From Qipengyuania qiaonensis (GTDB taxonomy: Bacteria; Pseudomonadota; Alphaproteobacteria; Sphingomonadales; Sphingomonadaceae), in NCBI RefSeq assembly GCF_019711515.1, contig NZ_JAIGNO010000011.1, positions 1-64,000 of the forward strand: DNA of 64,000 bases, given 5' to 3'. The notes beneath the pieces were generated by a model. That model was given only the letters and a program-made list of their open reading frames with translations. It searched no databases and was not told the DNA's origin. The stretch's first letter is position 1. Each line of letters opens with the position of its first letter. Of this stretch, positions 1 to 64,000 are shown one piece after another. A program made the translations under genes and the position numbers.

Positions 1-72
1 CAGTACAAAGCGTTCCATCCAAAGCGTGAATCACAAATCCACGCAAATGGGAATCCTAAATCCCCACAGACC

Positions 73-708
73 CTAGGTGTCGCGATCCTTCCAGCCCCAG
101 AAGAGCTGGCAGGGCAGCACGTTCCAGAACTCGAACCCGCGATCGATCCTGCGGAAGTGCCGTGCCATGAAATCGCGTGCCCTCGCCGAGAATTGGTAGA
201 CGAGGAAGGCGCCACCCGGGCGCAGGACTTCGTGGGTTGCCTGGGCGATGGCCGGGCCCACGCCTTCGGGCAGGGTTGAGAACGGCAGGCCCGAAAGAAC
301 ATAATCCGCCCCGTCACAGCCATGCGCCTTGACGATTTCGACCACATCGGCGGCCGAGCCGTGGACCGCATGAAAGCGGCTGTCGCGGAAATGTTTCCGC
401 AGATAATCGACATAAAGCGGATTGGTGTCGATCACGATCAGCGTGCCGTCGCGCCGCAGACGGTCGAGCACCGGCTGGCAGAACGTGCCCACTCCCGGGC
501 CGTATTCGACGAACACTTTGCAGCGCTGCCAATCGACCGGCGCCAGCATCTTCTCGATGGTGAAGCGCGACGATGGAATGATCGACCCGACCATGCGCGG
601 TTCCTCTATGAAGCCGCGAAAGAATACGCCCCACTGGCCGAAGAACCGCGCAGCCCGCTTTCGCAAGCTCGGCCGTGCGATGGCGCCAACGCCCTGATGT
701 CCGGTCAA
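73..708 (-). CDS. class I SAM-dependent methyltransferase, phospholipid N-methyltransferase-like
   Basis: The protein (about 211 residues from the start chosen) has a Rossmann-type SAM-binding core: the EYGPGVGTF glycine motif and an acidic residue in VIDTN, followed by SGLPFSTLP in the catalytic region. The arginine-rich N-terminus leading into a GSIIPSSR segment is typical of small alphaproteobacterial methyltransferases related to phosphatidylethanolamine N-methyltransferase and to rRNA dimethylases. The substrate is an inference. The reading frame stays open far upstream into the divergent transporter gene, but the family N-terminus begins near here. The only start-like codon in the right place is TTG at 708; the next ATG (594) would cut conserved sequence. 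Cytoplasmic or membrane-associated. Confidence 0.7.
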   Translation of the reverse strand: MTGHQGVGAIARPSLRKRAARFFGQWGVFFRGFIEEPRMVGSIIPSSRFTIEKMLAPVDWQRCKVFVEYGPGVGTFCQPVLDRLRRDGTLIVIDTNPLYVDYLRKHFRDSRFHAVHGSAADVVEIVKAHGCDGADYVLSGLPFSTLPEGVGPAIAQATHEVLRPGGAFLVYQFSARARDFMARHFRRIDRGFEFWNVLPCQLFWGWKDRDT

Positions 709-802
709 AATCGCGTACCCTGTGACAGTTTCGTTAAACCTCGCATCTGCCAGCCTCTCTGCGCCATTGCAAGGTCGCCGGCGCGGGCCTACCGCGCAAT
801 CG

Positions 803-2179
803 ATGGCCGATTTCGAACCCGCCGAGACAAGAGCGCCGCTGCCATCGGCGCGCCCGTCCGCCATCCCGCGCGCACGCATGGCGCTCCTGTTTACGGTCAT
901 GCTGACCACGGCGGCGGGCAACACGGCGATGCAATCGGTCATGCCGTCGATCGGCACCTCGCTGGGGGTGGACGATGTCTGGATCAGCCTGGCCTATAGC
1001 TGGTCTGCCCTGCTCTGGGTGATCTGCGCGCCGATGTGGGCGGAACGCTCGGATCGGCGCGGCCGCAAGGCGATGATGGCGCTGGGCATGCTCGGCTTCA
1101 TCGCCAGCTTCTTGTTGTGCGGCCTGATGCTATGGTTGGGTCTTGCCGGGATTCTGCCGGCATTCTGGGCGCTGCTGCTGTTCGCGGCTGCGCGCAGTCT
1201 CTATGGCGGGTTCGGCAGCGCCGCGCCGCCTGCCGTCCAAGCCTATGTCGCCAGCCGGACGCCCCGATCCGAACGGACGCAGGCGCTGTCGCTGATCGCA
1301 TCGAGCTTCGGCCTCGGCACCGTGATCGGTCCGGCTCTCGCGCCATTGATGGTGCTACCCGTTATCGGGCTGGCCGGCCCTTTCCTCGTTTTTGCGCTGA
1401 TCGGAGGTGTCACCCTGATCGCTCTCAGGCTGCGCCTGCCCGACGATGAACCGCAGTTTCCGGCGCGTGGCAGCACATACGAATCTCCCTATTCCGGCAG
1501 CCCGAGCTCCGAAGTTGCCAAGAACGCCGGCGGCGGCAGCGAAAACGACAACGATGATGGGGAAGAACTGGATGAGCCGCGCAAGCTGCGCTGGTTCGAA
1601 CCACGCCTCCGTCCCTGGGTGATTTGCGGGCTGCTCGGTGGTCATGCACAGGCGATGGTGCTCGGAATCGCGGGTTTTCTCGTTCTGGACCGGATGGGTC
1701 TGCGGGCCGACCCAACTGCGGGCGCAGGGCCGGTCGGTCTGGTGCTGATGGCAGGCGCGATCGCGACACTTCTTGCCCAATGGGGTCTGATCCCCCGGCT
1801 GAACCTCGGCCCACGCGCCGCGTCGCTTTTGGGTATCGCGATTTCCGGTGTGGGCACGATCGTGCTTGCGGTCGGTCAGAACCTGCACACGATCGCCCTG
1901 GGATATGCCATCGCATCGCTCGGTTTCGGCCTGTTCCGCCCGGGCAATACGTCCGGAACGTCGCTCGCCCTGACGCGCGCCGAACAGGGCCGGGCCGGAG
2001 GTGTCACCGCTTCGGTCGCGGGAGCAAGCTTCATCTATGCGCCCGCGCTAGGCGTCTGGCTTTACAACCATTCCGACTGGCTCGGTTTCGGGTTGATCGT
2101 AGCGCTGTGCGGAATAGTTTTCGCCTATGGCTGGGCGAGCTTGCAGGCCGACAGCACGCTGACGCGGGACCGCACCTAG
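803..2179 (+). CDS. MFS transporter, drug-exporter (TetA/DHA1) type
   Basis: About 458 residues with 12 predicted hydrophobic segments. The loop after helix 2 reads APMWAERSDRRGRKAMM, the classical MFS signature. A long acidic cytoplasmic loop lies in the middle (around 1485-1590), separating the two six-helix halves. Inner-membrane proton-driven efflux of a small molecule is the family role; the substrate is unknown. The start chosen is ATG 803; GTG 722 is an in-frame alternative that would leave only 13 bp to the divergent methyltransferase, and neither has a convincing ribosome site. The stop overlaps the stop of the convergent arsC gene. Confidence 0.8.
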   Translation: MADFEPAETRAPLPSARPSAIPRARMALLFTVMLTTAAGNTAMQSVMPSIGTSLGVDDVWISLAYSWSALLWVICAPMWAERSDRRGRKAMMALGMLGFIASFLLCGLMLWLGLAGILPAFWALLLFAAARSLYGGFGSAAPPAVQAYVASRTPRSERTQALSLIASSFGLGTVIGPALAPLMVLPVIGLAGPFLVFALIGGVTLIALRLRLPDDEPQFPARGSTYESPYSGSPSSEVAKNAGGGSENDNDDGEELDEPRKLRWFEPRLRPWVICGLLGGHAQAMVLGIAGFLVLDRMGLRADPTAGAGPVGLVLMAGAIATLLAQWGLIPRLNLGPRAASLLGIAISGVGTIVLAVGQNLHTIALGYAIASLGFGLFRPGNTSGTSLALTRAEQGRAGGVTASVAGASFIYAPALGVWLYNHSDWLGFGLIVALCGIVFAYGWASLQADSTLTRDRT

Positions 2180-2520
2180 AGAATTTCGAGAACCACATCC
2201 TGCGGACGGCAGAGACGGACACCTCTCTCTGTTTCCACGAGCGGTCGTTCGATCAGGATAGGATCTGCAGCCATCGCCGCCAGGATCTCACCCGGCGATG
2301 CATCGGGCAGGCCGCGTTCTTCGGCATCGGTCCCGCGCAGGCGCAACCCTTCCCTCGGCGGTATCCCAGCATCGCCGTACAACTGGGCAAGCTTCTCCGC
2401 GCTCGGCGGGTTCTGCAGATACTCGATGACTTCGACATCGACCCTGGAAAGGTTTTCGAGGATCGCGAGCGTCTTGCGGGAAGTGCCGCATTTCGGATTG
2501 TGCCAGATGGTCGCCTTCAT
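2176..2520 (-). CDS. arsC: arsenate reductase family protein (ArsC/Spx thioredoxin fold)
   Basis: A 114-residue protein with HNPKCGTSRKTL at the N-terminus, which holds the catalytic cysteine of glutaredoxin-dependent ArsC, followed by the EYLQNPP and IERPLV segments of the ArsC fold with the arginine expected in the active site. It reduces arsenate to arsenite using glutathione/glutaredoxin. ATG 2520 has GGAG about nine bases upstream; an ATG 15 bases earlier has none. No arsenite pump or ArsR lies next to it, so a general Spx/ArsC-family role cannot be excluded. Its stop codon overlaps that of the facing MFS gene in a shared CTAG. Confidence 0.85.
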   Translation of the reverse strand: MKATIWHNPKCGTSRKTLAILENLSRVDVEVIEYLQNPPSAEKLAQLYGDAGIPPREGLRLRGTDAEERGLPDASPGEILAAMAADPILIERPLVETERGVRLCRPQDVVLEIL

Positions 2521-2603
2521 GGCCCGCTTCTCCATTTCGAATCTCGGGTAAGGCCCTGCCGCCGTGGCCGACGAAACGCAAACATCGATTTCCCATAATC
2601 CTG

Positions 2604-2627
2604 TTGCAAATGCGACTGCCTCGCAAT
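2604..2627 (+). promoter_or_regulatory. candidate iron-responsive operator upstream of first TonB receptor
   Basis: A 24-bp segment beginning TTGCAAATGCGA and ending CGCAAT lies 37 bp before the receptor start. It matches a segment at 6099-6122, before the second TonB receptor, at 19 of 24 positions, and both are preceded by ATAAT. TTGCAA/CGCAA half-sites resemble alphaproteobacterial Fur-type operators. Assignment to Fur or another regulator is inference. Confidence 0.45.
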
Positions 2628-2664
2628 ATCAAGCACGCATCCAGGAAGGCGAACAGGGAAATTC

Positions 2665-4977
2665 ATGAGATCACGACGCGAGATCGCGCGACCGGCTTCG
2701 GTTGGCGCGCCATGCAGCAATCGGGCTCAACTGCGGACGGGCGCAACTCTGCTGGCTCTTGCCGCCGCCGCCAGTCCAGCCATGGTCTCGGCCAATGCGG
2801 AAGCCGTGGCTGACGCAGAGGAAACGACCGGCAGGATCGTGGTCACCGCGACGCGCACCCCGCTCGAGATCGAGGATGCGCCGGCAACTGTCACCGATAT
2901 CGACGATGAGCAGATCGCCGACGAACTGGCGACCGACATCAAGGACCTGGTTCGTTACGAACCCGGTGTGTCGGTCCGCCGCGCACCCGCCCGGTTCGGT
3001 GCGGCACTCGGCACCGCCGGGCGGGCGCGCAACGAAGACTTCGTCATTCGCGGGATCGGTGGCAACCGCGTCCTGATCCAGGTTGACGGCATTCGCAGCC
3101 CGCAAGGCTTCACATTCGGCGCGCAGGACGCTGGACGTGGCGGCTATACCGACGTCTCGCTGGTCAAATCCGTCGAAATCCTGCGCGGCCCTGCTTCGGC
3201 ATTATACGGCAGCGACGGTCTTGCAGGCGCCATCAGTTTTACCACCAGCGATCCGGTTGATTTGATCGGCGCAGGGGAAACAGTCGGCGGGTTCGTCCGA
3301 GCATCCTATGCCAGCGAGGACAGCGAGTTCGCGGAAACCGCGGCCCTTGCCGGCCGGTTCGGCAATTTCTCGGCCATGCTCGCCTACACCCGCCGCGATT
3401 TCGAGGAACTCGACAATCAGGGCGATGTCGGCGGCACTGGATCTGGACGCACTCGGCCAAACCCACAGGACGGCAAATCCAATGCCCTTCTCGGCAAGCT
3501 GGTTTGGCATGCTGGCGGACATCGCATTCGCCTGACCGGCGAGTATCTCGACAGCAGGATATATTCCGATGTTCAATCCGGCCTCGAGCCGACCTATCTG
3601 TTCGGCCCGCCGCCTGCTCCGCCCGCATGGATCGTCGATCGGCTGGTTGCCGACGACGAGACCGAACGCAAACGGGTTTCGCTCGACTGGACCTGGGAGG
3701 GCGAAGAAACGGTCGAATACGCCAATCTAGCCGTTTACGGACAGGACGGCGAAGACATTCAGTATACCGAGGAAGATCGTACCGGCGTCGCGCTCCCCGC
3801 CCCCGATCGCACCCGCATGAACACTTTCGAGAACCGCGTCTGGGGTGCGAGCGCCGAGGTTCGGACTCAGTTCGCCACGGGATCGGTCGATTACCGTGCC
3901 ATTCTTGGCGGCGATATCAGCTGGACGAACCAGAAGGGTCTTCGCGACGGCACCGTCCCGCCGAGTGGAGAGACTTTTCCGACCAGCGCCTTTCCCGAAA
4001 CCGACTTTATGCTCGGAGGCATATTCCTCGGCAACGAGATCGGCTTCTTCGATGGCGCGCTGACGCTGTATCCAGCCTTGCGGTTCGATTTCTACAGCCT
4101 CGATCCGCAGACCGACCCGCTCTATCCCGATCCCAATCTGGGGGCGCAGGACGATTCCCGGCTCTCGCCGAAAGTGGGCGCAGTCGTGAAACTCGGTGAA
4201 GATATCCGTCTCTTTGCCAATTACGCGCAAGGCTTCCGCGCGCCCACGCCTTTCCAGATCAACAACTTCTTCAGCAACCCTGCCTTCGGATACACATCGC
4301 GCCCCAATCCCGACCTCGGACCCGAACGGAGCGAGAGCTGGGAAGGCGGCATCCGCTACAATAACGATGGGCTGTCGTTGTCGGCCGTAGCGTTCAAAGC
4401 CGATTACAAGGATTTCATCGATCAGGCCGTGGTCGGTGGTGCAGGTACGCCAGCCGATCCATCGATCTTCCAGTACGTGAATATCGGCCGGGTCGAGATC
4501 GAAGGGCTCGAGGGTCGGGCCGAGTTGCGGTTCGACAGCGGTTTCACCGGGCGTTTTGCCATCGCCTATGCCGATGGCGATGAAATCCTGCCGGGAGGCG
4601 GAAAGGTACCGCTCGAATCGGTCGACCCGCTCAATCTTGTGGCGGGCGTTGGCTATCGCGATCCCGGTGGCCGTTTCGGCGGCGAGCTCATCATGACGCA
4701 TCACGCCCGAAAGGGCGCCGAACGAACCGGTGCGGACAATTACCGGCCCAATGCTTTCATGATCCTCGATGCCACGGCGTTCTTTTCCATCACCGACATG
4801 CTCAAGCTGCGCGCGGGCATATTCAATATTTCGAACGAGACCTATTCCTATTGGCAGGACGTCAGGGGCCTGTCGTCAACGGCCTCGACCACCGATCCGG
4901 CTACCGGCGGCGCACTGGCCGATGCCTATACGCGGCCCGGCCGCAATGCGAGCGTTTCGCTCAGCTTCCAGTTCTGA
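2665..4977 (+). CDS. TonB-dependent receptor, hemoglobin/transferrin/lactoferrin family
   Basis: A 770-residue outer-membrane receptor with an N-terminal export signal, a short linker, then a plug domain beginning near GRIVVTATRT. The plug contains FVIRGIGGNRVLIQVDGIR and VEILRGPASALYGSDGLAG, typical of heme/hemoglobin receptors (HmuR/HutA-like). The C-terminus ends in the aromatic SFQF expected of an outer-membrane barrel. It is predicted to bind heme or a heme protein and import the ligand with energy from TonB-ExbBD, which are not in the window. The next gene starts 12 bp downstream, so the two are cotranscribed. A candidate iron operator lies upstream. Confidence 0.88.
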   Translation: MRSRREIARPASVGAPCSNRAQLRTGATLLALAAAASPAMVSANAEAVADAEETTGRIVVTATRTPLEIEDAPATVTDIDDEQIADELATDIKDLVRYEPGVSVRRAPARFGAALGTAGRARNEDFVIRGIGGNRVLIQVDGIRSPQGFTFGAQDAGRGGYTDVSLVKSVEILRGPASALYGSDGLAGAISFTTSDPVDLIGAGETVGGFVRASYASEDSEFAETAALAGRFGNFSAMLAYTRRDFEELDNQGDVGGTGSGRTRPNPQDGKSNALLGKLVWHAGGHRIRLTGEYLDSRIYSDVQSGLEPTYLFGPPPAPPAWIVDRLVADDETERKRVSLDWTWEGEETVEYANLAVYGQDGEDIQYTEEDRTGVALPAPDRTRMNTFENRVWGASAEVRTQFATGSVDYRAILGGDISWTNQKGLRDGTVPPSGETFPTSAFPETDFMLGGIFLGNEIGFFDGALTLYPALRFDFYSLDPQTDPLYPDPNLGAQDDSRLSPKVGAVVKLGEDIRLFANYAQGFRAPTPFQINNFFSNPAFGYTSRPNPDLGPERSESWEGGIRYNNDGLSLSAVAFKADYKDFIDQAVVGGAGTPADPSIFQYVNIGRVEIEGLEGRAELRFDSGFTGRFAIAYADGDEILPGGGKVPLESVDPLNLVAGVGYRDPGGRFGGELIMTHHARKGAERTGADNYRPNAFMILDATAFFSITDMLKLRAGIFNISNETYSYWQDVRGLSSTASTTDPATGGALADAYTRPGRNASVSLSFQF

Positions 4978-4989
4978 GGGAGGACACCC

Positions 4990-6024
4990 ATGAATACAAT
5001 CACGACACTTTACCGCTCGGCGCTACTCGCCACCGCTCTCATCGCCGCACCGGTACTTGCCGATGGCCCCATCGCCGACCGCGGTGAGGCGGTCGAGCGC
5101 GCGCACTTCGAACGTGACCGCGAAACCATCCTATCGATGGCGGGCGATTACAAGGTCCGCTTCGACATGCAGGAATCGACAGCCTGGATGAAGGGCTACG
5201 AGCCGCTTGAGCGCAAGATTTCCGGCGGTCATGAATCGGTCCGCGTGATCGAGGATACAGGCACCAGGATCGTACTCCAGCACCTGCTCGTCGTCGGCGA
5301 GGAAGGCAGCGAGATGGTGATCAAACACTGGCGGCAGGATTGGGAATACGAGCCGGAGAAAATCCTCGCCTATTCCGGTCCGAACACCTGGGAGTGGATG
5401 GAAGTGCCCGAACGTCTGCGCAACGGACGCTGGTCGCAGACGGTCTATCAGGTCGACGACAGTCCGCGCTATGCCGGCTGGGGCGAATGGCACGACAGCC
5501 AGGGCATCCGCCGCTGGCGTTCGAACTGGACCTGGCGCCCGCTCGCCCGCCGCGATGCGGTGCGCAATCCGGTCTACGACCGTTATGCCGCGATCAACCG
5601 CCACCAGTTGACCCCGACGGGCTGGATTCACTGGCAGGACAATACAAAGATGATGCCCGATGCCGCGGGCGAGGACGGGCTTAAGTCGGTGGTGCAGGAA
5701 TATGTCCTCAACACCTATGACAAGTTCGACGGCTACAATGTCGCTGCGGCCGATGATTACTGGAAGGCGACCGAAAGCTACTGGGGCGCAGTCCGCGCCA
5801 AGTGGGACGAGGTCGCCCAGGCCAACGATGGCATCGCCATCGAAGAAGAAGCGCAGACCGGCACAGTCGTCAGCGGCCGCCTGCTGACCATCGCGAACGA
5901 AATCAAGTCCGGCGAGCTGAGCGAGGCCGACGGCATTGCCGAAGCGCAAGCCCTGATCGGCGAGGCGACTGCTCCGGGAGCCGCAGCCAAGGCACAGGTC
6001 GCACGTGCGGAGGACGAGTATTGA
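4990..6024 (+). CDS. DUF6607 family protein, secreted
   Basis: A 344-residue protein with a signal peptide ending near VLADG and no other membrane segment, so probably periplasmic. It is rich in tryptophan, with motifs such as KHWRQDWEYEP, RWRSNWTWRPL and WIHWQDNTKMMP. I recognise the family as DUF6607; no biochemical role is established. GGAGG sits before the ATG. Its position 12 bp behind a heme-type receptor, with another TonB receptor following, implies a helper function in heme or iron capture, which is inference from context. The C-terminal 60 residues are helical and alanine-rich. Confidence 0.8.
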   Translation: MNTITTLYRSALLATALIAAPVLADGPIADRGEAVERAHFERDRETILSMAGDYKVRFDMQESTAWMKGYEPLERKISGGHESVRVIEDTGTRIVLQHLLVVGEEGSEMVIKHWRQDWEYEPEKILAYSGPNTWEWMEVPERLRNGRWSQTVYQVDDSPRYAGWGEWHDSQGIRRWRSNWTWRPLARRDAVRNPVYDRYAAINRHQLTPTGWIHWQDNTKMMPDAAGEDGLKSVVQEYVLNTYDKFDGYNVAAADDYWKATESYWGAVRAKWDEVAQANDGIAIEEEAQTGTVVSGRLLTIANEIKSGELSEADGIAEAQALIGEATAPGAAAKAQVARAEDEY

Positions 6025-6098
6025 TGGTCAAGCAAACGCTTGCGGCACCTCCGCCCACAGTGCGGCGCAGAAGAGAGACGCGCGTCATAGGATAATTC

Positions 6099-6122
6099 TT
6101 GCAATTGCGAATACTTCTCAAT
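6099..6122 (+). promoter_or_regulatory. candidate iron-responsive operator upstream of second TonB receptor
   Basis: This 24-bp segment starts TTGCAATTGCGA and ends CTCAAT. It is the partner of 2604-2627 (19 of 24 identical) and lies 45 bp before the next receptor start. A second imperfect Fur-like stretch, AGAATCATTTTC, lies between it and the start codon. The gene therefore probably has its own iron-regulated promoter. Confidence 0.45.
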
Positions 6123-6167
6123 AGCTGGCCACGGCGATCGAGAATCATTTTCGCCTGAGGGATATTC

Positions 6168-8282
6168 ATGACCAATCGTTACTCGCGCGCCGCGCTGTTT
6201 GCCGGTGCCGCCTTCGTTTTCTCCGCCAGCGCCGCGCATGCCGATAACGCACAGCCCGAACGCGACTATCTGCCGAGCGATATCGTAGTTACCGGCGAAC
6301 GCGATACCGGCTACGACAATCGGGACGGCTCCACTGCCACCAAGACTCCGACTCCGTTGATCGACGTGCCGCAGGGCGTCAGCTTCATCACCGAGGATCA
6401 GCTGGAAGACCAGGCGATCCACCAGCTTGGCGAAGCCTTGCGGTACGTACCCGGCATCAGCATGGAAACCGGTGAAGGCCACCGCGACGAAGTGTTCATC
6501 CGCGGCCAGGAAACGACCGCCGATTTCTATATCGACGGCCTGCGCGACGATGCGCAGTATTATCGCTCGCTCTACAATATCGAGCGGGTCGAAGTGCTCA
6601 AGGGCGCCAATGCACTGATCTTCGGACGCGGCGCGGGCGGTGGCGCCATCAACCGCGTGGCCAAGCGCGCCGATCTTGCCGGACAGGCGATCTCTGGAGA
6701 GGCCTCGGTCGACAGTTTCGGTGCTTTCGCCCTGCTCGCGGACGTCAACCAGCCGCTTTCCGATGGCGTCGCGCTGCGCGTGAACGGCACCTATGAAGAG
6801 TTCGATAGCCATCGCGACTTCTATGAAGGCCGGTTCTTCGGTGTCTCGCCCACCATTACTGCGCAACTCGGCCCGCAAACCACCCTGGTCGCCAGCTACA
6901 CCTATGACGACGACAAGCGCATCACCGACCGCGGCGTCCCCTCGGTGGACGACATCGGCCCATTGCGCGGCTACGACGATACCTTCTTCGGCGATCCCGA
7001 TTTCAACGAGGCAGAGGCACAGGTTCATATCGGCCGTGCGCGCATCGAACACGATTTCGGCAGCGGCCTGACTGCCAACGGCACGATCCAGTATGCCGAT
7101 TACGACAAGGTCTATGCCAACATCCTGCCCTCCGGCTTCGATACGGCCGCCAATACCGTCTTCCTCGGCGGTTATCGCGACTACACGAACCGCGAGAACT
7201 GGATCGGCCAAGGCAATCTCGTCTGGCAGACGGGCGGAGATACAATCGAGTCCACCCTGCTGCTCGGCTTCGAAGCGAGCCGCCAGGACACCACCAACGG
7301 ACGCGATACGGTCAGCTTTACCCGCGCGCCAGGCACGGACGGACTCGCGCCGAACGAAACACCGCTTGCGGATACGATCTTCATCCCGCCCTACGCGCTC
7401 AATGTGGGTGCGCGCCTGCGCGATTCCCAGCTCGATACGCTCAGCTTCTATGTTCAGGAGCAGCTCCAGATCGGCAATCACATCGAACTCGTCGGCGGGC
7501 TGCGCTGGGATCGCTTCGACCTCCAGACGCTCGACGTCACAGGAGGCGTGTCGGGCGACCGGGTCGATGAGAAAGTCAGCCCCCGCCTCGGCCTGATCGT
7601 GAAGCCCAACCGCGATCTCTCGATCTATGCCTCTTACGCGGAAAGCTTCCTGCCCCAGGCCGGCGACCAGTTCCTGCTGCTCAGCCCCACCTCGACCCAG
7701 TTCGAGCCGGAGAAGTTCACCAATTACGAGCTTGGCCTGAAATGGGCGCCCCTGGCCAAGGTACTGGTGACCGCCGCCGCCTTCCGGCTCGAGCGGAGCA
7801 AGACCCCCTTTACCGACAGCATGGGCGTGACGACCTTGACCGGCAAGAGCCGTGTCGACGGGTTCGAGATCGGCGCGGTCGGCGAGATTACCGATTTCTG
7901 GAAAGCCAATCTCGGTTATACCTATCTCGACGGCGAACTGCGCACCGCCAGCAGCTTCGGCCCCGCCGGCCAGCGCCTGCAGCAGACCCCCAAACACCAG
8001 GTTGCCGCATGGAACCGGTTCGACGTGACCCAGGCATTGGGCTTCGGACTTGGAGTCATCCACCAGTCGGACCAGTATGCCAGCTTCTCGAACACGGTCG
8101 AACTACCCAGCTACTGGCGCGTCGATGCGGCAGCCTATTATACCGTGAACGAGCGCCTGAGCGTTCAGCTCAATATCGAAAATCTATTCGACGAAACCTA
8201 CTATCCCAGCGCCCATGGTGACGACAATATCCAGCCTGCCGAGCCGTTCAGCGCACGGATCGGTGTGCGGGTGGAAATGTAA
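6168..8282 (+). CDS. TonB-dependent siderophore receptor (Fiu-like catecholate type)
   Basis: A 704-residue outer-membrane receptor with signal peptide, a SDIVVTGER TonB-box region, and a plug carrying VPQGVSFITEDQL, DEVFIRGQETTADFYIDGLRDD and VEVLKGANALIFGRGAGGG. These are hallmarks of the Fiu/TIGR01783 siderophore receptors. The barrel ends with NLFDETYYPSAHGD and a terminal valine-glutamate-methionine after alternating hydrophobic residues. Predicted to import ferric catecholate-type siderophores or their breakdown products; ligand is inference. GAGGG lies upstream of the ATG. Own promoter likely, given 143 bp of noncoding DNA before it. A perfect terminator follows. Confidence 0.9.
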   Translation: MTNRYSRAALFAGAAFVFSASAAHADNAQPERDYLPSDIVVTGERDTGYDNRDGSTATKTPTPLIDVPQGVSFITEDQLEDQAIHQLGEALRYVPGISMETGEGHRDEVFIRGQETTADFYIDGLRDDAQYYRSLYNIERVEVLKGANALIFGRGAGGGAINRVAKRADLAGQAISGEASVDSFGAFALLADVNQPLSDGVALRVNGTYEEFDSHRDFYEGRFFGVSPTITAQLGPQTTLVASYTYDDDKRITDRGVPSVDDIGPLRGYDDTFFGDPDFNEAEAQVHIGRARIEHDFGSGLTANGTIQYADYDKVYANILPSGFDTAANTVFLGGYRDYTNRENWIGQGNLVWQTGGDTIESTLLLGFEASRQDTTNGRDTVSFTRAPGTDGLAPNETPLADTIFIPPYALNVGARLRDSQLDTLSFYVQEQLQIGNHIELVGGLRWDRFDLQTLDVTGGVSGDRVDEKVSPRLGLIVKPNRDLSIYASYAESFLPQAGDQFLLLSPTSTQFEPEKFTNYELGLKWAPLAKVLVTAAAFRLERSKTPFTDSMGVTTLTGKSRVDGFEIGAVGEITDFWKANLGYTYLDGELRTASSFGPAGQRLQQTPKHQVAAWNRFDVTQALGFGLGVIHQSDQYASFSNTVELPSYWRVDAAAYYTVNERLSVQLNIENLFDETYYPSAHGDDNIQPAEPFSARIGVRVEM

Positions 8283-8291
8283 CTTCACACC

Positions 8292-8324
8292 GGAGCGGCG
8301 ATCAAATGGCGTGATCGCCGCTCC
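8292..8324 (+). terminator. terminator hairpin after siderophore receptor gene
   Basis: A perfect 13-bp stem (GGAGCGGCGATCA with its complement) encloses a 7-nt loop ten bases after the receptor stop. The trailing sequence CTCTAACGG is only weakly T-rich. It also lies 3' of the minus-strand iron-sulfur gene and could end transcription from both sides. Confidence 0.75.
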
Positions 8325-8437
8325 TCTAACGGAATGACAGCCCGTCCTGCCAGCCCCACGATGCAAGTATCGGAAAAGTTGGTCAACCGGCGTAGCGCCT
8401 ATTTCAGCGTACACCCTGAGCGAACTTTGGCTGGTCT

Positions 8438-8983
8438 TCATTCCTCTTCGGGCGCCGACAAGGCAGGGATCTCGCGCGCAGCATCCTCTGCGCTGATCCC
8501 AGGAGCCGGCGCTGCGCTGATGATTTCCTGCCGCCGCGCCACTCGCCCGGCACGCTGGATCGATCGAACCAGGCGTGGATAGACGCCGCAGCGGCACAGA
8601 TTGGGTATGGCTTCCTTGATCTCCGCTTCCGACGGAGCGGCATTTTTTGCCAGCAGGGCGCTCGCCGCCATGACAATCCCCGGGGTGCAATAGCCGCACT
8701 GGATTGCCTGTTCGGCAACCATCGCCTGCTGGACGGGATGCGAGCGGTCGCGGCTCAGGCCTTCGATCGTTGTGATGAACCGGCCTTCGGATTCGGCGAT
8801 AGTGATGAGGCAGGATCGCAGCGCCTCGCCATCGACATGAACCATACACGCGCCGCAATCGCCCTCGCCGCAGCCATATTTGGTGCCGGTAAGATTGGCC
8901 GCGTCGCGCAGGGCCCACAGCAACGGGGTATCGGGGTCCATCAGGAAGCGCATCGGCTTCCCGTTGACAGTCATGCTGGTCAT
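8438..8983 (-). CDS. (2Fe-2S)-binding small subunit of a xanthine-oxidase-family enzyme
   Basis: A 181-residue protein with an N-terminal plant-type ferredoxin domain (Cys38, 43, 46, 58 in the CGEGDCGAC pattern) and a C-terminal helical [2Fe-2S] domain (Cys96, 99, 130, 132; QCGYCTPG and CRCG). This is the layout of isoquinoline 1-oxidoreductase alpha and related electron-transfer subunits of molybdenum hydroxylases. About 40 extra residues, rich in alanine and acidic residues, follow the last cluster motif. No molybdopterin large subunit is adjacent, which is unusual. It lies 23 bp downstream of the aldolase gene on the same strand and may be cotranscribed. Confidence 0.85.
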   Translation of the reverse strand: MTSMTVNGKPMRFLMDPDTPLLWALRDAANLTGTKYGCGEGDCGACMVHVDGEALRSCLITIAESEGRFITTIEGLSRDRSHPVQQAMVAEQAIQCGYCTPGIVMAASALLAKNAAPSEAEIKEAIPNLCRCGVYPRLVRSIQRAGRVARRQEIISAAPAPGISAEDAAREIPALSAPEEE

Positions 8984-9006
8984 GCGCGGCGCGTCTCAGG
9001 CCGCGG

Positions 9007-9774
9007 TCAGTACTTCCAGCTATCGTCTATCTTCGACACGCGGCGCTTCCACGCCTCGAAATCGAACACGCCCGCCCCGCCCTGCGAGGTCATCACCGCT
9101 ATGTCGCGCTGGTGGACGTCGACCACTTCCCGCGAAATCACATTGGCCTCGCCCTGGCTCAGCGTCGCGACCTGGATCTCGCAGGCACGCTGCAAGGCCC
9201 ACATCTTCACGAACATGCCGGGAATGGTCTTGTCCATCACCACCGGCCCGTGATTGCGCAGCATCAGGATCGAATGGTCGCCAAGGTTTTCGACCAGCCG
9301 TTCCCCCTCGTCGGGGCGGACCGTCACGCCTTCGAAATCGTGATAGCCGATCTGATCCTGGAAATTGCAGGCGTAGAAATTGGTCGGGACCAGCCCGTCC
9401 TTGTGGCTGCATACTGCCATGGTGGCGGTGGTGTGCACATGGCAGATGGCGTTTGCGCGGCTGCCGAGGTTCTTGTGAAAATAGGCATGCTGGGTGAAGC
9501 CGGCCTTGTTGACCATGTATTGCGACGGACCGACATTGTTGCCCTCGACATCGATCTTGACCAGATTCGAAGCGGTTACCTCGTCGTAGAGCAGCCCGAA
9601 CGGGTTGATCAGGAAGACATCCTCCTCACCTGGTACGGCAACCGAGATGTGGTTGTAGATGCTTTCGCCCCAGCCGAGATGGTCGAAGATGCGATAGCAG
9701 GCCGCGAGATCCTGCCGCGCCTGCCATTCGGCATCGGTGCACTCGAAATCGCGGGTCTTCATCTGGGTCGCCAT
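9007..9774 (-). CDS. class II aldolase/adducin family protein
   Basis: A 255-residue cytosolic protein of the class II aldolase fold. The zinc-binding motif is visible as CHVHTTATMAV, with a further histidine in LRNHGPVV and the conserved YNHISV segment near the N-terminus. Family members cleave or decarboxylate sugar phosphates and related hydroxy acids; this longer group without a clear sugar-phosphate partner is often annotated only to family level. GGAGAG precedes the ATG. The iron-sulfur gene follows on the same strand, suggesting a shared transcript but not an obvious pathway. Confidence 0.85.
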   Translation of the reverse strand: MATQMKTRDFECTDAEWQARQDLAACYRIFDHLGWGESIYNHISVAVPGEEDVFLINPFGLLYDEVTASNLVKIDVEGNNVGPSQYMVNKAGFTQHAYFHKNLGSRANAICHVHTTATMAVCSHKDGLVPTNFYACNFQDQIGYHDFEGVTVRPDEGERLVENLGDHSILMLRNHGPVVMDKTIPGMFVKMWALQRACEIQVATLSQGEANVISREVVDVHQRDIAVMTSQGGAGVFDFEAWKRRVSKIDDSWKY

Positions 9775-9896
9775 GGCGTTCTCTCTCCGTAAGAGGTTTT
9801 GTTTCAGGACTTGTATCGCACGAGCCGGCCCGAGTCCGCAAGCAAGCTGGACTTCGCGCTAGGCAAGCCCGCCGCACCCCGCTAACGCCCCAGCCG

Positions 9897-11261
9897 ATGA
9901 GCGAGATGGCCAAACTCACCCGCGGGAGTATTCGCGGCCATCTCGTCGAGCAGACGCTGCCGATGGTTTTCGGGGTCGCGGCGATCATGTCGGTCGGACT
10001 GATCGACGCCTATTTCATCGGTCAGCTCGGCGCGCAGGAACTGGCCGCGGTCAGCTTCATCTTCCCGATCACCATTGCGCTTTCGAGCCTCGGTGTGGGC
10101 GTTATGGTCGGCATCAATTCCGTGATCGCCCGGGCCCTTGGCGAAGGCAATGTCGCGCGCGCCGAGCGGCGGGCGAATTTCGGCGCGGTATTCGCGCTGG
10201 TCGCCGGGATCGTCCTGGGCCTGCTGCTGTACCTTGTGCTCGACCCATTATTCCGGCTCATGCAGGCATCGGACGCGCTCTTGCCGCTGATTCAGCAGTA
10301 TATGCGGCCCTATGCGCTGGGCTTGCCCGTGCTGCTGCTTCAGATGGGGCTGAACGGCGTGCTGCGCGGGCAGGGAGAAGCGCGCAAGACAAGCTATGTC
10401 TCGCTGACCTATTCGCTCGCCAACTGGATTCTCGACCCGATCCTCATCACCGGAGCCTTCGGCTTCGAAGGCTTCGGCATAGCCGGGGCGGCGTATGCCA
10501 CGATTGCCGGGTTCGCCATTGCGATCCTGGCGGCGCTGTGGCTCATCAAGGGCGCCCAATTACAGATTCATCCTGCGGCGATCCGCGACTGCGACATCGG
10601 CGCATCGAGCAGGGCGATCATCTCGGTGGCCGGGCCGGCCGCTTTTTCCAACGCCATCAATCCCATCGGATTATCGGTTCTCACCGCGCTCCTCGCCAGT
10701 CAGGGGGAAGCGGCCGTTGCGGGCTTCGGTGCGGCAGGCCGACTGCAGAGCTTCGCCGTCGTGCCCTTGCTGGCGCTTTCGGGATCGATCGGTGCGATTG
10801 TCGGACAGAACTGGGGTGCCAACCGACCGGACCGTTCACGCCGAGCCATGTGGTGGTCCGCCCTGTTCTGCCTCGGATACGGCTTGGCTATCGCGCTCTT
10901 GCTGTTCCTTACGGGCGACTGGTTTGCCGATTTCTTCACCGACAATCCTGCCGTTATCGACGAATTCTCGCATTACCTCGCGATCTCGGTTTGGGGATAT
11001 GCGGGTTTCGGCCTGCTGATTGTCGCCAATGGTGCGTTGAACGCCGTCGACAAAGCCGGTCTCGCCCTAGCCCAGAGCGCGGCGCGGGTTTTCCTCGTCA
11101 TGCTTCCTTTCGGCTGGGTGCTTCGCGCCAACTACGGGTCCGACGCAATCTACGCAGCCGAACTCGTCGCGAACCTGCTTGGTGGCGCGCTTGCCGCGTT
11201 TGTCGTCTGGCGCGTCCTTCGTGTCGGTCCAGAAAAGGTCCGTTCGCTTCAAAACCAATAG
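9897..11261 (+). CDS. MATE family efflux transporter
   Basis: A 454-residue protein with 12 hydrophobic segments arranged as two related halves, beginning TLPMVFGVAAIMSVGLIDAYFIGQLG, the typical MATE N-terminal helix with a conserved aspartate. QMGLNGVLRGQGEARKTSY and PAAFSNAINPIG are further family signatures. It exports cationic drugs or metabolites across the inner membrane using a sodium or proton gradient. Start ATG 9897; ATG 9906 is an alternative. The gene is divergent from the aldolase and 51 bp before cheA. Confidence 0.85.
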   Translation: MSEMAKLTRGSIRGHLVEQTLPMVFGVAAIMSVGLIDAYFIGQLGAQELAAVSFIFPITIALSSLGVGVMVGINSVIARALGEGNVARAERRANFGAVFALVAGIVLGLLLYLVLDPLFRLMQASDALLPLIQQYMRPYALGLPVLLLQMGLNGVLRGQGEARKTSYVSLTYSLANWILDPILITGAFGFEGFGIAGAAYATIAGFAIAILAALWLIKGAQLQIHPAAIRDCDIGASSRAIISVAGPAAFSNAINPIGLSVLTALLASQGEAAVAGFGAAGRLQSFAVVPLLALSGSIGAIVGQNWGANRPDRSRRAMWWSALFCLGYGLAIALLLFLTGDWFADFFTDNPAVIDEFSHYLAISVWGYAGFGLLIVANGALNAVDKAGLALAQSAARVFLVMLPFGWVLRANYGSDAIYAAELVANLLGGALAAFVVWRVLRVGPEKVRSLQNQ

Positions 11262-11312
11262 TTAACCATCATCGTCCATAGCCTCTTCTGATCGTACGAA
11301 GGGCTTTGAATC

Positions 11313-13700
11313 ATGGACGACCTGCTGGCGGATTTCGTAGCAGAAACCAGCGAAATGCTGGAAGCAAGCGGTGGCGAGATCGTCGCGTGGGAAGCCGATC
11401 CTTCGGACAGGGCGCGGCTGGATACGATTTTCCGCTTCGTCCATACGGTCAAGGGCAATTGCGGCTTTTTCGACTTTCCGCGACTGGAAAAGCTGAGCCA
11501 CGCGGCGGAAGATGCGCTGGCCGAATGTCGTGCCGGTCGCCGCGAACCCGACAGCACGCTCGTGTCGGCGGTGCTGGCCATTGTGGATCGCATCAGCGAG
11601 ATGACCGATGCCATCGGCGCCGGCGAGGAATTTCCCGCAGGCGGCGATGACGCTCTGATCGCAGCGCTTCAATCGGACGAAACTCCCGGCGTCGTGGGCG
11701 AAGCCCCGTCGATTGCACCGGAACAGCCGGCTGTGGGCGGCGTAGACAAGGATGCGGCTCCGAAAGCGGCTCGCAATGCCGTCCAACGCACGATCCGCCT
11801 TCCTACCGATCTGCTCGACGAGGTCATGAAGGGCGTTTCGGATATGGTCCTCGCCCGAAACGATCTGGCCCGTCGTCTGCGCGAAGCGGGCGAACAGCCG
11901 ACGATCGACGGACCGTTCGACCGCCTCAGCACCATACTTGCCGATGTCCGCACATCGATCACCCGCATGCGCATGCAGCGGCTCGAGCACCTCTTCACCT
12001 CGTTCCCCCGCCTCGTGCGAGATCTGTCCACCGAACTCGGCAAACAGGTCATGGTCGATTTGGAAGGAGGCGAAGTCGAGCTGGATCGCGAGATGGTGGA
12101 GATGGTCCGCGATCCGCTGACCCACATCATCCGCAACGCCATCGATCATGGCCTCGAAGGCCCCGGCGAACGCATCAAGACGGGCAAGCGCGAGATCGGC
12201 TTGCTGAAATTCGCCGCCCGCCAGTCGGGCAATCAGATCACCCTCGCCATCACGGATGACGGGCGCGGCATCGACACCGACCGCCTTGCGGCGAAAGCTG
12301 TTGCGGCAGGCATCTACAGCCAGTCCGAAATCGACAGGATGTCCGAACGCCGCAAGCTTTATCTTATTTTCGAGCCAGGTCTTTCGACCGCCGAAAAGGT
12401 CAGCTCGGTTTCTGGCCGGGGTGTCGGCATGGATGTGGTGCGTTCCAATATAGAACGTGTCGGCGGTTCGATCGATGTTACCAGCAAGCCCGGCGAAGGC
12501 ACCAGCTTCTATCTGAAGCTGCCGCTCACCCTCAGCATCATTGCGGCGCTGACCGTGGGCAGCGGCGGTCAGCGCTACGCGATCCCGCGCAGCTATGTCG
12601 AAGAGATCGTCTTCGGATCGAGCGACCATGTCGATTTCGCCGAGGCCGGCGAACGCCGACTGGTTACTTTCCGCGGCCAGCGCGTGCCCTGCCTTTCGCT
12701 CGGCGAAATTCTCGGTATCGAAGCCAACGAGCACGTGGATTGGGAAAGTCGGACGCTTGTGCTCATTCGACTTGCTACCGACGATGTGTTCGCGCTCGCC
12801 GTTGACCGGGTCTACGACCACGAGGACGTGGTGGTGAAACCGATCGCTCCCGCGATCATGGAAACTCGCCTCTATGCCGGCACTACGCTGCTGGATGACG
12901 GTAAACCGATGATGTTGATCGATTTGCCGAGCATTGCGCAGCTTCGAGGCCTGGTGACCGAGATGCGCAGCAGCTCCCGCGTAGACGAGGAAGAGAAGGT
13001 CGAGGATCGAAAAACCACGCCGATAATGCTGTTCACGGGCCTCGACGGACGGCAGCGCGCTGCGCGGCTCGAACTCGTCCGCCGCATCGACACGATTTCG
13101 CGCGATGCCATCGACATCGAAGGCTCCCGGGCACAAGCCGTCATCGACGGTGCAATCTTCTCGCTTGTCGGCCACGAATATGGGGATCTGCCGGAAGAAA
13201 AGTGCCGCCTGCTGCGCCTGTCGGACGGCGAATGCGAAATCGCCTACGCCGTGCGAGAGGTTCTCGATGCCGCCAATATGGAAGGCGAAATCGTCCCTTC
13301 AACGGTCGATCCCGCGATTGAAGGTGTTACGCTGATAGGCAATCAACCGGTGCCCGTCATCGATGGTCACACCCTGTTCGCCAGCCATCGCGCTCCGCGC
13401 CGCGTCGACCATCCGATGTCCTGCCGCCTGCCTGCCGACAGCGACTGGGCTCGCACCATTCTTGGACCGCTGGTCGAAGCTGCGGGCTACCGCGTTTCGA
13501 CCGAAGACAGCGAAGAAGCCGATGTGGAGATTCGGTTGGCGGAAAGCACTGCGGAGATTTCCTGTCCCGCACGCCGCGTGATCCATCTGCGCCCCGAACC
13601 CGAAGTCGCCGTTGAAGACACATCCGACAGCATCTATCGCTACGATCGCGAGGCACTGCTGGCCGCGCTCAAGCAATTCCGCATGGGGAAGACGGCATGA
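11313..13700 (+). CDS. cheA: chemotaxis histidine kinase CheA, without P2 and with extra C-terminal domains
   Basis: A 795-residue kinase. Domains in order: HPt/P1 (phospho-accepting His44 in FRFVHTVKGN), a short linker in place of P2, the P3 dimerisation helix (from about residue 150, TIRLPTDLLDEVMKG), the ATPase P4 (HIIRNAIDHGLE, DDGRGID, GRGVGMDVV, GEGTSF) and a CheW-like P5 (about 405-545). A further region from about 568 to 690 again resembles CheW (MLFTGLDGRQRAARLELV; PVIDGHTLF), and the last 100 residues look like a degenerate receiver without a clear phospho-aspartate. It phosphorylates CheY and CheB in response to chemoreceptors. cheW overlaps its stop by 4 bp. Confidence 0.9.
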   Translation: MDDLLADFVAETSEMLEASGGEIVAWEADPSDRARLDTIFRFVHTVKGNCGFFDFPRLEKLSHAAEDALAECRAGRREPDSTLVSAVLAIVDRISEMTDAIGAGEEFPAGGDDALIAALQSDETPGVVGEAPSIAPEQPAVGGVDKDAAPKAARNAVQRTIRLPTDLLDEVMKGVSDMVLARNDLARRLREAGEQPTIDGPFDRLSTILADVRTSITRMRMQRLEHLFTSFPRLVRDLSTELGKQVMVDLEGGEVELDREMVEMVRDPLTHIIRNAIDHGLEGPGERIKTGKREIGLLKFAARQSGNQITLAITDDGRGIDTDRLAAKAVAAGIYSQSEIDRMSERRKLYLIFEPGLSTAEKVSSVSGRGVGMDVVRSNIERVGGSIDVTSKPGEGTSFYLKLPLTLSIIAALTVGSGGQRYAIPRSYVEEIVFGSSDHVDFAEAGERRLVTFRGQRVPCLSLGEILGIEANEHVDWESRTLVLIRLATDDVFALAVDRVYDHEDVVVKPIAPAIMETRLYAGTTLLDDGKPMMLIDLPSIAQLRGLVTEMRSSSRVDEEEKVEDRKTTPIMLFTGLDGRQRAARLELVRRIDTISRDAIDIEGSRAQAVIDGAIFSLVGHEYGDLPEEKCRLLRLSDGECEIAYAVREVLDAANMEGEIVPSTVDPAIEGVTLIGNQPVPVIDGHTLFASHRAPRRVDHPMSCRLPADSDWARTILGPLVEAAGYRVSTEDSEEADVEIRLAESTAEISCPARRVIHLRPEPEVAVEDTSDSIYRYDREALLAALKQFRMGKTA

Positions 13701-14131
13701 ACGAACTGCTGCTGATGTGCCTGATCGCCGGGCGGCGCGCCGCAATTCCGGCAATCCAAGTCCAGTCCGTGATCGAGATCGGCGAAATAACACCCATCCC
13801 TGGCGTGCCCGCCTTCATCCGTGGCCTGACCGCTCTGCGCAGTCAGGCGCTGACGGTGATCGATTGCTCCATTGCGCTGGGCTTCGAGGGCCAGGCCGAG
13901 ATTGCCGACCAGCGCGCTGCGGTGGTGGACGTCGATGGCCATCTCTACGCGCTGATGGTCGATGCGGCCTACGACGTCGGTGAAGCGCGCAGCGAACCGA
14001 TGGATGTTCCAGGTGGTTTCGGACCCGGCTGGCAGGCTGCGGCGCGCGGGATGGTCGAAACCGACGGCGGCCCGACTCTTCTTATCGATGTCCAGACCAT
14101 CGTGGCAGGGTCAATCGCAGAAGCGGCTTAA
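13697..14131 (+). CDS. cheW: chemotaxis coupling protein CheW
   Basis: A 144-residue single-domain CheW. The fold is recognisable from RRAAIPAIQVQSVIEIGEITPIPGVP, IRGLTALRSQALTVIDCSIALG and the closing LLIDVQTIV. It links chemoreceptors to CheA at the inner-membrane array. The start overlaps the cheA stop in ATGA, indicating translational coupling. Length is a little under the usual 150-165 residues but complete. Confidence 0.9.
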   Translation: MNELLLMCLIAGRRAAIPAIQVQSVIEIGEITPIPGVPAFIRGLTALRSQALTVIDCSIALGFEGQAEIADQRAAVVDVDGHLYALMVDAAYDVGEARSEPMDVPGGFGPGWQAAARGMVETDGGPTLLIDVQTIVAGSIAEAA

Positions 14132-14187
14132 GCGAATAGTTACCCACCGGGGTTAGGAAACGTCGGAAAGCACCAGAGGTCATTGAA

Positions 14188-14553
14188 ATGAAAACCTGCC
14201 TTATCGTCGATGATTCGCGCGTCATCCGCAAGGTTTCGAGGCACATCCTCGAAACGCTCGGCTTCAGTGTCGAGGAAGCGGAGAACGGCCAGGAAGCCCT
14301 CGATCGTTGCGACGAAGCCATGCCCGACGTCGTTTTGCTCGACTGGAACATGCCCGTCATGACCGGCATCGAGTTCATTACGCAGCTCCGCCAGCGCGAC
14401 GGCGGAGACAAGCCCAAAGTCGTTTTCTGCACGACCGAGAACGATGTCGCCCACATCCGCGAAGCGATCAGCGCCGGTGCCGACGAGTATGTCATGAAGC
14501 CGTTCGATCACGAGACGCTACAGATCAAGCTGCAGCTTGTCGGTATGGCCTGA
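14188..14553 (+). CDS. cheY: chemotaxis response regulator CheY
   Basis: A 121-residue stand-alone receiver. The acidic pair is in LIVDDSR, the phospho-acceptor is Asp52 in VLLDWNMPVMTG, the switch threonine is in FCTTEND and the conserved lysine in YVMKPFD. Phosphorylated by CheA, it would normally act on the flagellar motor or another output; no flagellar or pilus genes are in this window. It stands 56 bp after cheW and 11 bp before cheB, inside the che operon. Confidence 0.92.
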   Translation: MKTCLIVDDSRVIRKVSRHILETLGFSVEEAENGQEALDRCDEAMPDVVLLDWNMPVMTGIEFITQLRQRDGGDKPKVVFCTTENDVAHIREAISAGADEYVMKPFDHETLQIKLQLVGMA

Positions 14554-14564
14554 GGTGGCGTGAC

Positions 14565-15662
14565 ATGGGCGCGCTTCTCCGTTCCGACTCCTCTGTAGCG
14601 GACACACCCCGCAAGCTCTGCGCCGACCCGGTGCGGGTAATGATCGTCGACGATTCGCTGACGGTGCGCACGGTATTCTCGCGCATGATCAAGCTAGAAC
14701 ACGACATGAGCGTCGTTGCGACCGCGAGCACAGCGGAAAGCGGTATCGCGGAACTGGCTGCAGCCAACCCGCACGTGATGCTCCTCGATCTCGAAATGCC
14801 CGGTATGGGCGGGATCGAGGCACTACCGAAAATCCTGGAAGCCGCACCCGAAACCAAGGTGCTCGTAATCTCATCGCTCACCGCCGATGGCGCTGAGGCA
14901 ACCGTAAAGGCCCTTTCCCTGGGTGCTGCGGACACGATGCTCAAGCCGCGACCGGGCGGTTTCAACGATGACTACAGATCGAACCTGCTCGGCAAGATCC
15001 GTGCGCTGAAAGGCATCAAGCCGGAAGAGGCCGCGAGGGTGGTTGCGACTGCGCCGCTGACCAGATCGGCGACCAAGGCACCCCAGGTCGTCGCGATCGG
15101 CGCGTCGACCGGCGGTATTCACGCGCTCAACCTGTTCCTGCGCCAGGTACCGAAGAACTTCGATCTGCCGATACTGATCACCCAGCATCTTCCCGCGAGC
15201 TTCATTCCGGTATTTGCCAATCAGATGGAAATGGCAGCCGATAGACAGACAGTTCTGGCGGACGAAGGTGTCGAGATCCAGCGTGGCAGAATCTACATCG
15301 CGCCCGGCCATGGCCACATGGTCGTCCGCAAGTCTGCCGGCCGTCACGTTCTCGGCCTCGCATATCATCCGGTGAAGAGCGGGTGCACGCCTTCGGTGGA
15401 TCCCATGTTCGAAACGCTTGCCGAAGCGTTCGATGGCCATGTGGCGGGCGTGCTGCTCTCGGGGATGGGCCGCGACGGTACAGAAGGTGCCCAGTCGATC
15501 GTCGCCGCTGGCGGCACGGTGTTCGCGCAGAATGCCGAAACCTGCGCAGTTTGGGGTATGCCACGCGCAGTGACCGAACTGGGACTGGCTGCAGCCGTAC
15601 TGCCGCCCGCAGAACTCGCCGACAAACTCATTGCAAGCGCAGGAGCAAGCGCATGGAAATAG
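14565..15662 (+). CDS. cheB: chemotaxis-specific methylesterase/deamidase CheB
   Basis: A 365-residue protein with an N-terminal receiver (acidic residues in MIVDDSLTVR, phospho-acceptor Asp75 in LLDLEMPGMGG) and a C-terminal methylesterase. The catalytic serine is in AIGASTGG, the histidine in ITQHLP and the aspartate in SGMGRDGTEG. It removes methyl groups from receptor glutamates and can deamidate glutamines. The frame is open well upstream into cheY; ATG 14565 is the first start after the cheY stop. The start of cheR overlaps its end by 10 bp. Confidence 0.93.
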   Translation: MGALLRSDSSVADTPRKLCADPVRVMIVDDSLTVRTVFSRMIKLEHDMSVVATASTAESGIAELAAANPHVMLLDLEMPGMGGIEALPKILEAAPETKVLVISSLTADGAEATVKALSLGAADTMLKPRPGGFNDDYRSNLLGKIRALKGIKPEEAARVVATAPLTRSATKAPQVVAIGASTGGIHALNLFLRQVPKNFDLPILITQHLPASFIPVFANQMEMAADRQTVLADEGVEIQRGRIYIAPGHGHMVVRKSAGRHVLGLAYHPVKSGCTPSVDPMFETLAEAFDGHVAGVLLSGMGRDGTEGAQSIVAAGGTVFAQNAETCAVWGMPRAVTELGLAAAVLPPAELADKLIASAGASAWK

Positions 15663-16516
15663 ACGATGCTTCGCACCGGATCATCGGCGACCTCCTTGCG
15701 CAACGGACTGGACAGCAACTCACCGAAGGTCGCCGCTGGCGTGTGTCAAGCGCCCTGTCCGGGCTGTTCCGCGAACTGGGTATCGAGAATGTCGACCAGC
15801 TAGCCTGCATGCTCGAACGGCCGGGCGAACAACGCCTTGCAACCAAAGTGGTGGAATCGCTGCTCAACAACGAGACCTATTTCTTCCGCGATCACGCATA
15901 TTTCTCTCAGCTGTCGAACCATGTGCTGCCCGATCTTGCGCGCAATCGCGAGCCGACCAAGCGGCTGTCGATCTGGTCGGCAGGGTGTTCGACCGGCCAG
16001 GAAGCGCTCAGCCTGGCGATGATTTTCGCCGAACAGCCCAGCCGCTGGAAAGGTTGGACGATCGAGATTCTCGGTACGGATGTTTCGGGCAAGGCTGTCG
16101 AAACGGCACGCAGCGGGCTTTACACACAGTTCGAAATCCAGCGCGGGATAAGCGTTGCACAGATGCTGAACTTCTTTGCCGAATGCAGGGGCAATTGGCA
16201 GGCATCGGACAAAATCCGATCGATGACGCGCTTTCAACAGCACAATATCCTCGACTATCCGCCCTCGCCCGGCCGGTTCGATCTGGTCATGTGCCGCAAC
16301 GTACTGCTTTATTTCGATCCGGCCACGCGGGCGACCGCATTCGACCGGGTGGCCAGCGGGATTACGCATGATGGCTGGCTGATGCTCGGCGCGGGCGAAA
16401 CCGTCGTCGGCCAGACCGATCGGTTCAAACCGGCCACCTGCGGTTCGTCCCTGTATCGACCGGTTCAGCGGGACATTTCGGCTGTGCAGCCACAGTTGAG
16501 AGCCGCCGTTTCGTGA
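15653..16516 (+). CDS. cheR: chemotaxis protein methyltransferase CheR
   Basis: A 287-residue SAM-dependent methyltransferase. The N-terminal helical domain is followed by NNETYFFRD, the SAM loop SAGCSTGQEALSLAM, and the MCRNVLLYFD catalytic-face motif. It methylates glutamates in the chemoreceptors encoded just downstream. ATG 15653 has AGGAG a few bases upstream and lies within the cheB 3' end. A hairpin follows the stop, so this may be the end of the core operon. No tetrapeptide repeats are fused to it. Confidence 0.92.
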   Translation: MEIDDASHRIIGDLLAQRTGQQLTEGRRWRVSSALSGLFRELGIENVDQLACMLERPGEQRLATKVVESLLNNETYFFRDHAYFSQLSNHVLPDLARNREPTKRLSIWSAGCSTGQEALSLAMIFAEQPSRWKGWTIEILGTDVSGKAVETARSGLYTQFEIQRGISVAQMLNFFAECRGNWQASDKIRSMTRFQQHNILDYPPSPGRFDLVMCRNVLLYFDPATRATAFDRVASGITHDGWLMLGAGETVVGQTDRFKPATCGSSLYRPVQRDISAVQPQLRAAVS

Positions 16517-16538
16517 GCAACCGCCTGCCCTACACAAT

Positions 16539-16561
16539 ACGGTAAATCGTGATTTTACCGT
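16539..16561 (+). terminator. possible terminator hairpin after cheR
   Basis: An 8-bp perfect stem (ACGGTAAA and its complement) with a 7-nt loop lies 22 bp after the cheR stop and is followed by TCCTT. The stem is AT-rich and modest in strength, so partial read-through to the GGDEF/EAL gene is possible. A role as an operator dyad is an alternative. Confidence 0.45.
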
Positions 16562-16624
16562 TCCTTAGCGAATGCACCCTAGGCCTTCGCGACAGGTCGC
16601 AAACATAGAGGCGCATGGGCAAAA

Positions 16625-18163
16625 ATGACAGTGGGGTCCCACACCTCGTATGAAAGCGCCGGTTCGCGAACGATCATCTTTGGTCCGATCGCCGCGCTTG
16701 CGGGCATTTTCGTCCTGACATGGGTCGTGGCGCTCGCCAATCGCCTGTATGGCTTTACGTCTCCGTACACCGTGCTTGGCGTCGGAATGGCTCTGTTCGG
16801 TACGACGGCCGCAATCAGCACCTATTTCGGTATGCGGCATCTGCGCAAAGTCGATCTGCTATCCCGCAGCGACAGCCTTACCCTACTGCCCAACCGACGG
16901 GCGCTGCACAGCGATATCCAAGAGGAATTTCGCCAAGGCCACGAAGTTGCCCTGGCGATGATCGATCTGGACGGCTTCAAGCTGACCAACGATCACTACG
17001 GGCATTTTGTCGGCGACGCCGCGATCCGCGAATGTGCGAATATCTTCAGGCAGACCAGCGATGGAGAGGCGAGGATTTATCGGCTGGGCGGAGACGAGTA
17101 TGCGATGATGATCGGTGGGCCAGTCTCCGGCACTCTGCTCGAAGGATTGAGTCGCCGCATCATCGAACGTCTTTCCAAACCGATCCATGTCGAGGATCGA
17201 CGGCTTACGCTCGGTGCAAGCATCGGTCTTGCACGCCGTGTCCCGCAAGACGACGTCACGTCGTCGGAACTGCTCCGTCGCGCCGATGTTGCGATGTATG
17301 CCTCCAAACGCGGCGGCAAGATGCGTTGTACCTGGTTCAATCCGGCATTCGATCAGAGCCGTGAACAATTGCGGGAAATGGATGACGAGCTGAGAAGCGC
17401 GCTCGCCAACAACGAATTCCGCCTCAACTACCAGCCGCTGGTCGACAGCAGGACACGCATGGTGGTGTCTGTAGAATGCCTGATGCGCTGGGATCGTCCC
17501 GACGGCAAACGCGTCGGCCCGAACATTTTCATTCCTGTTGCCGAGGAAAGCGGTCTGATCAATCCGATCGGATTGTGGGTGTTGCGCAAGGCGTGCTGCG
17601 ATGCGCTCGACTGGAGCGATATTGCGCTGTCGGTCAACATTTCCGCCGCTCAGCTGCGCAATCCGGAATTCCCCGTCCAGTTGGGACACATTCTCGAGGA
17701 GACCGGCTTCCCCCCCGAAAGGCTGGAACTCGAGATTACCGAAACCTGCCTTGTCCTCGACCCCGTGGTTGCCGAACGCAGTCTTGCAGTCATTCGCGGC
17801 TTCGGCGTGCGTGTTGCTCTGGACGATTTTGGCACTGGCTATGCATCCTTCGGCTTCCTGCGCCAGTTCCGCTTCGAAAAGCTGAAGATCGACCGAAGCC
17901 TGGTGGTTCAGGCGAGCCAGGATGACGGCAGCCGAGCCATGATGCTCTCCAGTATCACGGTCGCTCGCGCCATGAAGATGGGTGTTACCGCCGAAGGCGT
18001 CGAGACTGAGGAACAGGCCGACATGGTCCGCGCTGCCGGTTGCGACCAGATCCAGGGCTGGCTGTATTTCAAGGCTATGCCTGCCGAGGAAATCGCCCAA
18101 CACCTCGGCAAGCCGATAAGCTTGCCCAATGCGGCCAGCAGTAGAAATAGCATAGTTGCATGA
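16625..18163 (+). CDS. membrane-anchored GGDEF/EAL cyclic-di-GMP protein
   Basis: A 512-residue protein with two N-terminal transmembrane helices (about 16-36 and 50-68), a GGDEF domain with the active motif GGDEY at 155-159, and an EAL domain. No RxxD inhibitory site lies five residues before GGDEY. The EAL signature reads ECL (284-286), while the [14 protein letters not shown] and AEGVET motifs are intact, so phosphodiesterase activity is plausible. It makes and/or degrades c-di-GMP at the inner membrane. It lies 108 bp after cheR, and its stop overlaps the start of a chemoreceptor (ATGA), tying c-di-GMP turnover to this chemotaxis cluster. Confidence 0.88.
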
Positions 18164-19962
18164 GTTCGCTTCACGACATGGTAAACGGCCTCGTTGCCGA
18201 GCAAGAGGCGTCGCCCGGCAAGCATCTGCCCGAAATTGCTGCGACAATGCGCTTCGCGGACATCGTCGGAAGCTCAGAGCCTGCAGCCCAGCAAGGATTC
18301 AGAGGCTGGCTCAATCGTAAGTCGGTCGGCGAAAAGTTGCGTGCCATTTCTCTCGCCACCATCGCGATAGTGTTTCTCAGCCTGTTCGGAACATTCGTAG
18401 GCGGATATCTGGCGCTGGATGCGCGCACCGAACGTATGGCGATCTCCTCCGCCGCCTTGGCCGCCGAACGGATGGTGGCCGACACCAATGAAGGGCGCCT
18501 CTTCGTCCAGCGCTATGCGGTATCGGGCGATCGGAGCGATCTGATCGACGCGCTCGAATCCTTCACCGAAACCGATCGCGATCTCACGGTTCTGAAAGGC
18601 CATGCCGCAAACTCGGCATCATCGGTTCTTCCGCGCCTGGCGGAACTCGACAACATGCTTTCGCGAATTCGCATGCGCGTAACGGATGCGCAGAAGTCGC
18701 GCGGCACCCAAGCCCAATGGCAGGAGTTCTCGGATAGCATATATGTCGAAGGTCAGGCGTTCGTCGATCAGGCGATCCAGGCGCGCGAAGATATCGAACG
18801 TATCGGCGAAGCATCGGACACGGCGACACAAACGATGGTTCTTTGGTTGTTCGTCGGCTTCTTCGGCATAGCCATCACCGGGCTATCCGTTGCCTGGATA
18901 AGCTCCAGAGTGCTCGGTCGCGATGTCTCAGGTACGCTGAGCCGGATGACCGATGTCGCAACACGCCTCGCCCATGGCGAAAAGAACATCCATATTCCCG
19001 CTACGCACCGGCACGATGAGATTGGCGACCTCGCTCGGGCACTCGAGATATTCCTTCAGGCGGCCCGACAGATCGAACTGCTTGCTCAGGAACGCGAAAC
19101 GCTTCAGCGCGAACGAGGCAGGGAACTGGTCGTTTTCGCGAAAAAGTTTGAAGCCACGGTCGGCGACGTCGTCAATGGGGTAGCTTCGGCGTCCACCCAG
19201 TTGCAGACCACCGCTGGTTCGATGGCCGACACTGCCGAGCAGGCGACGACCCAGGCATCTATCGTTTCGTCGTCGATGACACATGCATCGCACGGTGTGA
19301 CGGCGGCGGCAGCGGCATCGGACGAATTCGCCATGTCGATCGGCGAGATCAGCCGCCAAGCGGCGCATTCCGCCGAACTTGCCCGCAAGGCAACGGATAC
19401 AGCCGGCGGCGCCGACGAAAAAATCTCGGCTCTTGCCGTCTCCGCCGGTCAGGTCGGCCAGATCGTCGAACTGATCCAGTCGATCGCGAAACGGACCAAT
19501 CTCCTCGCGCTCAATGCCTCGATCGAAGCAGCGCGTGGAGGAGAAGCGGGTCGAGGATTCGCGGTTGTCGCCAGCGAAGTCAAGGAACTGGCCGCCCAGA
19601 CCAGCCGCGCCACGGAGGATGTCGCGCGGCAGATCCGCGCAATGCAGGATTCGACCGGTGCCAGCGTAAGTGCGCTGCGCTCGATTGTCGGTCAGATCAA
19701 GGAATTGGAAGCTACGGCCATTTCCATCGCCAGTGCGGTGGATCAGCAATCGCTGGCCGGGCAGGATCTTGCGCGCAGCATCGGCCTCGCAGCCCGCTCT
19801 ACCGATGAAGTGTCGTCGAATATCGTCCATGTCCGCGAAGCCAGTCTGGCTACGGGCACCGCTGCCAATCAGGTGTTGAATTCATCGACCGAGCTCGAGG
19901 CACAGGCGAACACTCTGAAATCCCAGGTTGCGAGCTTCCTGCAGCACGTCCGGGCGGCTTAA
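18160..19962 (+). CDS. methyl-accepting chemotaxis protein with periplasmic sensor
   Basis: A 600-residue chemoreceptor. About 60 cytoplasmic residues precede TM1 (about 63-86), a helical periplasmic domain of roughly 140 residues (about 87-225) and TM2 (about 226-250). Then comes HAMP, ending near [14 protein letters not shown], and the signalling domain. The hairpin tip is seen in [40 protein letters not shown]. The signalling half is nearly identical to that of the next gene. No C-terminal CheR-tether pentapeptide is present. The ATGA overlap with the GGDEF/EAL gene implies coupled translation. Ligand unknown. Confidence 0.9.
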
Positions 19963-19979
19963 CCCCATTTCAAGCAATT

Positions 19980-20011
19980 CCCCCCTAAGGTTTATGCGAT
20001 CTTAAGGGGGG
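19980..20011 (+). other. hairpin next to the ribosome site of the second chemoreceptor gene
   Basis: Six C plus TAAG (19980-19989) pair with CTTAAGGGGGG (20001-20011), with one unpaired A and an 11-nt loop. The right arm ends about nine bases before the ATG at 20021 and next to the GAGG ribosome site. It follows the previous stop by 17 bp, so it may be an attenuating terminator or a translational control element. Confidence 0.5.
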
Positions 20012-20020
20012 ATCCCGAGG

Positions 20021-21364
20021 ATGAATGCACATAGTTCAATCATGGCCGACGACCTCATCCGTGAGATCGCCGATGTCGAAGTCGCGAACGCGCCGAACGC
20101 TCGTCAATTGACCGGACTGAACCAGTGGTTCATGGCTAAGTCGTTGGCGACAAAGGCCAGGATTGCCTCGTTCTTTTCACTTGGCGGAATGACCGCGATT
20201 GCGATCCTTGCACAGTTCGGATTGTTTTTTCCGTCCTTTGCGGCAACGGCGCAGATACTGATTATATCGATCCTCTCGCTCGCACTGGTCGGCGGAATTG
20301 CCAGCCTGCGCTTCGTGCTGAAACACGTTATCGAACCCTATCTGAAAGTGAGCGACGACATGGCGCGTCTGGCCAGGGGAGAACGCGACTTCGAGGTGGC
20401 CAATACCGATCGGATCGACGAGATCGGTGAACTTGCGCGTTCCTTCGAGGTTTTTCTCAGGTCAGGCCACAAGCTCGACGAACTCTTTGCTGCTCGCAAA
20501 GCGAACGCGGAAGCGCGCAAAGCTGAGTTGATGCGGATGGCCAATGAATTCGAAAGCGGGATAGGCGATGTCGTTGGCGGTGTCGCCGCCGCTGCCAGCC
20601 AGCTCAATGCTACGGCATCGGGCATGGCTGCGACTGCGGAGCAAGCATCTAGTCAGTCGCAGCTCGTCACATCCTTGATGGAGCAGGCCAATAGTGGAGC
20701 AACCGCCGCAGCCGCGGCATCGGATGAATTCGCCATGTCGATCGGCGAGATCAGCCGTCAGGCCTCGCACTCGGCAGACCTCGCCCGTCGAGCCACCGAC
20801 GCGGCGAACGGAGCGGACGAGACGATTTCCACCCTTGCCTCCTCGGCAGAGCAGGTCGGTCAGATCGTCGAACTCATCCAGTCGATCGCCCAGCGCACTA
20901 ACCTGCTTGCGCTCAATGCCTCGATCGAGGCTGCGCGTGGTGGAGAAGCCGGACGCGGCTTTGCCGTCGTCGCGAGCGAAGTGAAAGAGCTCGCAGCGCA
21001 GACCAGTCGCGCGACCGAAGAGGTTGCCGAGCAGATCCGCACCATGCAGCATTCGACAGGGGCGAGCGTGGGCGCTTTGCGGTCGATCGCGGAACAGATC
21101 AAGGAACTGGAAACGACCGCCATCTCGATCGCGAGCGCGGTCGATCAGCAATCGGTCGCCGGACAGGATCTGGCACGGAGCATAGACCTTGCCGCACGTT
21201 CCACCGACGAAGTGTCGGCACATATCGACGAGGTGCGCGAGACGAGTCTCGCTACCGGCAGCGCAGCCAGTCAGGTTCTCAATTCAGCTAGCGAACTGGA
21301 AGGTCAGGCAAGCGCCCTCAAGAGCCGAGTGGACGCATTCCTCGGGCAGATTCGGGCAGCCTGA
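20021..21364 (+). CDS. methyl-accepting chemotaxis protein lacking a large sensor domain
   Basis: A 447-residue chemoreceptor whose two transmembrane helices (about 47-68 and 76-97) are separated by only a few residues, so there is essentially no periplasmic domain. A HAMP segment ([12 protein letters not shown] to [14 protein letters not shown]) leads into the signalling domain with the usual [42 protein letters not shown] core split by few changes from its upstream neighbour. It probably senses an intracellular or membrane signal, or serves within mixed arrays. ATG 20021 follows GAGG; ATG 20042 is an alternative. Confidence 0.88.
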
Positions 21365-21426
21365 TTCGGTTGCAGGGGCAAACCGCAGATGACGGTGCGT
21401 AGCTGGGCCGGCTCTGTCTCTACCGG

Positions 21427-24400
21427 TTACTCCCACCAATAGGGTCTTCGGCGCGCAGTACCCGTCTCAACCTCGTTCATGGTGCGCGCATCGTAAAGCC
21501 GCCCACCGAGCATGACGCGATCGATCTTGTCCGAGTTGCGGATATTCTCGCTCGGATCGGCGGAAAGCACAAGCAGGTCGGCGAGCTTGCCAACCTCCAG
21601 GCTGCCGATATCCTGGTCCATGCCCAGCGATTTTGCCGGCTCGATAGTGCCGGCCCGCAGAGCCTCTACAGCCCTCATCCCGCCGCGGGCGAAACTCCAC
21701 AGCTCCCAGTGCGCGGCAACCCCGGCCTGCTGGCCGTGTGCTCCGATGCTCACCTTGACACCGCGATCGGCAAGCTTCTTGGCCTCGCGCGCTGCTTCGT
21801 CGTCGACGAAGGCCCAATCGGGAGCGGTGATCCTGCGCGCGGTTTCCGCAATCAGCTGACGCGGCGGGGTGTGGACCATAAGCGGATTGTCGAAGACGTC
21901 GGTCGCCTGCCGCCAGTAGGGATCGCCGGCAAGACCGCCATAGGTCACCACCAGAGTAGGCGTGTAGTTCGACTGCGAGCCTTCCCAGAATTGCAACACG
22001 TCCTCGTAGAAGACCTCGCCCGGAACATTGTGCTCGATGGTCGAATTGCCGTCCGCAATGAGGTTCATATCCATGCCGAACAGCGATCCGCCCTCGGCCA
22101 CGACCAGCATGTTCTCGGCGCGTGCGGCCGCGACGACCTGCTGGCGCTGTTCGCGCCGGGGCTGGTTGTAGTTCTTGATCGAGATCCCGCCTTGCGCCTT
22201 GATCCGCCGGATATGCGCCAGCGCATCCTCGTAGCTGTCGATCCGGGCATATACACTCGGTGCCTTGGCCCCGTACACGATCTCCGCGGTCGAGAAGATC
22301 CGCGGGGCGAGCAATGTTCCAGCCTGCTGACGCTCCGCAGCCGAAAAGATCATGCTGGCGCTGGACGAAGGATCGTGGATAGTCGTGGTGCCCATGGCCA
22401 GGTTCTGGACCAGCGACCAGTTCTGCTGCGGCACGAGGTCGCCCTCACCCTGCGGCCCGTGCGCGTGTGCATCGACGAGGCCGGGCATGATCGTCTTGCC
22501 GCTCGCATCGATGACCGTGGCACCCTGGGGCACCTCAATCGACGAAGCCGGGCCGATGGCGGAAATCCGATCACCGGTGATGACTATGGTACCATTGGCG
22601 ATTTCCCCCGCGCCGTCGCCGGCCATGGTGAGAATTTTTCCGCCGGTAATAGCCACGGTTCCGCGCGGCTTGTCGGCAGCAACAGTGCGCTCGAGCGATG
22701 TGCCGCTGGCGGGTGCGGCGAATTTCGGCGCATCCTTGTCCTTCGGCGCGCTCGCAAACATCGAGGCCACGCTGGCGCGATAGAGGACCGGGCCCATCGA
22801 CCAGGTGAGCATACCGCCGTCTTCGGTCCAACCGATATAGTCGGCTCCGCCTTTCGAAGCGCGGACGACCGGCAGAGAGCTGGCTTCCTCGCCTACCGTC
22901 ACTGCCTGCCCACCGGGCAGCAGGGGCATGGCGAAGGCCTCGTAATTCTCGCGGAAAGCGACGAAATCGCCGCGCGGGCTGACATGATATTCGGTCGCTA
23001 GTTCGCCTTCGGCATGAACCTGCCGCGCCTCGCCATCGAGATCGGCGGAAAGCAGTTGCAGCTTGTTTTCGTTGCGACCGAGCATGAAGACGCGATCATT
23101 GTCCGCTCCGAACTGCGGTCTTGTTGTATCCCGTGCGATGAGAACCGGTGTGCCTCCCGAAGCACTGACGCGATATACGCCCTCGTTCTCGGAGAATTCG
23201 GGGGAGGTCAGATAGCCGCCCGAGCGTTTCTCGAACACGATCGCATTGCCGTCGGGCGAGAAGCGGGGATGCGCGTAGTGACCTTGCATGCGGGTAACAG
23301 CACGGCTGTTGGAACCATTGGCATTCGCTGTCATGATCTGGCCAAGGCCGCTATCGGTCCAGCGAACATAGGTCAGCCGCCGTCCGTCGCGCGACCATGA
23401 CGGCCACAATTCGAGCGCGTCGTCGTCAGCGGAGGTCAGCCGCCTGGCAGTGCCGCCGGCAACGGGTTTCGCATAGAGCTTGCCAAGGCTTTCGAACACC
23501 ACCGTGCGCCCGTCGGGCGACACACTGGCGAAGCGCGGGATCCTGGCCGCGAAACTGTCGGGCGAAACGGGTATGGCCGGATGCGGTGCATCGGCCACGC
23601 CGCGCGTGTCGTCGATGCTGAACGGAATGACGCTGGCTCCGCTGCCATCGGCAGCCACCCGCTGCAATTTACCACCGGCCCACAACACGATGGAATTGCC
23701 GTCCGGCGTCCAGTCCATCAGCGGATAGAAGCCGTGGACGGCCCAGGTTTCCTGCATGTCCATGTCGAGATCGCCATAGACCATGCGCTGCTCGCCACTG
23801 GTCAGATCCTTGACCCAGAGTTCGGTCCGGTCCTTGTCGCGGCGGATGAAGGCGATACTCCTGCCGTCGGGCGAAGGTTGCGGACGCACCGCGCCGCCAT
23901 AGCCGCTGACCGCCGTGGTCACATCGCCCGTCGCCAGTTCGTAGCGCTCGATGGCAAACGTACCCTGAGTGGAATCCTGGGCATATTCGAAGATCGGACC
24001 GGGGGTCACGTTGCGCGAATAATACACCGCCTGGCCGTCCGGCGAATAGACGGGCTCGCCCAATTCTTTCTGCAGGGTTTCGCTCGCCCGCTTTACCAGC
24101 TGGACCCCGCCCCCGCCGGAAACGTGGTAGATCCAGATCTCGCCTGTGCCGAGCGAGCGCTCGGTCGTGAAATGCTTCTTGGCCACGATATAATTGCCGT
24201 CGGGCGACCAGCTCGCCTGGTTTATGAGGCGAAAATCCTCCTTGGTCAGCTGGCGCTTGTCCGCGCCATCGGCGTTCATGATCCAGATATTGTCGCCGCC
24301 GCCCCGGTCCGAGGTGAAGGCAATACGGCGCCCGTCGGGCGAAAAGCGCGGCTGCACTTCCCATGCCAGTCCCTCCGCAACGCGCGTGGGCGAGCCACCC

Positions 24401-24753
24401 GAAATCGGCATGGTATAGATATCGCCGAGCAGAGAAAAGGCGAGCATGCGTCCGTCGGGCGAGACGTCGACGTCCATCCATGTGCCTTCATCGGTACGGA
24501 TCGAAACCTGCCGGATGTTTGCTCCGCGTGGGGCCATGACATCCCACTTTTCCTCGTCCATGTCGGCGGCAGCAGGGTTGGCGGTTGCCGGAGCTGCCTG
24601 CACCGCCTGACCGCTGCCTTCCGCCGGGCCGTCCTCGGCAGACGCCTCGACCTCCTGCTCTTCGACCGGGTTCGGGCTAGGTTCGGGCTGCTGCGCAAAA
24701 GCGGCCTGGCTCGCAAAAAGTACGGCAAGGACGGAGGCGATACTGGTCTTCAC
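21427..24753 (-). CDS. secreted beta-propeller/amidohydrolase fusion protein
   Basis: An 1108-residue protein. A signal peptide (VLAVLFASQAAFAQ) and acidic linker precede repeated TolB/PD40 blades (SPDGR, SPDGNYI, SPDGQAV and so on, to about residue 670), then an amidohydrolase domain (about 700-1085). The domain holds HAHG (about 761), an IKNYN lysine region and IEH (about 906). The usual AHAHG is AEGG and the usual TDAG aspartate position is GAHG, so the metal set is altered. Probably a periplasmic peptidase-like hydrolase; substrate unknown. Start is GTG with AGGAG eight bases upstream. The LacI-type regulator ends 22 bp upstream on the same strand. Confidence 0.85.
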   Translation of the reverse strand: MKTSIASVLAVLFASQAAFAQQPEPSPNPVEEQEVEASAEDGPAEGSGQAVQAAPATANPAAADMDEEKWDVMAPRGANIRQVSIRTDEGTWMDVDVSPDGRMLAFSLLGDIYTMPISGGSPTRVAEGLAWEVQPRFSPDGRRIAFTSDRGGGDNIWIMNADGADKRQLTKEDFRLINQASWSPDGNYIVAKKHFTTERSLGTGEIWIYHVSGGGGVQLVKRASETLQKELGEPVYSPDGQAVYYSRNVTPGPIFEYAQDSTQGTFAIERYELATGDVTTAVSGYGGAVRPQPSPDGRSIAFIRRDKDRTELWVKDLTSGEQRMVYGDLDMDMQETWAVHGFYPLMDWTPDGNSIVLWAGGKLQRVAADGSGASVIPFSIDDTRGVADAPHPAIPVSPDSFAARIPRFASVSPDGRTVVFESLGKLYAKPVAGGTARRLTSADDDALELWPSWSRDGRRLTYVRWTDSGLGQIMTANANGSNSRAVTRMQGHYAHPRFSPDGNAIVFEKRSGGYLTSPEFSENEGVYRVSASGGTPVLIARDTTRPQFGADNDRVFMLGRNENKLQLLSADLDGEARQVHAEGELATEYHVSPRGDFVAFRENYEAFAMPLLPGGQAVTVGEEASSLPVVRASKGGADYIGWTEDGGMLTWSMGPVLYRASVASMFASAPKDKDAPKFAAPASGTSLERTVAADKPRGTVAITGGKILTMAGDGAGEIANGTIVITGDRISAIGPASSIEVPQGATVIDASGKTIMPGLVDAHAHGPQGEGDLVPQQNWSLVQNLAMGTTTIHDPSSSASMIFSAAERQQAGTLLAPRIFSTAEIVYGAKAPSVYARIDSYEDALAHIRRIKAQGGISIKNYNQPRREQRQQVVAAARAENMLVVAEGGSLFGMDMNLIADGNSTIEHNVPGEVFYEDVLQFWEGSQSNYTPTLVVTYGGLAGDPYWRQATDVFDNPLMVHTPPRQLIAETARRITAPDWAFVDDEAAREAKKLADRGVKVSIGAHGQQAGVAAHWELWSFARGGMRAVEALRAGTIEPAKSLGMDQDIGSLEVGKLADLLVLSADPSENIRNSDKIDRVMLGGRLYDARTMNEVETGTARRRPYWWE

Positions 24754-24775
24754 GGCGGTCTCCTGAAGGCGAAAG

Positions 24776-25804
24776 TCAGCGCACGCTGGCGCGTTCGACG
24801 AGATGGACTGCGACCCGTCGTTCGGGACGGTCGTGTTCGGCGGCAAGCGCTGTATCGATCAGCAGCATGCCGGCCTGGGCGAAATCGGGTTCCACAGTGG
24901 TCAATGGCGGGGCGCTGAATTCCCCCGAACCTAAACCATCGAAACCGATGACCCCGACATCTTTGGGTACGGAAATGCCGCGCGAAGCGAGTTCCTCCAG
25001 CGCGCCCAGCGCCATCGCATCGCAGGCGAAGAACAAGCCGTCGAACCCCGCGCCACCCTCGACGAGCTGGACGATGGCGTTGCGGCCTTGCGAAACGCGG
25101 TCCTCGCCCTCGCTGACTACAGCGTCCGCGGGGGCCAGTCCTGCGGCTTCCATGGCACTGCGGTACCCCTCGTAACGCTCGCGAAACTGGCGCTGGGACG
25201 ATGCCGTGTCGCCGACGAAGACAACCTGTTTGGCCCCACTTCGGACAAGCCTCTCTACGGCAAGCCGTCCGCCGTCGCGATTGTCGGACCGCACCCACAG
25301 GCTGTCGTCGAAGGGCGAGCCCCAGAAGGCCATTTTGCCCGATTTGTCGGCACAGGTTCGAAAATAGGTCCACGCGGCCTCGTTGGTCGCCGTGCCGATG
25401 ATCACCACGCCGTCTGCCTGCCGCCGCGCGACGTAATGCCCGAAGAACTCTTCGGGCTTGGCCTGAAAGGATACCAGCGCCTCGTATCCGCGCTCTGCCG
25501 CGGCGGCGCAGGTGCTGCCCAACAGACTGTAGTAAAAAGGATTGATCGCTGCCGGCCCCTGGCTTTCACGACCGATGACGACGATTGCAATCGTCCCGGT
25601 CTCTCCCCGTCGCAGGCCAGCCGCGCGAGCATTGACATGGTATCCAAGTTCGTCGGCGGCCAGTTGTACCCGGCGGCGGGTCGCCTCGGTGATCGTTTCG
25701 CTTCCCGACAGCGCTCGACTAACGGTCGACTGACTTACTCCGGCCCGTTCGGCGACATCGATAGAGGTTACCCTACGCATCCCGGGCTTATCGCTGTTAG
25801 TCAT
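24776..25804 (-). CDS. LacI family transcriptional regulator
   Basis: A 342-residue repressor-type protein. The N-terminal helix-turn-helix reads SIDVAERAGVSQSTVSRALSG and the hinge helix AADELGYHVNARAAGLRRG, followed by a periplasmic-binding-protein-like effector domain (IAIVVIGRESQG to the IGFDGLGSGEFSAPPLTTV segment). It likely binds a sugar or related metabolite. The effector is unknown; no sugar genes are adjacent. Cotranscription with the propeller/amidohydrolase gene suggests it may autoregulate that operon. Start ATG 25804; ATG 25780 is an alternative. It diverges from the PilZ gene across 129 bp. Confidence 0.9.
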   Translation of the reverse strand: MTNSDKPGMRRVTSIDVAERAGVSQSTVSRALSGSETITEATRRRVQLAADELGYHVNARAAGLRRGETGTIAIVVIGRESQGPAAINPFYYSLLGSTCAAAAERGYEALVSFQAKPEEFFGHYVARRQADGVVIIGTATNEAAWTYFRTCADKSGKMAFWGSPFDDSLWVRSDNRDGGRLAVERLVRSGAKQVVFVGDTASSQRQFRERYEGYRSAMEAAGLAPADAVVSEGEDRVSQGRNAIVQLVEGGAGFDGLFFACDAMALGALEELASRGISVPKDVGVIGFDGLGSGEFSAPPLTTVEPDFAQAGMLLIDTALAAEHDRPERRVAVHLVERASVR

Positions 25805-25933
25805 TTTTTACAGGCTCTCCCCTATGATTGTCGCCCTAACGCAGGCGTTTGGCGAAAGCGAGAGCGAAGCTTTTCTTGTGCGAAGACCTTCGTGATCGCC
25901 AATGCACGTCAAGGGGTAGAACGAGGGCCGGGA

Positions 25934-26239
25934 ATGTCCGTGGATCATCGCAGGGAAGCGCGCCATGTAGTCACGGTTGCGGGTCGCTATCGCCCGCGAC
26001 AGGGTGGTGCACGCGATGTCTGGATAAAGGACATTTCGGAATATGGCTGCAAGTTCTTCGACCGGTTCTCTGTACTCCAGACCAATTCGGCGATTCTCGT
26101 GAAAGTCGGCAATGTCGGACCAATCCCTGCCGACGTGAAATGGCGAAAACAGCACATCGTCGGGGCCGAGTTCGAGCAGCCTCTGCACCCTAGCGTGCTG
26201 GACCATATCATCCGCGAGATGGACCAAAGCGAAAGATAG
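25934..26239 (+). CDS. small PilZ-domain c-di-GMP binding protein
   Basis: A 101-residue protein made only of a PilZ domain. The arginine motif is in DHRREARH and the second motif in DISEYGCKF, which correspond to RxxxR and D/NxSxxG of c-di-GMP binders. It would act as a receptor for c-di-GMP, whose turnover enzyme is encoded at 16625-18163. Target unknown. ATG 25934 is preceded by GGCCGGGA. The surrounding frame is open far upstream, but the start fits the family. Confidence 0.8.
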   Translation: MSVDHRREARHVVTVAGRYRPRQGGARDVWIKDISEYGCKFFDRFSVLQTNSAILVKVGNVGPIPADVKWRKQHIVGAEFEQPLHPSVLDHIIREMDQSER

Positions 26240-26347
26240 GCGAGGGTGTCTGCCGTGAACCTGAAGAACACTTAGGTTGCGCACTGCAACCGAGACTGGC
26301 GCTTAGGCGAAGTCTGGGTTACGTTCTCCTCACTTGGGAGAGCAAAA

Positions 26348-27856
26348 ATGAAAAACATGGCCACCGATTTCGACGTGATGATCGTGGGTGCGGGGATTTC
26401 CGGCATCGGCATGGCGGCCCATATGAAAGAGAAGGCTCCGAACCACGGCTTCGTTATCGTCGAACGACGCGAAAACCTTGGCGGAACCTGGGATCTCTTC
26501 CGCTATCCCGGCATCCGGTCGGACAGCGACATGCACACGCTGGGCTTCGATTTCGAGCCGTGGAAGCATGAAAAATCGATAGCCGATGGCCCCTCTATCC
26601 TCGAATATCTCGATCGCATCGTCGACGAACGCGATATCCGCAAACATATCCGTTTCGGCCACAAGGTCCTCGCTGCCGACTGGCAGGAAAACGAGGCGCG
26701 CTGGCACGTCACGCTGGAAACTTCCGATGGCGAAAAGAAGCATCTTACCGCCAACTGGCTGTATCTCGGCTCAGGATACTACGACTATGACGAGCCCTAC
26801 GATCCCGGCTTCGACATCGGCGAATTCGAAGGGCAGGTAATCCACCCACAGTTCTGGCCCGAGGATCTCGACTATGCAGACAAGCACGTCGTCGTCATCG
26901 GCTCGGGTGCAACCGCCGTCACCATCGTCCCCTCGATGGCCGACAAAGCGGCCAGGGTCACCATGCTTCAGCGCACGCCCACCTGGATGTTCAGCCGCCC
27001 GGCGAAGGATGCGCTGGCCAATTTCCTGCGCAAGATCCTGCCCGAAAAAATCGCCTATCGGATGACGCGGTGGAAGAATATCACCTTGCAGGACTACAGC
27101 TTCAAGATGGCGCGCAACAAGCCCCAGAAGGTGAAGGACGGTCTGCACAAGCGCATCAGAAAATCGATGGGGCAGGATTGCGACCTGGCTCCCTTCACCC
27201 CGCCCTACAATCCTTGGGAACAGCGCCTGTGCCTCGTACCCGACGATGATCTGTTCGAAGCGATGAAACGCGGCAAGGCCGATGTGGTCACCGGCCGGAT
27301 CAAGGCTTTCGAGAAAGGGGGTGTGCGCCTGAACGACGACAGCTTCCTGCCGGCCGACATCGTGATCACCGCCACTGGCCTGAAGCTTGCTGTGGCAGGC
27401 AAGATCGCCCTGTCGAAGAACGGCCGGCCGATCGATCTGGCGCAGCATTTCTACTACAAGGGGTGCATGTTCTCGAACGTGCCGAACCTGGCGGTGGTGT
27501 TCGGCTATCTCAACGCGAGTTGGACTCTGCGAGCCGACATCAATTCCGATTTTATCTGCCGCGTCCTCACCGAAAGCAGGGCCAGGGACGCAGACGTTGC
27601 CGAACCGGTGCTGTCCCCGCAGGCCGCGGCGGCAATCGAAGAGGACGACATTTTCGACTTCTCTTCCGGCTACATCCAGCGCGGCAAGCATATCATGCCG
27701 CGCAACGCCGTGGCCTATCCCTGGCGGCTCAATCAGGAATATGTCCTCGACCGCAAGCGTATGAAAGAAGATCCGGTTGACGATGGACTGCTGGAATTTC
27801 GTCGTCATGGGGCCAATGCACGCGGAGCCGACGAGCAGCTCGAAGCTGCGGAGTAG
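26348..27856 (+). CDS. flavin-containing (Baeyer-Villiger-type) monooxygenase
   Basis: A 502-residue FAD/NADPH monooxygenase. The FAD Rossmann motif is VGAGISGIGMAAHM, followed by GGTWDLFRYPGIRSDSDM, a conserved segment of bacterial BVMOs/FMOs. The FMO-like fingerprint appears as FEGQVIHPQFWPED and the NADPH motif as VIGSGATAV. It probably oxidises a ketone or another lipophilic substrate in the cytoplasm. GGGAG stands before the ATG. The cinA-like gene follows after about 30 bp. Confidence 0.88.
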   Translation: MKNMATDFDVMIVGAGISGIGMAAHMKEKAPNHGFVIVERRENLGGTWDLFRYPGIRSDSDMHTLGFDFEPWKHEKSIADGPSILEYLDRIVDERDIRKHIRFGHKVLAADWQENEARWHVTLETSDGEKKHLTANWLYLGSGYYDYDEPYDPGFDIGEFEGQVIHPQFWPEDLDYADKHVVVIGSGATAVTIVPSMADKAARVTMLQRTPTWMFSRPAKDALANFLRKILPEKIAYRMTRWKNITLQDYSFKMARNKPQKVKDGLHKRIRKSMGQDCDLAPFTPPYNPWEQRLCLVPDDDLFEAMKRGKADVVTGRIKAFEKGGVRLNDDSFLPADIVITATGLKLAVAGKIALSKNGRPIDLAQHFYYKGCMFSNVPNLAVVFGYLNASWTLRADINSDFICRVLTESRARDADVAEPVLSPQAAAAIEEDDIFDFSSGYIQRGKHIMPRNAVAYPWRLNQEYVLDRKRMKEDPVDDGLLEFRRHGANARGADEQLEAAE

Positions 27857-27889
27857 CAATCGCGCGCATGCCGCGTTACGCCACCGTCC

Positions 27890-28648
27890 ATGACCGAACG
27901 CATCTACACCGCCGGACTCGTCGTCATCGGCGACGAGATCCTGTCCGGCCGCACCCACGACAAGAACATTGCGCAGGTCGCAAGCTGGCTCCAGGTGCAA
28001 GGTATTCGCCTGTCCGAAGTGCGCGTGGTCCCGGATGTAGTGGAGCGCATCGTCGAGGCGGTGAATGCGCTGCGCGAAGCCTATGACTACCTCTTCACCA
28101 CGGGCGGGATCGGTCCGACGCATGATGACATCACGGTCGACGCGGTAGCCGAAGCGCTTGGCGTTTCGGTGATCGTGCATCCCGAGGCGCGCGCAATTCT
28201 CGAGAAGTATTATACCAGCCGCGATCTCGAACTGACCGAGGCGCGATTGCGCATGGCGCGCGCGCCCGAGGGGGCGGAGCTCATCCCCAACCGCATGTCG
28301 GGCGCGCCGGGTATCAGGATCGGCAACATTCATCTGATGGCGGGCGTACCTCACATCACGGCGGGAATGCTCGACGCGCTGACCGGGACGCTGGAAGGCG
28401 GTGCACCGCTGCTGAGCGAGACGATCGGTTGCTGGACGCCCGAGAGCGAAGTCGCCGATATTCTGCGGCAGGTGGAAAAGGCGCATGTGGACTGCCAGAT
28501 CGGCAGCTACCCCTTCTTCCGGGAGGGCAGGGTGGGCGCAAACTTTGTCATCCGCTCAACCGATCAGGCCGAACTCAAGAGCTGCGTCGACAGCCTCTGC
28601 GACGGGCTTGCGACCGCGGGGTTCGATTTTACCCCCGGCGGAATCTGA
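27890..28648 (+). CDS. molybdopterin-binding protein, CinA N-terminal domain type
   Basis: A 252-residue protein beginning AGLVVIGDEILSGRTHDKN, with FTTGGIGPTHDDITVDAVAEALG and MAGVPHI, the MoeA/MogA-like fold of CinA. It lacks the C-terminal nicotinamide-nucleotide amidase domain of full CinA. The fold is linked to molybdopterin binding and to ADP-ribose hydrolysis in CinA; actual activity is not shown. No strong ribosome site is visible. It follows the monooxygenase closely. Confidence 0.85.
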   Translation: MTERIYTAGLVVIGDEILSGRTHDKNIAQVASWLQVQGIRLSEVRVVPDVVERIVEAVNALREAYDYLFTTGGIGPTHDDITVDAVAEALGVSVIVHPEARAILEKYYTSRDLELTEARLRMARAPEGAELIPNRMSGAPGIRIGNIHLMAGVPHITAGMLDALTGTLEGGAPLLSETIGCWTPESEVADILRQVEKAHVDCQIGSYPFFREGRVGANFVIRSTDQAELKSCVDSLCDGLATAGFDFTPGGI

Positions 28649-28707
28649 GCAAGCCTTTCCCGTTGTATAACACCCCGATAGGACAGGGGCGGAGGCGTTA
28701 GCGACGC

Positions 28708-31653
28708 ATGGAATGGCTCTTCATCTTCGGCCTCGCAGGAATGGTGGCCTTCCTTTGGAACCGGCTCGACCGCGCCGAAGAGCGCCTTGCAAGGCTCGAC
28801 GACCTGCAGGATCGCATGCTCGACATGATGCACATCATGCAGCGCCGGCCGGTAGAGCAAGCCGCGGATCGTGCTCAAACCGTCGAACCCGAGCAGGAGG
28901 CCGATAGCCGGCCGATCTCCGTCCCGACCGTCGCCCTGCGTCGTGGCGAGGATGAGACCGTGTCCCAGCCTGTGCAGGATGAGGAGCAACCTGCGCCCGC
29001 AGCTAAACCGGAGCCGGAGCCGGCGAGCATCGAGGAAGCACCCGACCAGCCGCTCCTCCGCGGCTTCGGTTTCGACCTGGAGGACGTCTTCGGCCGTCGC
29101 CTGCCGATCTGGTTGGGAGGGGTCACGCTCGCCGTCGCAGGTGTCTTCCTTGTCCGATATTCGATCGAGCGCGGCCTTATCACTCCGCTGTTCCGCGTCA
29201 TCATGGCCTTCCTGTTCGGCGGGGCGCTGATCGCAGGCGCCGAAGTCGCCTACCGTTTCCGCGAGAAGGTGGCGGACCCGCGCGTGGCGCAGGCGCTGGC
29301 GGGTGCCGGGCTCGCAACGCTGTATGCCGGGTTCTACCTCGCGGGCACGCAATACGGGCTGATCGGGCAGACGCTCGCTTTCCTTGGGCTTGCGGCGGTG
29401 ACCGCCGGGGCAATCGCCTTGTCCTTCCGCTTCGGACTGCCGAGCGCAGTATTGGGACTGGTCGGAGGGTTCGCTGCCCCGGCCCTTGTTGGCGGTGAGG
29501 AAGCCAACCTCCCATTGCTGGCGCTCTACCTCGGCCTCGTAACGGGCGGGTTGGTCTATGCCGGTCGCCAGCAACAGCGCGAGTGGATGGGGATCGCCGC
29601 GCTGGTCGGCGGCCTCGGCTGGGGCGCCGTGCTCCTGCTGGCCGGCGATCCGGGCTTCACCGAAGTGCTTGCGCTGGGCCTCTATTTCGTCGTTCTCGGC
29701 GCGGTCATGCCGGCGCTGGCCGATGCCGGTCGGTTCGAAACACCCTTGCGCCTTGTCGCGGCACTCGTGGCGAGCGTACAACTGGCGATGCTCGTCGACC
29801 AGGGCGGCTATTCGCCGCTCGCTTGGGGGCTATACCTGCTGCTCGGCGCGACACTCGCCTTCTTCGGCTGGAAGCGCCCCGAGATGCGCGAGGCCAATGG
29901 GATCGCAGCACTGGTCGGCACGTTGCTCTATGCGCAATGGGACCTAGTCCTGCCGAGCGATTTCGTCTGGGTCGGAACCGCGCTGGCTGCCCTCTTCGCG
30001 GGCGTGCCCCTCGCTTTCCTGCGCAATGGCTCGGACCGGATCGTCGACCGCTTGCAAGTCGCGCTCGTTCCGCCTGCGCTGGCCGCCGTCGCCTACGGGA
30101 CCTTCGGCGATTTCGAAGCCGACGCCGCCGAATGGTCTCTGGCCATCGCGAGCGGTGCGCTGTCGCTGTTCCCCGCCGCAGGTGCGTGGCTGATCCGCAA
30201 GCGCGAGGACCGGCGCTGGTTCGCGGGTCTTACCGGCTCCGCAACCGCGCTCGGTTTCGCGGCGCTCCTCATGGTTACGCCGGGCTGGAGTGCACCGCTG
30301 ATGGCCGCGCTGGCATTGACCCCGGCCTTTGCCCTGCTTCATCGCGTCGGCGACACCGCCATCGCCCGGCTATGCTCGATCGGTGCCGTTGTCGCGCTAG
30401 GCGCGCTGCTCTCGACCGGAGCATTTGTCGAAGAGGCAGCGCTGCTTGGCGGAGATGCCGGTGCAACGGTGGTCTGGCAGGCGATGCTGCGGTGGGTCGC
30501 CGCGGCCGCACCGTTCGCTGCGCTGGCCATCCTCGCTCGCGAACCGGCGATACGTCATAGCGGCGAGGTGTTCGCCGCGGCGCTCGCTTATGGTGCCATA
30601 GCGCAAGTCCTGCCCGCCGATATACTGCCATGGGCTGCTGCTCTTGGCGTCTTCGCGATCTGGCGCTTCGCAACCACGAGGCACGCGGCGCAGGGTATGC
30701 TTACCTTTATTGCCTTCTGCTGGGCGTTGGTCCCTTTGTTCGCCTGGCTCGGCGCAGGACTTGCTTCGCTGGCAGCCGATCCGGTTTTCGTGACCGACCT
30801 GCCCTCGCCCAGATCGGTGGTGACGCGCATCCTCCCGCTTGCAGCGGCGCTGGCAATCCTGCCGTCGCTGCGCGGTATCCGGGCTTTCGCGGACCTGCAG
30901 CCGGCATGGCTTGCAGCGCCCTTCCTGCTCGTCGCGGCGCACGTGATGTTCAAGCAAGTGCTTGCCATAGACATCGAGACGCGCTTCGTTTCGCTGGGCC
31001 TCGCCGAGCGGACGATCTGGGAAGCACTGCTGCTCGGCCTTGGCTGGCTTGCCTCTGCCGGCCTCGCCCGCTTCCGGCCACAGCGCGGGCTGGCCGTGGC
31101 GCTCGCAAGTGCCGCGCTGCTCCACTTCGCCATCTACACCGGCTTGCTGCACAATCCGCTATGGGATCGCCAAGCGCTCGGCCACTTGCCGGTCGCGAAC
31201 CTTGCGCTGGCCGCTTACGGCGTCGCCATTGCCGCCGCGATCCTGCTGCGGCGCTGGATGGGCGGGCGGATGCGCATCGCCCTCGAAGGCGCCGCGATAG
31301 CCCTGTCTGCCCTCATGGTGCTCACCCTCTTGCGACAGGCGTTTGCAGGATCGGTGCCGGCGGGCGTGCCAATGTCGCAGACCGAAGATTTGATGCGGAG
31401 CCTTGCGGGCATCCTGCTTGCGCTGTTCTACCTTTTCCTCGGCAGCCGCCTCGGCGAGCGGAGCTGGCGGGTCGGCTCGCTGGTCCTCATGCTGGTGGCG
31501 GTGGCCAAGGTGTTCATCGTCGATGCCGCCGGTCTCGAAGGCCTGCTGCGCATCGCGAGCTTCATGGCGCTGGGCTTCAGCCTGATCGGCATCGGCTGGG
31601 TCTATTCGCGGCAATTGCGGAGCACGCCCGCGCCCGCAAGAGCGTCACAATGA
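28708..31653 (+). CDS. DUF2339 multi-spanning membrane protein
   Basis: A 981-residue integral membrane protein. A first hydrophobic segment is followed by a coiled coil (RLDRAEERLARLDDLQDRM), a low-complexity Pro/Glu linker (to about residue 118) and then more than 20 closely spaced hydrophobic segments, starting with GRRLPIWLGGVTLAVAGVFLVRYSIE, which is characteristic of DUF2339. Family function is unknown; a cell-envelope role is a guess. GGAGG lies about 12 bases before the ATG. A terminator follows. Confidence 0.88.
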   Translation: MEWLFIFGLAGMVAFLWNRLDRAEERLARLDDLQDRMLDMMHIMQRRPVEQAADRAQTVEPEQEADSRPISVPTVALRRGEDETVSQPVQDEEQPAPAAKPEPEPASIEEAPDQPLLRGFGFDLEDVFGRRLPIWLGGVTLAVAGVFLVRYSIERGLITPLFRVIMAFLFGGALIAGAEVAYRFREKVADPRVAQALAGAGLATLYAGFYLAGTQYGLIGQTLAFLGLAAVTAGAIALSFRFGLPSAVLGLVGGFAAPALVGGEEANLPLLALYLGLVTGGLVYAGRQQQREWMGIAALVGGLGWGAVLLLAGDPGFTEVLALGLYFVVLGAVMPALADAGRFETPLRLVAALVASVQLAMLVDQGGYSPLAWGLYLLLGATLAFFGWKRPEMREANGIAALVGTLLYAQWDLVLPSDFVWVGTALAALFAGVPLAFLRNGSDRIVDRLQVALVPPALAAVAYGTFGDFEADAAEWSLAIASGALSLFPAAGAWLIRKREDRRWFAGLTGSATALGFAALLMVTPGWSAPLMAALALTPAFALLHRVGDTAIARLCSIGAVVALGALLSTGAFVEEAALLGGDAGATVVWQAMLRWVAAAAPFAALAILAREPAIRHSGEVFAAALAYGAIAQVLPADILPWAAALGVFAIWRFATTRHAAQGMLTFIAFCWALVPLFAWLGAGLASLAADPVFVTDLPSPRSVVTRILPLAAALAILPSLRGIRAFADLQPAWLAAPFLLVAAHVMFKQVLAIDIETRFVSLGLAERTIWEALLLGLGWLASAGLARFRPQRGLAVALASAALLHFAIYTGLLHNPLWDRQALGHLPVANLALAAYGVAIAAAILLRRWMGGRMRIALEGAAIALSALMVLTLLRQAFAGSVPAGVPMSQTEDLMRSLAGILLALFYLFLGSRLGERSWRVGSLVLMLVAVAKVFIVDAAGLEGLLRIASFMALGFSLIGIGWVYSRQLRSTPAPARASQ

Positions 31654-31657
31654 GAAA

Positions 31658-31690
31658 GGGCCGGAGGTTTCCCCCCGGCCCGTCTCTTTC
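31658..31690 (+). terminator. terminator after the DUF2339 gene
   Basis: GGGCCGG (31658-31664) pairs with CCGGCCC (31675-31681) around a 10-nt loop, 4 bp after the stop, and the sequence then reads GTCTCTTT. Moderate but GC-rich stem. Confidence 0.6.
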
Positions 31691-31755
31691 TGCACTACCG
31701 CCTTCGGCTATTTGAGCGCGAACCGCCCTCAAGTAGCGAAGCGATAGGGCACAAG

Positions 31756-32448
31756 CTAAGCCCCTTCGACTTCCTCGAGGCTGACCTTCAGGCCCGGACC
31801 CATCGACGAGGTCAACGTGACCTTGCGGACATACTTGCCCTTGGCGCCCGACGGCTTCGCCTTGACGATGGCGTCGGTCAAAGCCTTGAAGTTCTTCTTC
31901 AGGTCTTCATCCTTGAAGGACAGCTTGCCGATGCCGCTATGGATGATGCCCTGCTTCTCGACGCGGAATTCGACCTGGCCGCCTTTGGCGTCCTTGACGG
32001 CCTGCTCCACGTTCGGGGTGACCGTGCCGAGCTTCGGGTTCGGCATCAGGCCCTTGGGGCCGAGCACCTTACCGAGGCGACCGACGACGCCCATCATGTC
32101 CGGCGTGGCGATCACGCGGTCGTAATCGAGGTTACCGGCCTGCATGTCTTCCATGAGGTCTTCGGCGCCGACCTTGTCCGCACCTGCAGCAAGAGCCTTC
32201 TCGGCGTTGTCGCCCTTGGCGAAGACCGCAACCTTGACTTCCTTGCCAGTGCCGCTCGGAAGCGACACCATGCCGCGGACCATCTGATCCGCGTGGCGCG
32301 GATCGACGCCGAGGTTCATGGCGACTTCGACGGTCTCGTCGAACTTCGCCTTGTGTTCGCGCAGCGTGGCCAGAGCCTCGTCAACGCTGTAGAGCTTTTC
32401 GCCGTCGAGCTTGGCGACGGTCTGCTGCTTCTTCGTCTGCTTTGCCAT
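31756..32448 (-). CDS. rplA: 50S ribosomal protein L1
   Basis: A 230-residue L1, standard length. Recognised from [26 protein letters not shown]-type N-terminus, [11 protein letters not shown], and the [10 protein letters not shown] segment near the rRNA binding face. It binds 23S rRNA at the L1 stalk and in many bacteria represses its own operon by binding the leader mRNA. It starts 4 bp after rplK. No U-rich terminator is evident; an imperfect hairpin lies at 31707-31737. Confidence 0.97.
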
Positions 32449-32452
32449 GATC

Positions 32453-32884
32453 TTAGCCCTCCACCACGTCGAGGCCCATCGAACGCGCGCTGCCTTCGAT
32501 GATCTTGGTGGCCTGTTCGATATCGTTCGCGTTCAGGTCGGCCATCTTGGTCTGAGCGATCTCCGCGAGCGCCGAACGTTTGATGGATCCTGCCGAAACC
32601 TTGCCCGGCTCCTTCGAGCCCGACTTGAGCTTGGCAGCCTTCTTGATGAGGAAGCTGGCCGGCGGGCTCTTGGTGACGAAGGTGAACGAACGGTCGGCAT
32701 AGACGGTGATCGTCGTCGGGATCGGCATGCCCTTTTCGAGGCTGTCGGTCGCGGCGTTGAACGCCTTGCAGAATTCCATGATGTTCACACCGCGCTGACC
32801 CAGTGCAGGGCCGATAGGCGGGGAGGGATTGGCGATGCCAGCAGGCACCTGCAGCTTGATATAGCCGTCGATCTTCTTGGCCAT
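32453..32884 (-). CDS. rplK: 50S ribosomal protein L11
   Basis: A 143-residue L11 with [35 protein letters not shown]-type N-terminus and the C-terminal rRNA-binding [25 protein letters not shown] region. It forms the GTPase-associated centre of the 50S subunit. AGGAGG lies before the ATG. Unlike most bacteria, the gene upstream is not nusG directly: a plus-strand protease gene intervenes. Confidence 0.97.
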
Positions 32885-32950
32885 GAATGGCCTCCTTTCT
32901 CACTGTTGCCGCGGCACTTTCGAACCGGGGCTCATGGTAAGCGGTACAAC

Positions 32951-32968
32951 GGTTCGCCTGGGCGAACC
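32951..32968 (-). other. palindrome in the rplK leader
   Basis: A perfect 8-bp inverted repeat (GGTTCGCC and its complement) with a 2-bp centre. As RNA on the minus strand it is a tight hairpin about 66 nt before the rplK start. It may contribute to L1 autoregulation, or be a DNA operator between divergent genes. I could not identify an L1-binding consensus. Confidence 0.45.
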
Positions 32969-33004
32969 TCCCGCACGGTTCCCGAATATGATTTGGGAAG
33001 CGCG

Positions 33005-33032
33005 CACATAGCGGCTCTCGCTCGAAATGCAA
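33005..33032 (-). promoter_or_regulatory. candidate promoter of rplK-rplA
   Basis: On the minus strand TTGCAT (33032-33027) and TATGTG (33010-33005) are separated by 16 bp. Each matches the sigma70 consensus at four of six positions. Transcripts would have a leader of about 115 nt. Its existence is expected because rplK is separated from nusG. Confidence 0.35.
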
Positions 33033-33104
33033 GCGGTCGTTTCGTGTGGTATTTTTGTCGATGGCTGGTCGTAAGCGGCCTTTTTAAGCTATAGTGTTGA
33101 CCAG

Positions 33105-34127
33105 ATGAGAGGACTTGGAAGGATGCTCGCCTTGGCGGCGCTGTTATGCGCCGGCGCTGGGCATGCGCAAGACGCGGCCGGAATACCCGGCAACCTGCCC
33201 AAGCCCCCAACTGCCATTCTTGACGAAACGCTCGCCATAGGCGGCGAAGAAATCGAAGCACGAAAATTTGCCAGCCGATTGACTGTAGAAACCTACGTGA
33301 ATGGCGAGGGGCCATTCCGCTTTGTCGTCGATAGCGGAGCCGATACATCTGTCGTCGGAGAAAGGCTGGCAGGGCGCCTCAGCTTGCCGTCGGGCGATGC
33401 GGTGCTGCTCCACGGCGTCACCGAAAGCCGTGTCGTGGACAGCGTCATAGTGGAATCTCTGAGGCTGGGACCGACAACAACGACCGATCTCGAACTTCCG
33501 GTTCTTGACGAGAGAGATCTCGGCGGGGACGGCATGATTGGCCTGGACGCGCTGGTTGAACAGCGGCTGATGATGGATTTCGACGAGCGCATAATTACGG
33601 TCGACGATGCCTTTACGCCCGCACCGTTCAACGATCGCATGATCGTTGTTAAGGGACGGCTTGATCGGGGTCAGCTTATTCTGGCGGAAGTGGAAGTCGA
33701 CAGGCTAGACGTCGAAGCGGTCGTCGATACCGGCTCCGAGATTACTATCGGCAACACAGCGCTGCGCGACCGGCTGAAGTTGCGGCGCGCAGACCGGCTC
33801 CGGAAAATCAAGGTCTACGGGGTAACGGGGGCCATGATGGAGGTCGATTTTGCGGTGGTGAAGAAGCTGAAGCTGGGCCCGATACAGCTGTACAACGTCC
33901 CCATCGCTTTCGCCGATATCCCGCCGTTCGAAGTGCTGGGCATGCAGGATGAGCCATCGCTGCTGTTGGGCACCGACCTCATGGAAAACTTCCGTCGCGT
34001 TTCGCTCGATTTCAAGGATCGAAAGGCACGCTTCCAGCTCAAGAAATGCGCCAACTCCGCCGTGAAGATTCGAACCTCGGAATACGCTTCGCGTCTCGGC
34101 GCAGACCGCTCGTCTGCTTGCAGCTAA
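33105..34127 (+). CDS. secreted retropepsin-like aspartyl protease with two catalytic domains
   Basis: A 340-residue protein with a signal peptide ending near GHAQ. Two aspartyl-protease half-motifs are visible: VVDSGADTS (Asp76) and VVDTGSEIT (Asp208), each followed by a beta-rich domain with a later IGLD or LGTD element (MIGLDAL; LLLGTDLM). This suggests a single-chain pair of retropepsin domains. Periplasmic proteolysis is the family expectation; substrate unknown. A TATAGT box at 33090-33095 would give a nearly leaderless mRNA from ATG 33105; ATG 33123, directly after GGAAGG, is an alternative. It lies on the opposite strand between nusG and rplK. Confidence 0.82.
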   Translation: MRGLGRMLALAALLCAGAGHAQDAAGIPGNLPKPPTAILDETLAIGGEEIEARKFASRLTVETYVNGEGPFRFVVDSGADTSVVGERLAGRLSLPSGDAVLLHGVTESRVVDSVIVESLRLGPTTTTDLELPVLDERDLGGDGMIGLDALVEQRLMMDFDERIITVDDAFTPAPFNDRMIVVKGRLDRGQLILAEVEVDRLDVEAVVDTGSEITIGNTALRDRLKLRRADRLRKIKVYGVTGAMMEVDFAVVKKLKLGPIQLYNVPIAFADIPPFEVLGMQDEPSLLLGTDLMENFRRVSLDFKDRKARFQLKKCANSAVKIRTSEYASRLGADRSSACS

Positions 34128-34214
34128 GTCGCAATCAGGATCGCACCCGGACGATCGCGAACGGAATTCGGGACGACCGGCAGGGGCCTCTCCCATACCG
34201 TCGCAAGCGCCAGA

Positions 34215-34751
34215 CTACTTGACCAGTTCGACCTGTTCGAAATCCAGTTCGACCGGCGTCGCTCGACCGAAGATCGAAACCGAAACCTTGACCTTCTGCT
34301 TGTCGAAATCCAGTTCCTCGACGAGACCGTTGAAGCTGGCGAAGGGCCCGTCGAGCACCTTGACCTGATCGCCGATTTCGTAATCGACATGGACGTCCTT
34401 CTTGGGCGCCGACTTGGCTTCTTCCACCCCGCCGAAATAGCGCGCCGCTTCCTTTTCGGAGATCGGCTGCGGCTTGTTGTTGTTGCCGAGGAAGCCGGTC
34501 ACCTTGGGCGTGTTCTTGACGAGGTGGTAGATATCGTCGGTCATGTTCAGCTTGGCCAGCACATAGCCGGGCATGAACTTGCGTTCGACCTGCACTTTTT
34601 TCCCGCGCTTGACCTCGGTAATCGTCTCGGTCGGAACCTCGACCTCCTCGACGCCTTCGGACAGCCCCAGGCGATCGGCCTCCGCGATGATCGAATCGCG
34701 AACCTTGTTTTCGAATCCGGAATAGGCGTGGATGATGTACCAGCGTGCCAT
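34215..34751 (-). CDS. nusG: transcription termination/antitermination protein NusG
   Basis: A 178-residue NusG. The NGN domain begins RWYIIHAYSGFENKV, and the C-terminal KOW domain contains GDQVKVLDGPFASFNGLVEELD. It binds RNA polymerase, couples transcription with translation and with Rho, and acts in pausing and antitermination. It follows secE by 30 bp on the same strand. The usual next genes, rplK and rplA, are 1.3 kb further downstream beyond an opposite-strand gene. Confidence 0.97.
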   Translation of the reverse strand: MARWYIIHAYSGFENKVRDSIIAEADRLGLSEGVEEVEVPTETITEVKRGKKVQVERKFMPGYVLAKLNMTDDIYHLVKNTPKVTGFLGNNNKPQPISEKEAARYFGGVEEAKSAPKKDVHVDYEIGDQVKVLDGPFASFNGLVEELDFDKQKVKVSVSIFGRATPVELDFEQVELVK

Positions 34752-34781
34752 GTGTTCTTAACTACCCTGTCGAATTGCGGC

Positions 34782-34985
34782 TCAGGCGAGCGTCAGCAGC
34801 CAGCGCACCACGGCGCTGAACAGCGAATCAACGCCGAGGAAGAAGAGCGAGAGGATGACCATCATGATGAACACGAAGATCGCCGTGCGTACCGTTTCTT
34901 CGCGCGTCGGCCACACGACCTTGCGACCTTCGGCCTGCACCTGCCGGAGGAATTCCGCCGGGCTGGTTTTCTTCTCTTCTGCCAT
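34782..34985 (-). CDS. secE: preprotein translocase subunit SecE
   Basis: A 67-residue single-helix SecE. The amphipathic segment SPAEFLRQVQAEGRKVVWPTREET precedes one transmembrane helix (about 35-58). This is the short alphaproteobacterial form. It clamps the SecY channel at the inner membrane. The frame is open upstream; ATG 34985 gives the family N-terminus. Heads the secE-nusG pair, with a structured leader upstream. Confidence 0.95.
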   Translation of the reverse strand: MAEEKKTSPAEFLRQVQAEGRKVVWPTREETVRTAIFVFIMMVILSLFFLGVDSLFSAVVRWLLTLA

Positions 34986-35012
34986 GCTCACGTCTCTCGC
35001 GCAAAAAATCGT

Positions 35013-35107
35013 GCCGTCTTCCGCCACGTCCCGTTGAGGTAGGGTCTCTCGCCGCCCCGGTTCAAGACCGGGAGGGGCTTTTATCGATCCCAATGTCGGA
35101 AGACGGC
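35013..35107 (-). other. nested inverted repeats in the secE-nusG leader
   Basis: An 11-bp perfect inverted repeat (GCCGTCTTCCG at 35013-35023; complement at 35097-35107) encloses a second, GC-rich imperfect hairpin at about 35054-35078. In the minus-strand transcript the structure ends 27 nt before the secE start, so it could affect its translation or transcript elongation. On the plus strand the inner hairpin is followed by TTTTA. Confidence 0.5.
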
Positions 35108-35237
35108 GCTGCATCTAGTCCCGCGCGCGTCAAAAGGCAAGCCGGGGACTGGCGTGAAAGCCCCCTTTGCAAGCGCCATCGGCGCGACTAGCCTGCAAGC
35201 TTTCCAGTAAACGGGACGCATGAGGGGGATTTTCGTA

Positions 35238-36761
35238 ATGGCGACAAGCCAGACACCTGGTCTAGGCGAGCGGCTGATCGAGCCGGTCACCAACATTTCC
35301 GATTTCATTTGGGGCGGGACATGGAATGGCGAGGCGGTGATCCCCTTCCCGCCACTCGCCATCATCCTCCTGGGTGTAGGCCTGTGGTTCATGGTCGGCC
35401 TTCGCTTCTATCCCATCGTCAAGCTATGGTCGGCAATTACCGGCCTGTTCGCCGGTCGCAAAAGCGAAGGTGCGGGTGAAATCTCCCCCTTCGCCGCCCT
35501 CTCGACCGCGCTTTCCGGACAGGTCGGCACGGGCAATCTGGCCGGTGTCGCAACCGCGATCGCCCTCGGCGGACCCGGCGCGATCTTCTGGATGTGGATC
35601 ACGGCGCTATTCGGCATGGCTCTGGCGTTTGCAGAAGGATCGCTTGCCATCCGCTACCGCGAAAAGACTTCGGACGGCGTCTATCGCGGAGGTCCGATGA
35701 GCTACATCATGATGGGCCTCGGTCCCAAATTCACTTGGCTCGCGGTCATTTTCTGTCTTGGCACGCTGTTCTCGGCACTGGTGACTGGCAATTCGATCCA
35801 GGCAAATGCCATGGCCGATGGGATGAACGAGTTGTTCGGCTTGCCCGAATGGCTCGGCGGCCTGCTGACGGCAGGGCTTGTCTTCATCGTCATCATCGGC
35901 GGCATCAAGTCGATCGGCAATGTCGCTGAAAAGGTCGTGCCCTTTATGGCTGCAACCTACATCGTAATGGCCGTCATTGCACTGATCCTCAATTTCGGCG
36001 ACCTTGGCGAGACGTTCGGGCTGATCTTCCATGGCGCGTTCAATCCACAAAGCGCGGTCGGCGGCTTCACCGGAGCAGCGATCATCATGGCAATTCGGGC
36101 GGGCGTCGCGCGTGGCCTGTTCTCGAACGAGGCAGGTCAGGGCTCGACCCCGATTGCCCACGCGGTCGCGCAAACCAACGATCCGGAACAGCAAGGCCGC
36201 ATGGCCATGCTGGGCACATTCATCGATACGATCGTCATCTGCACCATGACAGCACTGGTGATCCTGACCGTGCGCGGCGAGTTCACGGCCGCGGGCGAAC
36301 CGGTCCTCCACGCCTGGCAGTCCGATAGAGTCGGGTTCGAAATGACCAGCGGGGCCTTTGCCGCAGCCTTCCCCTACGAGATCGCGGCTGTTCCGGTGGG
36401 AACGCTGATCGCCTCGATCGCATTGATCCTGTTCGTCTTCACCACACTGCTGACCTGGAGCTATTACGGCGAGCGCGCGATCACGTTCCTCTACGACCGG
36501 GTGAAGGGTTCGGGCCGCACGGGCGAAAAGAAGCTGCACATGGCCTGGCGCGTGTTGTGGTGCGTCGTGATCTTCATCGGTGCGGCACAACCGAGCGAAC
36601 TGGTCTGGCGTCTCGGCGATATTTCAAACGCGGCCATGGCCCTGCCCAACCTCTTGGCTCTGGCCCTGCTAAGCGGCGTCGTGTTCAAACTGGCCCGGGG
36701 TCAGCGCGATGCCGGCCCGACGCATACGGCGGACACTCCCGAGGAGCCCGAGGAATACTGA
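35238..36761 (+). CDS. sodium:alanine symporter family transporter (AGCS)
   Basis: About 507 residues and 10-11 transmembrane segments. The signature region AALSTALSGQVGTGNLAGVATAI and the GGPMSYIMMGLG and GLFSNEAGQGSTPIAHA motifs are diagnostic of alanine or glycine:cation symporters. It imports alanine or glycine with sodium. ATG 35238 is 10 bases after a GAGGGGGA stretch; the in-frame ATG 35220 is an alternative. A strong terminator follows. Confidence 0.9.
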   Translation: MATSQTPGLGERLIEPVTNISDFIWGGTWNGEAVIPFPPLAIILLGVGLWFMVGLRFYPIVKLWSAITGLFAGRKSEGAGEISPFAALSTALSGQVGTGNLAGVATAIALGGPGAIFWMWITALFGMALAFAEGSLAIRYREKTSDGVYRGGPMSYIMMGLGPKFTWLAVIFCLGTLFSALVTGNSIQANAMADGMNELFGLPEWLGGLLTAGLVFIVIIGGIKSIGNVAEKVVPFMAATYIVMAVIALILNFGDLGETFGLIFHGAFNPQSAVGGFTGAAIIMAIRAGVARGLFSNEAGQGSTPIAHAVAQTNDPEQQGRMAMLGTFIDTIVICTMTALVILTVRGEFTAAGEPVLHAWQSDRVGFEMTSGAFAAAFPYEIAAVPVGTLIASIALILFVFTTLLTWSYYGERAITFLYDRVKGSGRTGEKKLHMAWRVLWCVVIFIGAAQPSELVWRLGDISNAAMALPNLLALALLSGVVFKLARGQRDAGPTHTADTPEEPEEY

Positions 36762-36775
36762 TCGCCGCGGGGCAC

Positions 36776-36821
36776 ACAAACAAAGGGCCGGGTGTCTTTC
36801 GACCCCCGGCCCTTTGTTTGT
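36776..36821. terminator. strong bidirectional terminator
   Basis: A perfect 17-bp stem with a 12-nt loop. The outer ends are ACAAA and TTTGT, so each strand has A/U-rich flanks. It lies 14 bp after the symporter stop and 14 bp after the stop of the facing small gene on the minus strand, serving both. Confidence 0.85.
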
Positions 36822-36835
36822 ACATGACCGAAATC

Positions 36836-36985
36836 TCAGCGAAGGCCGAACAGACGGGCCAGAAAGCCGGGCTCTTCCATGGGCAAAATCTTCCCATGCG
36901 CCTGATAGCGCAACGAACCGTCGCTATACGGTTTGGGCTTCACCCAGCGATCGGGACTGCTACTGCGAAACGACAAGCCGGACAT
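36836..36985 (-). CDS. 49-residue small protein of unknown function
   Basis: A short reading frame from ATG 36985, with GGAG seven bases upstream, to a stop next to the bidirectional terminator. The product is basic and polar, starts MSGLSFRSSSPDRWVKPKPY and ends PGFLARLFGLR. It has no signal peptide or transmembrane helix. It lies 47 bp downstream of the GT87-type gene on the same strand and may share its transcript. A good ribosome site, matched terminator and non-random C-terminus support reality; I do not recognise a family. Confidence 0.6.
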   Translation of the reverse strand: MSGLSFRSSSPDRWVKPKPYSDGSLRYQAHGKILPMEEPGFLARLFGLR

Positions 36986-37032
36986 GGCGCATCTCCATGA
37001 AAATGTGTTTCTTTGTCTTACCGAATTAAACT

Positions 37033-38193
37033 CTATTGGTCCGGCGCGGTTCCCGACGGACGAGTGCCGCGGCTCCATACGAGTGCGAGCAAGGCCAGCG
37101 CCGCGAACGGCATCAGATTGATCCCCAAAGGAAATGCCAGCGCACGGGTCGCGTAGGGCGCGAGGTACAAAATAACGAGACCCAGTTTCTCGAACGGCCT
37201 GAAACCCCGTTCGAGGCCTTGCACAACCAGCCACAAAGTCGGGAAGACCAGGAACGCCAGATCGTAATTGAACAGATAGGGAGAGGCGAGCGCCGTGGCC
37301 GCCAGAACACTCGCGCCGGTAGCCTGGACGTCGCCGTCGAACCGGCGCCACGCGAGAACCGCCGTAGCCAGCGCCGCCAGTGCCGACAGTCCACCGGCTA
37401 TCGTGGCTGCCGTATCTCCCGCCAGCAAGCGCGTCTGCGAAAAGAAGGTGCTCATCCGCAGCAGGAAGTCCGGATTTATGCCCTCCAGGAGTGCTCGGCT
37501 CGCCCGCCAGCTGGTGGCGTATTCCGCGAGGATACCGCCCCCGAAAGCGATCATGGAGGCCGCAAGGAGCGCTATCGACGCAATACTCGCCGCCAGAAAT
37601 GCCCGCCACTTGCCCCCCGTCGCGAACCAGAACGGTGCCAGCACAGCGAGATGGGGCTTGATGACCAGCGCGCCTATCGCCGCGCCCGACAAAGCCGGTC
37701 GCCGGCCGAACTCGTGCGCCGCCAGGACGAGCAGGGCGCCGGTCAACAAGCCTGTCTGCGCGTGCGTGGCCGCTATGACAGCTCCCGGATAGGCGATGAC
37801 CAGCGGCCATAGTCGCGGGAAAGCGCGTATGCTCATCCACGCCCACAGGCTCCAGCCCGCTGCGACCCATGCGATCCAGGCGAGCGGGAACGGCATAGCG
37901 CCGAATGGCGCCGCAACGAACAGGAACGGCGGCGGATTTACGAAGGCGAACCACCCTTCGCTACCGGTGCCGGTCTGCACCCGCTCCTGCACGGCAAGAT
38001 CGTAGGCGGCCCCCGGATCCCCCGCCACCGTCACATGACCGGCCCCCCAGAAGGCGAGGAAATCGGTCCCATGGGAACCCATCGCCTTGATGTAGGCATC
38101 GACCAGCACACCGGCACCTGCAATCGCGAGCAGTATGGCGTAGCCGCGCACGCGTTCGCGCGTCAGCCAGTCCGCCTTGCGCAGCCAATCCAT
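37033..38193 (-). CDS. GT87-family (DUF2029) polyprenyl-phosphate-dependent glycosyltransferase
   Basis: A 386-residue membrane protein with about 10 hydrophobic segments. The loop after the first helix carries GTDFLAFWGAGHVTVAGDPGAAYD, with the aspartate typical of GT-C mannosyltransferases, followed by FVNPPPFLFVAAPFG and KPHLAVLAP. It likely transfers a sugar, often mannose, from a polyprenyl carrier on the periplasmic side. Acceptor unknown. The frame is clear from ATG 38193. Confidence 0.82.
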   Translation of the reverse strand: MDWLRKADWLTRERVRGYAILLAIAGAGVLVDAYIKAMGSHGTDFLAFWGAGHVTVAGDPGAAYDLAVQERVQTGTGSEGWFAFVNPPPFLFVAAPFGAMPFPLAWIAWVAAGWSLWAWMSIRAFPRLWPLVIAYPGAVIAATHAQTGLLTGALLVLAAHEFGRRPALSGAAIGALVIKPHLAVLAPFWFATGGKWRAFLAASIASIALLAASMIAFGGGILAEYATSWRASRALLEGINPDFLLRMSTFFSQTRLLAGDTAATIAGGLSALAALATAVLAWRRFDGDVQATGASVLAATALASPYLFNYDLAFLVFPTLWLVVQGLERGFRPFEKLGLVILYLAPYATRALAFPLGINLMPFAALALLALVWSRGTRPSGTAPDQ

Positions 38194-38293
38194 CGGCGTC
38201 TGTCACTCCATCGCGATAAAGCCCGCCATGGAGTTAGCGTGCAGACAGACGTCTAGCCAGTTGCGCCGAGCCGCAATCCCCGCCCGGGCGCCA

Positions 38294-40117
38294 TCAGCCT
38301 GCCTTGGCCGCGATCCAGCCGTCGATCTTGGCTTCCAGCACCGGCATCGGCAGGCTGCCGGTATCGAGCAGTTGCGCATGAAATTCGCGAATGTCGAACC
38401 GGTCGCCCAGTTGCTCTTCCGCCTTCTTGCGCAATTCCTGGATCTTGAGTGCCCCGACCTTGTAGGCCAGCGCCTGGCTGGGGATGGCGATATAGCGTTC
38501 GACCTCGGCCACCACTTCGGTCTCGGTCATACCACTGTTTTCCAGCATGAAATCGATCGCCTGCTGGCGGGTCCAGCCCTTGGCGTGAAGTCCCGTATCG
38601 ACCACCAGTCGCATCGCGCGAAGCTGTTCGTCCTGCAGCGTGCCATAGCGGTTCCATGGGTCGTCGAAGAAGCCCATCTCATAGCCCAGCGTCTCGGCAT
38701 ACAGCGCCCAGCCCTCGACATAGGCGGTATTGCCGCCGAAGCGCATGAAAGCAGGCAGATCGGTGTTTTCCTGCGCAAGGCTGATCTGGAAGTGATGCCC
38801 CGGCGCACCTTCGTGCAGATAGAGCGTGACATTGCCGGTCGTGAGGCGGCTCGGCAGATCGTAGGCGTTGAAATAGAAGGTACCCGGGCGCGATCCGTCG
38901 GGCGCACCCGGACTGTACGAACCGCCCGCCTCGAATTTTTCGCGATACTCTTCGTAGGGCTTGATCTCCAGCGGGGTCTTGGGAACCAGCGAGAAATAAT
39001 CGCCGATCTTCGTGTCCACCTGCTTGCCGATATCGTAATAGGCCTGCGTCAGCGCCTCGCGGCTTGCCGGCTTGAACTGTTCGTCCGTCCGGACGTAATC
39101 GAAAAACTCGTTGAGCGTGCCGTCGAAGCCGACCTCCTTCCGGATTTCCTCCAGCCCGTTCTTGATCCGCGCGACTTCGGACAGGCCCAGTTCGTGCAGG
39201 TAGTCGGGTTCGAGCGGCAGCGTGGTCGAATCCTCGATCAGGAATTTGTAGAGTTCGGCCCCACCCTTCATCTGCGACAGGCCAACGGTATCGCGGGCAG
39301 CCGCCATGTATTCGTCGCGCAGGAAATCGCGCAGGCGGGTGTGGGCTGCATACAACTCATCGGTAGCGGCCCGGTATTCCACCGTCAGCCGCGCTTTATC
39401 TGCATCGGAAAACGCCTCGGGGAAGTCCTTGACCGGCATGAAAAAGGGCGAGTCCTCGACCGGCATGGCCAGTTGGGTGTCGAGCTGGCTCACCACATTG
39501 CCGATGGTCAACTTCGTTTCGTAAACGCCGCTTTCCAGCCCTTCGCGAAACTTGCCGATGGAGCGATCGGTGATGGCGATATAGTCCTGGTGGCGTTTGA
39601 GGTTGTTTTCGTAATCCTCCACCGTCTTGAACGGCGCTGCACTCTGTCCGCTGGCGAAGTTCGGATAGAATGTGTGGAAGCCCGCCATGTGGTTGACCGG
39701 GCGCACCTCCGTGGCGGCCATGATTTCCGGCGCGAAGCCTGCCAGCGTACGCTGCTGGTTGTAGGAAAAGACGTCGTAGGCCAGCTGATCGGTAGCCGAC
39801 AGCTTGCTGCGATCGATCTCGCCCAGCATGGCGATGTTCTTGGCATTGTCGGCCTTGCTGGCGGCAAGATATTCGTCGGTCATGTAGTCGCCCAGCCGAT
39901 CGGCATAGCGCATGTCGCCGCGGAACAGGGCACCGATGGGGTTCAGTTCGAGTTCGCGTTCGTCCGCATCGGCAAAGAGCGCGAAAAGCTTGTCGTGCTC
40001 GCTCTTCGTAGCCGAGGCCGCCGCATCATCCTGTTGATCGCGCGCGAGTGTCGGGCCGGCTGCGAGAACGAGCGTGAGAGCGACACCCGAGGCGAGGGCG
40101 TGGCGGACGAAATTCAT
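38294..40117 (-). CDS. DUF885 family protein, secreted metallopeptidase-like
   Basis: A 607-residue protein with a signal peptide ending near AAGPTLARD. The DUF885 family is related to M2/M3-like zinc peptidases; the motif LHEGAPGHHFQ supplies the HExxH-like element (HEGAPGHH), and YVEGWALYAETLG follows, as in carboxypeptidase Taq-like enzymes. A periplasmic peptidase is the likely role. ATG 40117 has AGGGGAA before it. It lies 134 bp downstream of an amidohydrolase gene on the same strand. Confidence 0.85.
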   Translation of the reverse strand: MNFVRHALASGVALTLVLAAGPTLARDQQDDAAASATKSEHDKLFALFADADERELELNPIGALFRGDMRYADRLGDYMTDEYLAASKADNAKNIAMLGEIDRSKLSATDQLAYDVFSYNQQRTLAGFAPEIMAATEVRPVNHMAGFHTFYPNFASGQSAAPFKTVEDYENNLKRHQDYIAITDRSIGKFREGLESGVYETKLTIGNVVSQLDTQLAMPVEDSPFFMPVKDFPEAFSDADKARLTVEYRAATDELYAAHTRLRDFLRDEYMAAARDTVGLSQMKGGAELYKFLIEDSTTLPLEPDYLHELGLSEVARIKNGLEEIRKEVGFDGTLNEFFDYVRTDEQFKPASREALTQAYYDIGKQVDTKIGDYFSLVPKTPLEIKPYEEYREKFEAGGSYSPGAPDGSRPGTFYFNAYDLPSRLTTGNVTLYLHEGAPGHHFQISLAQENTDLPAFMRFGGNTAYVEGWALYAETLGYEMGFFDDPWNRYGTLQDEQLRAMRLVVDTGLHAKGWTRQQAIDFMLENSGMTETEVVAEVERYIAIPSQALAYKVGALKIQELRKKAEEQLGDRFDIREFHAQLLDTGSLPMPVLEAKIDGWIAAKAG

Positions 40118-40251
40118 GGCGATTCCCCTGATACCTGTGTTGTCGCGGTAGAACACGGTGCCGCATCCGCGCGCAAGCGCCGCGTCCGACAAATGCCGGA
40201 CAGCGTTCGACCGGCGCCTTGAAAGGCGATGCGGCAGCGATCGTCAGATGG

Positions 40252-41520
40252 CTATTCGATCACTCGCCCACGGACCATGACCCAGCCGACATTTTCGAGC
40301 GTGGCCGTATTTTCGATCGGATTGCCATCCACCGCAATAAGATCGGCGGAATAGCCGGGCGCGATGCGCCCGATCTCGCTTTCCATCCCCAGTACCTTAG
40401 CGGCACTGGTGGTCGCCGCGGCGAAAGCCTGGCGGTGGCTCATGCCCTGTTCGACCATGAGAGCGAATTCGCCCGCATTACGGCCATGGCCGAATACGCC
40501 GGCATCGGTCCCGAAGGCGATCGGCACGCCCCACTGCAATGCCTTGCCCATGAACACACGGGCGGTGTCGGCAACCTCGCGGACTTTCGCCTCGACCACC
40601 GGGGTGTAAACCCCCTTGCCGAGCCGCTCCGCGATCCCTTGAAAGGCCATCAGGGTCGGCACCAGTACGGTGCCGTTCTTCTTCATTTCCCGGGCGGCGG
40701 CTTCGTCGATATAGGTCCCGTGCTCGATCGTATCGATGCCCGCACGGCTTGCCGCCTCGATCCCACGGGCGCCATGCGCATGCGCCATCACCTCGAGGCC
40801 GAGCGAATGGGCGGTGTCCGCTATGCTCTTCATCTCGGCGTCGTTGAAATGGGCTTCGAGCCCCCGCCCCTGCTGACTCAGCACGCCGCCGGTGGCGGTA
40901 ATCTTGATGACATCGGACCCGTTCTGGCTGGCGAGACGGACCTTTTCGGCGCATTCCACCGCGCCCGTGCAGGTAAAGCCGCCGTCGAGCACTTCGTTGA
41001 CCTCGGGCCGGAAGCCGCTGACGTCGCCATGCCCGCCGACGATTGCGAGCGCCGGGCCTGCGGCGACGATGCGCGGGCCGGAAATCAGGCCTTCTTCGGT
41101 GCCCCGCCGCAGGGCGAAAGCGGATTCGGTACCACTGCCCGCTTCGCGTACGGTGGTGAAGCCCGCCAGTGCAGTCAGCCGGGCATTCTTCGCGCCGACG
41201 ACAACGCCCCATTCGTCGGGTTCGACCGCTTCTTTCCAGAAGTCGCCGCCCGGATCGCCGGTCAGATGAACATGCAGGTCGACCAGTCCGGGGGACAGCG
41301 TCTTGCCCTTCAGATCGACGACGGTGGCACCGGCCGGAACATCGGAGAAACCGTCTTCTACGGAAGTGATCCGGCCATCGGTCACGGTGACGGTGGATTG
41401 CCCGCGCGGCGGACTGTCCGCATCGACGATCAACGCGCCGGCGTGAATGACGGTCGTGTCGGCCAGTGCCGGTGTGCAAACGAACGCCGCGCCAAGCGCA
41501 AGCAGTGCAGCAACTTTCAT
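40252..41520 (-). CDS. secreted metal-dependent amidohydrolase (imidazolonepropionase/Xaa-Pro type)
   Basis: A 422-residue protein with a signal peptide ending near CTPALAD. All metal ligands of the binuclear amidohydrolase fold are visible: HVH in LVDLHVHLTG, the carbamylated lysine region VIKITATGG, histidines in MAHAHG and TIEHGT and the aspartate in FGTDAG. It probably hydrolyses peptides or lactam-like substrates in the periplasm; members of this branch act as Xaa-Pro or Xaa-Arg dipeptidases. Next to a DUF885 gene, it suggests peptide use. Confidence 0.87.
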   Translation of the reverse strand: MKVAALLALGAAFVCTPALADTTVIHAGALIVDADSPPRGQSTVTVTDGRITSVEDGFSDVPAGATVVDLKGKTLSPGLVDLHVHLTGDPGGDFWKEAVEPDEWGVVVGAKNARLTALAGFTTVREAGSGTESAFALRRGTEEGLISGPRIVAAGPALAIVGGHGDVSGFRPEVNEVLDGGFTCTGAVECAEKVRLASQNGSDVIKITATGGVLSQQGRGLEAHFNDAEMKSIADTAHSLGLEVMAHAHGARGIEAASRAGIDTIEHGTYIDEAAAREMKKNGTVLVPTLMAFQGIAERLGKGVYTPVVEAKVREVADTARVFMGKALQWGVPIAFGTDAGVFGHGRNAGEFALMVEQGMSHRQAFAAATTSAAKVLGMESEIGRIAPGYSADLIAVDGNPIENTATLENVGWVMVRGRVIE

Positions 41521-41584
41521 GTTCTCTCCCCTATTGTCGTCAGGCGATGCCCGCCAAAGCGGTCAAGGGCAAGCTTAAGCTGCG

Positions 41585-42436
41585 TCAGAACGTATACCCG
41601 ATCCCCAGCGCGGCCGTCCATTGGTCCGCATCGCCGCGGATCGAGGTGAAGGGCGAGCGCTTGGCATCGCCGAGCATGCGCGAATATCCACCCAGAGCGA
41701 TGATCGCCAGCCCGCCATTGGTCACGTCGCCGTCCAGATCCACCGCACCGAAAAGGGCTGCCCCCACGCTGTCGAAGCCGCTTTCGGCCTGAAAGGCGGG
41801 CAGCGCACCGCCGGCCGGGACCGAATAGTAGTAATCGGCATAATCGTCATCGACATGGGTGGCGCTCACGGAAAGGGAAACGGCCGTGCCGCGGCTGAGG
41901 GGCGTGAAATAGGTGACTGTCGGACTCAAGGTCATCCCGCTATGCGCACCTGCGACATCCCACAGGGCGTCGACATTGAAGCTCAGACTGTCGAACGGGT
42001 TGAGCAGTCCCGGGAGGCTGACCCCGACGGTCGGCCCCACTTCGACGGCGGTATCGAGTTCGCCATAGCTCTTGACCACGGGATCTTCGATCTGCGACGC
42101 CCGGTTGCGGTTGAGCTTTGCCGCGACGCCGGCCAAAAACGCCACTTCACCGTCCACGTCAGGGATGAAATCGAGCGCCAGACCGCCCGGACGCGGATTG
42201 ATTCTCACACCGCCGAGGCTGCCCTGCACGATGGGGATGGGGGAAAAGACGTAATCGTCCGACCCTTTATAGCTGGGCCCGTAGACCGCGCCGGCGCCGA
42301 CGCTCAGCCAGTCGCCGTCGAACACCGAGTCCTCCATAGCGTCGGCCCTCGCGTCGCTTTCACCGGTTTCCTGAGCGGCAGCGGACGATCCGCACAGAAT
42401 TGCGGCAGCGCCCGCGGCGGCAAGAACAGCTCTCAT
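41585..42436 (-). CDS. MipA/OmpV family outer-membrane protein
   Basis: A 283-residue protein with signal peptide (AAAILCGSSAAAQ) and beta-rich repeats ending in an aromatic C-terminus (ALGIGYTF), typical of the MipA/OmpV barrel. The GAVYGPSYKGSDDYVFSPIP start of the mature domain is characteristic. The family includes a murein-synthesis scaffold (MipA) and metal or antibiotic-induced porin-like proteins; the role here is open. It diverges from the DUF2059 gene. Confidence 0.88.
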   Translation of the reverse strand: MRAVLAAAGAAAILCGSSAAAQETGESDARADAMEDSVFDGDWLSVGAGAVYGPSYKGSDDYVFSPIPIVQGSLGGVRINPRPGGLALDFIPDVDGEVAFLAGVAAKLNRNRASQIEDPVVKSYGELDTAVEVGPTVGVSLPGLLNPFDSLSFNVDALWDVAGAHSGMTLSPTVTYFTPLSRGTAVSLSVSATHVDDDYADYYYSVPAGGALPAFQAESGFDSVGAALFGAVDLDGDVTNGGLAIIALGGYSRMLGDAKRSPFTSIRGDADQWTAALGIGYTF

Positions 42437-42562
42437 GTGAATTCCCTCGATTTCGGTGTTTGTCTTCCAACACTTATCGCTTTGCGACGTTCCCGGAGCG
42501 CCGACGATAATGACTGCCTGCCGGGCATTGCGGCCTATACGCCTCAGCGATATGCAGCAGGC

Positions 42563-43210
42563 GTGAAAATATTCCTTGTTCTGCCAGCGATCCTGCTGTC
42601 CTCGGCCATTTCACCGCTCCATGCGGAAGTTGACGATTACCAACGTCTTGTCGACGCCTTCGCGTCCGAGAAATGGCTGATGGAAGACTTCGAGGCCGAC
42701 GCGGCGGTGAAACTTGATATTGCGTATGAAGTTTCACCGGAGATAGTCGAATCCGAGCTGGAATGTCCTGGGATAATAGCGGCGATGACCGAGGCATTGA
42801 TGCCCGCTCTTTCGCGCTGGCAACTGCGCGGCGTGCGCGAATACCGAACGGGTCTGCTTGACCTATTTCGCAACAGGCTCGATCCGGCGGATGCCGGACT
42901 AGCAGCGGACTTCTATGCCTCGGAAAACGGTCAGGCAATAGTCAAGCTTACCGGGGATAGTGCCAGTGTGGCGAATACCCAAAAGGATGTACGCTTCTCG
43001 GAGAATATGTCAGCTTCGGAAGAGGCCATTGCCGCCGACATGGAACTGGCTGCAAGCGACTGGTTCCAGCGTTTCATTGCGCTTAAGCCAGACATGGAAC
43101 GGCTCGAACTGGAACTGTTGAACGGCGCATTCTCGGCGGAGGAGAACGCTGAAATGTACGATGCTATCGACGCGACGCTAACCGAAGAATGTTATTCCGC
43201 AACAGACTGA
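42563..43210 (+). CDS. DUF2059 family secreted protein
   Basis: A 215-residue protein from GTG 42563, with signal peptide MKIFLVLPAILLSSAISPLHA (start residue read as Met). The central helical pair FRNRLDPADAGLAADFYASENGQAIVKL matches the DUF2059 pattern. Function is unknown; probably periplasmic. No clear ribosome site; the reading frame extends upstream only as antisense of the MipA gene. The crtY gene follows 47 bp later. Confidence 0.7.
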   Translation: MKIFLVLPAILLSSAISPLHAEVDDYQRLVDAFASEKWLMEDFEADAAVKLDIAYEVSPEIVESELECPGIIAAMTEALMPALSRWQLRGVREYRTGLLDLFRNRLDPADAGLAADFYASENGQAIVKLTGDSASVANTQKDVRFSENMSASEEAIAADMELAASDWFQRFIALKPDMERLELELLNGAFSAEENAEMYDAIDATLTEECYSATD

Positions 43211-43257
43211 ACTGAGCAATTGCCGGACGCGCCCTTCGCACCTAAGCCTCTGCATCA

Positions 43258-44445
43258 ATGAGTAGACGCGTCATCGACCTTGCCATCGTTGGGGGTGGGC
43301 TGGCGGGAGGGCTGGCAGCGCTCGCCGTGCACCGTGCCCAACCGCAACTCCGCCTTGGCCTGTTCGAGGCCGGTGAGAGCTTCGGCGGCAATCACCGATG
43401 GAGCTGGTTTACCAGCGATATCGGCGGCGCAGGTTCTGAGCTTCTGACCCCGTTCCGCAAGACCGAGTGGGCCACGGGCTACGAGGTGTTCTTCCCCGGC
43501 CATGCACGCACTTTGGGCTCGACCTATTGTTCGCTCGCCAGCCGCGATTTCGATGCCGCGCTGCGTCGGGAGCTACCGCAGGAGGCGATCCGCACGCGAA
43601 GCCGCGTGGCCGAGCTGGCGCCCGACGGGATCACGCTGGACCATGGCGAACGAATCCCGGCCCGCGCGGTCGTCGACTGCCGCGATTTCGAGCCTTCGCC
43701 GCACCTCAATGGCGGATGGCAGGTCTTTATGGGCCGGCATCTGCGCACCGGCTCACCGCACGGCCAGAAGCGGCCGATCGTGATGGATGCGCGCGTCGAC
43801 CAGCATGACGCCTATCGCTTCGTCTACACATTGCCGCTGGGTGCCGAGGAACTGTTCGTCGAAGACACCTATTACGCCGACGCCCCGGTGCTCGATCGGA
43901 GCGCCCTGTCGGGCCGGATCGACCGATATTGCGATGCGATGGGCTGGCACGGCGACATCCTCGGCGGGGAAACCGGCGTCCTGCCGGTCATCACCGGGGG
44001 CGATTTCAGCGCCTATCGCCGCGGCCTTGGCGAGCCCGGCGTGGTACGGATCGGAGCGAGGGGCGGCTTTGCCCATCCGCTCACCAGCTACACCCTGCCC
44101 TTCTCGGTCGCCAATGCGCTTCAACTGGCGCGCGAGGCGACGCTGCCCGGCGAACAGCTCGCGGCCCTGTTCGAAAAGCGGGCGCACGATCACTGGCGTG
44201 CGATGCGGTTCTATCGCCAACTGGGCCGCATGCTGTTCGACGGTGCGCGGCCCGAGCAACGCTATCGCATATTCCAGCGGTTCTACCGCCTGAACGAGCC
44301 GCTGATCGAGCGCTTCTATGCCGGCCGTCCCACGCGCCTGGACCGGCTGCGCGTTCTGACGGGCAAGCCGCCAATACCGATACCGGCCGCCGTGCGGGCG
44401 CTGCTTGGCAAGGGCAGCCCGCTCGTCCATGAGAAGGCCCGATGA
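43258..44445 (+). CDS. crtY: lycopene beta-cyclase
   Basis: A 395-residue FAD-dependent cyclase. The N-terminal Rossmann motif is AIVGGGLAGGLAAL, then the CrtY signature FGGNHRWSWFTSDI and, later, GRHLRTGSPHG. It converts the linear ends of lycopene to beta rings, giving beta-carotene. Membrane-associated. The stop overlaps the crtI start in ATGA. First gene of the carotenoid operon here; no promoter was identified. Confidence 0.93.
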   Translation: MSRRVIDLAIVGGGLAGGLAALAVHRAQPQLRLGLFEAGESFGGNHRWSWFTSDIGGAGSELLTPFRKTEWATGYEVFFPGHARTLGSTYCSLASRDFDAALRRELPQEAIRTRSRVAELAPDGITLDHGERIPARAVVDCRDFEPSPHLNGGWQVFMGRHLRTGSPHGQKRPIVMDARVDQHDAYRFVYTLPLGAEELFVEDTYYADAPVLDRSALSGRIDRYCDAMGWHGDILGGETGVLPVITGGDFSAYRRGLGEPGVVRIGARGGFAHPLTSYTLPFSVANALQLAREATLPGEQLAALFEKRAHDHWRAMRFYRQLGRMLFDGARPEQRYRIFQRFYRLNEPLIERFYAGRPTRLDRLRVLTGKPPIPIPAAVRALLGKGSPLVHEKAR

Positions 44446-45992
44446 ACGCCGAAACCAGTCCCCCCCCCGCTCCGGGCTTCGCTGCCGCGCCCGCCGATGC
44501 CGTCGCCCGCGGCAAGGCCGCCTGCGTCATCGGCGCCGGTTTCGGCGGCCTCGCCCTCGCCATCCGGCTGCAATCGGCGGGTATCGCCACTACCGTGATC
44601 GAGGGGCGCGACAAGCCCGGCGGCCGCGCCTATTACTGGGAAAAGGACGGCTTCACCTTCGATGCCGGGCCGACCGTCATCACCGATCCCGATTGCCTGA
44701 AAGAGCTGTGGGCGCTCTCGGGCCACGACATCGCCGAGGATGTCGAGCTGATGCCGGTGATGCCGTTCTACCGGCTGGCCTGGCCCGACGGCACGCAGTT
44801 CGACTATTCGAACGACGAGGAGCAGCTGTTCCGCGAGATCGCGCAGCTCAACCCGGCCGACGTCGCAGGCTACCAGCGCTTTCTCGAATATTCCGAAGCG
44901 GTCTACCAAGAAGGTTACGTCAAGCTCGGCCACGTCCCCTTTCTCGACTTCAAGTCGATGCTCAAGGCCGCGCCGGCGCTGGCCAAACAGCAGGCCTGGC
45001 GCAGCGTCTATTCGATGGTTTCGAGCTATGTCGACAACGAGAAACTGCGCGAGGCGCTGAGCTTCCACACGCTGCTGGTCGGCGGCAATCCGATGAAGAC
45101 GAGCAGCATCTACGCGCTGATCCACAAGCTCGAGATCGATGGCGGCGTGTGGTGGGCGAAAGGCGGCACCAACCGCCTCATCGCCGGCATGGTCAAACAT
45201 TTCGAACGGCTGGGCGGAACCGTCCGGCTGCACGATCCGGTGGTGCATATCCACACCCTCGGCAAGCAGGTGACCGAAATCGAAACGCAGTCCGGCTGGA
45301 AGCAGCGTTTCGATGCCGTGGCCAGCAATGCCGATATCATGCACAGCTACAAGGATCTGCTCGCCGGGGCGAAGCGCGGGGCGGATTACGCCCGCAGCCT
45401 GTCGCGCAAGACCTTCAGCCCGAGCCTGTTCGTGGTCCATTTCGGGATCGAGGGCAGCTGGCCGGGCGTCCCGCATCACATGATCCTGTTCGGGCCGCGC
45501 TACAAGGGCCTGCTGGAAGACATTTACGATCACGGCGTGCTACCGCAGGATTTCTCGATCTACCTGCACCATCCCACCGTGACCGATCCGTCGATGGCGC
45601 CGGCGGGGATGAGCACGTTCTACGCGCTCGTGCCGGTCGCCCATATGGGCAAGCTGGCGGTCGATTGGGAAGAAATGGGCCCCTTGCTGGAGGAGCGCAT
45701 TCTCGACGAGCTCGAACGGCGGCTGATCCCCGGCCTGCGCGAACGGATCGTCACCAAGTTCCACTACGCCCCGCGCGATTTCGCGATGGATCTCAACGCC
45801 CATATGGGCAGCGCCTTCAGCCTCGAGCCGGTACTGACGCAGAGCGCCTATTTCCGCGGTCACAACCGCGACGACGTGCTGGACAATTTCTACCTCGTCG
45901 GCGCAGGCACGCATCCCGGCGCGGGCATCCCCGGCGTCGTCGGCAGCGCCAAGGCGACCGCCGGGCTGATGCTCGAGGATCTGGCCGCATGA
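44442..45992 (+). CDS. crtI: phytoene desaturase
   Basis: A 516-residue CrtI. FAD motif VIGAGFGGLALAIRL, the GGRAYYWEKDGFTFDAGPT segment, and the C-terminal GAGTHPGAGIPGVVGSAKATA signature are all present. It introduces four double bonds into phytoene to make lycopene. GC-rich and codon-biased like its neighbours. Starts within the crtY stop and its stop overlaps the next start (ATGA), so the operon is translationally linked. Confidence 0.96.
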   Translation: MNAETSPPPAPGFAAAPADAVARGKAACVIGAGFGGLALAIRLQSAGIATTVIEGRDKPGGRAYYWEKDGFTFDAGPTVITDPDCLKELWALSGHDIAEDVELMPVMPFYRLAWPDGTQFDYSNDEEQLFREIAQLNPADVAGYQRFLEYSEAVYQEGYVKLGHVPFLDFKSMLKAAPALAKQQAWRSVYSMVSSYVDNEKLREALSFHTLLVGGNPMKTSSIYALIHKLEIDGGVWWAKGGTNRLIAGMVKHFERLGGTVRLHDPVVHIHTLGKQVTEIETQSGWKQRFDAVASNADIMHSYKDLLAGAKRGADYARSLSRKTFSPSLFVVHFGIEGSWPGVPHHMILFGPRYKGLLEDIYDHGVLPQDFSIYLHHPTVTDPSMAPAGMSTFYALVPVAHMGKLAVDWEEMGPLLEERILDELERRLIPGLRERIVTKFHYAPRDFAMDLNAHMGSAFSLEPVLTQSAYFRGHNRDDVLDNFYLVGAGTHPGAGIPGVVGSAKATAGLMLEDLAA

Positions 45993-46570
45993 ATCGCCTC
46001 GCCGTCTATTGCGGGTCCGCCTCGCCCGAAGACCCTCGCTATATCCAGCTTGCCTACGATGTCGGCCAAGCGCTGGCCGGGCGCGGAATCGGCGTCGTCT
46101 ATGGCGGCGGGCGGCTGGGGCTGATGGGCGCCACCGCGCGCGGCGCGCTGGACGCGGGCGGCGAAGTTATCGGCGTGATCCCCGATGCGCTGGCGAACAG
46201 CGAAGTCGCGAACCACGATTGCACCGAACTCTACACCGTGTCCGGCATGCACGAACGCAAGCAGCGCTTCACCGACCTGTCGGACGGGTTCGTGACCATC
46301 CCCGGCGGGGTCGGCACGATGGACGAATTGTGGGAAGCGATGAGTTGGGCGCAGCTCGGCTATCACCAGAAGCCTGTCGGCCTGCTCAATGCCTTCGGCT
46401 TCTACGACGATCTCATCGCCTTCAACCGCCGCATGGCCGAAGTCGGCTTCGTGCGGCCCGCCCACCGGAACATACTGATCGCGGACGACGATCTCGGTGG
46501 CCTGTTAAGCAAAATGGAAGCCTATCGGCCGCATACGCCGATCTTCCGGATGAAGGCCGACGACCTCTGA
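45989..46570 (+). CDS. LOG family protein (TIGR00730; cytokinin riboside 5'-monophosphate phosphoribohydrolase type)
   Basis: A 193-residue Rossmann-like protein with the diagnostic VYGGGRLGLMG and IPGGVGTMDELWE (PGGxGTxxE) motifs. The family hydrolyses nucleoside 5'-monophosphates, including cytokinin precursors. Its place between crtI and crtB, with 4-bp overlap to crtI, is unusual; a role in carotenoid supply is not implied by the family. The crtB start overlaps its stop. Confidence 0.92.
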   Translation: MNRLAVYCGSASPEDPRYIQLAYDVGQALAGRGIGVVYGGGRLGLMGATARGALDAGGEVIGVIPDALANSEVANHDCTELYTVSGMHERKQRFTDLSDGFVTIPGGVGTMDELWEAMSWAQLGYHQKPVGLLNAFGFYDDLIAFNRRMAEVGFVRPAHRNILIADDDLGGLLSKMEAYRPHTPIFRMKADDL

Positions 46571-47586
46571 GCACACCCCGCCCCCTGACGACCAGCAAGA
46601 TCCGGGCAACCCCGGCGCGGGCCGGCGGGGGGCGCGAACGGCGCTTCCTCGTCCAGAAAGCCCGCGAAGCCATTGCGGAAGGCTCGCACAGCTTCGCCGC
46701 TGCCTCCAAACTGTTCGATCGCGATACCCGCGAACGCGCTTGGCTGCTCTATGCCTGGTGCCGCCGCTGCGACGATATTGCCGACAATCAGGACAAGGGC
46801 GGCCCGCTCGGCGATCAGGGCGATCTCAAGAGCGCCGAAGACCGGGTGCAAGCGATCCGCGTGCTGACCAAGCGCGCGCTCGACGAACAGCCGACGGCGG
46901 ATTTCGCGTTCGACGCCTTCGGGCTGGTCGCGGACGAGACCGGGCTGGACTGGGACATGGCGAAGGACATGATCGGCGGCTTTGCGCTCGACGCCACGCG
47001 GTGGCAGCCGAAGACGGAACGCGACATGATGCGCTATTGCTATCACGTCGCCGGATCGGTCGGCGTGATGATGGCGGTAGTGATGGGCGTGAGCAAGGAC
47101 GATGGCGAAACGCTCGACCGGGCCTGTGATCTCGGCCTGGCCTTCCAGATCGCCAATATCGCGCGCGACATCGTGGAGGATGCCGAGGCCGGGCGCTGTT
47201 ACCTGCCGACGAACTGGCTCGACGAAATGGGCTGGACAGCGGGCGAGCATGCGCATCCCGACAATCGCTTCCGGCTCGCGAGCATGATGCCGCGGCTGAT
47301 TGCGCTGATGGAAAAACACGAAGAGGCATCGAAACTCGGCGCAGCGCGGCTGCGGTTCCGGCAGCGCTGGGCGGTCCTGGCGGCTGCGCGCATCTATGGC
47401 GCGATCGGCCGCAAGGTCCTGTCGCGCGGCCAGCTTGCATGGGACGCGCGCGTGCGGGTCGGCGGGCCGGAAAAGCTGTGGCATGTTATCGCGGCCCTGT
47501 TCGAGGCACTGTGGAACCGTCCAGCGCAACCTGCCGAACCGATCCTGTGGACCCGCCACGATTTCCGCCCCGTGGCGGGGTGGTAG
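46567..47586 (+). CDS. crtB: phytoene synthase, probable CTG start
   Basis: A 339-residue phytoene synthase (two GGPP to phytoene). Aspartate-rich motifs are in RRCDDIADNQD and NIARDIVEDAEAGRCYLP, with the usual SFAAASKLFD N-terminus. No ATG, GTG or TTG occurs in frame between the LOG stop and the conserved region, and the nearest upstream ones lie more than 200 bp inside LOG. CTG 46567 overlaps the LOG stop (CTGA), repeating the ATGA pattern of this operon, with GAAGG about ten bases before it. The start is inference. Confidence 0.9.
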   Translation: MSTPRPLTTSKIRATPARAGGGRERRFLVQKAREAIAEGSHSFAAASKLFDRDTRERAWLLYAWCRRCDDIADNQDKGGPLGDQGDLKSAEDRVQAIRVLTKRALDEQPTADFAFDAFGLVADETGLDWDMAKDMIGGFALDATRWQPKTERDMMRYCYHVAGSVGVMMAVVMGVSKDDGETLDRACDLGLAFQIANIARDIVEDAEAGRCYLPTNWLDEMGWTAGEHAHPDNRFRLASMMPRLIALMEKHEEASKLGAARLRFRQRWAVLAAARIYGAIGRKVLSRGQLAWDARVRVGGPEKLWHVIAALFEALWNRPAQPAEPILWTRHDFRPVAGW

Positions 47587-47595
47587 CTACCCGTT

Positions 47596-47708
47596 CCTGT
47601 CATCGCGAGGAGGCCATCGGGGGCCGACGCGGCCATCCATGGCGCGCCCTCGCTCCGTGCCGCAAGGCTCGAAAATGGATTGCTGCGCCTGCGGCTCGCA
47701 ATGACCGG
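47596..47708. repeat. palindromic dispersed-type intergenic repeat
   Basis: A 113-bp element between crtB and the carboxylase gene. The ends CCTGTCATCGCGAG and CTCGCAATGACCGG are inverted repeats (12 of 14 positions), and internally ATGGCGCG and ATGGATTGC resemble the sub-repeats of the widespread alphaproteobacterial palindromes ending in CTCGCAATGAC. Probably a nonautonomous mobile or REP-like sequence; it may fold as a large hairpin. Confidence 0.6.
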
Positions 47709-47731
47709 GAAAATGGGTTAGCGCCCCGCCC

Positions 47732-49621
47732 ATGATCCAGAAGCTCCTTATCGCCAATCGCGGCGAGATCGCCTGCCGCATCATCCGCACCGCCCGCGAA
47801 ATGGGTATCGCCACCGTGGCGGTCTATTCGGATGCCGATGCCAAGGCGCTGCATGTGCGGCAGGCTGACGAGGCGGTGCATATCGGACCCTCGCCTGCGG
47901 CCGAGAGCTACCTCGTCGGCGAGAAGATCATCGCCGCAGCCAAGCAGACCGGGGCCGAGGCGATTCATCCGGGTTACGGCTTCCTGTCGGAGAATGCCGG
48001 GTTTGCCCAAGCGGTGATCGACGCGGGCCTTATCTGGGTCGGGCCCAAGCCGAGCAGCATCGAGGCGATGGGCCTGAAGGACGCGGCCAAGAAGTTGATG
48101 CGCGCGGCGGGCGTGCCGGTGACGCCCGGCTACGAGGGCGAGGACCAGTCGGTCGAGCGGCTGAAAAAGGAGGCCGACGCCATCGGCTATCCCGTGCTGA
48201 TCAAGGCGGTCGCGGGCGGCGGCGGCAAGGGGATGCGCAAGGTCGATGCGGCGGCGGATTTCGAGGCCGCGCTGGAAAGCTGCCGGCGCGAGGCCAAGGC
48301 CAGCTTCTCCAATGACGAGGTGCTGCTGGAAAAGTGGATCACTTCGCCCCGCCACATCGAGGTGCAGGTGTTCGGCGACAGCCACGGCAATGTCGTCCAC
48401 CTGTTCGAACGCGACTGCTCATTGCAGCGCCGCCACCAGAAGGTGATCGAGGAAGCCCCCGCCCCCGGCATGGACGAGGCAACCCGCGAAGACATCTGCG
48501 CCGCCGCCGTGCGCGCCGCCAAGGCGGTCGATTACGAGGGAGCAGGCACGATCGAATTCATCGCCGACGCCAGCGCAGGCCTGCGGGCGGATCGCATTTT
48601 CTTTATGGAGATGAACACCCGCCTGCAGGTCGAACATCCTGTGACCGAGGAAATCACTGGGGTAGACCTCGTGGAGTGGCAACTGCGCGTGGCGAGCGGC
48701 GAGCCGATCCCGCTGAAGCAGGAGGAGCTGAGCATAAACGGCTGGGCGATGGAAGCGCGGCTTTACGCGGAGGATCCGGCGACTGGGTTCTTGCCGAGCA
48801 TCGGGAAGCTCGAAGTTTTTCAGCTGACGGATTACGACTGTCGTGTCGAAACAGGTTACGAAGCTGACGACACCGTTTCGCCTTTCTACGATCCTATGAT
48901 CGCGAAACTCGTGATCAAGGCAGATACCCGAGAGGAAGCGGCGGAGATGCTCGGCGGTGCCAGCGCTTGCGCTGCTGTTTGGCCGGTCAAGACCAACAAT
49001 TACTTCCTCAGCCGTTTGGCATACGATCCTGATTTTCAGGCGGGCAGGATAGACACTTCGTTCATTGCCGAACGACAGGATCGCCTTGTCGAGAGAACAG
49101 CGCCGCAGGAGAAGACGCTGGCTGCTGGCTTGAAGGAATTGATCGCGCCCCGTCAGCGCCGACGCTCACTCGCTCCGACTAAGCGCGCACCAGAAGGCTT
49201 CCGGCTCAACGCGCAAACCAAGGCCGATTATGCAGTGCTGGTCAACGGCCAAGTCAGACAAGTTGCTTTGAGCGATCGTGGAGCGACCTTCTGGCAGATC
49301 ATTCACCACGGTTCGGATGTTCTCGTTTCGGACGACGATGGCCAGCTTCACAGTTTTACTCTTAGTGACCGGACACTTGGCGGCACTCACTCCGCCGCCG
49401 ATGGCGCGATCCTCGCGCCGATGCCGGGCAAGGTCATCGCGGTAGATGTGGCCGAGGGCGATACGGTCACCGCGGGCCAGCGGCTGCTGGTGCTCGAGGC
49501 GATGAAAATGGAACACGCGCTCACCGCGCCCTTCGACGGGACCGTAACCGAACTCAACGCCGCCAAAGGCGGGCAGGTGCAGGTCGAGGCGGTGCTGGCG
49601 GTGGTGGAGCCGAGTGAGTGA
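47732..49621 (+). CDS. acyl-CoA carboxylase biotin carboxylase/biotin carrier subunit
   Basis: A 629-residue subunit combining biotin carboxylase (LIANRGEIACRIIRTAREMG; GGGGKGMRKV ATP-grasp; EMNTRLQVEHPVTEE) and, after a linker domain, a C-terminal biotin carrier with the lysine in EAMKMEHAL. It transfers carboxyl from bicarbonate to biotin for the partner at 49764-51311. The substrate could be propionyl-CoA or another acyl-CoA. Bases 48841-49380 are about 57% GC by hand count, against about 70% just after, a possible recombinant segment. The gene ends at the edge of a palindromic repeat. Confidence 0.92.
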   Translation: MIQKLLIANRGEIACRIIRTAREMGIATVAVYSDADAKALHVRQADEAVHIGPSPAAESYLVGEKIIAAAKQTGAEAIHPGYGFLSENAGFAQAVIDAGLIWVGPKPSSIEAMGLKDAAKKLMRAAGVPVTPGYEGEDQSVERLKKEADAIGYPVLIKAVAGGGGKGMRKVDAAADFEAALESCRREAKASFSNDEVLLEKWITSPRHIEVQVFGDSHGNVVHLFERDCSLQRRHQKVIEEAPAPGMDEATREDICAAAVRAAKAVDYEGAGTIEFIADASAGLRADRIFFMEMNTRLQVEHPVTEEITGVDLVEWQLRVASGEPIPLKQEELSINGWAMEARLYAEDPATGFLPSIGKLEVFQLTDYDCRVETGYEADDTVSPFYDPMIAKLVIKADTREEAAEMLGGASACAAVWPVKTNNYFLSRLAYDPDFQAGRIDTSFIAERQDRLVERTAPQEKTLAAGLKELIAPRQRRRSLAPTKRAPEGFRLNAQTKADYAVLVNGQVRQVALSDRGATFWQIIHHGSDVLVSDDDGQLHSFTLSDRTLGGTHSAADGAILAPMPGKVIAVDVAEGDTVTAGQRLLVLEAMKMEHALTAPFDGTVTELNAAKGGQVQVEAVLAVVEPSE

Positions 49622-49761
49622 TCCTCCCCGGCACGGGGAGGGGGACCGTCGAAGACGGTGGAGGGGCACCCGCCGCCGATCCGGACAATACAGATTGTAA
49701 GCCGCCGACGGTGCCCCTCCACCATGCTGCGCATGGTTCCCCTCCCCCGCCGGGGGAGGAT
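49621..49761. repeat. palindromic repeat bridging two carboxylase genes
   Basis: A 141-bp inverted repeat. The left arm (ATCCTCCCC, GGGAGGGGGACCGTCG, GTGGAGGGGCACC) is mirrored by GGTGCCCCTCCACC, GGTTCCCCTCCCCC and GGGGGAGGAT. It begins on the stop codon of the biotin subunit and ends at the start of the next gene. Its right end supplies GGGGGAGGA as ribosome binding site. Similar elements are common in Sphingomonadales and other alphaproteobacteria. Confidence 0.8.
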
Positions 49762-49763
49762 TG

Positions 49764-51311
49764 GTGAGCTGGGAAAAGGAACTCGAGGAACTGCGCCACC
49801 GCGAGGCGCTGGCCGAGCAGATGGGCGGCGAGGAAAAAGTCTCGCGCCAGCACGGTCGTGGCAAGATGGATGCCCGCGCCCGGCTCGCCGCGCTGGTCGA
49901 TCCCGGAACTTTCCGCGAAATCGGCAAGATCGCCGGGCGCGGCTCGTATGACGAGGACGGCAATCTCGAAGCCGTCCTCCCCGCCCCCTTCCTCTTCGGC
50001 AAGGCCACGATCAACGGCCGTCCCGTAGTCGCCACGGCGGACGACTTCACCATTCGCGGCGGCGCGGCCGATGCCGGGATCAGCCGCAAGATGGTGCAGG
50101 CGGAGAAGATGGCGCACGAGCTAAAGCTCCCCATCATCCGCATGATCGACGGCACGGGCGGCGGCGGCAGCGTCAAGACGCTGGAGCAGATCGGCGCGAC
50201 CTATATTCCCGCCGTGCCCGGCTGGTCGGATGTGGTGAAGAACCTCGAGACGGTGCCGGTGGTCGCGCTGGCGCTCGGCCCCACCGCCGGTCTCGGCGCG
50301 GCGCGCACCGTCGCCAGCCATTATTCGGTCATGGTCAAGGGCCTCAGCCAGCTTTTCGCCGCCGGGCCCGCAGTCGTCGACGGTCTGGGCGAAAGCTATC
50401 GCGGCTCCACCGATCACCAGCAGGCGAAGGAGGATCTTGGCGGCAGCGGCATCCACACCCGGAACGGCGTCGTCGACGACGAGGTAACGAGCGAGGCCGA
50501 AGCCTTCGCCCGCGCGCGGCACTTCCTGTCATTCATGCCCGAACATGTCGGCCAGTTGGCTCGACGCGCAGAGTGTTCGGACCCTGTTCGGCGCCGGGAT
50601 CATACGCTAGATTCACTCGTCCCGCGCGACCCGAAGCAGGTCTATTCGATGCGCCGGTGCCTCGACATGGTCTTCGATAAGGGCACGGTCTTCGAAATCG
50701 GCCGCATGTGGGGCCGCGCCTGCATCACCGCCCTCGCCCGGCTCGACGGCTGGCCGGTGGCGGTGCTGGCGAGCGACCCCAGCTACCTCGGCGGCTCGTG
50801 GGAAGCGAAGACCAGCGAGAAGGTGGAGCGCTTCGTCAAGCTCGCCGACCGGTTCCGCCTGCCCATCGTCCACCTGGTCGACAATCCCGGCTTCATGATC
50901 GGGCGCGAAGCCGAAATGGCCGGCACGATCCGTTACGGCGTGCAAGCCATGAACGCGATTTACAAAGCCAGCGTCCCACTCGCCAGCGTCGTACTGCGCC
51001 GTGCCTACGGCATCGCCGGCAGCGCGATGAGCAATGCCGAAACGTATCAGTACCGCTATTGCTGGCCCTCGGGCGACTGGGGCAGCCTGCCCATCGCGGG
51101 CGGACTGGAGGTCGCATACAAGTCCGACCTCGAAGCCGCCGCCGATCCCGCGGCGGAACTGGAGGCCATACGCGCAAGGTTGGACAAGGTAACCAGCCCT
51201 TTCCGCAGCGCCGAGCGGTTCAATGTCGAGGATATCATCGACCCGCGCGACACCCGCCCGCTCCTGTGCGAATTCGCAGGACTTGCATGGAGACGGCTGG
51301 CAAGCGAATAG
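49764..51311 (+). CDS. acyl-CoA carboxylase carboxyltransferase subunit (propionyl-CoA type)
   Basis: A 515-residue carboxyltransferase with the two crotonase-like halves of PccB/MccB enzymes: RHREALAEQMGGEEKVSRQHGRGKMDARARL at the N-terminus, IDGTGGGGSVKTLEQIG, and, in the second half, VDNPGFMIGREAEMAGT with RRAYGIAGSAMS. It moves the carboxyl group from biotin to an acyl-CoA. Chain specificity cannot be told; propionyl- or methylcrotonyl-like. GTG 49764 follows the GGGGGAGGA of the repeat; TTG 49761 is an alternative. Confidence 0.9.
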   Translation: MSWEKELEELRHREALAEQMGGEEKVSRQHGRGKMDARARLAALVDPGTFREIGKIAGRGSYDEDGNLEAVLPAPFLFGKATINGRPVVATADDFTIRGGAADAGISRKMVQAEKMAHELKLPIIRMIDGTGGGGSVKTLEQIGATYIPAVPGWSDVVKNLETVPVVALALGPTAGLGAARTVASHYSVMVKGLSQLFAAGPAVVDGLGESYRGSTDHQQAKEDLGGSGIHTRNGVVDDEVTSEAEAFARARHFLSFMPEHVGQLARRAECSDPVRRRDHTLDSLVPRDPKQVYSMRRCLDMVFDKGTVFEIGRMWGRACITALARLDGWPVAVLASDPSYLGGSWEAKTSEKVERFVKLADRFRLPIVHLVDNPGFMIGREAEMAGTIRYGVQAMNAIYKASVPLASVVLRRAYGIAGSAMSNAETYQYRYCWPSGDWGSLPIAGGLEVAYKSDLEAAADPAAELEAIRARLDKVTSPFRSAERFNVEDIIDPRDTRPLLCEFAGLAWRRLASE

Positions 51312-51329
51312 AGCGGCAGAGGGGAATTC

Positions 51330-52940
51330 ATGGCCGACACCGCAATCGCCGCGCAATCGCATCGCAAGGTCATCATCGCATCGTCGCTCGGCACGGTGTT
51401 CGAGTGGTACGATTTCTACCTCTACGGCCTGCTCGCCACGATCATTTCGGCGCAGTTCTTCTCCGGCGTCAACGACACCACCGCCTTCATCCTCGCACTA
51501 GGCGCGTTCGCTGCGGGCTTCGCCGTGCGGCCCTTCGGCGCACTGGTATTCGGCCGCGTCGGCGACCTCGTGGGGCGCAAATACACCTTCCTCGTAACCA
51601 TGGGCCTGATGGGCCTGTCGACCTTCGCAGTCGGCCTGCTGCCGAGCTATGCCAGCATCGGCGTGGCGGCCCCGCTGCTGCTGGTCGGTTTGCGCCTGCT
51701 GCAAGGTCTGGCGCTCGGGGGCGAATATGGCGGCGCGGCGATCTATGTCGCCGAACATGCTCCCGAGGGCAAACGCGGCTTCTATACCAGCTTCATCCAG
51801 ACCACCGCCACGCTGGGTCTCTTCGCCGCCTTGCTCGTAGTGATCGGCCTGCGCACATGGATGGGCGAGGAGGCCTTCGCCGATTGGGGCTGGCGTGTGC
51901 CCTTCCTGCTTTCGGCGATCCTTCTCGGCGTGTCCTTGTGGATCCGACTGCAACTCGCCGAAAGTCCGGTTTACCAGGCGATGAAAGAGGAAGGCGAGAC
52001 TTCCAAGGCGCCGCTGTCCGAAGCTTTCGGACGCTGGAGCAATCTCAAATGGGTGCTGGTGGCGCTGCTGGGTGCCGTCGCCGGGCAGGCCGTAGTCTGG
52101 TACACAGGCCAGTTCTACGCTTTGTTCTATCTGGAAAAGGTGCTCAAGGTGGATGGCGGAACGGCGAACATTCTGATCGCCATCGCGCTCGCCATCGGCA
52201 CGCCCTTCTTCCTGTTCTTCGGTTGGCTGAGCGACCGCATCGGCAGGAAGCCGATCATCATGGCTGGCCTTGCACTAGCGGCACTCACCTATTTCCCGCT
52301 GTTTGGAGCACTCACGACAGCCGCCAATCCCGCGCTGGCTCAGGCGCAGGCGCGTGCGCCGGTAACGGTCTTTGCCGACCCCGGCAGCTGTTCCGTACAG
52401 TTCGATCCCATCGGCAAGACCCAGTTCGACAAGACCGGTTGCGACATCGCGAAATCCGCATTGGCCAAGGCCGGTGTCCCCTACACGAATGAAAGCGGCG
52501 ATTACGGGATCGCAGCGGTTATCGCGATTGGCGATCGACGCATTCCCATCGAGCCCGGAAGCGCGACCGACCTGGCCGCAGCTACGGCCGATGCGGGCTA
52601 TCCAGCCAAAGCCGACCCGACCCGGATCAACAAGCCGCTGGTCGTCGCCATCCTCACTGCGCTCGTGCTGCTGGTGACCATGGTTTACGGCCCCATCGCA
52701 GCGCTGCTGGTCGAGCTGTTTTCCGCGCGCATCCGCTATACCGCGATGAGCCTGCCCTATCATATCGGCAATGGCTGGTTCGGCGGGTTCCTGCCGACCA
52801 TCGCCTTCGCCATGGTGGCAGCGACAGGCGATATCTATGCCGGGTTGTGGTATCCCATCGGGGTGGCCGTGCTGACCCTAGTGGTCGGCTTGTTGTTCTT
52901 GCCCGAAACCTTCCGACGTTCCATCGGGCATCGCGACTAG
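51330..52940 (+). CDS. MFS metabolite:H+ symporter (MHS family) with large extra loop
   Basis: A 536-residue transporter with 12 hydrophobic segments; the first loop ends in RVGDLVGRKYTFLV. About 105 residues from roughly 327 to 432 form a non-hydrophobic loop with two cysteines (GSCSV and TGCDI) that the usual KgtP/ShiA/ProP-type proteins lack. Predicted to import a small carboxylate or zwitterion with protons; substrate unknown. ATG after GGGGAATTC, 18 bp after the carboxylase gene, so possibly feeding it. Confidence 0.87.
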   Translation: MADTAIAAQSHRKVIIASSLGTVFEWYDFYLYGLLATIISAQFFSGVNDTTAFILALGAFAAGFAVRPFGALVFGRVGDLVGRKYTFLVTMGLMGLSTFAVGLLPSYASIGVAAPLLLVGLRLLQGLALGGEYGGAAIYVAEHAPEGKRGFYTSFIQTTATLGLFAALLVVIGLRTWMGEEAFADWGWRVPFLLSAILLGVSLWIRLQLAESPVYQAMKEEGETSKAPLSEAFGRWSNLKWVLVALLGAVAGQAVVWYTGQFYALFYLEKVLKVDGGTANILIAIALAIGTPFFLFFGWLSDRIGRKPIIMAGLALAALTYFPLFGALTTAANPALAQAQARAPVTVFADPGSCSVQFDPIGKTQFDKTGCDIAKSALAKAGVPYTNESGDYGIAAVIAIGDRRIPIEPGSATDLAAATADAGYPAKADPTRINKPLVVAILTALVLLVTMVYGPIAALLVELFSARIRYTAMSLPYHIGNGWFGGFLPTIAFAMVAATGDIYAGLWYPIGVAVLTLVVGLLFLPETFRRSIGHRD

Positions 52941-52947
52941 CAAAAGG

Positions 52948-54213
52948 TCAGGCGTCTTCCGGCTCTGGCGGACCGAACAGCGTGCCGCGTTCGCTAAAGA
53001 GCACGAAGATGAGACTCAGCACCGCCGTGCCCAGCAACGCGATAGCGAGCGGTCGCGCCGTGCCATCGTAAAGATAGCCGATATAGGCTCCCAGCGCAGC
53101 CCCGCTGGTCATGCGCAGGAAACCTTGCGCGCTGCTCGCGGCTCCGGCGATGTGCTTGAACGGCTGCAGGGCGATCGACCCGAAATTGGCACCGATGAAG
53201 CCGAGCAGGCTCATATTGGCAGCCATTAGCGGCACGAAGGTCCACAGGCTCTCATCCGGCTGGCTGGCGAACCAGTATTGCGCCGCGGCGACCGCAATGA
53301 ATGCGAACAGGGCGACATGGCTCACGCGCCGTGCACCGAACCGCTCCACGATGCGGCTGTTCGACCAGTTCGATAGCGCCATGCATCCTGCGCAGATGGC
53401 GAAGATCATCGGGAACATGTCGCCCGCGCCGAATGCCTCCCCGATCAACTGCTGGCTGGAATTGATGAAGCCGAACAGGCCGCCGAATACCAGCGCGCTG
53501 CCGAGCGTGTAGCCGATGGTTTCGCGCAGGGTCACCGCACTCGCCATATTGCGGGTAATCGTAGGCAGGTGGATATCCTGTTTGTCCTGCTCGTGAAGCG
53601 TTTCTGGAAGGCGGAAATACACCCAGGCCGTCATCGCCACGCCCGCCAGCGCCATTGCGGCAAAGATCCACCGCCAGTCGCCCATCAGCACCAGCACGCC
53701 CTGTCCGATACTGGGCGCAACGGCGGGAACCAGCAGGAAGATCACGAAGATCAGGCTCATCATGCGGGCCATCTTGTCGCCGCCCACACGGTCGCGGATT
53801 ATGGCTGGCGGCAAGGCGATTATGCCCGCAGCAAAGAAACCCTGTGCCGCGCGCAGCGCCACCAATACGTCGTAACTGGTCGCCAGCGCGCACGCGATCG
53901 ACAGCACGATATAGAAGAACAGCGCAATAAACAGAACCGGTCGCCGACCGAACCTGTCCGCAAAGGCGCCGGGTATCAGAGTGCCGATACCCGCGGCGAG
54001 CAGGTAGGCCCCGACCACGAACTGTCGATTGTTCCCCTGCACGCCAAGATCGCCCGCAAGCGCGTCGAGAGCAGGCAGAATCGCATCGATGCCGAAAGCG
54101 TTGCACGCCATCAGCATCGCCATCATCCATATCAGCTCGCGCTCACCGATGCGCTTGCCCTGGGCGGCGCTGGCTATCGGGCGCTCGCCGCCGGCAAGTT
54201 GTTCGGTACGCAT
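52948..54213 (-). CDS. Bcr/CflA-type MFS multidrug exporter
   Basis: A 421-residue, 12-helix transporter. The N-terminal LMACNAFGIDAILPALDALAGDLGV and the loop GAFADRFGRRPVLFIAL match the Bcr/CflA subfamily. It exports bicyclomycin-type drugs or other small molecules with protons. ATG 54213 is used; GTG 54219 is in frame. It converges on the MHS gene with 7 bp between stops and diverges from dinB. Confidence 0.86.
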   Translation of the reverse strand: MRTEQLAGGERPIASAAQGKRIGERELIWMMAMLMACNAFGIDAILPALDALAGDLGVQGNNRQFVVGAYLLAAGIGTLIPGAFADRFGRRPVLFIALFFYIVLSIACALATSYDVLVALRAAQGFFAAGIIALPPAIIRDRVGGDKMARMMSLIFVIFLLVPAVAPSIGQGVLVLMGDWRWIFAAMALAGVAMTAWVYFRLPETLHEQDKQDIHLPTITRNMASAVTLRETIGYTLGSALVFGGLFGFINSSQQLIGEAFGAGDMFPMIFAICAGCMALSNWSNSRIVERFGARRVSHVALFAFIAVAAAQYWFASQPDESLWTFVPLMAANMSLLGFIGANFGSIALQPFKHIAGAASSAQGFLRMTSGAALGAYIGYLYDGTARPLAIALLGTAVLSLIFVLFSERGTLFGPPEPEDA

Positions 54214-54278
54214 CTGCACAAGACGTCAGGTGGCGGACAAGGTTCCGGTTTGCAACCCATGGCGCTATCTATTCCTGC

Positions 54279-55403
54279 ATGAACGATTGCGACAAGCGCA
54301 AGGATGACGATGAGGGCGAAGCGGACGGCCTGCGCAAGATCATCCATGTCGATATGGATGCTTTCTTCGCCAGTGTCGAACAGCGCGACAATCCGGATCT
54401 GCGCGGCAAGCCGGTGGCTGTCGGCGGCGCCAGCGGGCGCGGCGTAGTCGCGGCAGCGAGCTACGAAGCAAGGAAGTTCGGCGTGCGGAGTGCCATGCCG
54501 TCGGTGACGGCCAAACGGCTGTGTCCGGACCTCGTCTTTTGCAAGAGCCGCTTCGATGTCTACCGCGAGGTCAGCCAGCAAATCCGTGCGATATTCCGCC
54601 ACCACACCGATCTCGTCGAACCCCTGAGCCTCGACGAAGCTTATCTCGACGTGACGGAAGACAAGCTGGGGATCGGCAGTGCGACGCGGATCGCCGAACT
54701 CATCCGGCAGGAAATCAGAGCCAAGACCAAGCTCACCGCGAGCGCCGGGGTGAGCTACAACAAGTTCCTCGCCAAGATCGCCAGCGACCAGAACAAGCCC
54801 GACGGGATGTGTGTCATCCGACCGGGCGAAGGCGTAGAATTCGTGGCCCGGCTGCCGATCAGGCGGTTTCACGGTGTCGGGCCGAAGGGGGCCGAGAAGA
54901 TGTCCAGGCTCGGCATCGAGACTGGCGGCGACCTAGCCACAAAGGATATCGAATGGCTGCGCGCCCATTTCGGAAGCTTCGCCGATTATCTTTATCGCGC
55001 CGCTCGCGGGATCGACCTGAGGCCAGTGCGTTCGAGCCGTATCCGCAAATCGGTCGGCGGAGAGCGAACGTTCAGCCGCGACCTCTCTTCGGGCACCGAG
55101 TTGCGAGAAACGATGGAAGACATCATCGATATCGTCTGGGGTTATATCGAGCGCGCAGAGGCACGGGGAAGGACGGTTACCCTGAAGATGAAATATACCG
55201 ATTTCCAGATTTTCAGCCGCGCCAGAACGGTCGACCATCCGATTGCCACCAAAGGCGAATTCGCTGCCATCGGCCGCGCATTGCTGGAGGACATTCTGCC
55301 CTTACCGATGCCAATCCGGCTGATGGGGCTTACGCTGTCGAAACTCGAACAGGACAGCAAGGACGAGGTAGAGCGTCCCGATGCGCAACTATCATTGTTA
55401 TAG
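54279..55403 (+). CDS. dinB: DNA polymerase IV (Y family)
   Basis: A 374-residue translesion polymerase. Catalytic acidic residues are in HVDMDAFFASVEQRDNPDLRG and SLDEAYLDVT. Little-finger sequence ends with DAQLSLL, a beta-clamp binding motif. It bypasses damaged or mispaired bases. It may be SOS induced, but I did not find a LexA box at the divergent 65-bp gap. Slightly charged N-terminal extension (NDCDKRKDDDEGE) precedes the core. Confidence 0.94.
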   Translation: MNDCDKRKDDDEGEADGLRKIIHVDMDAFFASVEQRDNPDLRGKPVAVGGASGRGVVAAASYEARKFGVRSAMPSVTAKRLCPDLVFCKSRFDVYREVSQQIRAIFRHHTDLVEPLSLDEAYLDVTEDKLGIGSATRIAELIRQEIRAKTKLTASAGVSYNKFLAKIASDQNKPDGMCVIRPGEGVEFVARLPIRRFHGVGPKGAEKMSRLGIETGGDLATKDIEWLRAHFGSFADYLYRAARGIDLRPVRSSRIRKSVGGERTFSRDLSSGTELRETMEDIIDIVWGYIERAEARGRTVTLKMKYTDFQIFSRARTVDHPIATKGEFAAIGRALLEDILPLPMPIRLMGLTLSKLEQDSKDEVERPDAQLSLL

Positions 55404-55423
55404 TATCGCCGCGCTGTGAAAGG

Positions 55424-55894
55424 TCAGCTCTTTCTCGCTTGCCATAACTTGAGCCTTGCCGTTGTCAGCGGGCTAAGCGGCTCGGGCAGCGAATGGGTGG
55501 GGAAGAAGCGCGCTTCGATGACCTCGCGACCATCGGCACGCGGCATCGCGTCCACCATTCCATCGAAGACATGCGCGGTGTGCGGCGCGCCCGAGATTTC
55601 TTCCTCGATTACGCCGACCAGCGTCAAGCCTTCGACCTGGCACCCGGTTTCTTCGCGCATCTCGCGCCGAGCGGCTTCCTCGGGCGTCTCCTTTCTGCCG
55701 ATTCCGCCGCCCGGAAAATACCACCCTTTCGGCCCATAGCTGTGCCGCACGAGCAGGATCTGGCCCTTGAGATCGCGACCGACCACGCTGACCCCTTCGA
55801 CCTTGACCCCGCGAAACTTGCGCCAGTTGTGACGTGCGCGATGACCGGCCTGCAGCGCCAGCCGGTAGAGCGGCTTGGGGATCAGGTGAAGCAT
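55424..55894 (-). CDS. Nudix hydrolase
   Basis: A 156-residue protein with the full Nudix box GGGIGRKETPEEAARREMREETG. It hydrolyses a nucleoside diphosphate linked compound; the substrate is not predictable. ATG 55894 lies inside the end of the pgl gene (13-bp overlap), so it is translationally linked to it. It converges with dinB. Confidence 0.9.
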   Translation of the reverse strand: MLHLIPKPLYRLALQAGHRARHNWRKFRGVKVEGVSVVGRDLKGQILLVRHSYGPKGWYFPGGGIGRKETPEEAARREMREETGCQVEGLTLVGVIEEEISGAPHTAHVFDGMVDAMPRADGREVIEARFFPTHSLPEPLSPLTTARLKLWQARKS

Positions 55895-56502
55895 GTCACC
55901 GGTTGTTTAGCCGCAGCCAGCAGCCGCGCAACCGGAAGATCGTGCTCGCCGGCAATCGCCTGATCCAGAACGGTACGTTTCTCATCGCCGCGAATGACGA
56001 AAACCAGTCGATCGCTTGCCAGCAGCGAAGGCATAGTCAGGCTGATCCGATCGAACGGCGCCTCGGGCGGTAGCGGATCGGGAGTGAGACGAACCACGCT
56101 GCGCGGCTCGTCGGGCTTTGGATCGGTGTTGGGGAAGAGCGAGGCGATATGGCCGTCGGCGCCCATGCCGAGCCAGGCCAGGGTAAATCGTGGCACGGCT
56201 TCCATTTCGCTTAACGTGACAACCTCGGCTCCCGCGGGTTCGAACAGATCGCGCAGCTTCCCCGTATTCGAGGCTTTGTGGGCCTCCGGAACCACGCGGT
56301 CGTCACCCGGCCAGACGACAAGTCGCGTCCAATCGAGATCATGATCGAGCAGCTTTTCCATGATCGGAAAGGGGGTGGAGCCTCCCGGCACGGTGATCGT
56401 GACCGGCCCTTCGCGCTCGTCCAGGGCCTCGGCGAGTTGTGCAGACAGCCAGTCCGCAATGGCCGCGTCGCTGCGACTTTCTATGATCGTTACGTTGTCC
56501 AT
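55882..56502 (-). CDS. pgl: 6-phosphogluconolactonase
   Basis: A 206-residue protein with TITVPGGSTPFPIMEKL, WPGDDRVVP and LGMGADGHIASLFPNT, the active-site signatures of Pgl/NagB-like enzymes. It hydrolyses 6-phosphogluconolactone in the pentose phosphate and Entner-Doudoroff pathways. The protein is at the short end of the family. ATG 56502 is the first start at the family N-terminus. Overlaps the Nudix gene. Confidence 0.92.
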   Translation of the reverse strand: MDNVTIIESRSDAAIADWLSAQLAEALDEREGPVTITVPGGSTPFPIMEKLLDHDLDWTRLVVWPGDDRVVPEAHKASNTGKLRDLFEPAGAEVVTLSEMEAVPRFTLAWLGMGADGHIASLFPNTDPKPDEPRSVVRLTPDPLPPEAPFDRISLTMPSLLASDRLVFVIRGDEKRTVLDQAIAGEHDLPVARLLAAAKQPVTCFT

Positions 56503-56524
56503 GCATCCCTGATACACCAAGGCC

Positions 56525-56546
56525 GCCTTCCCCCAAGGGGAAAGGC
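56525..56546 (-). terminator. hairpin downstream of dps, possible terminator
   Basis: A 10-bp stem (GCCTTCCCCC against GGGGAAAGGC, one mismatch) with a 2-nt loop lies about 30 bp after the dps stop on the minus strand. No U-tract follows, so efficiency is unclear. Confidence 0.35.
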
Positions 56547-56577
56547 GACCTGCAGGCACTTTCGCTTAGCTATGCGC

Positions 56578-57039
56578 TTATTTGCTCGTCTGGTTGAGGA
56601 ACCAGATCCGTTCCTCGCACTGGTCGATCCAGTCGTCGACGATACCGCTGGTGGCGTTGTCACCCACACCCTCGGCGGCGTCTTTGACTTCGCCGAGCCG
56701 CGTATGCAGCTTGCGATTGTCGTCGCGCAGTTCGGTCACCATCGCGTCGGCCGTGATAGTCACGTCGTCCTGATCGGCGATGTTGGTCTGCTTCGCAACG
56801 CTGCCGATCGAGGTCAGCGTGAACTCGTCGTTCTTGCGCACACGCTCGCCGATCGCATCGACCGTGCCCACAAGCTGGGCAGCCTGTTCGTCGAACAGCA
56901 AGTGGAGATCGCGAAACCTCGGCCCTGCGACATGCCAGTGAAAATTCTTGGTCTTGAAGTAGAGCGCTACCGTATCGGCGAGAGCGCCGTTCAGTGCGGT
57001 CACAAGGCCCGCTTTGGAATTGTTGCCGAGTTCTGCCAT
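56578..57039 (-). CDS. dps: Dps family ferritin-like protein
   Basis: A 153-residue Dps. The intersubunit ferroxidase residues are in FHWHVAGPRFRDLHLLFDEQ and DAIGERVR. It stores iron as a 12-mer shell and protects DNA or the cell from peroxide. No lysine-rich N-terminal tail, so DNA binding is doubtful. Located among genes unrelated to the iron block in this window, but a companion for iron use. ATG 57039. Confidence 0.92.
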   Translation of the reverse strand: MAELGNNSKAGLVTALNGALADTVALYFKTKNFHWHVAGPRFRDLHLLFDEQAAQLVGTVDAIGERVRKNDEFTLTSIGSVAKQTNIADQDDVTITADAMVTELRDDNRKLHTRLGEVKDAAEGVGDNATSGIVDDWIDQCEERIWFLNQTSK

Positions 57040-57129
57040 GAGAATCGCCCCTTTCGTGCTGCATGTTCACCCGACCAACGGCGAACACCGTTTCTGGTTT
57101 CTAGGAGATGGTTGGTTGCGGTAATCGGC

Positions 57130-57696
57130 TCAGGCGATGATACCGCGCGCCGTCAATCCGGTCATAATCGCCAGCGCGAAAAGCAGGAGGGCGAGCGCTA
57201 TCCGCAGGGCGCGCAATGGCAACTTTCGCTCCAGTGCCGCGCCCGCGCCCCAGCCCACGGCTACCGCCGCCCCTCCCCCGATCGCCCCCCCGAGACCCGC
57301 CAGCGGCCAGGATGCGAAAACGACCGCGAAAGCGGCTACGAGAAAACGCGACGCGTCGGTGAGCTGGCGCGCAAAAAGCACGATGAAGATGGCGCCGAGG
57401 GAGCGTGTCGGCTCTTTGGGTACCTTTTCGCGGTTGGGCCACGCGCATTCGAAGGCGGCGAGCAACAGGGCGATGGCCACGAACATGGTCGTCGCGTTTT
57501 CGGACATCGTCTGCGCCAGCAAAGCTCCGAACCACGCGGCAATACCGGCGGTCGCCACAGAGCTGGCCAATGCGACGACAAGCAATCCGTTCGATGCGCC
57601 TAGCAGGCTCGCCATTCGCGCGACGAGCAACTGGTCGCGCGGCGCGCCGGTGGCGACGAGGAAACTGGCAACCATGGCAAACAGCAGCGATGTCAT
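57130..57696 (-). CDS. six-helix membrane protein, GDT1/TMEM165 (UPF0016)-like with degenerate motifs
   Basis: A 188-residue protein with six hydrophobic segments in two related halves. The layout matches the UPF0016/GDT1 cation exchangers, but the two ExGD[KR][TS] motifs look lost: helix 1 ends LVATGAPRDQLL and the second half has RQLTDASRFLV. Family members move Mn2+ or Ca2+. Loss of the acidic motif argues against transport or indicates a different role. Assignment is by pattern and is uncertain. It diverges from the SDR gene at 57774. Confidence 0.5.
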   Translation of the reverse strand: MTSLLFAMVASFLVATGAPRDQLLVARMASLLGASNGLLVVALASSVATAGIAAWFGALLAQTMSENATTMFVAIALLLAAFECAWPNREKVPKEPTRSLGAIFIVLFARQLTDASRFLVAAFAVVFASWPLAGLGGAIGGGAAVAVGWGAGAALERKLPLRALRIALALLLFALAIMTGLTARGIIA

Positions 57697-57773
57697 GGTC
57701 GTTTCGGCTCCTCTTCCTGTGCCAGGCTCATTGGGATAGCACGGCCCGACAAAAAACTAACGGGAGAGGGACA

Positions 57774-58568
57774 TTGGAACTCAAGAAAGGTATGGCGGCA
57801 GTGGTCACCGGCGGCGCTTCGGGTCTGGGCAAGGCCAGCGCGCAGGCACTCGCGGACGCCGGTCTGAAGGTCACTATTTTCGATATCAACGAAGACGCTG
57901 GGGAGGCTCATGCAAAAGATATCGGTGGCACCTTCGCGCGGGTCGACATTACCGATGAGCAATCCGTAATTGACAGCTTCGACAAGGCCCGTGCTGCACA
58001 CGGTCAAGAGCGCGTAACGGTTCACTGTGCAATGTCCAGTCGCCGCGGCAAGACCCTGGGCTGGGACAAGGAGAGCGGGCGCTACAAGCGGCTGGAAACA
58101 GCGGACTATGCCTTCGGTGCCGAGGGCATCCTCGTTTCGTCCTATCGCATAGGCAGCCTGTCCGCCCTCGGCATGGCCAATTCCGAGCCGCTCAACGAGG
58201 ATGGCGAGCGCGGCTGTATAACGCTCACCGCCAGTGTCGCCGCGCAGGACGGCCAGATCGGCCAGGTCATCTATGGCAGTTGCAAGGCGGGGGTGAACGG
58301 TCTCGTTCTGCTGATGGCGCGCGACCTTATGGACATCGGCATTCGCGTGAACTCGGTCATGCCGGGAATTTTCGCTACGCCACTGATGCTGGGCATGAAG
58401 GACCGCAATCCGCAGATGTGGGATCAGTTGAATGCCAGCGTCCCCTTCCCCAAGCGCCTCGGCCATCCGGAGGAATTCGCGTCGCTGATCTGCGAGATTG
58501 CACGAAATTCCTACATAAATGGCCATCAGTTCCGTCTGGATGGCGCGATCCGGATGCCGCCGAAATAG
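57774..58568 (+). CDS. short-chain dehydrogenase/reductase, HSD10-like, with altered catalytic motifs
   Basis: A 264-residue SDR. The nucleotide motif TGGASGLG, serine in TASVAAQDGQ and YGSCK are in place, and the C-terminus (HQFRLDGAIRMPPK) matches 3-hydroxyacyl-CoA dehydrogenase type II proteins. The usual NAG motif is HCAM, and the helix normally holding the catalytic Asn reads FGAEGI. Activity is therefore doubtful. TTG 57774 follows GGGAGAGGG; ATG 57792 is an alternative start that would remove part of the N-terminus. Confidence 0.8.
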   Translation: MELKKGMAAVVTGGASGLGKASAQALADAGLKVTIFDINEDAGEAHAKDIGGTFARVDITDEQSVIDSFDKARAAHGQERVTVHCAMSSRRGKTLGWDKESGRYKRLETADYAFGAEGILVSSYRIGSLSALGMANSEPLNEDGERGCITLTASVAAQDGQIGQVIYGSCKAGVNGLVLLMARDLMDIGIRVNSVMPGIFATPLMLGMKDRNPQMWDQLNASVPFPKRLGHPEEFASLICEIARNSYINGHQFRLDGAIRMPPK

Positions 58569-58666
58569 GTCAGGCTATATCTAGCGCGGCCTGCACGAGC
58601 CCGGATATCGGGCTATGCGCTCCCTGTGCCCTGCAAGTGCCATCGCCGATCGCCCACTCAGCAGCC

Positions 58667-59563
58667 CTACTGCCGTTGCGGCGGAAATCCGAGGCGAAGG
58701 CGTGCCGCCTCGTAACCGCTGGCAAGAAAGATCGCGAACGGTACTGCAACCAGGGCAAAATCGCGCTCCGGGTTTATGTCGGGGCGTCGCAGCCAGCGCA
58801 TCTCGCCCAGCATTTCGTGAACGAGCATCCGTGCCATGCCGAAGAAACTCTTGCGGTTTTCACGCTGCCAGCGGCCACCGAGCACACGCCGCTTCTTCGA
58901 AAGAATCGCGCCCAGTCGGGCACGACTTGGGTGGTTCACCGCCATGTCGGGCGCATAGATCAGCGCAGCGCCGCTGCGCGCGATCCGCTTGGCGCAATCC
59001 ATGTCGCCGCCCGAAAACAGCTCACCATTGAAACCGCCGACCTTGTCGAGCAGCGCGCGCGAACAGAGCCAGTTCGCCGTGACGCAGCGCTCGTTTGCGA
59101 GATACCATTCCTGCTTGAAGTAGGACGTCTGCTCGTAGCGCAGCAGCGTATCGCTGCCGCCATCGGTCCGGAACAGCTTTATGTGCCCGCCGATCAGTGC
59201 ATTCTCCCCATGACGCCGGGCATGTTCGAGCGCCTTTTCCACCCAGTCCTTGTCGGGAATGCAATCGTCGTCGGTGAACAGGACGAAGCGACCCCGAGCA
59301 TTGGCGACGGCGTGGTTTCGTGCGCGATAGGAGCCGGGCCGTTTTTCCCCGAGCAACCTGACATTGGCAAAGCGTTTCACGATCTCGGCGGTACTGTCGG
59401 TCGATCCGTTGTCGACGACGATCACCTCGAACATTTCCGGGGCGAGTGTCTGCTGCTGCAGCGCCTCGAGGCCGCCCGCAATGCGCCGCTCGCCGTTCCA
59501 TACCGGAATAATCACCGATATTTCGGGCGTCGTCTCTGTGATGGCTTCGCTACGAATGGACAT
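58667..59563 (-). CDS. family 2 glycosyltransferase
   Basis: A 298-residue GT2. ISVIIPVWNGERRI and VVDNGSTDSTAEIV mark the nucleotide-sugar fold; FTDDDCI gives the DxD-like metal site and the GGDMDCAKRIARSG segment follows. A C-terminal hydrophobic stretch (ALVAVPFAIFLASGY) suggests a membrane anchor. Likely in surface polysaccharide synthesis with the genes to the right. ATG 59563 has GAAGGAA upstream. Confidence 0.85.
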   Translation of the reverse strand: MSIRSEAITETTPEISVIIPVWNGERRIAGGLEALQQQTLAPEMFEVIVVDNGSTDSTAEIVKRFANVRLLGEKRPGSYRARNHAVANARGRFVLFTDDDCIPDKDWVEKALEHARRHGENALIGGHIKLFRTDGGSDTLLRYEQTSYFKQEWYLANERCVTANWLCSRALLDKVGGFNGELFSGGDMDCAKRIARSGAALIYAPDMAVNHPSRARLGAILSKKRRVLGGRWQRENRKSFFGMARMLVHEMLGEMRWLRRPDINPERDFALVAVPFAIFLASGYEAARLRLGFPPQRQ

Positions 59564-60114
59564 GGGTTCCTTCAATCAAACAGCAAATGCGGCAGGCAGA
59601 ACGGACCCAACCGCTCATCCAAAAGGCCGAACCGCGCACAGCAAACCCCGTATGATGTTTATTGCTGCAGTGCAGCAAGAACTTTCGAGAAACCGTGCCG
59701 GACATCGGGCAATCCGAGCCTGCACCCGTTACGAATACGGTGGCCCGGCGTTCCCGACGGCCATTACGGCAAGTCCCGCCGTGTCGTAAGAAAGCGCCGA
59801 TTGGCAAAGGGTATAGCAACCGGCAGAATTCCTGGATCGAATGCGGCACAAAAAACGGCGTTCTGCGAAGCAGCCTTTCGGTGGTACGCAATTGTGCTCA
59901 TTATTCGGACACCACCCAAATGCACCGCACCATCAAACATCCACTGCGTTAGAGAAACGGAAATATATGTGGCCGGAAGTACGACTATGAGATTCGAAAA
60001 CAATAGCGAGCCTTACGACGGCATTTTCGTCAACAGGCATCCTTCCGGTTACGCATGCTCGCTATATTGCGCTTTGCGATCTGCGGCGCACGTTCAGCCC
60101 GACAGTTCACGCCT
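59564..60114. other. 551-bp noncoding gap between divergent polysaccharide genes
   Basis: No convincing gene is seen: frames are short or run as shadows, lack ribosome sites and have biased composition. The sequence is less GC-rich than its surroundings. It contains a 17-bp dyad at 59662-59678 and a TATATT at 60063-60068 that could be the -10 of galE. Possibly holds the promoters of both flanking genes. Confidence 0.6.
59662..59678. promoter_or_regulatory. 17-bp dyad, candidate operator
   Basis: TTGCTGCA, one central base, then TGCAGCAA: a perfect 8-bp inverted repeat. The compact symmetry, in a regulatory gap about 100 bp upstream of the minus-strand GT2 start, is typical of dimer-binding repressor sites. 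No regulator is adjacent. Confidence 0.35.
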
Positions 60115-61098
60115 GTGAAGACCGTCCTTGTCACCGGCGGAGCAGGCTATGTCGGAGCGCATTGCTGCAAGGCCTTCGCCAAAGCCGGCTGGAAAGTAGT
60201 CACCTTCGACAATCTGTCGCGGGGATGGCGCGATTCGGTAAAATGGGGCCCCCTGATAGAAGGCGATCTCCTGGACGCAGCGGCAATCGGCGATGCCGTT
60301 TCCGAGACGAAACCCGACCTTGTCGCGCATTTCGCAGCCTTCGCCTATGTCGGTGAGTCCATGTCCGATCCAGCAAGCTACTACCGCAACAATTGCGTGG
60401 GGACGATGAACCTGCTCGATGCCATGATGGAACACGGCGTGAAGCGGATGCTCTTTTCCAGCACCTGTGCAACCTACGGTATTCCCGAAAGACTTCCCAT
60501 CGACGAGGGGCTGAGCCAGAATCCGATCAATCCATATGGCCGCTCGAAGCTCGTCATCGAGCAGGTCCTGAAGGATTATGCCGCGGCCTATGGCCTTTCC
60601 AGCGTGTCGCTCAGATATTTCAACGCCGCAGGGGCCGATCCCGATGGCGAAATAGGCGAGAAGCATGAACCTGAAACCCATGCCATCCCGCTAGCCATAG
60701 CCGCATCGCTGGAGCCCGGCAGCGAATTCACCGTCCTTGGGACCGATTTCGAGACGCGCGACGGCAGCGCGGTGCGGGATTACATCCACGTAGCCGATCT
60801 GGCGGATGCGCATGTCGCAGGCGGCGAATTTCTCATGGAACACGACGGCTGTCATGCATTCAACCTGGGGACCGGCGTTGGTACGAGCGTGATCGAACTG
60901 CTCGACGCGGTCGAACGAGCTACCGGTCAGAAGCCGAATGCGCGCTTCGGACCCCGCCGTGCCGGCGATCCACCGGCTCTGGTTGCATCTTACGACAAAA
61001 TCGAACGATGCTTGGGCTGGACCCCAAAACAGTCGGGCATCGACCGGATCGTGGAAACAGCCGTCAGCTGGCACCGGCGTCAGTCCGGCGAAACATGA
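60115..61098 (+). CDS. galE: UDP-glucose 4-epimerase
   Basis: A 327-residue GalE. NAD motif TGGAGYVGAH, catalytic YGRSK with Ser/Thr in SSTCATYG, and VRDYIHVADLADAH are present. It interconverts UDP-glucose and UDP-galactose (or related sugars) for the polysaccharide. GTG 60115 gives the standard MKTVLVTGG start but has no ribosome site; ATG 60055 is in frame and adds 20 residues. The next gene's start overlaps the stop (ATGA). Confidence 0.92.
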   Translation: MKTVLVTGGAGYVGAHCCKAFAKAGWKVVTFDNLSRGWRDSVKWGPLIEGDLLDAAAIGDAVSETKPDLVAHFAAFAYVGESMSDPASYYRNNCVGTMNLLDAMMEHGVKRMLFSSTCATYGIPERLPIDEGLSQNPINPYGRSKLVIEQVLKDYAAAYGLSSVSLRYFNAAGADPDGEIGEKHEPETHAIPLAIAASLEPGSEFTVLGTDFETRDGSAVRDYIHVADLADAHVAGGEFLMEHDGCHAFNLGTGVGTSVIELLDAVERATGQKPNARFGPRRAGDPPALVASYDKIERCLGWTPKQSGIDRIVETAVSWHRRQSGET

Positions 61099-62090
61099 TA
61101 TGCGATGAGTCAAAACCGGTAGTTGCGATCGTCATTCCAGCCTTCGATGCCGAGGCGACGATTACGGAAACTCTCGAAAGCGTGAGAGCCCAAAGTTGGC
61201 CGGCGCTCGACATAGTGGTGGTTGACGATGGATCGTCCGACCGCACGACCGATCTCGTTGAGCAGCAAGCCCGCGAAGATGGACGTATTCGTCTGATCCG
61301 GCAGGAAAATGGCGGAGTGGCAGCGGCACGCAATCGCGGCGCTCAGTCGAGCAATGCACCCTTCATCGCTTTTCTCGACGCTGACGACGTTTGGGCGCGG
61401 GAGAAGATCGCTGCACAGATGGCTCTGGTGCAGGATGACGAGGGCAACCCGCAGCTGGTCTATTGCTGGTTCGCCCAGATCGATCGACACAGCACGGTCT
61501 ATCCGGTCGGCAACCAGCGGATCATCGAAGGTGACGTGCTGGAGGAAATCTCCCGTTCGAATTTCGTCGGCAATGGCAGTTCTTTGCTCGTCCCGCGCGA
61601 GATATTCGACAGGATAGGCGGTTTCGATGCAGGTTTGCGGGAAAATGACGCGCAAGGGTGCGAAGATCTGCTGTTTCTTGCCCTCGCGTCGCGCCACTAC
61701 CGGTTTCGCGTCGTCCCGCGTCATCTGCTGGGATATCGGCTCAGTCACGGAAGTATGTCCGCCTCGGTCGATCGCATGCTGAGGTCTTTCGACTTCGTGG
61801 CCGAGCGGATCATCGCGCTCGAAGGCGGGACTGCGGCCGCCTGGGCTGCGCATCGCAAGGACCTGATCCGCTGGCTGGCGGGACGCGCGGCCATGGGCGG
61901 GCGCGTCGGCATCGCACTTAATATTCTCGGGCGGATGGGGCCAGGTTCCGTCGGCGACATCGTTTCATCGATCCCGGAACTGGCAAGAACCTATTTTCGC
62001 GCGGTCGTCGTACCGGGCTGGCTCAAGCGAGCATCGCGCAGCGCACGTATCATGCGGCGCCGGCCGCGCTATCTGGATATAGATTGGTGA
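61095..62090 (+). CDS. family 2 glycosyltransferase
   Basis: A 331-residue GT2. VAIVIPAFDAEATI, VVDDGSSDRTTDLV and the DADDVW metal motif are clear, with GCEDLLFLALA later. Starts in the galE stop codon, so coupled. Likely builds the surface glycan exported by the adjoining ABC transporter. A basic C-terminus (KRASRSARIMRRRPR) may attach to the membrane. Acceptor and donor unknown. Confidence 0.86.
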   Translation: MICDESKPVVAIVIPAFDAEATITETLESVRAQSWPALDIVVVDDGSSDRTTDLVEQQAREDGRIRLIRQENGGVAAARNRGAQSSNAPFIAFLDADDVWAREKIAAQMALVQDDEGNPQLVYCWFAQIDRHSTVYPVGNQRIIEGDVLEEISRSNFVGNGSSLLVPREIFDRIGGFDAGLRENDAQGCEDLLFLALASRHYRFRVVPRHLLGYRLSHGSMSASVDRMLRSFDFVAERIIALEGGTAAAWAAHRKDLIRWLAGRAAMGGRVGIALNILGRMGPGSVGDIVSSIPELARTYFRAVVVPGWLKRASRSARIMRRRPRYLDIDW

Positions 62091-62101
62091 CGCTCATCCG
62101 A

Positions 62102-63343
62102 TCAGTCCAGCACCCAACGCCGGGGGGGATTTAGAACCGCGGATGTCTTGGCCGCCCCTTCGATCTTTATCGGATAGGCGCGCCAGTGGTAATCGTAGGC
62201 GTAGTCCCAATTCTGGTCATGAAGACCTATACTGACCGCGTATTCGCCGGGCGAAAGATCGAGACGATCGAGTTCAAGACGGACATTCCGCAATCGCTCC
62301 CTCGGCAAAGCGACCTCGTCCATCTTCGTATTGATGTCCAGAATCGCCGGCTCGCCATCGTCTTGCATAGGTGACAGCGCCAGGCTGACGATCGGGCTCT
62401 CCTTGCCCTCACCCTGCATCTCGATGTGAACGGTGATCGCTTCCCCAACTTGGAATACGGATCGCTCGGCTCCATTGGCATCTTGGATGGAAACCCGCGC
62501 AATGGCCAGTTCTTGAGAGCCGAAGCGGTTCTCGCCGGCACGAAGCTCAATTCCTCCCGGTAACTGACGATCTGGAAGCGCCTGCGGCGTCTTATCCCGG
62601 GTCCGCGCCTGCATGCGCGCCTCGTATTCGCCGATCACCACTTCCGGCGTCCCGTCGACGACCGTGCTGCCGCCGTCGAGCCAAAGGGCGCGATCGCAGA
62701 GTTGCTCGACCTGCGACATGTCGTGAGTCACCAGAATGATCGCCATACCCTTCGCGCGAAGTTCCCGGATCCGCTCATAGCATTGTGCCTGAAAAGCCAT
62801 GTCTCCGACCGATAGTACTTCATCGATCAAAAGCACGTCGGGAGCGGCGTGGATCGCCGTCGAGAAGCCCAACCTCAGCCTCATCCCCGAAGAGTAGGTG
62901 CGAACGGGCGCGTCGATGTAGTCCTCCAACTGGCCGAAAGCGACGATCGCATCCATACGGCGCTCAGCCTCGCGTTTGGTCAGTCCAGCGATTACGCTCC
63001 CGATGAGCACGTTGTCGCGACCGCTCAATTCATCGTGCATACCCACATTGAGATCGAGCAATCCCCCGATCCGCCCGCTCGTGTGGAGTGTTCCGGCATC
63101 GGGTCGAAGAACCTTGCCCAGCAGCCGAAGCAAGGTCGATTTGCCGCTGCCGTTTCGACCGACGATGCCGAGCATCTCGCCGGACGCGACGGAAAAGCCG
63201 ATATCGCGCAAGGCCCAGAAGCGTTCCGCACGGCGTGGCAGGCGTGGCGGCTGTGTCAGCAGTCGCCGCAAGGAACGCGGACGATGGGGATCGTAGCGCC
63301 TGAACAATTTGCCCAGCCCTTCGGCGGAAACATGCCCCCCCAT
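62102..63343 (-). CDS. polysaccharide ABC transporter ATP-binding protein with Wzt-like C-terminal domain
   Basis: A 413-residue ATPase. Walker A GRNGSGKST, ABC signature YSSGMRLRLG, Walker B VLLIDEV and H-loop LVTHD. About 165 extra residues follow with beta-rich sequence like the Wzt carbohydrate-binding domain that recognises the capped end of the glycan. It pairs with the permease, whose stop overlaps its start by one base (TGATG). Exports an O-antigen- or capsule-type polysaccharide. Converges on the GT2. Confidence 0.9.
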   Translation of the reverse strand: MGGHVSAEGLGKLFRRYDPHRPRSLRRLLTQPPRLPRRAERFWALRDIGFSVASGEMLGIVGRNGSGKSTLLRLLGKVLRPDAGTLHTSGRIGGLLDLNVGMHDELSGRDNVLIGSVIAGLTKREAERRMDAIVAFGQLEDYIDAPVRTYSSGMRLRLGFSTAIHAAPDVLLIDEVLSVGDMAFQAQCYERIRELRAKGMAIILVTHDMSQVEQLCDRALWLDGGSTVVDGTPEVVIGEYEARMQARTRDKTPQALPDRQLPGGIELRAGENRFGSQELAIARVSIQDANGAERSVFQVGEAITVHIEMQGEGKESPIVSLALSPMQDDGEPAILDINTKMDEVALPRERLRNVRLELDRLDLSPGEYAVSIGLHDQNWDYAYDYHWRAYPIKIEGAAKTSAVLNPPRRWVLD

Positions 63344-64000
63344 CACAGCTCTTCCAGGAAGCTCTGGCGGGCGCGCTGGAAATAGCTTTGACCGAACCAA
63401 AGCAACAGAAGCGAGCCGAAAAGGACCATGCCGAGGGAAGCCCAATCGGGCCAGATCCCGCGAAGGACGATGTCTCTGTACGAGGTGATCACCGTCACCA
63501 TCGGGTTCAATCGGAAATAGGGTTGAAGCGCATCGGGAATGTTCGACAGCGAGTAGAAAATCGGCGTTACGTAATAGCCGAGCTGGAGGAGAACCGGCAG
63601 GATTTGCTCGACATCGCGTAGAGCAACATTGAGCGCGGCGATGACAAAGCACAGTGCCAAGGTGAAAAAGAACTGCACCGCAACGACCAACGGCAGAGCC
63701 AGATAGGCGGCGGTCGGCGCGACCCCTTCGATAACCGTCAGGATCACCAATAGTGGCAGCGCGATCAGCAAATTGAGAAAGGCAGCGACGACGGATACGA
63801 CCGGCAAGGTTCCGAGCGGAAATCCGGGTTGCGCAACAAGGCCGGGATTGGCCGACATGCTGGTAACTGCAGACATCAGCGATGATTGAGTCCAGTTCCA
63901 AACCAGAATGCCGATGAAAGCAAACGACGCGTAATTCTCTATTCCAAGATCGAGCACATGTCCGAACAGGAAATAGAAGACGGTCAGAAAGAGGAGCGGG
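63343..64000 (-). CDS. polysaccharide ABC transporter permease (Wzm/ABC-2 type), 5' end outside window
   Basis: The C-terminal 218 or so residues of an ABC-2 permease. ASFAFIGILVWNWTQ, DVEQILPVLLQLGYYVTPIFYS and LNPMVTVITSYRDIVL are typical of Wzm/KpsM-like exporters, with several hydrophobic segments. The frame remains open to the window edge (PLLFLTVFYFLFGHV precedes), so the gene continues beyond 64000. Forms the inner-membrane channel with the ATPase downstream. Confidence 0.9.
   Translation of the reverse strand, partial: PLLFLTVFYFLFGHVLDLGIENYASFAFIGILVWNWTQSSLMSAVTSMSANPGLVAQPGFPLGTLPVVSVVAAFLNLLIALPLLVILTVIEGVAPTAAYLALPLVVAVQFFFTLALCFVIAALNVALRDVEQILPVLLQLGYYVTPIFYSLSNIPDALQPYFRLNPMVTVITSYRDIVLRGIWPDWASLGMVLFGSLLLLWFGQSYFQRARQSFLEEL

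Follow-up and report, generated by a model that had tools for sequence, protein, structure and literature searches.

REP and REPIN sequences are described as short palindromes dispersed in a genome, with REP doublets forming hairpins (PMC3116915, PMC2817692), and the account in PMC2817692 gives REP units a 5' tetranucleotide of the GTAG/GTGG type. In E. coli, REPs located no more than 15 nt from a stop codon are reported to reduce translation of the gene that precedes them (Liang et al. 2015, cited in PMC12306157). Translational coupling is described as most effective at distances of -1 to 5 nt (PMC11602170). Reinitiation is said to fade by about 20-40 nt, although contrary reports over longer gaps are also cited (PMC10666635). 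The palindrome discussed here lies between two carboxylase subunit genes in a 64,000-nucleotide stretch of DNA from Qipengyuania qiaonensis, referred to below as the window. None of the papers listed by literature searches dealt with this junction or with palindromes that accompany DUF559 or GIY-YIG elements.

Results

The upstream gene (47732-49621, forward strand) encodes the alpha subunit, a 629-residue fusion of biotin carboxylase and biotin carrier domains in which PF00289, PF02786, PF02785 and PF00364 were matched in Pfam, and it ends with TGA at 49619-49621. The nearest PDB chains of its product are the alpha subunits of methylcrotonyl- and propionyl-CoA carboxylase. The carboxyltransferase (CT, beta) subunit gene follows on the same strand (49764-51311; PF01039 in Pfam) with a GTG start, and the nearest PDB chains of the CT protein are propionyl-CoA carboxylase beta. 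An in-frame TTG at 49761 is an alternative start candidate, but it is less likely because the orthologous CT proteins mostly begin with M-S-W, M-T-W or M-G-W. Directly upstream of the alpha gene there is a fragment of repeat family F1 (47676-47710; BLAST match, 34.6 bits); the family labels F1-F10 used here were assigned by eye.

The gap between the two genes is filled by a 141-nt palindromic repeat of family F6 (49621-49761), which is recognised by its inverted arms and its copies in the genome. The initial annotation was right that a repeat fills this stop-to-start gap, since the element runs from the A of the TGA to 2 nt short of the GTG. It had placed the repeat at 49621-49764, which is correct at the start and 3 nt too far at the end. 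The left outer arm (27 nt, 49621-49647, forward strand) begins with the A of the TGA and contains CCTCC, the right outer arm (27 nt, 49735-49761, forward strand) terminates in GGGGGAGGAT, and the two are 81% complementary. The 14-nt inner arms at 49657-49670 and 49710-49723 (both given on the forward strand) are 100% complementary. The gap palindrome has a z of 11.8 against shuffles, and Rfam gave no match in the 64-kb window at gathering thresholds.

At the left edge of the repeat, the G before the stop codon and the TGA itself form a GTGA (49618-49621, forward strand), and the CT gene opens with the same four letters (49764-49767). At this junction, seven orthologs show just one NTGA, as a 4-nt overlap. 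The two copies present here are also required by the coding frames. No obvious target-site duplication was seen at the F6 loci, which were read by eye and several of which show one end only, and the doubled NTGA is therefore not established as an insertion footprint.

F6 is a dispersed family. The hairpin CCTCCCC-N5-GGGGAGG occurs in 11 places in the same genome, and F6 matches are present in at least 22 of 60 genomes of the genus. The BLAST matches of dispersed copies extend up to the final bases of the element (e.g. query 1-139 and 1-140 of 141). Some copies form pairs about 430-475 nt apart; 12 pairs were picked and 11 of these, from 11 genomes including this one, were examined. All 11 encode a relative of the DUF559 nuclease family (tblastn E 4e-26 or better), a count made inside F6 pairs only. 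Intact DUF559-type ORFs were seen in eight pairs, and PF04480 was confirmed in the three pair ORFs tested. Because every examined pair encloses DUF559 sequence, the copy in the window looks like a gene-less form. F2 pairs enclose a GIY-YIG ORF. Families F1-F4 are also dispersed and F7 has only partial matches elsewhere, in searches that covered F1, F2, F3, F4, F6 and F7. In one species, an F2/GIY-YIG element occupies another locus at exactly the position that F6/DUF559 takes in other species. A RAYT was considered as the mover of F6 and rejected, as this genome has a single Y1 transposase gene (PF01797) and no F6 hairpin lies in the 3,357 nt surrounding it.

Erythrobacteraceae repeatedly fill the alpha/CT junction with unrelated palindromes. 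The junction was compared in 76 Sphingomonadales loci, taken from two sets of 38. The genus set consists of 40 genomes with a CT gene minus two without an adjacent alpha gene (L054, at a contig end, and L086, where an F2 palindrome lies at a greater distance upstream). The second set consists of 80 named loci minus 23 that repeat the first set and 19 without an upstream alpha gene, some of them limited by the contig. A palindrome fills the junction in 50 of the 76 loci, which does not support the view that the repeat in the window is a one-off. These 50 palindromes belong to about ten families; there are also 15 short spacers of 55-58 nt (F0), eight junctions with an overlap or a 4-nt gap, and three with other DNA.

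The junction changes state at least 48 times on a tree of alpha and CT, with six changes for F6 alone. With shuffled labels the mean was 55 and none of 200 shuffles was as low as 48, which indicates that the states are only weakly inherited. The best alignments of the window copy are to dispersed copies (the best two of 15 tried, 79-80%), and the five F6 copies that occupy the same gap elsewhere align less well to it than the dispersed ones do. The idea that a single ancient F6 insertion was inherited vertically was rejected as a full account because of the six changes on the tree and this closeness to dispersed copies.

Is the junction simply a place where insertions do no harm? It could be a neutral landing site that tolerates insertions, perhaps with recombination between species, where the palindromes would be selfish DNA and the SD (Shine-Dalgarno) site would persist only because the gene requires one. 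We consider this a serious possibility with somewhat less than an even chance. The many weakly inherited changes of state agree with it, as do close relatives that hold different families. L062 and L072, with flanks about 95% identical, have F3 and F2, respectively. In the sisters L058 (F1) and L075 (F4), the last 50 nt of alpha have the minimum identity among 20 intervals, 78%, and the first 50 nt of CT have the third lowest, 86%. Four pairs (L062/L074, L061/L072, L063/L068 and L121/L162) speak against neutrality, as they share an element that is 98-100% identical between 150-nt coding flanks that are 90-93% identical, a pattern compatible with the bare element being constrained or transferred. 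Across all F1-F7 pairs, however, the identity of the gap is above that of both flanks in just 14 of 117. Exchange between species in particular is weakened by a comparison of 60-nt flanks: among the 17 genus carriers from families with more than one member, only six have their nearest flanks at a locus of the same repeat family.

Control junctions bear on neutrality in both directions. Strong palindromes (z at least 5) were found in 28 of 74 alpha/CT gaps (the 76 loci minus two with gaps above 500 nt) versus 10 of 292 at six neighbouring junctions, with a Fisher p of 3e-14 in a test that treats related loci as independent and ignores kinship. The control was done junction by junction because a strict palindrome scan misses the window element and a low-threshold scan is swamped by coding sequence. 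Other conserved junctions stay short, which speaks against a neutral site: crtY-crtI in 37/37 loci, LOG-crtB in 37/37, crtI-LOG in 33/37 and accB-accC in 30/30, the last with no strong palindrome in 30 loci. The trpB-trpA junction, although chosen as a control, is itself hypervariable and is filled by varied DNA in 24 of the 25 loci that could be measured, which favours a neutral site. Genomes with a match numbered 59 for accB-accC and 58 for trpB-trpA, and 30 loci were used in each case.

Only one SD-like site stands at the usual distance upstream of the CT start, and it falls inside the F6 repeat. This site is GGAGG at 49755-49759 (forward strand), 4 nt before the GTG, which is a rather short spacing. 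The initial annotation had proposed that GGGGGAGGA at the end of the repeat serves as the SD site. The GGAGG is indeed present there and, since matches to dispersed copies reach the last bases, the end that bears it is part of the repeat. Orthologs without the repeat (15 short spacers and seven overlaps) differ in SD site and spacing, the short spacers having AGGAG at a spacing of 11 (n=13) or GAGG at a spacing of 6 (n=2). The initial annotation had named a shared GC-rich site and spacing in such orthologs as grounds for refuting its reading, and these were not observed. The F0 spacers have a weak CGTGCC/GGCACG stem (RNAalifold -3.7 kcal/mol) with little covariation, and a conserved F0 hairpin is not claimed.

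The RNA of 49590-49800 is predicted to fold with -119.2 kcal/mol (z -5.3; none of 200 shuffles equally good), and the CCTCC of the left arm is predicted to pair with the GGAGG. In the fold of the free mRNA the SD is predicted to be 9% unpaired at all five flank lengths tried. When the stop region is opened, its predicted exposure ranges from 0.07 to 0.99, varying with the footprint and the flank length. Fold predictions for the 41 carriers with a recognisable SD gave at most 35% unpaired in 34, and a pairing partner no more than 26 nt after the stop codon in 32; in all six F6 carriers the SD was at most 9% unpaired. Forcing the stop region open raised predicted exposure by at least 0.3 in only eight of the 41. 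An SD core is missing in nine of the 50 palindrome carriers (F2, F7 and F10), and at short-spacer loci the SD is also predicted to be at most 35% unpaired in 4 of 15. In any palindrome that fills the gap, geometry alone makes the two ends pair, and burial of the SD therefore cannot count as separate proof that it has a function. It had been suggested that the repeat is a coupling device and that its hairpin could set the subunit ratio. An effect on the ratio is supported by prediction only: the SD is predicted to be buried, but its predicted opening by a terminating ribosome varies with the choice of fold window and footprint. The role as a coupling device is unproven, and nine carriers lack an SD core.

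The structure starts at the stop codon, and it may act upstream by stalling the terminating ribosome or by shielding the end of the alpha mRNA, so that alpha is lowered or stabilised and not CT. E. coli REPs up to 15 nt from the stop are reported to stall ribosomes (Liang et al. 2015, cited in PMC12306157). However, the SD partner starts 11-12 nt after the stop in several F1 carriers and the long palindrome is absent from the short-spacer and overlap orthologs, and we regard action on alpha as improbable. An intrinsic terminator or a CT promoter would suit an intergenic stem that is strong and rich in GC, but the gap has no terminator-like or sigma-70-like site in a scan limited to sigma-70-type promoters. 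The two terminator-like hits in 49500-49900 are both on the opposite strand inside alpha (49511-49531), and such a role is very unlikely.

Discussion

The preferred explanation, to which we give about an even chance, is that the junction holds a gene-less 141-nt copy of F6 whose insertion was tolerated and which forms an SD lock opened by the terminating ribosome. The insertion would have opened an ancestral 4-nt NTGA overlap, and it may have been tolerated because the repeat brought its own SD along and disrupted neither reading frame. Once transcribed, the SD would pair with the left end of the repeat beside the alpha stop codon, and CT would therefore be translated at a low level as long as no ribosome reaching the end of alpha opens this pairing. 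Opening by the terminating ribosome is plausible, and its prediction is fragile.

A broader proposal is tentative and on balance doubtful. It holds that palindrome families are each tied to their own nuclease and compete for gene-end sites, and that gene-less forms act as a swapped hairpin SD switch. Sphingomonadales would then have a class of palindromic mobile elements without RAYT, F6 with DUF559 and F2 with GIY-YIG, and elements of these types would compete for the same sites. At the carboxylase junction, gene-less forms may have replaced the 4-nt overlap and been swapped between species, with a hairpin and a buried SD usually retained.

The 76 loci are a natural series in which unrelated palindromes have repeatedly reshaped one subunit junction, and it becomes possible to test at a single site whether palindromes between cistrons are junk or have a regulatory role. 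Different repeats have come to dock at this junction, and they may adjust the make-up of the enzyme. The association of two palindrome families with two small nuclease families suggests that palindromes can spread by a route distinct from that of known RAYT transposases, and it may help to explain the role of lone DUF559 and GIY-YIG genes.

Like REP, REPIN and BIME sequences, F6 is dispersed in multiple copies, with 11 hairpins in its own genome, consists of two inverted units and a spacer predicted to form a single hairpin, and has some copies that adjoin gene ends. It differs in its few copies in this genome and in its pairs, which enclose DUF559 sequence (or a GIY-YIG ORF in F2) instead of a RAYT. 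The F6 element has no GTAG or CTAC, and its GTGG is inside the unit and not at the end. F6 also resembles MITEs in having terminal inverted repeats and in being a gene-less element beside longer gene-carrying relatives. No target-site duplication was obvious at the loci read by eye and, unlike in MITEs, its long forms carry a nuclease-family gene with a putative mobilising role and not a known transposase. The predicted burial of an SD beside the upstream stop is similar to coupling by SD-hiding hairpins as described for the synthetic synTCE (PMC11602170), but here 142 nt separate stop and start, and the hairpin is a predicted one. As in the stop-proximal REPs of E. coli described in PMC12306157, the F6 palindrome starts at the stop codon, but it additionally holds the SD of the next gene.

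The repeat between the alpha and CT genes

In the window, a gene for a biotin carboxylase/biotin carrier fusion (alpha, 47732-49621, stop TGA at 49619-49621) is followed by a carboxyltransferase gene (CT, 49764-51311) that starts with GTG. The closest solved relatives of the two proteins are the subunits of methylcrotonyl- and propionyl-CoA carboxylase. The space between the alpha stop and the CT start is taken up by an inverted repeat of 141 nt (49621-49761) of the dispersed family F6, with outer arms of 27 nt and a perfect inner stem of 14 nt. Both its self-complementarity (z 11.8) and its predicted RNA folding (z -5.3) stand out from shuffled sequences. The Shine-Dalgarno (SD) site of CT, GGAGG, is located at 49755-49759, 4 nt 5' of the GTG. 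BLAST alignments with other F6 copies reach the element's final bases, so the SD arrived with the repeat.

Within alpha, residues ~361-560 (48812-49411) are hypervariable, the window protein sharing 20-48% identity with 35 others there, compared with 87-94% at residues 1-320 and 79-89% beyond residue 560. This looks like a domain replacement or diversifying change.

The junction in related genomes

CT orthologs came from 40 of 60 genus genomes and from 80 named loci. Dropping duplicates of one locus, and loci in which no alpha gene adjoins CT, left 76 distinct loci, whose junction states and family labels were assigned by eye. Palindromic repeats of about ten families occupy the junction in 50 of them (F1 6, F2 5, F3 8, F4 9, F5 8, F6 6, F7 3, F8 1, F9 3, F10 1); of these families, F1, F2, F3, F4 and F6 also occur dispersed through the genomes. 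A spacer of 55-58 nt (F0) is present in 15 loci, a 4-nt ATGA/GTGA overlap in seven and a 4-nt gap in one; of the remaining three loci, one has a 44-nt spacer and two have a larger insert containing an ORF. We read the ORF of one insert (L056) as having RTX-like repeats and that of the other (L102) as aldo/keto-reductase-like, the latter followed by an F10 palindrome directly before the CT start.

The window SD is predicted to be unpaired 9% of the time, its partner being bases 1-5 past the alpha stop. An SD core is present in 41 of the 50 palindrome carriers; among these 41, the SD is predicted to be at most 35% unpaired in 34, and its pairing partner lies 0-26 nt past the alpha stop in 32. 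The SD is generally more open in the 15 short-spacer loci (0.25 to 1.0 unpaired), although four of these are at or below 0.35. A ribosome terminating on alpha would cover ~10-15 nt past the stop, and could thereby open the hairpin that hides the SD. When the stop-adjacent stretch was forced open in the prediction, the SD was freed by at least 0.3 in just 8 of the 41 carriers; the value for the window ran from 0.07 to 0.99 depending on the footprint and flank chosen. One source states that reinitiation fades within ~20-40 nt, and also cites contrary reports over 73-850 nt (PMC10666635). With such fading and a gap of 142 nt, fresh initiation is expected here and not simple reinitiation; under a lock, CT would be started afresh at the unmasked SD. 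We therefore rate an SD-hiding lock opened by the alpha-terminating ribosome as plausible only.

Turnover and specificity of the junction

On a tree of alpha and CT DNA, the 14 junction states require at least 48 changes (F4 nine, overlap/4-nt gap eight, F6 six), a count that recombination may distort since the tree was built from the genes adjoining the gap. Shuffled labels required 55 changes on average, and none of 200 shuffles was as low as 48. Two loci with flanks ~95% identical carry different families (F3 in L062, F2 in L072). Among 20 windows compared between the sister loci L058 and L075, identity is lowest at the end of alpha (78% over its last 50 nt) and third lowest at the start of CT (86% over its first 50 nt), a hint that a short tract was exchanged. 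The nearest neighbour by 60-nt flank, however, belongs to the same family in only 6 of the 17 genus carriers that could be tested. The element is 98-100% identical in four pairs (L062/L074, L061/L072, L063/L068, L121/L162) versus 90-93% for the coding flanks, although across F1-F7 the gap is more identical than either flank in just 14 of 117 pairs. The opposite of a lock, namely that the junction is a tolerated landing site, accounts for this turnover equally well.

At seven conserved junctions in the same set of loci, we tallied the gap palindromes that reach z>=5. They occur in 28/74 loci at alpha-CT, 1/67 at Bcr-dinB, 4/63 at CT-Bcr, 5/51 at crtB-alpha and 0/37 at each of crtY-crtI, crtI-LOG and LOG-crtB. 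The p values for alpha-CT against the other six (3e-14; 1e-6 for gaps of at least 50 nt alone) are both too small given shared ancestry. In accB-accC, which encodes the same kind of enzyme, the gap is 3-11 nt in 30/30 measured loci and thus leaves no room for a palindrome. At the trpB-trpA junction (L199-L228), 24 of the 25 genus loci measured have varied DNA of 132-569 nt between the two genes, and two of them reach z>=5, so the carboxylase operon is not alone in having a hypervariable junction; a 4-nt overlap occurs in a single locus (L212).

When the F1-F7 gap sequences were searched by BLAST against 38 genus regions (738 kb in total, each no longer than 20 kb), they matched the alpha/CT gap of carriers and, for F1, that of an F0 locus (L049). 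Only five matches fell outside this gap, four of them directly upstream of alpha. An F1 fragment is found in the window at 47676-47710, between crtB and alpha, and longer F1 and F4 matches lie between these genes in L052 and L075.

Nuclease genes between paired repeats

The F6 unit hairpin occurs at 11 sites in this genome (0 for a reversed control pattern), and F6 is matched by BLAST in at least 22 of 60 genus genomes. Twelve pairs of units ~430-475 nt apart, one per genome, were picked and 11 were examined (L268 from this genome; L264-L267, L270-L273, L186 and L194 from relatives). A relative of one DUF559 protein is encoded between the units in all 11 (tblastn E 4e-26 or better), as an intact ORF of 106-141 aa in eight, and all three ORFs tested matched PF04480 (DUF559; E 3e-27 to 1e-24). 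The pair from this genome (L268:426-900, equal to C11:241625-242098) encloses such DUF559 nuclease-family sequence. One orthologous site is common to L186, L267, L268 and L270-L272, another to L264 and L265. In some copies the ORF's ATG comes after the repeat's inner end, GGAGGGG. We infer from these sequences that the window copy is an F6 element lacking the nuclease-family gene of the long forms.

F2, a second family of the alpha/CT junction in other species, forms pairs 365-455 nt apart. All six pairs fetched (L259-L263, L269) enclose a GIY-YIG ORF of 94-95 aa (PF01541, E 5e-12 to 7e-16). One chromosomal site holds F2/GIY-YIG in a relative (L260) and F6/DUF559 in this genome (L268), with both flanks ~81% identical. 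That the nucleases move the palindromic repeats is a guess.

Comparison with known systems

In a literature search that missed most subscription papers, we found no description of an operon junction at which unrelated palindrome families alternate, nor of DUF559 or GIY-YIG genes flanked by palindromic repeats of this kind. The window element is similar in form to REPINs (PMC3116915), but differs from them in having no RAYT link in this genome. REPs near stop codons have been reported to affect translation (cited in PMC12306157).
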